Part shown: one piece after another, positions 1-27,990 of the stretch | Layout: every line of letters starts with the position of its first letter | Numbering within the stretch: position 1 is the stretch's first letter | Assembly: GCF_003438495.1 (NCBI RefSeq) | Contig: NZ_QSSH01000032.1 | Span: 463 to 28,452, forward strand | Direction: 5' to 3' | DNA length: 27,990 nt | Source of the DNA: Collinsella sp. TF05-9AC | GTDB taxonomy: Bacteria; Actinomycetota; Coriobacteriia; Coriobacteriales; Coriobacteriaceae | Notes under the pieces: generated by a model | Databases searched by the model: none | What the model was told of the DNA's origin: nothing | The model's input: only the letters and a program-made list of their open reading frames with translations | Translations under genes and position numbers: made by a program

Positions 1-101
1 CGCCCGCCTGCCGGCGGACTCGCCCGCGGGCTAAAAACGCTCCGCGTTTTCTTGACGCCCGCGCCTCGACCGAGGTTCGAATCCATGCGATGCCGGCGTA
101 A
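1..101. repeat. tRNA-linked GC-rich palindromic element, copy 1 (cut by window edge)
   Basis: GC-rich non-coding stretch abutting the terminator of the tRNA-Arg gene. It contains a hairpin (AAAACGC at 34-40 with GCGTTTT at 44-50) and then a plus-strand T-loop-like string GGTTCGAATCC at 74-84. About 15 bases later comes TAAAAGAAAA, which leads into the tRNA terminator. The same order (AAACGC/GCGTTT hairpin, CGCGCC, GGTTCGATTCC, TAAAAGAAAA, terminator) recurs at 11211-11283 beside tRNA-Phe. Its left end lies outside the window. I see no gene in it. Confidence 0.55.
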
Positions 102-125
102 AAGAAAAACCCCCGTTGCCGGAGG
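102..125 (-). terminator. Rho-independent terminator of tRNA-Arg
   Basis: On the minus strand, a six-pair stem (120-125 with 110-115, one G-U pair) carries a GCAA tetraloop at 116-119. It is followed by a T-rich run (TTTTTCTTTT) downstream. It lies 15 bases past the tRNA 3' end, so it ends the single-gene tRNA transcript. Confidence 0.8.
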
Positions 126-139
126 CTTTCAATTTCAAT

Positions 140-216
140 TGGTGCGGCGTATAGGATTCGAACCTATGACGTTCTGATTCGTAGTCAGACCCTCTATCCA
201 GCTGAGGTAACGCCGC
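140..216 (-). tRNA. tRNA-Arg (anticodon ACG)
   Basis: A full cloverleaf reads on the minus strand. The 7-bp acceptor pairs 210-216 with 144-150. The anticodon stem TCTGA/TCAGA flanks the loop CTACGAA, giving anticodon ACG, where the wobble A is normally deaminated to inosine to read CGU, CGC and CGA. The T arm contains GGTTCGAATCC, and CCA is encoded at 140-142. The length is 77 nt. The gene has its own promoter and terminator, so it is a monocistronic unit. Confidence 0.97.
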
Positions 217-227
217 AGCGCAAGACA

Positions 228-257
228 TATAAAACCACTTTAGTTCATTAGAGTCAA
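228..257 (-). promoter_or_regulatory. Sigma-70-type promoter of tRNA-Arg
   Basis: A minus-strand -35 box TTGACT (252-257) is followed after 18 bases by -10 box TTTATA (228-233), with TTATAT as a shifted alternative. The -10 ends 12 bases before the tRNA 5' end, as expected for a tRNA promoter with a very short leader. Confidence 0.7.
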
Positions 258-295
258 GCAAAATCTCAAACTTTTTTCGCGCGGGCCGCAATTTG

Positions 296-673
296 TCACG
301 CTGCACCACGAGCATCAGCGCTTTTCGTACGATCGATTGGCTTTTCGATCACATCGAACCCGACGCCAAGCTCCCCCAGAAGCGACCGCACCCGTTGGGC
401 ACAGTCGTAGTCGGCAAACGAAATGCTCAGCATTCGGGCCACCTGATTAGAAGATCCAACGCCATAGAAGTGCTCAAGGACAGCAAGCGCCTCATGCGCC
501 ACAAACGTCTCGACCACATGCGGCGACTCCTCATAGCACCATTGCGTCAATGGTCCCTCACTCGTCTGCCGAACCACCAAGCCACCCATACCCGACGGCT
601 CGCACGTTACCAGCAGGTGCTCCCCGCCCTCATCGCTCTGGAACAACACAACCCGCTCGTCGAACAGCTCCAT
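296..673 (-). CDS. Unknown small protein (125 aa), probably SOS-regulated
   Basis: I do not recognise the family. The product is acidic, about 125 residues, with no signal peptide or membrane segment. It reads as an alternating beta/alpha protein: a hydrophobic strand start (ERVVLFQ), then a helical stretch around VETFVAHEALAVLEHFYGV, and a terminal helix around RVRSLLGELG. Reading could begin at GTG 676, but ATG 673 is preferred because the AGGGGA ribosome site then sits at normal spacing. The gene stands alone: the serS terminator lies upstream and tRNA-Arg downstream. A near-consensus Gram-positive LexA box (733-746) overlaps the putative promoter, which suggests DNA-damage induction. Function is otherwise unknown. 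Confidence 0.75.
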   Translation of the reverse strand: MELFDERVVLFQSDEGGEHLLVTCEPSGMGGLVVRQTSEGPLTQWCYEESPHVVETFVAHEALAVLEHFYGVGSSNQVARMLSISFADYDCAQRVRSLLGELGVGFDVIEKPIDRTKSADARGAA

Positions 674-725
674 CACATCCCCTTTCTCTTGCTCTTAGTT
701 AGCAAAAGCATAGCAGGTAAATGCA

Positions 726-746
726 TGTATACAGAACGTTTGTTCG
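726..746 (-). promoter_or_regulatory. Candidate LexA (SOS) box with adjacent -10
   Basis: The minus strand at 746-733 reads CGAACAAACGTTCT. It matches the Bacillus-type LexA consensus CGAACRNRYGTTYC at all but the last base. Directly downstream is a possible -10 element TATACA (731-726). The box therefore sits where a bound repressor would block the promoter of the unknown gene ending at 296. That LexA of this organism uses this consensus is an inference. Confidence 0.6.
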
Positions 747-792
747 TGTGTTTTCTATCGAGCTGTCCGCACGGCATGGTATAGCCGCACAC

Positions 793-821
793 AAAAAGGG
801 CGCCCCTAAAAGGAGCGCCCT
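793..821 (-). terminator. Rho-independent terminator of serS
   Basis: AGGGCGC-type stem with inverted arms (797-806 and 812-821) around a short TTTTA loop, followed on the minus strand by TTTTTGTG. It lies about 25 bases past the serS stop codon and separates serS from the downstream unknown gene. Confidence 0.85.
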
Positions 822-844
822 CGCAAATCCCCTATGCAGCCAAG

Positions 845-2128
845 TTACGCGACCGGCTCGATCTTCTCGAGACCGCCCATGTAAGGACGCAGAACCTCGG
901 GGATCGTGATGGTGCCGTCGGCGTTCTGGTAGTTCTCCAGAATGGCAGCCATGGTGCGGCCGGCCGGCAGGCCGGAACCGTTGAGCGTGTGCAGGTAGCG
1001 CGAACCCTTGAAGTTCTCGGGGTCGCGATACTTGATGTTGGCGCGGCGAGCCTGGAAGTCACCGCAGTTGGAGCAGGAGCTAATCTCCTTGTAGGCGTTG
1101 TAGCTCGGCAGCCAGACCTCAACGTCGTAGGTCTGACGGGCAGAGAAGCCCAAGTCGCCGGTGCACAGGCTAATCACGCGATACGGAAGGCCCAGCTGCT
1201 GCAGCAGGTACTCGGCCTCGGCGGTCATGCTCTCGAGCTCATCGTCGGACTCCTCCGGCTTAGCGAACTTGACCATCTCGACCTTGTCGAACTCGTGCTG
1301 ACGGATGATGCCGCGGGTGTCGCGACCGGCGGAACCGGCCTCCTCGCGGAAGCAGGGGGTGAAGGCGGTGTAGCGACGCGGCAGAGTGTCGGCATCGAGG
1401 ACCTCGCCGGCGTGCAGGTTGGTAAGCACGACCTCGGCGGTGGGGATCAGGAAGTTGTCGCCCGAGACGTGATAGGCGTCGTCCTCGAACTTGGGCAGCT
1501 GACCCGTGCCAAACATGGTCTGACGCTTGACGACGATGGGCGGCCACCACTCCTTAAAACCACGGCTGGTGTGCGTATCGAGGAAGAAGTTGATGAGGGC
1601 GCGCTCCAGGCGGGCGCCGGCGCCACCGAGAACGGTAAAGCGGCTGCCGGAGAGCTTGTTGCCGCGCTCGAAGTCGAGGATGTCCAGATCGGTGCCCAGA
1701 TCCCAGTGCGGCTTAAAGTCGAAGTCGAACTCGCGCGGGGTGCCCCAACGACGGCGCTCAATGTTCTCGTCCTCGTCCTTACCGTACGGCGTGGCCTCGC
1801 AAGGAATGTTGGGCAGGTGAGCCATGAAGTCGTACTGCTCCTGCTCGAGGGCGGTACGACGCTCGGCCAGACCGTCAATCTTCTCGTTGACGGCGCGCAC
1901 GGCCTCCTTGGCGGCCTCGGCCTCGTCCTTCTTGCCCTCCTTCATCAGGGCGCCGATCTTCTTGGACTCGGCATTGCGCGTAGCCTGGAGCTCCTCGACC
2001 TCGGTGATGACGGCACGGCGCTCGTCGTCGAGCTCAAAGAACTTCTCGCGATCCCAAGACGTCTGGCGGTTAGCCATGGCGACATCGATGGCATCGGGGT
2101 TCTCGCGAACAAACTTGATATCAAGCAT
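845..2128 (-). CDS. serS: Serine--tRNA ligase
   Basis: Charges tRNA-Ser (and tRNA-Sec where present) with serine in the cytoplasm through a seryl-adenylate. The 427-residue product has the family's normal length. It begins [11 protein letters not shown], the typical start of bacterial SerRS, followed by the long N-terminal coiled-coil tRNA-binding arm (about residues 30-100). Class II motif 2 is visible as [14 protein letters not shown] and motif 3 as [12 protein letters not shown] near the C-terminus. The open frame extends nine codons further upstream, but ATG 2128 has GGAGG seven bases before it and fits the family start. The gene is monocistronic, divergent from a small membrane-protein gene, with a terminator at 793-821. 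No T-box leader is visible in the roughly 60-base upstream region. Confidence 0.98.
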
Positions 2129-2160
2129 TAGATCCTCCGGCGATATACATTCCATTTAGG

Positions 2161-2212
2161 TTGCAACCTTGTACATGTATGGGCAAGTATATACTTATGA
2201 GCGTTTACGACC
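2161..2212. promoter_or_regulatory. Divergent promoter region, serS / small membrane protein
   Basis: The 111 bp between the two divergent start codons contain the palindrome AAGTATATACTT (about 2184-2195). For serS a minus-strand TTGGGT, 16 bases, TATATA arrangement is visible. For the plus-strand gene TTGTAC, 17 bases, TACTTA is possible. The two putative -10 regions overlap at the palindrome. The assignments are tentative. Confidence 0.35.
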
Positions 2213-2239
2213 CAACTCAACTACGCAAGAAGGCACCCA

Positions 2240-2413
2240 ATGGACGCAGTTTTTTCCTTTTTGTTTGGCACCCGCACCGGTTTTGCCATCCTTTTCGCCG
2301 GCGGCATCCTGTTATTTGCGATTCTTGCCTTTGTAATGGAGAAGCGCACCCATAAGATGTACGTCGACCGCGGGCCCAAGTCCGAGGATGAGGAAGACAG
2401 CTTCTGGGACTAA
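2240..2413 (+). CDS. Small single-pass membrane protein (57 aa)
   Basis: A short gene with ATG 2240, preceded at seven bases by AGAAGG, and TAA at 2411-2413. The product starts MDAVFSFLFGTRTG and carries one strong hydrophobic segment (about residues 15-34, FAILFAGGILLFAILAFVM). A basic stretch (EKRTHK) follows, and then an acidic tail (SEDEEDSFWD). This pattern suggests an inner-membrane anchor with a charged cytoplasmic tail. Family and function are unknown. It is divergent from serS and followed at once by a fold-back element containing an exceptionally strong terminator. A longer overlapping frame at 2161-2355 has no ribosome site and a non-protein-like composition, so I prefer this one. 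Confidence 0.75.
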   Translation: MDAVFSFLFGTRTGFAILFAGGILLFAILAFVMEKRTHKMYVDRGPKSEDEEDSFWD

Positions 2414-2573
2414 CCTGCCAAAAAGGGCCAGGTTTATTTTGGTCGGTTTTATCTGGGCAAACGCAAGCGCCCCGCAACTGGAATTGAGCCAGTTGCGGGG
2501 CGCTTTTCGCTAAAAGGACAAAACCGCAGGAAAAACCTGCCAACATAAACCTGTCCCTAAATAGCAGGTTTTA
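2411..2573. repeat. Fold-back (MITE-like) intergenic element
   Basis: Two arms of roughly 70-85 bases are inverted relative to each other. The left arm (2412-2481) contains AACCTGC, CAGGTTTA, TTGG, GGTTTT and the GCGCCCCGCAACTGG end. The right arm (2489-2573, read on the minus strand) carries the same blocks in the same order with a few mismatches and one roughly 15-base insertion. The central part is a perfect 17-bp stem. The element fills the whole gap between the stop codon of the small membrane protein and the stop codon of proC, and may supply terminators to both. Confidence 0.6.
2465..2507 (+). terminator. Strong Rho-independent terminator (17-bp perfect stem)
   Basis: The arms 2465-2481 and 2489-2505 pair perfectly over 17 bp around a 7-base loop and run into TTTT on the plus strand. 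It ends the small membrane-protein transcript. A weaker hairpin right after that gene's stop (about 2414-2434) is followed by TTATTTT. On the opposite strand the stem has no T tract, so its effect on proC read-through is less clear. Confidence 0.8.
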
Positions 2574-3341
2574 CTGGAGGGTTGCGTCGATTGCCTTGAC
2601 CAGGGCGCTGCGCATGCCGGCGTCCTCGAGCGCGACGACGCCCTTGATGGTGGCACCGCCGGGCGAGCACACGGCATCCTTCATCGCTGCGGGATGCTGA
2701 CCGGTTGCGAGCTGCAGCTTTGCCGTACCCAGCACCATCTGGCTCACAATGCGATAGGCATCAGCACGCGGGATACCGTGCTTGACCGCTGCATCGCCCA
2801 GGGCCTCGATTGCCATAGCGACAAATGCCGGAGCGCAACCACCCACCGTGCCGCCCACGAACAGCAGGCTCGTATCGAGCTCGACCACCGCACCGAGCTT
2901 GCCAAGCAGATCAAGCACCACTGCGCTCTGCTCATCACTAAGCGTGGAAGCCTTCTCGCAAGCGATGACGCCCTCGCCCACCGAAACCGGCGTGTTGGGC
3001 ACCGTCGAGATATGCGCGACGCCCGGCAGGACCTGCTCCCACTTGGCACTGTCCCAGGTCCAGGCAACCGACAGAACGACCTTTTTGGCAAGAGCATCCT
3101 TGAGCGGGGCGAATACCTTCTCGATCATGTACGGCTTGACCGCAGCGACCACGATATCGGATGCGGCGACAACCTCGGCGGCATCGTGGCAGGCGACCAT
3201 GCCGCGCGCCTCGCAGCGCTCAACCAGTGCGTCGTAGCGACCCGCGCAGGCGCACATGTCGCTCGCAGCTACACCGGCAGCGATCCAGCCATCGGCCATA
3301 GCGCTCGCCATATTGCCAAAACCGACAAATCCAATCTTCAT
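2571..3341 (-). CDS. proC: Pyrroline-5-carboxylate reductase
   Basis: Reduces 1-pyrroline-5-carboxylate to L-proline with NAD(P)H, the last step of proline synthesis. The 256-residue product has the usual family length. It begins MKIGFVGFGNMASAM, a Rossmann GxGxM/A dinucleotide-binding start. The C-terminal dimerisation domain contains the ProC signature region CSPGGATIKGVVALEDAG, in which SPGGAT is diagnostic. The frame is open eight codons further upstream, but ATG 3341 gives the family N-terminus and is preceded by AAAGGA. The gene lies 73 bases after rlmH on the same strand with no terminator between them, so it may be read with the SPFH-rlmH pair or from its own promoter. Confidence 0.97.
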   Translation of the reverse strand: MKIGFVGFGNMASAMADGWIAAGVAASDMCACAGRYDALVERCEARGMVACHDAAEVVAASDIVVAAVKPYMIEKVFAPLKDALAKKVVLSVAWTWDSAKWEQVLPGVAHISTVPNTPVSVGEGVIACEKASTLSDEQSAVVLDLLGKLGAVVELDTSLLFVGGTVGGCAPAFVAMAIEALGDAAVKHGIPRADAYRIVSQMVLGTAKLQLATGQHPAAMKDAVCSPGGATIKGVVALEDAGMRSALVKAIDATLQ

Positions 3342-3414
3342 ATCGCATAGTCCTTTCAGACACATTCCTCAAAACGAAAGGTATTGTCCCACGCCATTGT
3401 TTCGTATTGCCGAC

Positions 3415-3885
3415 CTATTTGTGATACGGCTCGCCACGACTGATCTTGCAGGCACGGTAAATCTGCTCCAGCAGCACCACGCGCGCCAGGTTATGCGGCA
3501 AGGTAATGCGTCCAAAGCTGAGCATCTCGTCGGCTCGTGCGCGCACGTCATCACTCACGCCGTCCGATCCGCCAATCACAAAGGCGATATCGCTGCTGCC
3601 TCGCAGCATAAGATCGTCGAGCCTCGCCGAAAACTCCTCGCTCGAGCGCTCCTTGCCCTCGATAGCCAGCAGGATCACATGCGCTCGAGATGGCAAGGCG
3701 GCAAGAATCGCCGCCCCCTCCTTGTCGCGCGCGGCATCCACGCCGCCCGCCTTAGCCGGGTCGATATCGGCCACCTCGCGGATATCAACCTTGGCATAGG
3801 CACCTAGGCGCTTGGCGTACTCAGCGCACGCGTCCTTCCAAAAGCGCTCCTTGAGCTTACCGACGCAAACGACGGTGTATTTCAC
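3415..3885 (-). CDS. rlmH: 23S rRNA (pseudouridine-1915-N3)-methyltransferase RlmH
   Basis: SPOUT-class, SAM-dependent methyltransferase that methylates pseudouridine 1915 in helix 69 of 23S rRNA in assembled 70S ribosomes. At 156 residues it has the standard length. Family landmarks are the start MKYTVVCVGKLKE, the VILLAIEGKERSSEEFS strand-loop, the SAM-binding knot region FVIGGSDGVSDDV, and the conserved tail NLARVVLLEQIYRA...PYHK. The start is GTG at 3885, preceded by AAGGAG. That ribosome site overlaps the end of the upstream SPFH gene, whose stop is only six bases before this start, so the two genes are very likely translated from one mRNA. Confidence 0.97.
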   Translation of the reverse strand: MKYTVVCVGKLKERFWKDACAEYAKRLGAYAKVDIREVADIDPAKAGGVDAARDKEGAAILAALPSRAHVILLAIEGKERSSEEFSARLDDLMLRGSSDIAFVIGGSDGVSDDVRARADEMLSFGRITLPHNLARVVLLEQIYRACKISRGEPYHK

Positions 3886-3891
3886 GCGCGT

Positions 3892-4830
3892 CTACTCCTT
3901 CGAATCGTTTTGAACTTTGCCGGCGGCCAGCATCTGCTCGAACATCGAGGCCGACTGCGAAAAGTCGCTCGGCAGCACGACCGTCGAGGTTTTACCCGTG
4001 CGAGCGAACTCCGTCATCATCTCGGACCACTGCGTAAACATGAACAGTTGGTTGGCCTCGTCATTGCCGACACCCGTCTCCTGGATGATCTCGAGCGAAT
4101 CTTTGATACCCAGCGCGATGGCCTTGCGCTGGTTGGCGATGCCCTCGCCCGCCTTTTCCATAGCCTCAGCCTCGGCGGTCGCCTCGGTGACGCGCTTGAT
4201 GCGGTCTGCCTCAGCGAGCTCCTGTGCCGCAGCGCGCTTGCGCTGGGCGGCGTTGATGTCGTTCATGGAGTTCTCAACCTCGGTCGGCAGTGCGATTTTG
4301 GTGATGAGCGTCGACACGAGGGTGAAGCCGTAGGCGGCCATCTGCTCGGAAACGGTAGCGTTGACATCCTTGGCGATGTCGTCCTTCTTGGCAAAGACCT
4401 CATCGAGTGTGTAGACGGGAATCGAAGAGCGCAGGGCGTCGGTGATGAAGTCACGCATCTGGTCGACGGGCTCCTGCAGCATATAGTAGCTCTTGTAGAT
4501 GCCCGAATCTGCCGGGCCGGCGCCCATGTCATAGCTCACGTGGTACTGAGCAGAGACCTCAAGGCCGATGGTCACGTTGTCCTGGGTCTTAACGTCGATG
4601 CCAAAACCGTTTTTCATGGTTCGCAGACTCACCGTGGCGGCCTTGCGGTCGATCACGGGCACCTTCATGTGGAAGCCCGCGTTGACGATGCGGTTAAACT
4701 TGCCCAGACGCTCGATGATCACGGCATGCTGCTGTTCAACGACGTAGCAGGCGTTGGGAAGCAGCAGCAACAGAATGATGATGGGAATCAAAAGGCTGGT
4801 AAGGGCAGCGATGATACCGGACAACAGCAT
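3892..4830 (-). CDS. SPFH-domain membrane protein, HIR/prohibitin-like
   Basis: Flotillin/prohibitin superfamily scaffold, probably an oligomeric membrane-microdomain protein. The 312 residues start with a hydrophobic N-terminal anchor (about residues 1-28, rich in I and L). An SPFH domain follows (VEQQHAVIIERLGKF, then the DVKTQDNVTIGL strand). A coiled region comes next (INAAQRKRAAAQELAEADRI), rich in Ala, Glu and Arg. The C-terminus, with FTQWSEMMTEFA and a later VVLPSDF, resembles plant-type hypersensitive-induced-reaction proteins more than classical HflC. ATG 4830 has GGAGAG five bases upstream, and seven extra upstream codons are discarded. It forms a tight pair with rlmH. A specific role cannot be told from sequence. 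Confidence 0.88.
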   Translation of the reverse strand: MLLSGIIAALTSLLIPIIILLLLLPNACYVVEQQHAVIIERLGKFNRIVNAGFHMKVPVIDRKAATVSLRTMKNGFGIDVKTQDNVTIGLEVSAQYHVSYDMGAGPADSGIYKSYYMLQEPVDQMRDFITDALRSSIPVYTLDEVFAKKDDIAKDVNATVSEQMAAYGFTLVSTLITKIALPTEVENSMNDINAAQRKRAAAQELAEADRIKRVTEATAEAEAMEKAGEGIANQRKAIALGIKDSLEIIQETGVGNDEANQLFMFTQWSEMMTEFARTGKTSTVVLPSDFSQSASMFEQMLAAGKVQNDSKE

Positions 4831-5181
4831 GGTCTCTCCTCTGATAGGCACACGTTGGCATTAGGATACCCGCACGAAGCAGCTGTGTGACACCAACAAG
4901 AGGACCCGTGGTCAAAAAAGGCCAAATATGAGTACTGTTACCAGTTTAGTAACAGCGTATTTGGGTCAAAATCGCCTCGTTGAACCCGAGGTCTATCGAA
5001 ATTACTTCATTTTGTCTCAAGGTTGAGCCAAATTAGCGTACATCTGTTGCGCAAAATGAGCAAAAATAGCTTCATGAAATGTCTCTATTTTCATGTCAGT
5101 ACTCATATTTGCCACTTTTTGACCACAGGGACATCTACCGCGCGAAATCGATATGTCAAATCTGCCAAAACGGCCCATAAC
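4831..5181. other. Intergenic region of about 350 bp without a gene
   Basis: Between the SPFH start and the tRNA-Leu terminator I find no credible coding sequence. The region holds the leader and promoter area of the SPFH gene (about 4831-4900), the inverted-repeat element listed separately (4902-5132), and roughly 50 bp of plain AT-richer sequence before the terminator. Confidence 0.6.
4902..5132. repeat. MITE-like element with roughly 36-bp terminal inverted repeats
   Basis: The left end (4902-4938) contains GTGGTCAAAAAAGG followed by CAAATATGAGTACTG. The right end (5098-5132), read on the minus strand, repeats GTGGTCAAAAAGTGG and AAATATGAGTACTG with few differences. Between them lie several local hairpins: CTGTTAC/GTAACAG at 4935-4955, CCTCG/CGAGG at about 4975-4991, CTCAA/TTGAG at about 5016-5027, and AAAATAG/CTATTTT at about 5063-5091. 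There is no reading frame inside, so it is either a non-autonomous mobile element or a structured RNA locus. Confidence 0.6.
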
Positions 5182-5206
5182 AAAAAAGCTCCCATTGCTG
5201 GGAGCT
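5182..5206 (-). terminator. Rho-independent terminator of tRNA-Leu
   Basis: On the minus strand AGCTCCC (5206-5200) pairs with GGGAGCT (5193-5187) around a 6-base loop and is followed by TTTTTTG. It sits 12 bases past the tRNA 3' end. Confidence 0.85.
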
Positions 5207-5217
5207 CTTTCAATCAA

Positions 5218-5304
5218 TGGTGCGGGCGAAAGGACTTGAACCTTCATGGGGTTGCCCCCATACGGACCTGAACCGTACGCGTCTGCCAATTCCGCCACGC
5301 CCGC
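5218..5304 (-). tRNA. tRNA-Leu (anticodon CAG)
   Basis: A class II tRNA of 87 nt with a long variable arm (GGGG/CCCC stem). The acceptor GCGGGCG pairs perfectly with CGCCCGC. The anticodon stem TACGG/CCGTA flanks loop TTCAGGT, giving CAG for CUG codons, frequent in a GC-rich genome. The T arm contains GGTTCAAGTCC, and CCA is encoded (5218-5220). Confidence 0.97.
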
Positions 5305-5315
5305 GTGCAGGAATT

Positions 5316-5344
5316 AGAATAACGGAGCGCCACCACGAACGCAA
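5316..5344 (-). promoter_or_regulatory. Sigma-70-type promoter of tRNA-Leu
   Basis: Minus-strand -35 TTGCGT (5339-5344), a 17-base spacer, and -10 TATTCT (5316-5321), which ends 12 bases before the tRNA. The -35 lies within four bases of the tatD-family stop region, so the tRNA can be made independently of that operon. Confidence 0.65.
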
Positions 5345-5347
5345 GAA

Positions 5348-6265
5348 CTATTTTTGAAAAAGTTTGCAGGCATTCTCCCAAGCGGCTTGCGCGATTGTTT
5401 CGGCGTCCTCACCAGTGCGATCGACACGGTCGTTAACCAGCGCGTTTGCCGTAATGGAGATCATTGCGGGCTCGCATTCAAGACCGCGGATGGGCTCCGG
5501 AGCCATATACGGGCAATCCGTCTCGAACAAAATTCGATCGAGTGGGGTTGCCGCAAATGCCTCGCGCACGTCGTCGTTGCGCTTGAAGGTGGCCGCACCA
5601 CCATAGGCGATATAGCAGCCCAGCTCCACAAAGCGCTCCATCGTGGCGCGGTCCTCGCCAAAGCAGTGCAGCACACAACCGGCCTGGGGCACGCCCACCT
5701 CACGAAGCACGTTGTAGGCGTCCACGTGCGAGGTGCGCTCCTGGTCCGTGTCCTCGTGACGCAGATGTAGCTCCACCGGCACGTTACGGCACACGGCAAG
5801 CTCGAGCTGGCGCGCCATGCAGTCAATCTGCACGTTATGGGGTGCCGGCGCGATATCGTCGTCATAGTCCATGTGGTAGTCCAGGCCGATTTCGCCAATA
5901 CCGGCGCATAAGGGATCATCGAGTGCGGCAACGACCTGTGCGTGAACGTCGTCGGCATAGTCCGGCGCGCCATACGGATGCACGCCGGCAAGATACTTGA
6001 TCTGCGGGATATCCTGCATCGGCAGAATCTCGCGCGTCAGCCAGTCGCTATAGTCCGTCACGCTGCGTTTATCAGCGATGGGGTCGAACATCGTCACCAA
6101 CAGGTCGACGCCCGCCGCCTTGGCACGCACGAGCGTCTCAGGCACATCCTTGCCCCAGAACGAAAGCAGATGCGCATGCGTGTCGGCAAGCGGTGCCAAG
6201 GGCACGGGACAAGCAACCGTCTTCTTTTTCTTGGTAAACGTCACACGTTCGGCATTAGGCATCAT
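5348..6265 (-). CDS. TatD-family metal-dependent DNase / hydrolase
   Basis: Amidohydrolase-fold TIM barrel of the TatD family, generally metal-dependent 3'-5' exonucleases or phosphoesterases acting in DNA repair or RNA/DNA turnover. The 305 residues include the expected metal-site motifs in order: DTHAHL near residue 28, GEIGLDYH around residue 120, ELHLRHE around 165, HCFGED around 200, and ETDCPYMAPEP around 245. The N-terminal roughly 20 residues are Lys-rich (FTKKKKT) and precede the usual family start. The first of two adjacent ATGs (6265) has AGGAG at seven bases. The gene overlaps the 3' end of rsmA by 11 bases, indicating translational coupling. In many Gram-positives tatD and rsmA are neighbours of metG, as here, though usually with tatD before rsmA. 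Confidence 0.93.
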   Translation of the reverse strand: MMPNAERVTFTKKKKTVACPVPLAPLADTHAHLLSFWGKDVPETLVRAKAAGVDLLVTMFDPIADKRSVTDYSDWLTREILPMQDIPQIKYLAGVHPYGAPDYADDVHAQVVAALDDPLCAGIGEIGLDYHMDYDDDIAPAPHNVQIDCMARQLELAVCRNVPVELHLRHEDTDQERTSHVDAYNVLREVGVPQAGCVLHCFGEDRATMERFVELGCYIAYGGAATFKRNDDVREAFAATPLDRILFETDCPYMAPEPIRGLECEPAMISITANALVNDRVDRTGEDAETIAQAAWENACKLFQK

Positions 6266-7115
6266 GGATTAGCTCCTGGGCCAGACGGACAAAGTCAGCA
6301 ACATCAAGCGTCTCGGCGCGCGTGGTGGGTGCAATACCGCAAGCCTCAAAGGCAGCATCGAGCACGTCCTTGGCAAAGCCGTTGGCGCTCATGGAATTGC
6401 GGATGGTCTTGCGACGCTGAGCAAATGCAGCATCAATCACGCGGGCCACAAATTCGCGATCGAGCCCCTCGGGCACCACGCCGTCAACACGGTCGATACG
6501 CGCGACGGCCGAGTCCACGTGCGGCGCCGGCATAAAGCAACGCGGCGGCACCTCAAAGCGACCCGTCACCTGCGCGTACAGGCCGAGTTTTGCCGTGTAG
6601 CCGCCATAGGTCTTGTTACCGGGCGTTGCGGCAATGCGATCGGCAACCTCCTTTTGAACCATGACGACAGCGCGCTTAAGCGCGGGCATCGTCTGGAAGA
6701 ACTGAAGGATGATCGTCGCCGCCACGTTGTAGGGCAGATTCGCGACAAACACCGTCGGCGTACCGCCCGCAACCTGCTCAATCTGCTCCGGGCCCACCTT
6801 GAGCGCGTCGCCCATGATAAAGCGGAAGTTGGCGTAGTCGGCGGCGTGAGCATCGAGCACCGGCTCGAGCTCGGGATCGGCCTCGATCGACGTGACGCAC
6901 GCCGCCTCCTGCAACAGCGCAAGCGTGAGCGTACCAACGCCCGGACCAACCTCGAGCACGCGCTCATCACCTGCAAGCTCGGCAAGCTCGCAAATGCGCT
7001 CAATTACATGGTTGTCGATCAGGAAGTTCTGGCCCAGGCGATGCTTGGTCGCAAGGCCAAACTCCTCCAGCAGCTCCCTGGTGGCCGTGGGGTTTGCCAA
7101 AGGCGAAGTTGTCAT
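6255..7115 (-). CDS. rsmA: 16S rRNA (adenine-1518/1519-N6)-dimethyltransferase (KsgA)
   Basis: Dimethylates the two adjacent adenosines in the loop of helix 45 of 16S rRNA, a late 30S assembly checkpoint; loss gives kasugamycin resistance. The 286-residue protein has the family landmarks GQNFLIDN (about residue 29), SAM-binding VLEVGPGVGTLT (about 55-66), acidic tip SIEADPEL, and catalytic NLPYNVAATI (about 125). The C-terminal helical domain follows. ATG 7115 is preceded at five bases by AAGGAGG. It lies 107 bases after metG, separated by a terminator, and overlaps the tatD-family gene downstream, so rsmA-tatD likely form their own unit. Confidence 0.97.
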   Translation of the reverse strand: MTTSPLANPTATRELLEEFGLATKHRLGQNFLIDNHVIERICELAELAGDERVLEVGPGVGTLTLALLQEAACVTSIEADPELEPVLDAHAADYANFRFIMGDALKVGPEQIEQVAGGTPTVFVANLPYNVAATIILQFFQTMPALKRAVVMVQKEVADRIAATPGNKTYGGYTAKLGLYAQVTGRFEVPPRCFMPAPHVDSAVARIDRVDGVVPEGLDREFVARVIDAAFAQRRKTIRNSMSANGFAKDVLDAAFEACGIAPTTRAETLDVADFVRLAQELIHDA

Positions 7116-7150
7116 GGTTGCCTCCTTAGCATGATGGCGGCGTCTTGAAA

Positions 7151-7183
7151 CAAAAGGGCATGGACCGTGGCGGCCATGCCCTT
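7151..7183 (-). terminator. Rho-independent terminator of metG
   Basis: AAGGGCATGG (7183-7174 on the minus strand) pairs over 10 bp with CCATGCCCTT (7163-7154) around a 10-base loop and continues into TTTTG. It lies between metG and rsmA, so read-through into rsmA is probably partial or rsmA has its own promoter in the remaining roughly 35 bases. Confidence 0.85.
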
Positions 7184-7222
7184 ACAGCTAAACAGCAAAT
7201 TGCCGATATGGCGCGCGGCGTC

Positions 7223-8824
7223 TTAGCCCAGACGCGGGAACAGCGGCTCACCCTTCTCGACGGACTGACCACCGGCAAGCAGGCCCCAAGTGCAAATGCC
7301 CTTGAGGTCGTCGCTCGCGGCCTCTTCCTCGCAGGACAGGCGACGCAGGGCCTCGGCAGAAGTCTGGGGCATGAGCGGCATCAGCAGGTGAGCGGCAATG
7401 CGGATGGCCTCGAGCAGGTTGTAGATCACAAATGCCAGCTCGTCAGCCTTGGCCTCGTCCTTGGCAAGCGCCCAGGGCTCGGAGTCCTCGATGTAGTGGT
7501 TGGCGGCATGGATGAGCTCCATGACCTCATCCTTGGCTCCGCCGTAATCGAGCACGTCCATCTTGGCCATGTAGCGCTCGACCAGGCCATCGGCGATCTT
7601 TGCCAGCGGGTTGTCGAACGCATCGAACGACGCGGGCTTGGCGGGCGCACAACCGTCAAAGTACTTGCCGCTCATGTTGAGCGAACGCGAGATAAGGTTG
7701 CCCCAGCTGTTGGCCAGGTCGGCGTTGTAGACCTGCTCCATGCGATCGAAGCTGATGGCACCGTCGGTGCCGGGGACGACGTCGGTCATGAAGTAGTAGC
7801 GATAGCCCTCGACGCCCAGCATGTCGATAACGTCCTGCGGAGCGATGGCGTTGCCGCGGCTCTTGGACATCTTCTCGGCCTTGCCGGTCTCGGCATTGCG
7901 CACGGTCAGGAAGCCGTGGGCAAAGACGTGCTCGGGCAGGGCCTCGCCGATGGCCATGAGCATGGCGGGCCAAATGACGCAGTGGAAGCGGATGATGTCC
8001 TTACCCACGATGTGGAACTGCGCGGGCCAGCGATAGGCCAGCTCGGCACGCGCCTCGTCGGTGTCGACACCGTAGCCGACAGCCGTCATATAGTTGAGCA
8101 GCGCGTCGAACCACACATAGGTCACGTGGCCCTCGTCAAACGGAACCTGAATGCCCCAGTCAAAGCTCGTACGGCTCACGGAAAGGTCGTTGAGGCCGCC
8201 CTCGACAAAGCTGCGCACCTCGTTCATACGGAACGCGGGCTCGACAAAGTCGGGGTGCTCGTCATAGAGCTTGAGCAGCTTGTCCTGGAAAGCGGAAAGC
8301 TTAAAGAAGTAGGACTCCTCCTGCACGCGCTCGAGCGGACGGTGGCAGTCGGGGCACAGGTGCTGGCCGACGCTGCCGTACTCCTCGTCACCCTTCTGGA
8401 CCTGCGTGTCGGTGAAGTAGGTCTCGTCAGGCACGCAATACCAACCGTCGTAGCTGCCCTTATACAGGTAGCCGGACTCCTTCATGCGCTCCCACAGGTA
8501 CTGCACGGCATGATGCTGGCGCGGCTCGGTGGTGCGGATGAAGTCGTCGTTGGAAATCTCGAGCTTGCTCCAAAGCTCCTTGAAGTGCGGGGCCTGGCTG
8601 TCGGTCCACTCCTGCGGCGTCATGTTGTGCTTGGCTGCGGCCTCGGCGACCTTCTCGCCGTGCTCGTCCATGCCGGTCAGGAACTTGACGTTATAGCCGG
8701 CGGAACGGCGATAGCGAGCCTGAACGTCGGCGATGATGGTGGAATAAGCCGTGCCCAGGTGCGGATCGGCGTTGACGTAGTAGATGGGCGTCGTGATAAA
8801 GAACGAAGGCTTGCTTTGATCCAT
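7223..8824 (-). CDS. metG: Methionine--tRNA ligase
   Basis: Class I aminoacyl-tRNA synthetase that charges initiator and elongator tRNA-Met. The 533 residues begin with FITTPIYYVNADPHLGTAYST, which contains the HIGH-type motif (HLGT). The KMSKSRGN loop follows at about residue 310. A CPDC-containing zinc-knuckle region (HLCPDCHRPLE) lies near residue 155, and the anticodon-binding helical domain closes the protein. It stops short of the C-terminal EMAP-like tRNA-binding domain found in longer MetRS, which is common. ATG 8824 is preceded by GGAGG at nine bases. The gene is 69 bases downstream of rsmI on the same strand and is followed by a terminator at 7151-7183. Confidence 0.98.
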   Translation of the reverse strand: MDQSKPSFFITTPIYYVNADPHLGTAYSTIIADVQARYRRSAGYNVKFLTGMDEHGEKVAEAAAKHNMTPQEWTDSQAPHFKELWSKLEISNDDFIRTTEPRQHHAVQYLWERMKESGYLYKGSYDGWYCVPDETYFTDTQVQKGDEEYGSVGQHLCPDCHRPLERVQEESYFFKLSAFQDKLLKLYDEHPDFVEPAFRMNEVRSFVEGGLNDLSVSRTSFDWGIQVPFDEGHVTYVWFDALLNYMTAVGYGVDTDEARAELAYRWPAQFHIVGKDIIRFHCVIWPAMLMAIGEALPEHVFAHGFLTVRNAETGKAEKMSKSRGNAIAPQDVIDMLGVEGYRYYFMTDVVPGTDGAISFDRMEQVYNADLANSWGNLISRSLNMSGKYFDGCAPAKPASFDAFDNPLAKIADGLVERYMAKMDVLDYGGAKDEVMELIHAANHYIEDSEPWALAKDEAKADELAFVIYNLLEAIRIAAHLLMPLMPQTSAEALRRLSCEEEAASDDLKGICTWGLLAGGQSVEKGEPLFPRLG

Positions 8825-8893
8825 GGGGTTTGTCCTCCAGAAAAACGTTGCATACAGAGGATGATTCTAGCGCAAGGGTTGGATATCCTCCAT

Positions 8894-9772
8894 CTATTGC
8901 ATATCGAGCACCATGGCATAGACATCGCGCTTGCGGCGCGAATACTTCTGAGACAGGCGCTTGGCCACCGCAGAGGCGGGCTCCCCCTCCTCGAGCGCGG
9001 CGCGGATATCCTCGCGCAGGGCCTCGTCGGGATCCGCTGCCGCGGCGCCAACCGGCACGATACCGGCCTCCTCATCCTCGCTCGGCGGCGCGATGACCAG
9101 CGCAATCTCGCCCTTTACCTCGCCGCGAGCACGCAGCTCCTCGGCAAGCTGGGCGGCAGATCCGCGCAGGACCTCCTCGTGCAACTTGGTGAGTTCGCGG
9201 CAGACGGCAACCTCACGCTGGGGAAAAACCTCGGCCACGGCTTCGAGTGTCGCCACGATGCGATGTGGAGACTCGTAGAAGATGAGCGCGCCGGGCACCA
9301 CGGCAAGGCGCTGCAAACGGCGCACGCGGTCACCGTGCTTTCGGCCCAAAAAGCCCTCGAAGAAAAAATGCTCGCAGGGAATGCCGGACGAAACAAGCGC
9401 CGTGACGCAAGCAGAGGGCCCGGGAATAACTTCGACGGGCACATCGGCCTCACGCGCCGCCTCAACTAGCGCCTGGCCGGGATCGGACACGCTCGGCATG
9501 CCGGCGTCCGAGGCAAAGGCGAGGGTCTCCCCCGCCAGCAGACGGTCGACCAGGCCGGCGGCGCGGCTGGCGATCACATTCTCGTCGCAACGGACAAGCG
9601 GCTTGGAAATGCCCAGGTGCATCAGCAGCTTTGACGTCACACGCGTGTCTTCGCAGCAGATGACATCGGCAGCGGCAAAGGCTTCGCCAACGCGCGGGGA
9701 CAGGTCGCCCAGGTTGCCGATGGGCGTGCCGACCACATAGAGTTTGCCCGTATGGGCGCTGTTTTGCGTCAT
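8894..9772 (-). CDS. rsmI: 16S rRNA (cytidine-1402-2'-O)-methyltransferase RsmI
   Basis: Tetrapyrrole-methylase-fold enzyme that 2'-O-methylates C1402 in the decoding centre of 16S rRNA. The 292 residues contain the hallmarks KLYVVGTPIGNLGDLSPR (about 11-28), CEDTRVTSKLL (about 40-50), FASDAGMPSVSDPG (about 87-100), and EVIPGPSA (about 114-121). The middle region has FFFEGFLGRK and FYESPHRI. The tail after about residue 225 is acidic and Ala-rich and then ends in a Lys/Arg-rich stretch. ATG 9772 has only a weak AGGTTG ribosome site. It lies six bases after the stop codon of the GH5-like gene, which suggests coupled translation from one mRNA. Confidence 0.97.
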   Translation of the reverse strand: MTQNSAHTGKLYVVGTPIGNLGDLSPRVGEAFAAADVICCEDTRVTSKLLMHLGISKPLVRCDENVIASRAAGLVDRLLAGETLAFASDAGMPSVSDPGQALVEAAREADVPVEVIPGPSACVTALVSSGIPCEHFFFEGFLGRKHGDRVRRLQRLAVVPGALIFYESPHRIVATLEAVAEVFPQREVAVCRELTKLHEEVLRGSAAQLAEELRARGEVKGEIALVIAPPSEDEEAGIVPVGAAAADPDEALREDIRAALEEGEPASAVAKRLSQKYSRRKRDVYAMVLDMQ

Positions 9773-9778
9773 ATCAAC

Positions 9779-10840
9779 CTATTCAATCATGCCGCGCTCG
9801 AGCGTACCGAGCGCCGCGCGGGCGTCCCATGCTGCAATGCGCTTCTCGGTCTTCCACGTTTGGAAGAACCAACCGGCAGCCGGCGCAAACGAAGCCAGCT
9901 GGTTGGCGATAAACACGCGCTCGTAGGCATTGCGGCCCTCGGGCGTAACCGACGAGTTGGCAAAGATCGCCGCGCCCGACCATTCGCCCACCAGCACGGG
10001 GAACCCAGTTGAAATCGCTTCTTTAAGCTCGCGCTTGTTACGCGAAATCGCCGTCGTCAGCCCGCGGGGGCTCGTGATGTCGAGCGCATGCTCGTCGCGG
10101 TAATGGTACAGGTGAAGGTCCATGTAGACGTTCTTGTACTTAGTGCCGCGCATAAAATGCTTCCACTCGCTGGGATGCCCCGACGACGAGAAGACGACGA
10201 TCTTATCCTCGGGCATATACGAACGGACGAGCTCATAGGCATCGCGATAGAAGTTGCGCAGGTAGTGCGCCGGAATGCCATCCGTCATGGTGAAGAGGCT
10301 CTTGCGGACACTCATCTGCGGCGTATCCAGCAGCTCAATGCCCAGCAGGCTCTCGGCCTCGCCGTAGCGATCGGCCAAGCGCTCGAGCACGTCGAGTGCG
10401 ACATGACGACCGTTGGTGGACGAATGCCACTCGGCGACAGCCTCCGGCGTGGTGGGCGAATCGTTGGAATCGCCCTGGCCACCGGGCACAGTTGCTAGAT
10501 CAAGCAGCACGCGGATGTCGTACTTGGCAGCCCACTCAATTGCACGGTCGATGTAGTCGACAACCGAGATGTAGGACGCATCGGACTCCTGCGAGCCAAA
10601 GGCATACCAGGGTACCGGCAGACGCACGGCATTGAGGCCAATCTGCGCCATGCGGCGAAAATCGTCCTCGCTCACAAACGTCTCGTAATGACGGCGCATG
10701 CGCTCGTTATAGGCGGCGGTGCCCATGGCCTCCTGCAGCTCGGCCGCGTTGGATGCACCGGTCGCCGCGTATAGCGACGGGGTAACCCAAGGCTCGGGAA
10801 TGAACCAGCCAGAGAGATTAACGCCGAGTATCCTCTCCAT
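9779..10840 (-). CDS. GH5-like (exo-beta-1,3-glucanase type) protein lacking the acid/base Glu
   Basis: A (beta/alpha)8 glycoside-hydrolase family 5 protein of 353 residues. The opening GVNLSGWFIPEPWVTPS and the later VLVGEWSGA (nucleophile Glu, about residue 286) are typical of exo-1,3-beta-glucanase-like GH5 members. The canonical NEP acid/base motif is replaced by LDTP (D172-T173; normally GIELLNEP-like), and the DLH-PGSQNG loop reads DLATVPGGQGDSND with Ala where His is expected. These changes predict loss of normal retaining hydrolysis. There is no signal peptide, so a cytoplasmic location is likely. ATG 10840 has AAGGGGG upstream. The frame is open 82 codons further, but that part is Arg/Cys-rich non-protein sequence. 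It is followed within six bases by rsmI. Confidence 0.85.
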   Translation of the reverse strand: MERILGVNLSGWFIPEPWVTPSLYAATGASNAAELQEAMGTAAYNERMRRHYETFVSEDDFRRMAQIGLNAVRLPVPWYAFGSQESDASYISVVDYIDRAIEWAAKYDIRVLLDLATVPGGQGDSNDSPTTPEAVAEWHSSTNGRHVALDVLERLADRYGEAESLLGIELLDTPQMSVRKSLFTMTDGIPAHYLRNFYRDAYELVRSYMPEDKIVVFSSSGHPSEWKHFMRGTKYKNVYMDLHLYHYRDEHALDITSPRGLTTAISRNKRELKEAISTGFPVLVGEWSGAAIFANSSVTPEGRNAYERVFIANQLASFAPAAGWFFQTWKTEKRIAAWDARAALGTLERGMIE

Positions 10841-11084
10841 CACTGCCCCCTTCGGATCGTGCAGGCCGAGCCTGCATCGTATTGCATAGGAAAAGTATCG
10901 TTTTGAGTATACCCGCGCGTGCGGACAGACGACCGAACGGTCTGTAAAGTGGCGCAAAAGCGGGAGGAATGTCTGAGCGGGCCCGAGATGGCGCGCCGAG
11001 ATGTGCACGCACGTCGGAAGCAAGCGCCGGAAAGCGCATCCCGTTTTATCAATCAATAATGGGGTGCATTTTCCGCGGAACCCC
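10841..11084. other. Intergenic region upstream of the GH5-like gene
   Basis: About 245 bp without a credible gene; an open minus-strand frame here has no homology-like features. It contains a minus-strand TATACT (10911-10906) that could be a -10 for the GH5-rsmI unit. Just upstream is a short inverted repeat GACCG-AA-CGGTC (10931-10942) that could be an operator. The rest is unassigned. Confidence 0.4.
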
Positions 11085-11270
11085 ACATAAAAGAAAAGGA
11101 CCCCTTTGCAGAGGTCCTCGTCAATTCAGGGTGGCGGGGAAGGGAATCGCGTCCGCGCGCTGCGCGGACGGACCGCTGCGGCGCTTGCGCGCCTTGCGAG
11201 CTACGCTGGCAAACGCTTGCGCGTTTCCTCAGCTCCGCGCCCTCACGGGGTTCGATTCCGTGTATGGGCT
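11085..11270. repeat. Disrupted duplicate of the tRNA-Phe 3' end plus palindromic insert (copy 2)
   Basis: Positions 11085-11149 repeat 11271-11335 with only two mismatches. This 65-bp unit comprises the tRNA-Phe terminator and the acceptor and T-arm 3' strand of the tRNA gene. After GGGAATCG the homology stops and GC-rich sequence follows. That sequence has a 9-bp perfect palindrome (CGTCCGCGC/GCGCGGACG, 11150-11170), an AAACGC/GCGTTT hairpin (11211-11226) and a plus-strand T-loop-like GGTTCGATTCC (11249-11259). The genuine terminator then begins. The order of the last three items is the same as in the element at 1-101. Confidence 0.7.
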
Positions 11271-11274
11271 ACAT

Positions 11275-11304
11275 AAAAGAAAAGGACCCCTTTGCAGAGG
11301 TCCT
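11275..11304 (-). terminator. Rho-independent terminator of tRNA-Phe
   Basis: A 9-bp stem (11296-11304 with 11283-11291, one G-U pair) closed by a GCAA tetraloop, followed on the minus strand by TTTTCTTTTA. An almost identical copy lies at 11097-11118 within the disrupted duplicate, so two terminators stand in tandem. Confidence 0.85.
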
Positions 11305-11317
11305 AGTCAATTCAAGG

Positions 11318-11390
<73 letters not shown>

Positions 11391-11422
11391 ATTTGAGGTG
11401 TGCCTTGTTTCAAGGCTTGATT

Positions 11423-11450
11423 AGTATAACCAAGGACGCGCTCCGGTCAA
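11423..11450 (-). promoter_or_regulatory. Sigma-70-type promoter of tRNA-Phe
   Basis: Minus-strand -35 TTGACC (11445-11450), a 16-base spacer, and -10 TATACT (11423-11428). A small hairpin GCCTTG/CAAGGC (11402-11416) lies between the -10 and the tRNA. Confidence 0.65.
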
Positions 11451-11525
11451 CCGAGAATTTGAAAAAAGTTTTTGAGCACGGCGTCAGCCATAAGTCTGAT
11501 CCTATAGAGCAGCACGTCAGAGGCA

Positions 11526-11810
11526 TCAACCGGCCGCAAGAAGTTTTTCGCTCAGGGCTGTACGGGCAAACTCACTTGGCGTCATTCCTTCAGCCGCCGC
11601 CCGTCGACGAATCGCCTCCTTCATCCCTAGGGGAATCTTGACCGATAGCGTTACCGTCCCCTCGCTTGAGAGTGGAGGCCGCCCGTGCACGATCCCCCCA
11701 ACGGTATGCTCGCCGTCCGGAAACTCGCCATGCTCGTACGACTCGCACCACGTGTCAATCATTTCATCCGTTACAACCTGACCATTGGCAGCCGTATACG
11801 CCTTGCTCAT
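11526..11810 (-). CDS. Ribbon-helix-helix antitoxin-like protein
   Basis: A 94-residue protein. The C-terminal half has the ribbon-helix-helix pattern: a beta strand TVTLSVKIPLGMKEAI, a helix RRRAAAEGM, then TPSEFARTALSEKLLA. This is the DNA-binding form seen in CopG/BrnA-like antitoxins and small repressors. The N-terminal half (about residues 1-50) is acidic (DEMIDTWCESYEHGEF) and would be the partner-binding region. Of two adjacent ATGs (11813 and 11810) the second has better spacing to AAGGGG. No complete toxin gene is adjacent. A 33-codon overlapping frame upstream (11764-11865) looks like a partner-gene stump. Autoregulation is likely for the family but no operator was identified. Confidence 0.75.
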   Translation of the reverse strand: MSKAYTAANGQVVTDEMIDTWCESYEHGEFPDGEHTVGGIVHGRPPLSSEGTVTLSVKIPLGMKEAIRRRAAAEGMTPSEFARTALSEKLLAAG

Positions 11811-11865
11811 CATCGACCCCTTCCGTCAGGTGCTTTTTAGCGTTGGGATGGATCTCAACATCCAT
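11764..11865 (-). pseudogene. Probable remnant of the antitoxin's partner gene
   Basis: ATG 11865 has a good ribosome site (GAGGAG, about seven bases upstream). It begins MDVEIHPNAKKHLTE, which reads like the start of a small basic toxin-type or RelE/BrnT-like protein. After about 15 residues the frame runs into the antitoxin ribosome site and coding sequence in another frame and stops after 33 codons. The strong ribosome site on a tiny overlapping frame suggests an internal deletion that fused the gene start to the antitoxin start. The family assignment is only suggestive. It could also be a genuine short leader peptide. Confidence 0.4.
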
Positions 11866-11923
11866 GCATCTTCTCCTCTATCTTACCCAATTTCGTATGA
11901 CGAAAGTCCGCTGTCGCCAATTC

Positions 11924-12283
11924 TTACGCCGGCACTTGTTGGAGGGTGGGAGGTGTAGCGAGGATTGAAGGGCGTTCCAGTACCGCCCAGGCACCGGGAC
12001 AGGAACACATGCGCCAGGGGCGGACGTTTTCGTAGCGCGCGAGAATGTTGCCGCTACGGTCGATAAAGGCAATGTCGATGGGGTAGGCCATAAAGCAGGT
12101 GTGGACCGAAGAGCAGCGTGGGAACGCCATGACGAGCGGCAACCCGTTTGCGGCAATCGGCGACCGTCCCAGCATGCCGCGCAGGCGCACGGCAAACGAC
12201 TCCGCCACCACAAACTCGGCAGGCGTCCAACCCAGCCTGTTGAGCGCCCGCGCGTAGGCAATGTAGGATGAGACCGCGGTCAC
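11924..12283 (-). CDS. DUF192-family protein at the end of the Tad operon
   Basis: A 119-residue protein of the DUF192 family. The landmarks are AESFAVRLRGMLGR (about residues 27-40), a hydrophobic PLVMAF strand, HTCFMAYPIDIAFIDRSG (counterpart of the family's fWMknT..plDi.FiD), and the cysteine-containing WRMCSCPGAWAVLE. The biochemical role of the family is unknown. GTG 12283 overlaps the TGA of the preceding TadE-like gene, which favours it over a GTG at 12304 that lacks a ribosome site. As the last gene of the Tad transcript it probably has a pilus-related accessory role, which is inference from position. Confidence 0.8.
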   Translation of the reverse strand: MTAVSSYIAYARALNRLGWTPAEFVVAESFAVRLRGMLGRSPIAANGLPLVMAFPRCSSVHTCFMAYPIDIAFIDRSGNILARYENVRPWRMCSCPGAWAVLERPSILATPPTLQQVPA

Positions 12284-12756
12284 ATGACCACCCCCGGACG
12301 CCACGGGTCAACTGTCACTGCGCGCTCGTGCGACAACTGTGCCGGTGCCCCCAGCGAAACGCCGGCGATGCTGAGCGAGCTCGGCCACGGCTCGTAGCGC
12401 ATGGTGCAGGTATAGGTCCTAAACGTACCGGAAAGCGAAAGCAGACCGCCATCCGATGTCGTCGTACCCTGCTCGCTCGAGACCTCGATCTGCAGGTCAT
12501 AGCCTTCCATGGCATGTTGAATCTGAGCCTGAACGGTCACGGAGGCATCGATGGAGTCGTCGTCTCCCTCCCCGCTCGGAGCCACGGCGTGCGCCAGCAC
12601 GATATCGGGCACCACGCGGTCGAAGCGCGCGACCGCACCGGCAAAGACCATGACGTTGTATACGATAAGCGCCAGAACCAGCAGGACGGGCGTGACCACG
12701 GCCATCTCGACCGTCGCCTGGGCGCGCTCCTCGCGCAGGCGCTTGCGGATACCCAT
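12280..12756 (-). CDS. TadE-like pilus assembly / pseudopilin protein (158 aa)
   Basis: A short basic leader (MGIRKRLREER) leads into AQATVEMAVVTPVLL, the TadE-type motif with Glu at +5 of the prepilin-like site. One membrane segment follows (to about residue 40) and then an extracytoplasmic domain of about 115 residues. Such minor pseudopilins are processed by the prepilin peptidase and help pilus assembly. The start overlaps the stop of the TadG-like gene by one base (TAATG), and the end overlaps the DUF192 start, so it is translationally coupled on both sides. The 48 upstream codons in frame are antisense-like sequence inside the previous gene and were discarded. Confidence 0.85.
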   Translation of the reverse strand: MGIRKRLREERAQATVEMAVVTPVLLVLALIVYNVMVFAGAVARFDRVVPDIVLAHAVAPSGEGDDDSIDASVTVQAQIQHAMEGYDLQIEVSSEQGTTTSDGGLLSLSGTFRTYTCTMRYEPWPSSLSIAGVSLGAPAQLSHERAVTVDPWRPGVVM

Positions 12757-14921
12757 TACGACCCACCGCCCAGGGCACCCGCCAGCGTGGCAACATCGAC
12801 GGTAAGTGGGATGGAACCGCCGCCGGGCAGCGGAATCTCCGCTAGCGTGAACACCGTGCCGCTGATAGTGCGCTCGACTTGATATTCCAACGCCTCGCAA
12901 AGTGCCTTGGGGTCGGTCACGCCCAGCGGAATACTTCGTAGCTTGTCCTGCACTTTAGAAAGACCTGTGATGTCAGACCCAGGGCTCTTAATGACATTGG
13001 CGGTGTCGGTCAGCACCGGCTTTCGCAGGCGCAAGTCGCACGGCTCCAAGCCCAGCGCCGCCACGGACGCCGAAACGGTATCGCCGAGCCACGATGCAAT
13101 GGAGCCCAGCCCGCCACTGTTCCCTCCCAGGCCATCGATCATCTCATCCATAAGCTCGTCGGCCGAGCCCTGGATGTCTCCGTATCCCACAAGCAGCCGT
13201 CCCCAAACATCCATGACACCATCGAGTACGCCGGCAACGCCACCCGAACGCTCCTCCAGCGTCGAGAAAAACCGCGAGAGAACGTTGTTCTGCGCCGTCG
13301 CGTCATCGGGCGCCAGCACCGCAGCAGAGATCGCGCCGTGATCGCCAAGCCTGACTGCCGTGTTAAACGAAGAGTTGAGCTCATCGGGGCTCGAGATGGC
13401 ACCCGAAACCGCAAAGGCAACCACGCCGTTGCGACCGGGCGGGGCGATACGCGGACGCTCGCCCGAAAGCGCTTTAATGGCCTCGTCAAACGCATTGCCC
13501 GCACGGTCAGCCTCGTCCTCGGTCTGGCGCATGAGCTCAAGCTCTTTGTTGCGGCATTCGACGTAGTCTTCCAGAGCGTCTTTGAATCGATCAAAGTGGT
13601 ACTCGAAGCCGTTTTCGATAGAAGTCGAAGGCGCTGCAACGGCGCCGAGCGACGAAACACCAAAATGGCATCTGTTGCATTTGTCCTGCCCGTCATAGGC
13701 AGCGACCGAGGCTAGCCCGCCTGGCGTCCCTTTCTTATAGTTGGGGCAGCTCGTTCCATAATGCAGATACGTTTTGCCATCATTGGCACTGGTTGGCCAC
13801 ACCGCATCGGTATAGAGTTCCGTCGCTCGCACCTCATCAGTGTTGCGCGGCAACAGCGGGATATAGGAAGCGACTTCATCTCCGTCCTCGGTTACATATG
13901 CACGATTGACCTCTGTACTCGCATAGGTGTAAAACGCCTTGCGCGCCGCCGACTCCGCCTTCGTCTCGACGCTTGAACCCTGAGGTTTTTCGTCTGCCAG
14001 ACGCTGACGGTAGTAAGCTTTTGCGCGGTCGAGCGCCACCTGTGGCTCCCACGCAACGCTCGAGGCATAATGCGGGTTCTGCTCACCTGAGAGCTTTGCC
14101 AAGCTCCCCGCGCGTTCCCACATGCATGAACAGCTACCGACCGAAGCCGGAACCGACCCGCCGCAATCCGCAAGCCAGGCGCGTTCTTTTGCTTTCGCCG
14201 TCTCCTCCGAGGCTTTCCGCAGCTCATCTGCTGCGCGTTCCAGATCTTTCGATGTGTCTTTAATCGCATCGGTCGAAATCTCGGATCCCTCGAGCGCAGC
14301 AAAATCCGACTCGGACGTCCTGGGCACGGCAAGCGCCGTACCGGTATAGGTCACGCCCTCGGTATCCTGCGCCGACACGGCCTGCGTAGCTCGCGCAGCG
14401 ACCAGATACGGCAGAGCCGTCTCGATTTTCTGCAGGCCCTTGGAGGCGCTTTTGGCAAACTTATTGCGCGTTTTAATAATCTCGATTCCTGTGTCGACCA
14501 TATCGCCCGCGGCAAGCTCGGCACCTGGAATAAGAATGGCGACCAAGCCGGCGCCGATCGTAGCAAACCCCGCCAGCCCCAAACTCAAAATGCTCGCATC
14601 CACCACCGTCGCAGCCGTGTGGTAGGACGACACCACATTGGCGCCTGCCAGCGCGCCGCTATCGGCAGCCACCTGGGTGTCCCCCGCGCGCGACATGCTC
14701 CATATCGCCGCCGTCGACGAAAACAGCAGTGTGAGCACCACCAAGATGACCACCGCAGAGGAGAGCGTGGTATAGGCACCGTCTTCGATAAACAGGTCGA
14801 TCCCGGCTCGACCCATAAAGCCGCCTCGCTTGCAGCGAGCACGCGGTCGGCAACGGCACGCAAGCCCCCTCGTCACCTTCAACAGGCAGCGCTTAATCCC
14901 ATGCAGCAATCCATGAATCAT
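12756..14921 (-). CDS. Large TadG-like Tad-locus membrane/surface protein (721 aa)
   Basis: The largest product of the pilus operon. After a basic N-terminus there is a hydrophobic segment (YTTLSSAVVILVVLTLLF, about residues 50-70). It is followed by DTQVAADSGALAGANVV, typical of TadG/TadE-like proteins. A second hydrophobic stretch (about residues 95-120) precedes a long extracytoplasmic region. That region has an Arg/Glu/Lys-rich helical part, a cysteine-rich part (GSCSCMW, a GTSCPNYKK stretch and KCNRCHF), and Gly/Ser-rich sequence near the end. The cysteines suggest disulfides or a metal site. No von Willebrand domain is evident. ATG 14921 with GGAGGG upstream is chosen; it overlaps the preceding TadE-like gene by 29 bases. 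Possibly a pilus tip or anchor component. Confidence 0.75.
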   Translation of the reverse strand: MIHGLLHGIKRCLLKVTRGLACRCRPRARCKRGGFMGRAGIDLFIEDGAYTTLSSAVVILVVLTLLFSSTAAIWSMSRAGDTQVAADSGALAGANVVSSYHTAATVVDASILSLGLAGFATIGAGLVAILIPGAELAAGDMVDTGIEIIKTRNKFAKSASKGLQKIETALPYLVAARATQAVSAQDTEGVTYTGTALAVPRTSESDFAALEGSEISTDAIKDTSKDLERAADELRKASEETAKAKERAWLADCGGSVPASVGSCSCMWERAGSLAKLSGEQNPHYASSVAWEPQVALDRAKAYYRQRLADEKPQGSSVETKAESAARKAFYTYASTEVNRAYVTEDGDEVASYIPLLPRNTDEVRATELYTDAVWPTSANDGKTYLHYGTSCPNYKKGTPGGLASVAAYDGQDKCNRCHFGVSSLGAVAAPSTSIENGFEYHFDRFKDALEDYVECRNKELELMRQTEDEADRAGNAFDEAIKALSGERPRIAPPGRNGVVAFAVSGAISSPDELNSSFNTAVRLGDHGAISAAVLAPDDATAQNNVLSRFFSTLEERSGGVAGVLDGVMDVWGRLLVGYGDIQGSADELMDEMIDGLGGNSGGLGSIASWLGDTVSASVAALGLEPCDLRLRKPVLTDTANVIKSPGSDITGLSKVQDKLRSIPLGVTDPKALCEALEYQVERTISGTVFTLAEIPLPGGGSIPLTVDVATLAGALGGGS

Positions 14922-15429
14922 AATCTCCCTCCAGCCACTCGGGACGCGATCGATACGAGACGTCGACCTTAAGCTCGACATAGCCGTTTTGACCCGCACT
15001 ACCCACTGCCTGCGCAAACGCACCGATCACGGGCAGCGGTTTAACCTTGCCGGTAACGGAAACGGACGAGACGCCGCCCGCACCGGCCCGGCCAAGCTCG
15101 ATATCCCACGACAACGGCCCGCCGGCATGAAAGATCGAAACGCTGGGCACCGCGGCAAGCCGGCGGCGGGTGAACTCCTTAAGATCGTCGTCCTCCGCCG
15201 TCGTCGTGGTCATGAGCCGCGCGGTCTCGGCGGCGGCAGACTCCATGACCGCGCGCGTATAAAGCAGGCACACCGGTTGCAGGGCGAGAAGGATGAGCGT
15301 CAAAAACGTCGGCAGCAAAAAAGCGGCCTCGACCGTAGACTGCGCCCGGTCCTCGCGCGCGATATCAATACAACGCGATGTCCTTAGCGCCCGCAGCGGC
15401 GTCGATAACCGACGTCGAGGCAACGCCAT
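14893..15429 (-). CDS. TadE-like pseudopilin (about 178 aa)
   Basis: The core feature is EDRAQSTVEAAFLLPTFLT, a TadE signature with the conserved Glu in a hydrophobic helix, followed by LALQPVCLLYTRAVMESAA. A globular domain of about 100 residues with a VSVTGKVKPLPV strand closes the protein. The start is uncertain. ATG 15429 gives a 30-residue basic leader and overlaps the 72-aa gene by about 65 bases. An alternative is a rare ATT at 15369, which overlaps the upstream stop and has AAGGA about ten bases before it. Both keep the signature intact. The gene is in the middle of the coupled Tad operon. Confidence 0.78.
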   Translation of the reverse strand: MALPRRRLSTPLRALRTSRCIDIAREDRAQSTVEAAFLLPTFLTLILLALQPVCLLYTRAVMESAAAETARLMTTTTAEDDDLKEFTRRRLAAVPSVSIFHAGGPLSWDIELGRAGAGGVSSVSVTGKVKPLPVIGAFAQAVGSAGQNGYVELKVDVSYRSRPEWLEGDYDSWIAAWD

Positions 15430-15583
15430 GGGATGCCGCCCGCTCAACCAGCGCCGCCAAGCGTCCATCGGTGCCAGCACGCCAAAGTCCCGCAATCGCC
15501 AGCACGATCGATAGCAGCGCCACCGTGACGATGGCGTATTCCACAGTCGCTTGGGCAACCTCTTCACGCAGAACGCCATGCAT
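15365..15583 (-). CDS. Short TadE/Flp-like pseudopilin (72 aa)
   Basis: A 72-residue product: leader MHGVLREEV, then AQATVEYAIVTVALLSIVLA, combining the prepilin-like A-QATVE motif with one hydrophobic helix, and a tail of about 40 residues with no clear domain. It is longer and less Flp-like than the pilin at 16112-16345, so I regard it as a minor pseudopilin. ATG 15583 has AGGAGG about nine bases upstream. Its start follows the end of the upstream unknown gene by a single base, consistent with coupling. Confidence 0.75.
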   Translation of the reverse strand: MHGVLREEVAQATVEYAIVTVALLSIVLAIAGLWRAGTDGRLAALVERAASHGVASTSVIDAAAGAKDIALY

Positions 15584-15584
15584 T

Positions 15585-16148
15585 TCACGATCCCTCCTTT
15601 GAGCTTATTGTTTGCGGGCTCAGGCGGATCACGCGCAGGCGGCACGAGGCATCACCGGCATCCGCGGCAACCGTCACCATATCGACCCAGCCGCGCCCAT
15701 CGCGCACGATGGCGCCCCATACGTTGCCCTTAATATCAAGATAGCCGCTCAGGGCGAGCTGGGCCGTTGGCACCTCGCGGTAGGCGCGTAACATATCCGC
15801 CGCTGCCTCGGTCATCGGTCGGTCCTCAGACCATGCAAGCCGGACCGTAATCGCGTTGTCCCCAGGCGAATCCGTCGCAGTGCCAGACCGCTTGTCGAGC
15901 GTCCGCAGAAAGGTTTGCGCCGTGACAGCGACATCCGAATCGTCCGCATCTCGCATCTCATCTTTTTGAGACGCTACCGCCGAATCTGAGCCCGAATCGA
16001 AGGCGGCCCCAGGACGCTGCTGCCGCGCGGCGTTAAGCCCCCAAAGCACCGCCGCTATCGCCACGGTCAGGCAAGCAAACACCAGCAGCACCCCGATGGG
16101 GCGCTCGCCCTCTACAGGCTGTTGATGCCCTCGCTGATAGCGTTCCAT
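15585..16148 (-). CDS. Tad-operon membrane-anchored protein of unknown function (187 aa)
   Basis: I do not recognise the family. An N-terminal hydrophobic helix (IGVLLVFACLTVAIAAVLWGL, about residues 18-38, split here for description only) is followed by a polar, low-complexity acidic linker (about 45-75). A compact domain of about 100 residues (ITVRLAWSEDRPMTEA...WGAIVRDGRGWVDMVTV) comes last. The topology suggests a single-pass protein with an extracytoplasmic domain. It overlaps the flp gene by 37 bases and the next gene begins one base after its stop, so it belongs to the pilus transcript. No strong ribosome site precedes ATG 16148, so it likely depends on translation of flp. Confidence 0.7.
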   Translation of the reverse strand: MERYQRGHQQPVEGERPIGVLLVFACLTVAIAAVLWGLNAARQQRPGAAFDSGSDSAVASQKDEMRDADDSDVAVTAQTFLRTLDKRSGTATDSPGDNAITVRLAWSEDRPMTEAAADMLRAYREVPTAQLALSGYLDIKGNVWGAIVRDGRGWVDMVTVAADAGDASCRLRVIRLSPQTISSKEGS

Positions 16149-16345
16149 AGATCTTGGACCTTGCCTTTAAATGCAACGATGGCAATAATCGCGATCACCA
16201 CAAGCACGCCCACCAAAATGGCGTACTCGGTGGTACCCTGCGCGCTCTCCTCCTGCAGTAGCTCCCCGGCATGCTGGCGAGCGCGAATTGACTGGCAAAC
16301 AGCCCAGCTCCAGACCTTGCCAGCAGCGTCAGTCATCGTGTTCAT
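16112..16345 (-). CDS. flp: Flp-type major pilin precursor
   Basis: Structural subunit of the Tad pilus. The 77 residues comprise an unusually long leader of about 35 residues ending EESA. QGTTEYAILVGVLVVIAIIA then follows, the Flp hallmark: a prepilin-peptidase site with Glu-Tyr at +5/+6 and a hydrophobic polymerisation helix. A short tail (FKGKVQDLWNAISEGINSL) completes the protein. ATG 16345 has a strong GGGAGG five bases upstream. Only this flp gene is present in the window. The prepilin peptidase that would mature it is not here. It lies 10 bases after tadC in the same transcript, and the strong ribosome site fits the high expression expected for a major pilin. Confidence 0.93.
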   Translation of the reverse strand: MNTMTDAAGKVWSWAVCQSIRARQHAGELLQEESAQGTTEYAILVGVLVVIAIIAIVAFKGKVQDLWNAISEGINSL

Positions 16346-16355
16346 GTATTCCTCC

Positions 16356-16997
16356 CTACATCATCCCGCCTGCTCCCAGCAGCGGGCCCAATATGGACAG
16401 AAGCAACGCCGGCAAGATGAGCGTGCCGGTGGGAATCAGCAGCTTGACGGGCGCACGCTCAATCTCGCGCTCGACCGCGGCGCGATGAGCCGCACGGATC
16501 TCGCGACTTTGAGCGGCCAACGTCTCGGCAAGTGGGGCACCCAGGGCGAGCGCCTGCCCCACCGTGATGGCAAAGGTCTCGAGCGCTCGCACGTCCAGGT
16601 CGCGCGCGGCGGCCAACAACTCGTCCTCACGCGTGCCCACGCCCACCTGCCACGCCATGCAGGCCCGCTCAAGGCGAAGAGCCAGCACTGACCGGCGGTT
16701 GGCGCAGAAAATCTCAAGCGCCGCATCAAACGAAAGACCGGCCGAAAGGCCCAAGCGCACAACATCGATCATCTCGGACACTTCGCCAAGCGACACTCGC
16801 GCCGGGCCGCCCGCTCCAACCGCGCCCTTCACTCGCGCGGTCAGGGCATCGACCACCGAGCGACCCGCGGCAGCGACCAGCACCGCCTCGCGCTTGCAGG
16901 CCCCTGCGATCTTGCGCGCATCCGCCCGATCCAAACCCGTCGCGACAAATACACTCAGGGCACACAGGCAAGCCACAACTGCAACCAGGGCGCTCAT
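16356..16997 (-). CDS. tadC: Tad pilus inner-membrane platform protein TadC
   Basis: T2SSF-domain platform protein partnering TadB and the TadA ATPase in the cytoplasmic membrane. The 213 residues have an N-terminal membrane helix (ALVAVVACLCALSVFVA). The T2SSF core includes DVVRLGLSAGLSFDAALEIF, TREDELLAAARDLDVRALETF and LGAPLAETLAAQS. Two-part hydrophobic C-termini follow (PTGTLILPALLLSILGPLL). ATG 16997 overlaps the tadB stop (ATGA), which fixes the start; the 46 upstream codons in frame are spurious. It is somewhat shorter than proteobacterial TadC, as is usual for Gram-positive Tad loci. Confidence 0.9.
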   Translation of the reverse strand: MSALVAVVACLCALSVFVATGLDRADARKIAGACKREAVLVAAAGRSVVDALTARVKGAVGAGGPARVSLGEVSEMIDVVRLGLSAGLSFDAALEIFCANRRSVLALRLERACMAWQVGVGTREDELLAAARDLDVRALETFAITVGQALALGAPLAETLAAQSREIRAAHRAAVEREIERAPVKLLIPTGTLILPALLLSILGPLLGAGGMM

Positions 16998-17920
16998 AGC
17001 TCCACCCGCATAATGCGCCGGATAACCACCAGGGCAACGACGTTGAGGGCTAGACCCAGCACCACAGCGCCCGCACCGGCAGGCGTCGCAAGACCGCGAC
17101 GAAAATCTGCCGAAAGCAGCGCCAACACCGCGCACATGCCCGCCGGCATCGCCGCGACCATATGCGCAGACATGCGAGCCTGCGACGTCTTAACATCCAG
17201 GCGGCGCTTGAGCTCAATGCGCTCCCCCACCATGCTCGACGCCTCGGACAGTAAGTCGGCAAGCGGAGCGCCGGTGCGCTGAGACACCTTAAGCGCCAAG
17301 GTCACAAGCGAAAGGCCGGGGGCATCGATGCGCACGAGCAAGTCATCGAGCGCGTCGGTCGCCGAGATGCCGCAATCGATCGCCGCCGCTACCCGCAAAA
17401 ACTCGGTATGTACCGGCTCTTGCGCATGAGCGCCCACAAAGCGCATGCCCTGGGCCAGCGAATGTCCCGAGGCAAGCGACATGGAAAGTGCGGTAAACGC
17501 CTCGGGCATGGCCTCTTCTGCATCGTGTTGCTCGCGCCGGCTCTCAAAGCCATCCCGAGCGGCGCCAACGGCAATCGGAGCAACAAGTCCCAAGGCAAAT
17601 CCGAGGGGCGATAACGACACCATCGTTAGTAAAACGCAGCAGACACCGCTCGATAGCAGCAGAAACGCCAAACGCCCCGAAGCATCTTCAATCACGAGGC
17701 CAAAGCGATGCGCCGGAGCCAGCGATGCCCACGAACGGGCGATCTTTTTCAGCAGATCGTTTTCCACCAGCTCACGCGGCAGCTTCTCTGCCACCGTCTC
17801 GAGCGCCTGACGCGCCAGCTCCGCCGGCGGTACCTGCGGCACACGAGGTTCCGCCCCGCACGCCGTCGCAACAGAAAACCCTGCCAAACCCCCTACGACG
17901 AGGGGCACAGCGACCTCCAT
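16994..17920 (-). CDS. tadB: Tad pilus inner-membrane platform protein TadB
   Basis: Polytopic T2SSF-domain protein of 308 residues. An N-terminal hydrophobic stretch comes first, then a cytoplasmic linker. Two closely spaced membrane helices follow (around residues 84-122). The T2SSF domain contains EAMPEAFTALSMSLASGHSL and QRTGAPLADLLSEASSM, and two C-terminal membrane helices complete it. It forms the platform with TadC through which TadA drives Flp assembly. ATG 17920 has GGAGG seven bases before it and overlaps the 3' end of tadA by 28 bases. The 3' end overlaps tadC by four bases, so these three genes are tightly coupled. Confidence 0.92.
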   Translation of the reverse strand: MEVAVPLVVGGLAGFSVATACGAEPRVPQVPPAELARQALETVAEKLPRELVENDLLKKIARSWASLAPAHRFGLVIEDASGRLAFLLLSSGVCCVLLTMVSLSPLGFALGLVAPIAVGAARDGFESRREQHDAEEAMPEAFTALSMSLASGHSLAQGMRFVGAHAQEPVHTEFLRVAAAIDCGISATDALDDLLVRIDAPGLSLVTLALKVSQRTGAPLADLLSEASSMVGERIELKRRLDVKTSQARMSAHMVAAMPAGMCAVLALLSADFRRGLATPAGAGAVVLGLALNVVALVVIRRIMRVEL

Positions 17921-19221
17921 TCGTCCACCTCCTCTTGTGTGAGCGTCCCCGACCGCAGGCCTTCTGCGATAAACGGCGGCTCGCGGTCAAGCTTCCAGGT
18001 GCGCTCGGCGGCATCGAAAGTCACATAGCGCTCGAGTTCTACGCCGCCCGACGCGGCGCGACGCACCCCCGAATACGAGGAGACGAAACGCCTGCCATCG
18101 GCGTGGCGCTCGGACATCACGATGCCGTCGAGCGCCATGGCAATCTGCTCCTCGATGAGCTCGCTCGGCAGATCGATGCCATAACGTGCAAGCAACGTCA
18201 GACGCACCACGGTCTCCTGTTCTGAACCCGCATGAAGTGTGGTGAGCGACCCATCGTGGCCCGTGTTCATGGCCTGCAACATGTCGCAGCACTCGGCACC
18301 GCGCACCTCGCCCACCACGATGCGGTCGGGGCGCATGCGCAGGGCATTGGTCACCAGGTCGCGGATCGTCACCGCGCCCTCGCCCTCAATTGAAGCCTCG
18401 CGCGCCTCTAGGCGCACCACGTGCGGATGATGCGCAAACTTGAGCTCGGCAGAGTCCTCGATCGTCACGATGCGCTCGCCGGTGGAAATCTCGCATGACA
18501 ACGCGTTGAGCAGGGTGGTCTTACCAGACCCCGTGCCTCCCGCAACCGCCAGGTCCTGTCGCAGCGACACCGCGCACGACAGCAGCTGCGCATACCAAAG
18601 CGGCAGCGACCCCAGCCCCACAAGCTCGTCCAGCGAGCAGATACGGTCCGAGAACTTTCGGATGGTGAGAATCGGTCCGTCAATCGCCACAGGCGGAATC
18701 ACCGCGTTGACGCGATAGCCCGTTTTGAGGCGGGCGTTGACGATGGGGCTGCGCTCGTCGATACGGCGGCCAAGTGGCGAGATGATGCGGTCGATAAGCA
18801 CACGGATCTGTTCATCATCCTCAAACGCATGCTCGATGGGGTGCAAGACGCCGCCGCGTTCAAAGAAAGCCGAGCGGCAGCCGTTGATCATGATCTCGGT
18901 AACGGTGTCGTCCTCGATGAGCGGCTGCAACGGCCCCAGGCCCACCACGTCATCCAAAATCTCGTCGATGATGGTCTCGCGCTCGGTCGTCGCGAGATCG
19001 GTCGGTTCCTCAACATTGAGCGCCGCCTCCACCGCGGGACGCAATTCCGAGCGGGCAAGTGCCGGGTCGATATAGGCGCTGATACGCGCCACTTCGTCGT
19101 AACCCATGCGGTCCATCACGGCGCGCTTGGTGCGTCGTTTCACCGCGCGGCGACGCCCCGCATCTACAGGCGCTGCCCCCGCTGCAGCGCCGGCAGCCTT
19201 AATCCTCGTTTGCAGGCTCAT
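17893..19221 (-). CDS. tadA: Tad pilus assembly ATPase TadA (CpaF)
   Basis: Hexameric VirB11/GspE-family secretion ATPase that powers Flp pilus assembly at the cytoplasmic face. The 442 residues comprise a basic N-terminal region, an N-terminal domain with [20 protein letters not shown] (about 93-112), and the RecA-like core. Core motifs are Walker [10 protein letters not shown] (228-236), Asp box IEDSAEL (254-260), Walker [12 protein letters not shown] (300-310), and His box [15 protein letters not shown] (318-332). All key residues are present, so it should be active. The start overlaps the tadZ stop by four bases (ATGA). Confidence 0.97.
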
Positions 19222-20867
19222 CGCTGATCACCCTCGCGCGACCAGGGAAGGCGGATACGCGGGCGTTCGGTGCGCGTTGCACGGTCGGCGACCATATCGC
19301 TCCAAGGGCCGACGGCGCACCCCAGTTCCACGAGCATCTCGCGCGTGGCCTCGCGCACGCTGGTCGCAAAAGCGCTGGTCTGCCCCACTGCCTCGTCAGC
19401 GCGTCCAAACGCCATGAGCGCGGCGAGATCCTGCCCGCCATCGGCGATATGAATCTTGGAGCTCAACGCACAGGCAATCTCAAAGCGCATGGCGACGTCC
19501 TCGTCTGCCCCGCGCGCACCGAACCGGTTGAACACGGCGCTCATGCGCGTGCGCGGCACACCCACTCGACTTGCCAGTTCAATGACGCGCGACGCCGATG
19601 TCGCGGACGACACCGCCGCATCGCCAACGACCAGGCAGCGGTCGCTCGCCGCCACCGCAGCCGCCACGGCATCACCCCAAAAGACCGAGGTGTCGACAAA
19701 GACCACGTCGGATTCGCGACGCAGAACATCAAGCAGTAGCTCCACCGGACGTGCCATGAGCTCGGCTTGCTCGGGCGCCGCGACGGGACCCCAGAGCGTA
19801 ACGCCCGGCGCCACGCGCATCGATGCGGCTACGATATCTGGCTCGGCGAGCGCGCCCGCCGCCGACGGCTCGATAAGTGCCGCCATATCGCGCGGAGCAT
19901 CGACGCCTAACAAGTCGTAAAGGTTTCCAAACATCAGGTCCAGGTCGAGCACGGCGGCACGCAAGCCCAACAGCGACGATGTGTGTGCCATGGTGGCAAC
20001 GATCGTCGACTTGCCGCAACCGCCCGAACCCGAAATGGCGCAGATGACCGGAGCTCGGTGCGGCGAAGCGGCAGCGTCTGCCGGCGGCATCGGAGGCGGC
20101 GGGGCGGGCGTCGGCGGCAGCGTCCCCGTCTCCCCCGCCGCAACCACACGCTGCGTCCAAGCCGGCATGGCAGCTTGTTCGGTCTGCGAGGCAGGCTCGT
20201 TCTGCACAATCTGCTCATGCTGCATCAGCGACAACTCGCCGCACCCGGCAAAGCCCTCAACTTCGTCGAGTTCATCCGCCAGATTCACGCCGTGCACGTA
20301 TCCCAAATCTACAGCCGGGGAGTCGCCAGCATGCTGCGCCGGCCCTCCAGCGTCATCGTATACAAGGGGGTTCCGGGGGCGCCGACCATGCTCGGCTTCC
20401 GCTTTTCCATAATCATCAACACGCGGGCCTCTTGTAGCGCGAGGCGCCCCGGGTTCCCTATCAACAAAAGCATCGGGCTCAATCGTCATGCGCCGATCGG
20501 AATCAACCGCTCCCTCGCCCGCGCGCCCGTTGCCGCATATACTGTGCGCAGCGATGACCTCGGTCGCCCCTGCGCGAAACAGCCCCTCGATATCCGACGG
20601 ATCGAGTGCTTCTATCAACACGACCACGCGACTCACGCGGCCTTCGGCCGTCAGGCGCGCAACAGTCTTGCGCACGTCTTCGGTATCAAACAGAGACGCC
20701 GCGATGATGGCAGCTCCGCGGCGCGACGGAAACGCCCGCGCCATGGAAACCAGCCCGTCCAGGTCACCCACGCGAAGCACCTGTGCACCCGTATCACGGC
20801 CCTCGACTTCCCGCTGCAACAGCCCGTAATCGCCGCACGCGCAGCACGCAAGCCAGATCGCCTTCAT
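19218..20867 (-). CDS. tadZ: TadZ/CpaE-like localisation ATPase
   Basis: ParA/MinD-superfamily protein that places the Tad machine in the cell. It has 549 residues, long for the family, in three parts. An N-terminal receiver-like domain (to about residue 110, with RVVVLIEALDPSDIEGLFRAG) comes first. A linker of about 160 residues, low-complexity and proline/acid-rich, follows. The C-terminal ATPase starts at VICAISGSGGCGKST (about 275-288) with the Walker B-like VVFVDTS. The deviant Walker A signature lysine (KGGxGKT) is Ser here, as in other atypical TadZ/CpaE proteins, so ATP use may differ. ATG 20867 is preferred; GTG 20870 is one codon earlier. The cpaB stop overlaps it. Confidence 0.9.
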   Translation of the reverse strand: MKAIWLACCACGDYGLLQREVEGRDTGAQVLRVGDLDGLVSMARAFPSRRGAAIIAASLFDTEDVRKTVARLTAEGRVSRVVVLIEALDPSDIEGLFRAGATEVIAAHSICGNGRAGEGAVDSDRRMTIEPDAFVDREPGAPRATRGPRVDDYGKAEAEHGRRPRNPLVYDDAGGPAQHAGDSPAVDLGYVHGVNLADELDEVEGFAGCGELSLMQHEQIVQNEPASQTEQAAMPAWTQRVVAAGETGTLPPTPAPPPPMPPADAAASPHRAPVICAISGSGGCGKSTIVATMAHTSSLLGLRAAVLDLDLMFGNLYDLLGVDAPRDMAALIEPSAAGALAEPDIVAASMRVAPGVTLWGPVAAPEQAELMARPVELLLDVLRRESDVVFVDTSVFWGDAVAAAVAASDRCLVVGDAAVSSATSASRVIELASRVGVPRTRMSAVFNRFGARGADEDVAMRFEIACALSSKIHIADGGQDLAALMAFGRADEAVGQTSAFATSVREATREMLVELGCAVGPWSDMVADRATRTERPRIRLPWSREGDQR

Positions 20868-21526
20868 CACTCGTCGCCTCCACTCTTTTTGCCGCGCGCC
20901 GTGGCGGGAATCGTCAAGCTGACCGTTCCCTTGCCCGAGGCTCCCAGCAGTTCCTTGACGTCTTCGGGGTCAGCCGCCAGCGTCACCCATTCGATCTTGC
21001 CCTCGCGCGTGGCACCGGAATCCTCACTGGTATCGATCACGTACGCACCGCACAGCCGATCGGTTACGCCGTCTTTTTGCACATATACATCCACGTAGCT
21101 GCCCACGCCCGTAGCACCGCCGACCGAGTGCTCGGCATCGACCGCCACCGAAACGGCGACCTTGCCCTTAGGCACCTCGAGCTTGTGGCTCTCGGCCTTG
21201 GTGTAGACATTGCAGATCACGGCGTTTTTGGGAATACGCGAAGTCGTCACGTCGCCGCGCACCTGGCGCAGCTCGGTCGCCGCGTCACGCGGCAACAGGC
21301 TCGTCAGCCATTCCTGGGTTATGACATTGGTCTCATCGAGGGTCTCGCCCACATCGATATCGCGCGCCGCGACGCATACCTCGACGCGATCGCCACCGTA
21401 CTTGGCCAAGGTCTCAGCCTGGACCTGTTCGGCTTGCGAGCGGATCGACGAGCCGTAAACCATACAGAGCAGAGCAGCGAGCACGCCCGCGACCAGACTG
21501 ATGGCGATGCGCTTGCTCTTGTTCAC
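20867..21526 (-). CDS. cpaB: Flp pilus assembly protein CpaB/RcpC (SAF domain)
   Basis: First gene of the Tad operon. The 219 residues have an N-terminal membrane anchor (IAISLVAGVLAALLCMVYG) and an SAF-type domain (VEVCVAARDIDVGETLDETNV, then TTSRIPKNAVICN). A RcpC/CpaB C-terminal region (GSYVDVYVQKDG, GTVSLTIPATA) follows. In diderms CpaB works beside the secretin; in monoderm Tad loci it is thought to aid pilus passage through or anchoring in the cell wall. GTG 21526 has AGAGGAG five bases upstream and is preferred to the in-frame ATG 21541. Upstream is a regulatory region with inverted GCTGACC repeats. Confidence 0.88.
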   Translation of the reverse strand: MNKSKRIAISLVAGVLAALLCMVYGSSIRSQAEQVQAETLAKYGGDRVEVCVAARDIDVGETLDETNVITQEWLTSLLPRDAATELRQVRGDVTTSRIPKNAVICNVYTKAESHKLEVPKGKVAVSVAVDAEHSVGGATGVGSYVDVYVQKDGVTDRLCGAYVIDTSEDSGATREGKIEWVTLAADPEDVKELLGASGKGTVSLTIPATARGKKSGGDE

Positions 21527-21540
21527 GGCCGCTCCTCTCA

Positions 21541-21696
21541 TGGCAGTGCCGGGCGAATGCCCGTACCACCATTGTCTGGGCGGTCAGAGTACAAAGCGGC
21601 GCAATCGCGATCTTGGTTTTCGATGTCAAACCAATCGCTGACCAAAAGCTGACCAGCCCGTCAAGCTCGTGGCAAGGTTTTGGTCAGCACGTCAGC
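21541..21696 (-). promoter_or_regulatory. Tad operon control region with inverted GCTGACC sites
   Basis: The minus strand has a consensus -35-like TTGACA (21628-21623) but no strong -10 seventeen bases on. Farther upstream GCTGACCAAAA (21637-21647) and its exact inverse TTTTGGTCAGC (21678-21688) form an 11-bp inverted repeat. An additional GCTGACCA (21648-21655) and an inverted GTCAGC (21691-21696) are nearby. Four half-sites in 60 bp look like an operator cluster. A small hairpin CGGGC/GCCCG at about 21550-21563 lies in the leader. Confidence 0.45.
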
Positions 21697-21726
21697 AAAC
21701 TGCATGCTTCAAGGCTTTTCCGCAGC

Positions 21727-21761
21727 AAAAAAGCCGTCTCCCGAACAGTTGGGAGACGGCT
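21727..21761 (-). terminator. Rho-independent terminator of rsgA
   Basis: An 11-bp perfect stem (21751-21761 with 21732-21742), an 8-base loop and TTTTTTG on the minus strand, 18 bases past the rsgA stop. It insulates the Tad operon from rsgA. Confidence 0.9.
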
Positions 21762-21778
21762 GTCATAGGAAAAATCAA

Positions 21779-22963
21779 TTACAGATGGACATCGGGATCG
21801 AGCATTTGGGCGCTCACGCGCATGGATGACGCCAGGTTTTGGAACGTTTCCAGACGCAGGCTGTCGATCTGCCCGGCGTCCTCGGCCTTGCGAACGGCGC
21901 AACCCGGCTCATGGGTATGCGTGCAATCGCCAAATCGGCACGCGCGCGATGCCTCGACAATCTCGGGGAAGGCGCGCGCCAGACCCCGCTCGTGACCCAC
22001 GAGCGGTAGGCTGCGCAGGCCCGGAGCATCGGCGATCACGCCGGCGTCGCCCGGCAGTGCCACCATCACGCGCGCAACGGTAGTGTGACGGCCCTGGTCG
22101 TCGCGTTCGCGCACACCGCCAGTCGCCAACGTATCGTGGCCCAGCAGCGCATTGAGCAGCGTCGACTTGCCGGCACCCGACTCGCCCAGAATCATGGCGC
22201 AGCTCCCGGCAGGCACGCAGGAACGAACCTCGTCCAGGCCGCGCCCCTCGGCAGAGGACGTCACGATCACGCGCACGTCCGGACCCACCAGGCGGCGCAC
22301 GCGGTCCAGATCGCGCTCGAGCTCCTCGGCATCGCAGCGGTCAGCTTTGGTGAGCACCACCACCGGCTCGGCATCGCAGTCGAGCGCCAACACCAGCGAG
22401 CGCGCCACGCGGTCGAGCAGCACCTCGCCGGCGCCGAGCGCCTGCACGATCAGCACGCTATCCACGTTGGAGCAAAGCACCTGACGCTCGCCGCGAGCGC
22501 GTCCGCGCCAACGCTCAAAGCTCGTACGGCGCGGCAGAACGCACTCGATCACGCCCATGTCGTGCCCGGGCGCGCGGCGAACCGCCACGCGGTCGCCCAC
22601 GGCGGGCAGCAGAACCTCATCCTCGCCACGTGACTTGGCAAACCCCACGGCATGCTCGGCACGAAAGGTGTCGTCGGCAGTCGCCACCAGCGGAAACCCG
22701 CGATCCAGGCGCACCACGGCACCAAGTTGCATCTGCTCGGGCTCCTCGGCCTGGGCGCAAAAGTCGTCAAATGCAGCCTGCTGAGCCGCATCGACCGGCA
22801 GGTCATCGAACGCCGGAACATCCTGCAGTGCGTCAAGCCCCGGTACACTCGCCAGCAACTCCTCAGCAGATGCGGGAGCCTCGGTCGCGAGCTTCCGACG
22901 ACGATCGCGCTTAGCCCGCGCCCCCGTCGTCTTTTTCTTCGCCTTAGCCTTAGCCTTGCCCAC
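21779..22963 (-). CDS. rsgA: Ribosome small-subunit GTPase RsgA (YjeQ)
   Basis: Circularly permuted GTPase that checks late 30S maturation and releases RbfA. The 394 residues carry a Lys/Arg-rich extension of about 25 residues (GKAKAKAKKKTTGARAK) and an acidic linker. The OB domain begins at LGAVVRLDRGFPLVA (about 80-94). The permuted G motifs are G4 TKAD (205-208), G1 GESGAGKSTL (260-269) and G3 DAPG (312-315). The zinc site reads CRFGDCTHTHEPGC (342-355). The order G4-G1-G3 is the family signature. GTG 22963 with GGGAGG upstream is chosen because the 28 earlier codons run into the upstream terminator. It is monocistronic, with a terminator downstream. Confidence 0.96.
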   Translation of the reverse strand: MGKAKAKAKKKTTGARAKRDRRRKLATEAPASAEELLASVPGLDALQDVPAFDDLPVDAAQQAAFDDFCAQAEEPEQMQLGAVVRLDRGFPLVATADDTFRAEHAVGFAKSRGEDEVLLPAVGDRVAVRRAPGHDMGVIECVLPRRTSFERWRGRARGERQVLCSNVDSVLIVQALGAGEVLLDRVARSLVLALDCDAEPVVVLTKADRCDAEELERDLDRVRRLVGPDVRVIVTSSAEGRGLDEVRSCVPAGSCAMILGESGAGKSTLLNALLGHDTLATGGVRERDDQGRHTTVARVMVALPGDAGVIADAPGLRSLPLVGHERGLARAFPEIVEASRACRFGDCTHTHEPGCAVRKAEDAGQIDSLRLETFQNLASSMRVSAQMLDPDVHL

Positions 22964-23011
22964 AAGCGCCTCCCAGCACCACAAATCACAACTGAGCAGG
23001 TATTTTAAATC

Positions 23012-23045
23012 AAAAAGAGCTGGCCGGGCAAAGCCCGACCAGCTC
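23012..23045 (-). terminator. Rho-independent terminator after the P-type ATPase
   Basis: A 13-bp stem (GAGCTGGTCGGGC 23045-23033 with GCCCGGCCAGCTC 23029-23017, one G-U pair), a 3-base loop and TTTTTG on the minus strand. It is about 160 bases past the ATPase stop, leaving a 3' UTR with a large palindrome. The rsgA promoter may overlap its T tract (a TAAAAT -10 candidate is visible). Confidence 0.85.
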
Positions 23046-23105
23046 ACAAACTTTCCCTCAGCCCTTTATCATCCGCACAGGAGAAAAGCCAGCAAGGATA
23101 CCGCA

Positions 23106-23194
23106 GGGCCCGCCCCGGGAGTGTTTTCTTATGAGCGATCCCGCAGCGCGAAGCGCGAGGACCAGCGAAGAAGAAAACACGCAGGGGCGGGCCC
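23106..23194. repeat. 89-bp palindromic element in the ATPase 3' UTR
   Basis: Nested inverted arms are present. The outer pair is GGGCCCGCCCC (23106-23116) with GGGGCGGGCCC (23184-23194). The inner pair is GTGTTTTCTT (23121-23130) with AAGAAAACAC (23171-23180). Inside is a further CGCG-AAG-CGCG hairpin (about 23146-23158). There is no T tract and no reading frame. It may be a dispersed palindromic repeat or a 3'-UTR RNA structure. Confidence 0.65.
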
Positions 23195-23206
23195 GGACAG
23201 GTTAAC

Positions 23207-25888
23207 TTACTCTTTCTCCACAGCGCGCATGATCGCCTTGTAGATCTCCATCAGCGGGATGATCAGGAAGGCAAGGCCCAGCGCGGCGACAACGCCCTTG
23301 AGTTCAAGCGTCACGGGACCAAAGAACATCTCGGCAAGCGTCGGCTGCACGGTAACGATCACCGTCAGCACCAGCGCCAGCGCGGCAGAGGCCCACAGCC
23401 ACTTGTTCTGCTTCTTCATGCTAAACAGCGACGCACGACGGCTGCGCATATTGAAGCAGTGGAAGATCTCGACCATGTTGAGCGTGATGAAGGCCATCAT
23501 CACGCCTTCCTCGTCGGCATTGCCGGCGATCATATCGGCGATGTGGATGTAGCCCATGTCAAAGTACACGCCCACAAAGAAGCTCGCCAGCACCAGCACG
23601 GTGATGATCAGGCCCTGGACCACGCAGTCCAGGCCCATGTTACCGGCAAAGACGCCGTCTTTGGCGTTGCGCGGCTTGCGCTTCATGATGTCGCCCTCGG
23701 CGTCCTCCATACCCAGCGCGAGCGCGGGGAAGCAGTCGGTAACCAGGTTCACCCACAGCAGCTGCACCGGCTGGAAGATGGTAAAGCCGATGAGCGTGGC
23801 AATAAACACCGAGAATACCTCGGCAAGGTTGGCCGAAAGCAGGAACTGGATGACCTTGCGGATGTTGTCGTAGATGCGGCGACCCTCTTCGCAAGCACCG
23901 ATGATGGTGGCGAAGTTGTCGTCGGCGAGCACCATGTCGGCGACGTTCTTGGTGACGTCGGTACCGGTGATACCCATGCCCACGCCGATGTCGGCACGTT
24001 TGATGGACGGGGCGTCGTTGACGCCGTCACCCGTCATGGCCACGATCTGGTCGCGCGACTTCCAGGCCTCGACGATGCGGGTCTTGTGCTCGGGCTGGAC
24101 GCGGGCGTACACGCCGTAGTCCTCGATGTGCGCGTCGAGTTCCTCGTCGCTCATGCGATCGAGGTCGGCACCGGTGATGGCATGGCTGCGATCGGTGACG
24201 ATTCCCAGCTGCTTGGCAATGGCCACGGCGGTGTCGATATGGTCGCCCGTGATCATGACGGTGCGAATACCGGCGTCGTGGGCCTCGCGGATGGCGTCGG
24301 CGACCTCGGGGCGGACAGGGTCAATCATGCCGGACAGGCCGCAGAAGACCAGGTCGTGCTCGAGCGCAGCGGGGCTGCAGTCGCTCGGGACCTCGGTGTA
24401 GGTGCGGCTTGCCAGCGCCAGCACGCGCAGAGCCTCGTCGGCCATGGCCTTGTTGGCGGCCACGAGCTCGGCGCGACGCTCCTCGGTCAGCGGGACGACC
24501 TTTTCGCCCTCGTAGATATGGGTGCACAGGCCGATTACCACGTCGGGCGCGCCCTTGGTGTACTGCTCGTACTCGCCATCCAGGGTCTCGACGACCACGG
24601 ACATCATCTTGCGACCCGAGTCAAACGGGGCCTCGCCCACGCGCGGGTGCTCGGCAGTCAGGCCGGTGAGACCAGCCTTGCCGGCGTCGTTGACGAGCGC
24701 GCACTCGGTCGGCTCGCCCACGGCCTCGCCCAGCTCCTCGTCCCACTGGGCATCGGAGCAAAGGGCCATACCGGCCAGGAACTTTTCCTTAGGCGCAGCG
24801 AGCTCGTGCTTGACGACGGTCATCTTGTTCTGGGTGAGGGTACCGGTCTTGTCGGAGCAAATAGTCTGCGTGCAGCCGAGGGTCTCGACGGCAGAGAGCT
24901 TGCGGATAATCGCCTGGCGCTTGGCCATCTTGGTCACGCCGAGCGACAGCACGATGGTCACGACGGCGACCAGGCCCTCGGGGATGGCAGCGACGGCGAG
25001 CGAGACGGCGACCATAAAGGTGTCGAGCAAGGCAGTCGGATCGGTAAGGACGTTGCCCACGCCGTGGCGGAGGATATCGACGCCAAAGATCACGACGCAG
25101 ATGACGATCACCATAATGGTGAGGATGCGGCTGAGCTCGGCAAGCTTCACCTGCAGCGGCGTAAGCTCTTCCTTGGCCTCGGCCAGGGCGCCGGCGATCT
25201 TGCCCATCTCGGTATCCATGCCGGTACCGACCACGACGGCGCGGCCGCGGCCGTACACCACGGTAGAGCCCATGTAGCACATGTTCTTGCGGTCGCCGAG
25301 CGGCACGTCATCGGTGCCTGCGGCAAGCTCGATCACGTTGGCGTGCTTCTCTACGGGCACGGACTCGCCGGTGAGTGCGGCCTCTTCGATCTTCATCGTG
25401 GCGCTCTCGAGCACGCGGCAGTCGGCCGGGACGGAGTCGCCCGCCTCGAGCATGATCACGTCGCCGGGCACGAGCTCGGCGCTCGGCAGGTGCACGAGCT
25501 TGCCGTCGCGCAGTACCTTGGACTGCGCCGCGCTCATCTCCTGCAGGGCCTCGAGGGCCTCCTCGCTCTTGGCTTCCTGGACCACGCCCAGCACCGAGTT
25601 GACGATAACGACGAACATGATGATGACGACATCGGCAAAGTCGGGCTCGCCCTTGACCATGCCCGTGAGCGCGCTGATGATGGCGGCAACGATCAGCATG
25701 ATGACCATGGGGTCGGCCATCTGCTCAAAGAAACGCTTCCACAGCGGCGTCTTCTCGGCTTCCTCGAGCTTGTTAGGGCCTGTCTTGGCGAGGCGCGACG
25801 ACGCCTCGTCGTTGCTCAGGCCGAGGTTCTCATCGACGCCCTGGTCGCTGAGCACCTCCGCCGCGGCGGACAGGTATTCCTTTTGCAT
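23207..25888 (-). CDS. Calcium-translocating P-type ATPase (P2A/PMCA-like)
   Basis: ATP-driven cation pump, probably Ca2+ export, in the cytoplasmic membrane. The 893 residues start with a cation-ATPase N-terminal domain (NEASSRLAKTGPNKLEEA-like). Two helices and the actuator domain with LTGESVPVEK follow. Helix 4 carries the PEGL motif (AAIPEGLVAVVT), the ion-binding signature of type II pumps. The phosphorylation loop DKTGTLTQNKM has its Asp near residue 345. KGAPDVV is the nucleotide-binding Lys motif and TGDGVNDAPSIK is the hinge. Six C-terminal helices finish the pump. ATG 25888 is preceded by GGAGGGG, which is partly locked in a leader hairpin. PMCA versus SERCA type cannot be settled by eye. 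Confidence 0.93.
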   Translation of the reverse strand: MQKEYLSAAAEVLSDQGVDENLGLSNDEASSRLAKTGPNKLEEAEKTPLWKRFFEQMADPMVIMLIVAAIISALTGMVKGEPDFADVVIIMFVVIVNSVLGVVQEAKSEEALEALQEMSAAQSKVLRDGKLVHLPSAELVPGDVIMLEAGDSVPADCRVLESATMKIEEAALTGESVPVEKHANVIELAAGTDDVPLGDRKNMCYMGSTVVYGRGRAVVVGTGMDTEMGKIAGALAEAKEELTPLQVKLAELSRILTIMVIVICVVIFGVDILRHGVGNVLTDPTALLDTFMVAVSLAVAAIPEGLVAVVTIVLSLGVTKMAKRQAIIRKLSAVETLGCTQTICSDKTGTLTQNKMTVVKHELAAPKEKFLAGMALCSDAQWDEELGEAVGEPTECALVNDAGKAGLTGLTAEHPRVGEAPFDSGRKMMSVVVETLDGEYEQYTKGAPDVVIGLCTHIYEGEKVVPLTEERRAELVAANKAMADEALRVLALASRTYTEVPSDCSPAALEHDLVFCGLSGMIDPVRPEVADAIREAHDAGIRTVMITGDHIDTAVAIAKQLGIVTDRSHAITGADLDRMSDEELDAHIEDYGVYARVQPEHKTRIVEAWKSRDQIVAMTGDGVNDAPSIKRADIGVGMGITGTDVTKNVADMVLADDNFATIIGACEEGRRIYDNIRKVIQFLLSANLAEVFSVFIATLIGFTIFQPVQLLWVNLVTDCFPALALGMEDAEGDIMKRKPRNAKDGVFAGNMGLDCVVQGLIITVLVLASFFVGVYFDMGYIHIADMIAGNADEEGVMMAFITLNMVEIFHCFNMRSRRASLFSMKKQNKWLWASAALALVLTVIVTVQPTLAEMFFGPVTLELKGVVAALGLAFLIIPLMEIYKAIMRAVEKE

Positions 25889-26000
25889 ATAGAGTCCCCT
25901 CCTGGGATTCGGGCCACTCAGCAGATTGATGCCCGATCATAATTCCCAGGAGAAGGGCAAGGGCTCATCAAGGCTGCCGTGCTGAGCGGCAGTTGATAGT
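25889..26000 (-). promoter_or_regulatory. Structured ATPase leader with SD-sequestering hairpin and loop-loop pairing
   Basis: In the predicted 5' leader two hairpins form. H1 (25997-25967) has stem CTGCCG/CGGCAG extended by ATCAA/TTGAT, with 7-base loop CTCAGCA. H2 (25952-25899) has outer stem CTCCTGGGA/TCCCAGGAG, whose second strand is part of the ribosome site, and an inner stem CGGGC/GCCCG. The H2 apical loop contains TGCTGAG, the exact complement of the H1 loop. CATCAA in the same loop also complements TTGATG at the base of H1. This would allow a kissing-loop fold or an alternative 13-bp pairing. Confidence 0.55.
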
Positions 26001-26006
26001 GGAGCT

Positions 26007-26052
26007 ATGGTACCCCAAAGCAGCGCGTCTAGCCAAAACATTCCAATTGGAA
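26007..26052 (-). promoter_or_regulatory. Putative ATPase promoter and upstream palindrome
   Basis: On the minus strand -35 TTGGCT (26036-26031), 18 bases, -10 TACCAT (26012-26007). Initiation about seven bases on would start the RNA right before hairpin H1. A perfect 12-bp palindrome TTCCAATTGGAA (26041-26052) sits just upstream of the -35 and could bind a regulator. Confidence 0.4.
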
Positions 26053-26235
26053 ACACGGCTCGAGTGCAACGATGCAGACCGTGTGATGCTCAATATTGAT
26101 AAAACGTTTTTTCTTCGGCGCATCGTCAAACTGAAATATCGCCCAGATAGCAGCGGTCAGAACGGTTGGTAAAGTTTTTGCATATACCGTTTTTCCGCAA
26201 AAAATGAACTTCTAATTCGGCATACGGTCGATTTT
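26053..26235. other. Non-coding spacer between ATPase and pyk promoters
   Basis: About 180 bp of AT-richer sequence with poly-T and poly-A runs (26105-26112, 26190-26205). I find no gene, and only the direct repeat near its right end (see pyk promoter) is noteworthy. Confidence 0.5.
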
Positions 26236-26266
26236 TTGGGGTATTCGGTCGCCATTTCGTTATAAT
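26222..26266 (+). promoter_or_regulatory. pyk promoter with tandem CGGTCG repeats
   Basis: A consensus -10 TATAAT lies at 26261-26266. The -35 is weak (TTGGGG at 26236-26241, spacer 19). Two direct repeats ATACGGTCG (26222-26230) and ATTCGGTCG (26243-26251) are 21 bp apart, that is on the same face of the helix, flanking the -35. They may be an activator or repressor site. Confidence 0.5.
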
Positions 26267-26329
26267 CATCTCAGTTTTATTTCTTATGGTTTATCTATCA
26301 GCGCAAGACGATGTCAGATGGAGGTCTGA

Positions 26330-27790
26330 ATGTACAAGCGCACCAAGATTGTATGCACCATGGGTCCCGCCTGCGATAGCGACGAGACCATCCGCGAGAT
26401 GATCAAGGCGGGCATGAACGTCGCCCGTTTTAACTTCTCGCACGGCTCCTACGACGAGCACCACGGTCGCATCGAGCGCGTCCGCCGTATTTCCAAGGAG
26501 CTCGGCATGCCCGTCGGCATCCTGCTCGACACCAAGGGCCCCGAGGTCCGCACCGGCCTTTTGGTCGATGGCAAGAAGGTTGCCGTCAAGACCGGCGACA
26601 AGATCGTCGTCACCGCTCAGCCCACGTCCGAGGATTTCCACGGCACCGCTGAGCACATCTCCCTCGACTACCTGGCTCTGCCCTCCGAGGTCGAGAAGGG
26701 CTCCCTCATCCTGATCGATGACGGCCTGGTTGCCCTCGAGGTCGAGTCCGTCGATGGCCAGGACATGACCTGCGTCGTTAAGAACGACGGCCTGATCGGC
26801 GAGCGCAAGGGCGTCAACATGCCCAACGTCAACATCTCGCTGCCCGCCATCACCGAGCGCGATCGTCAGGACATCCTCTTTGGCCTGACCGAGAACATCG
26901 ACTACATCGCCGCTTCCTTCATCCGTGACGGCGAGTCCGTCCGCGGCATCCGCGAGCTTTGCCGCGAGAACGGCGGCGAGCACGTGACGATCTTCCCGAA
27001 GATCGAGTGCGCCCTGGGCGTCGAGAACTTCGACGAGATCCTCGAGGCTTCCGATGGCATCATGGTCGCCCGTGGCGACCTGGGCATCGAGATCAAGCCC
27101 GAGCTCGTTCCCCACATCCAGAAGGAGATCATCGCCAAGTGCAACGCGGCCTACAAGCCCGTCATCACCGCTACGCAGATGCTCGACTCCATGCAGCAGA
27201 ATCCGCGCCCGACGCGCGCCGAGGTTGCCGACGTTGCTAACGCCATCTACGACGGCACCGACGCCGTTATGCTTTCCGGCGAGTCCGCTGCCGGCAAGTA
27301 CCCGGTCGAGGCCGTCAAGATGCAGGCCAGCATCGCTCTCGAGACCGAGAAGTACCTCCCGGCCCACGCTCCGCTCGAGGTTCCGGCCGATGCTCACGGC
27401 ACCCGCGTCGTCAACAACGTTGTGGGTATGTCCGCTGTGAACATGGCTACCACCGTTGGCGCCAAGTGCATCACCGTGCCGACGACCACCGGTCGTACCG
27501 CTCGCCTGATCTCGCACTTCCGTCCCAACATGCCGATCTGCGCGTTCTCCCGCCACGAGTGGGCCGTCCAGCAGATGATCATGTACTGGGGCGTTATCCC
27601 GCACCAGGCCGAGATTACCCAGGGCACCGTCAACGGCACGATCGTCAAGGCGATCGAGACCGCTAAGGAGCTCGGCTACGTCGAGGCCGGCGACCTGACC
27701 GTCGCTACCGCCGGCGATCCCCGCATGAGCGTCCAGCTCGAGGACAAGGTCTCCTCGACCAACGTCGCTTACGTCGCTCAGGTGCGCTAA
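26330..27790 (+). CDS. pyk: Pyruvate kinase
   Basis: Converts phosphoenolpyruvate and ADP to pyruvate and ATP, the last step of glycolysis. The 486 residues start MYKRTKIVCTMGPACDS and include NFSHGSYDEH and LLDTKGPEVRTG in the A domain. The B-domain lid is about residues 70-170. The catalytic KIECALGVENFDEI follows at about residue 225, then MVARGDLGIEI and TATQMLDSM. The C domain is TTTGRTARLISHFRP. There is no extra C-terminal PEP-utiliser domain. ATG 26330 has GGAGGT four bases before it. Codon use is strongly biased to C-ending codons, more so than in neighbouring genes, which fits high expression. It is monocistronic with a strong terminator. Confidence 0.98.
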   Translation: MYKRTKIVCTMGPACDSDETIREMIKAGMNVARFNFSHGSYDEHHGRIERVRRISKELGMPVGILLDTKGPEVRTGLLVDGKKVAVKTGDKIVVTAQPTSEDFHGTAEHISLDYLALPSEVEKGSLILIDDGLVALEVESVDGQDMTCVVKNDGLIGERKGVNMPNVNISLPAITERDRQDILFGLTENIDYIAASFIRDGESVRGIRELCRENGGEHVTIFPKIECALGVENFDEILEASDGIMVARGDLGIEIKPELVPHIQKEIIAKCNAAYKPVITATQMLDSMQQNPRPTRAEVADVANAIYDGTDAVMLSGESAAGKYPVEAVKMQASIALETEKYLPAHAPLEVPADAHGTRVVNNVVGMSAVNMATTVGAKCITVPTTTGRTARLISHFRPNMPICAFSRHEWAVQQMIMYWGVIPHQAEITQGTVNGTIVKAIETAKELGYVEAGDLTVATAGDPRMSVQLEDKVSSTNVAYVAQVR

Positions 27791-27818
27791 GTCGTACTTG
27801 CAAGCAGGTTTGCATTGC

Positions 27819-27855
27819 AAAGGGCCCGGAAGGCATTGCCTTTCGGGCCCTTTTT
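27819..27855 (+). terminator. Rho-independent terminator of pyk
   Basis: AAAGGGCCCG (27819-27828) pairs with CGGGCCCTTT (27844-27853). A second inner stem AAGGC/GCCTT (27830-27841) lies inside, and the arm ends in TTTTT on the plus strand, 29 bases past the pyk stop. Confidence 0.9.
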
Positions 27856-27990
27856 CTGTGCACCGATGCCTACCGCACGACATGGCACGCACCCATTTCA
27901 TTACCAAAAGCGCGAAATCCGCCCTCCGAGGCCCAAAAAATAAGGCTCTGTTAGACCAGGATTGACATGCCGACCTGCCGGCTATCTCGC
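27856..27990. other. Right-end intergenic sequence, no gene seen
   Basis: I find no coding sequence. A short GC-rich stretch CCGCCCTCCGAGG (27919-27931) and GGCTCTGTTAGAC (27943-27955) could be the edge of a repeat or insertion sequence that continues outside the window, but this cannot be shown here. Confidence 0.3.

Follow-up and report, generated by a model that had tools for sequence, protein, structure and literature searches.

A conserved structured leader RNA of Ca2+-type ATPase genes in Collinsella and its relatives: a candidate translational riboswitch

In the genome of Collinsella sp. TF05-9AC, a gene for a P-type ATPase of the Ca2+ type is preceded by a 112-nt leader (positions 25889–26000). 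The question raised by this locus is whether the leader is a regulatory RNA and how it could act on the pump gene. All positions refer to the analysed stretch of 27,990 nt, called the window in the following; the pump gene and its leader are read from the minus strand. The pump (893 aa, 23207–25888) starts with the ATG at 25888, and the Shine-Dalgarno (SD) sequence AGGAGG is located at 25898–25903; both were read from the sequence. Among proteins of solved structure, its closest relatives are Ca2+ ATPases of bacteria, with Listeria lmo0841 among them (E values of 1e-204 to 6e-205), followed by SPCA and SERCA. The best NCBIfam models are of the PMR1 and SERCA types, both scoring under the cut-off. 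By SERCA numbering, the pump presumably keeps the acidic site-I residues in TM5 and TM8, whereas the aligned lmo0841 does not.

The upstream neighbour is a divergently transcribed pyruvate kinase gene (26330–27790, plus strand). Downstream of the pump follow a gene for an RsgA-like GTPase and Tad/Flp pilus genes (16994–21541, minus strand), with matches to CpaB, MinD/CpaE-like and TadA-like proteins. Ten reading frames of the neighbourhood were compared with NCBIfam. Five of them, including the frame opposite pyruvate kinase, had no match at E <= 1e-10, and nothing in these ten frames pointed to another role for the leader.

A preliminary description of the leader had proposed two hairpins, H1 and H2, which are joined by kissing loops. 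The complementary elements are all present in the letters. H1 consists of CUGCCG (25992–25987), the loop CUCAGCA (25986–25980) and CGGCAG (25979–25974); the partner of its loop, UGCUGAG, lies at 25923–25917; the outer stem of H2 pairs CUCCUGGGA (25944–25952) with UCCCAGGAG (25899–25907); and CATCAA complements TTGATG. H1 plus H2 is also the free fold of the window leader (-47.7 kcal/mol, z = -2.43), and equally low energies were obtained in 6 of 200 shuffles. Since dinucleotide shuffling of the leader produces a Watson-Crick helix of at least 9 bp in 8 of 300 cases, the window sequence by itself is only moderately unusual, and it is conservation that makes the case. The window contains the core pattern described below a single time, and none of 100 shuffles contains it. 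Of 58 related genomes, 35 have a DNA match to the leader, with 100% identity in 11.

Distribution of the leader and linkage to the pump gene

At E <= 0.01, a covariance model of the core (R1; 19 sequences, 12 pairs) gave matches in 165 of 396 class genomes, spread over 36 of 153 genera. Judged by their flanks, four of these matches are chance (G154, G186, G252, G295). The other 161 all belong to two families (f1 and f5), which we take to be Coriobacteriaceae and Atopobiaceae. Carriers include a Collinsella sp. (G012:C1), two Olsenella spp. (G039:C12, G047:C10) and a C. aerofaciens strain (G003:C11), the leader of which is identical to that of the window. Scanning genome contigs for the core pattern added Atopobium, Lancefieldella, Parafannyhessea, Tractidigestivibacter and Kribbibacterium among the matches listed (80 of 119). 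Among 396 genomes of the phylum, 24 gave a match at E <= 0.001, all from the same two families except one with a weak match (G467, E = 9e-4). Hence no spread beyond the two families was found in the 396 phylum genomes or in the core-pattern stretches among those listed (80 of 119), and the exact core pattern was present in none of the viral contigs.

The linkage to the pump is nearly complete. An ATPase follows in frame after 155 of 156 distinct leaders, its start being located 31–85 nt past the core. The sole leader without an ATPase (L223) is a chance match that resembles L151 from an Asaia MAG; L151 itself and L169, both with titles outside the class, look like chance matches as well. These two and six weak matches without an ATPase start after them (L118, L119, L121, L122, L127, L128) were dropped before the counts. 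No usable leader was available from L117, which has a degenerate core followed by an ATPase-like start, or from L131 and L208, where the match lies near the end of the stretch. L223 is included in the sets of 138 leaders (pairing and covariation ranking) and excluded from the sets of 137 (SD duplex, promoter box and SD openness).

Some Collinsella genomes carry a second copy of the RNA, which stands before a further pump gene. G018, for example, has RNAs at C3:599952 and C3:603073 before ATPases at 597239–599917 and 600355–603033. The pump is present without the RNA in two genomes of f5 (G140, G145), and in G005, which has no RNA match, no more of the ATPase was recovered than its C-terminal part. 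A divergent variant stands before further ATPase copies of Collinsella relatives (L123, L124, L125, L126, L263). Here, P2 pairing is mostly lost, with CTCTAGAGG or CTCAAGAGG preceding the core, and AAUUAAGAUC forms the internal loop; L123, L125 and L126 retain a P1-like pairing. The variant possibly reflects a changed specificity.

Conserved helices and the core

Comparison of the leaders suggests a nested architecture. In the window the outer helix P1 is formed by GCCGCUCAGCA (25980–25990), which includes the H1 loop, and UGCUGAGUGGC (25913–25923), which includes its proposed kissing partner; covariation and RNAalifold both indicate this helix. The joining segment CGGCAGCC (25972–25979), delimited by column conservation, leads into P2, which pairs UUGAUG (25966–25971) with CAUCAA (25926–25931) and contains the pair that ranks first for covariation across the 138 leaders. 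Inside P2 lies the core. Its 5' part AGCCCUUG (25958–25965), comprising the bulge AG, the P2b strand CCC and the loop UUG, was assigned from its invariance in 137 leaders, and its 3' part AAUUAUGAUC-GGG (25932–25944), with the internal loop and the other P2b strand, from near-invariance in the same set. The core, AGCCCUUGCC…GGAAUUAURAUCGGG, encloses the small hairpin P3 (CCC-UUCUCCU-GGG, 25945–25957), and all of this is located within P1. The near-invariance is partly circular, as the search expressions demanded much of the core, and the invariance of GCCCTTG in 137 leaders likewise arises partly by construction of the search.

P1 comprises 11 bp in the window and is 84.3% paired in an alignment of 59 dereplicated leaders (A3), which were selected for GCA in the joining segment. 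The proposed loop pairing thus survives comparison among related leaders, with double changes in 10 of the 11 P1 pairs. It does so, however, as part of a longer helix, because the covariation runs beyond the 7-nt loop into the nested P1. The stem of H1 is paired to 59.8% in the 59 leaders compared with 59.5% in shuffles, so that the H1 hairpin is not borne out. Since P1 covaries while pairing in the H1 stem stays at the level of shuffles, P1 is best read, from these alignments, as a nested closing helix and not as a kissing loop. For P1, P2, P2b and P3 together, 90.6% of positions in A3 are paired, versus 23–47% when the strands are slid and 83.4% in shuffles. Cells with double changes number 122, versus 20–34 slid and 48.5 shuffled, while pairs with any double change are not in excess (12 versus 11.5 shuffled).

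Two further comparisons agree. When spacing was kept constant and no structure was fitted, pairing reached 77–95% at the ten inner positions of P1 in 79 leaders of the GGCA type, and the 12 P1 positions tested average 78%, versus 30–42% when slid. An unsupervised ranking of 4186 column pairs in 82 GGCA-type leaders, a set defined by a slightly wider rule, places only P1 or P2 pairs in the top five. In all 138 leaders the first pair belongs to P2, the second to P1 and the third to neither. RNAalifold recovered P1 unaided and drew P2 differently. Judged by comparison, the leader forms a conserved RNA structure in which P1 and P2 are real helices; a covarying domain of this kind in a 5' leader is one of the marks of a riboswitch. 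The pairs of P2b and P3 never vary in A3 and are beyond the reach of covariation, and we infer these two helices. Extended P3 hairpins with other sequences in L030 and L078 make P3 more plausible. In the joining segment GCA is invariant in A3, as selected, and the preceding G and following CC are conserved to at least 90%. The 59 leaders outside the GGCA type tend to have a longer P2, their positions -7 to -9 pairing at 58–63%, compared with 0–1% at -7 and -8 in the GGCA type.

The RNA 5' end had been placed directly before H1, and the arrangement of putative promoters agrees with a start just before the element. In 116 of 137 leaders, versus 11.7 (sd 3.0) in shuffles, a TANNAT box is found 14–44 nt ahead of the core. 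A -10-like box is found 40–43 nt before the core in 53 of the 82 leaders with P1. Of the remaining 55 leaders, 17 have it 14–16 nt before the core, immediately ahead of P2. This predicts two lengths of one design, with the RNA starting at P1 or, in a subtype lacking P1, at P2. A sigma-70 consensus scan found no promoter. The -10-like box TACCAT (26007–26012) is nevertheless a plausible one from its position, and the predicted 5' end lies a few bases downstream, just before P1.

Masking of the SD sequence and a possible switch

The loop and 3' strand of P3 are complementary to the SD sequence, and in the free fold of the window CUCCUGGGA acts as the anti-SD strand while UCCCAGGAG overlaps the SD. 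The claim that one fold masks the SD is supported for the window by these folding predictions. Across 137 leaders the longest anti-SD run reaches the SD in 131 and is at least 7 nt long in 118. The core-SD duplex has a mean energy of -21.7 kcal/mol, versus -12.2 with shuffled cores and -17.6 with a shuffled pre-SD region, and each leader's own duplex beats the shuffled mean in 136 cases. Swapping SD regions between leaders gave -21.0 kcal/mol, the own region being better in 76 of 137, and no covariation of the anti-SD was seen.

SD openness was modelled for transcripts starting 34 nt before the core in the P1 type and 12 nt before it in the rest, with P1 enforced in the P1 type only. When the core is enforced, the mean predicted openness goes from a free-state value of 0.11 to 0.63, with a rise in 120 and a fall in 2 of 137 leaders; with shuffled cores it is already 0.47. 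Two mutually exclusive folds, as anticipated in the preliminary description, and a change in SD exposure are therefore obtained by calculation only, as is the riboswitch-like property of an expression platform that excludes the conserved domain and masks the SD. The roles of the folds have to be reassigned. The longer pairing between the H1 and H2 regions, P1 plus P2, is the conserved structure, whereas H2 is best read, from the folding model, as the competing OFF fold that masks the SD.

Four leaders (L076, L077, L078, L102) keep the core and carry another SD-masking device formed by GAUCGGGC and, immediately upstream of the SD, GCCCGAUC, part of which is also present in the window (UCGGGC, 25936–25931, with GCCCGA, 25914–25909). 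In L102, L077 and L078 the CUCCU anti-SD loop is gone, and AGCCCGAUC(A) just before the SD complements the core's own GAUCGGGC strand. By its complementarity this arrangement is a second way of coupling the core to the SD.

We propose that the leader is a riboswitch-like translational ON switch of a new class for a cation-efflux ATPase, with the core stabilised by a putative ligand, and assign this reading a probability of roughly 0.6. Transcription would begin just before P1, whose early closure would present P2 and the core with its internal loop. Stabilisation of the core, presumably by the pumped cation, would hold the anti-SD strand in P3 and leave the SD free. Otherwise the long H2 hairpin would form, in which the loop and 3' strand of P3 are paired to the SD, and translation would be low. 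Because the free fold lies on average 12 kcal/mol below the core-enforced fold (137 leaders), simple equilibrium switching is disfavoured. In the folding model, a window transcript that stops at P1 forms this helix with a probability of 0.94–1.0, but P2 and P2b with only 0.10–0.17, while the full transcript folds as H1 plus H2. We tentatively read this as kinetic control, in which the core would have to be trapped in a stable form ahead of SD synthesis. We infer that a ligand exists, what it may be and in which direction it would act in cells. As to its identity, our guess is Ca2+ first and Mn2+ second. A natural Ca2+-sensing riboswitch, in which a compact pocket UUG / AAUUAURAUC binds Ca2+ during transcription, the anti-SD is folded away and the Ca2+ efflux ATPase is switched ON, is a tentative idea that we consider doubtful.

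The same two folds could also be chosen between by an RNA-binding protein for which the core is the site. Such a site would fit equally well with a short internal loop that hardly varies and stands before one type of gene in two families, and retention of the core sequence while the SD-masking device changes is compatible with a protein or a ligand; we regard a protein site as unlikely. If the stabilised core instead offered its CUCCU loop to the SD in a loop-SD pseudoknot, the pump would be turned OFF. The anti-SD does sit in the P3 loop, but in many leaders P3 reads CCCC-UCCU-GGGG, with little space in a loop of 4 nt, and since the GGG of P3 takes part in the anti-SD run, P3 would then have to open. 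Enforced cores moreover expose the SD in nested-fold calculations, which cannot represent a pseudoknot. This reverse direction is quite improbable.

Even less credit is given to an SD hairpin that, without any ligand, sets a translation level that is fixed or depends on temperature or ionic strength: the free fold is strongly OFF, but a simple SD hairpin leaves the conserved P1 and P2 and the unpaired core letters unexplained. The kissing-loop model agrees with the free fold of the window and with the 7-bp loop complement, yet the shuffle-level H1 stem and the covariation outside the loop leave it a very slim chance. A conserved leader peptide might start at an AUG inside P2, where the window reads AUG AGC CCU UGC. 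Among 137 leaders, however, this triplet reads GTG in 56 and ATG in 39, and 42 have a different one, which is what pairing within P2 would lead one to expect; the core lengths are spread over all three frames (91, 24 and 22). With the triplet variable and the frame not kept, the peptide was rejected as barely conceivable.

Relation to known RNAs and significance

The claim that a conserved leader RNA absent from Rfam precedes the Ca2+-type ATPase gene holds. A scan of the leader with Rfam 15 (4227 families) gave no match at gathering thresholds, and at E <= 10 the region 25870–26050 gave one meaningless match (E = 7.3, other strand), so that membership of any Rfam 15 family was rejected. The leader was thus unmatched by the M-box, NiCo, Na+ and Li+ riboswitches and by Collinsella-1 (RF01700), models of which are part of the library. 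A scan of 11 related ATPase loci returned a tRNA, two matches to microRNA models, a weak yybP-like match in L270 and nothing else.

In translational ON riboswitches, the aptamer domain overlaps the anti-SD strand and an alternative hairpin hides the SD. The window RNA resembles them in its aptamer-like domain overlapping the anti-SD and its SD-hiding hairpin, but its core is unlike any Rfam family, and it was found before one gene type in two families. The yybP-ykoY Mn2+ riboswitch can precede P-type ATPases and, like the window RNA, is a leader of metal-export genes; its model (RF00080), however, matched neither the leader region 25870–26050 at E <= 10 nor the window at the gathering score. 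Sub-threshold matches to RF00080 occur in 8 of 197 class genomes, in families f2, f12 and f20 and in none of f1 or f5. In other families of the class such yybP-ykoY-like RNAs stand before genes (L248, L249, L251–L253, L255) that we take from their sequences to be UPF0016-like and MntP-like. Very weak matches (22–23 bits, cut-off 45) in L254 and L256 lie directly before P-type ATPases that are 41–45% identical to the pump of the window.

The Na+ and Li+ riboswitch classes (PMC9337991, PMC9646797) share with the window RNA that they are ion-sensing, or putatively so, and precede cation-transporter genes, but these genes are of another family, and the leader has no Rfam match. Collinsella-1 (RF01700), named in PMC2864571, is likewise a structured RNA from Collinsella relatives and was classed there as probably not cis-regulatory; its model does not match the leader. 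Literature searches on Collinsella, Coriobacteriales, Olsenella/Atopobium and P-type ATPase riboswitches found no report of the window RNA. The main text of PMC11109978 and PMC8632094 does not mention Collinsella, Coriobacteri- or Eggerthella. PMC8040213 lists many human-microbiome RNA candidates in its supplements, and an unnamed entry for the window RNA may be among them.

To our knowledge, ion-sensing RNAs are few, and we are not aware of a natural Ca2+ riboswitch that has been validated. A phrase search of an open-access library found none either, and a natural Ca2+ riboswitch would, if true, be new. The core is a small candidate aptamer that can be tested directly, and a seed alignment is supplied for this family missing from Rfam 15. 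If the proposed switch is true, it would show how host-associated anaerobes, namely Collinsella, Olsenella and Atopobium relatives, control cation export.
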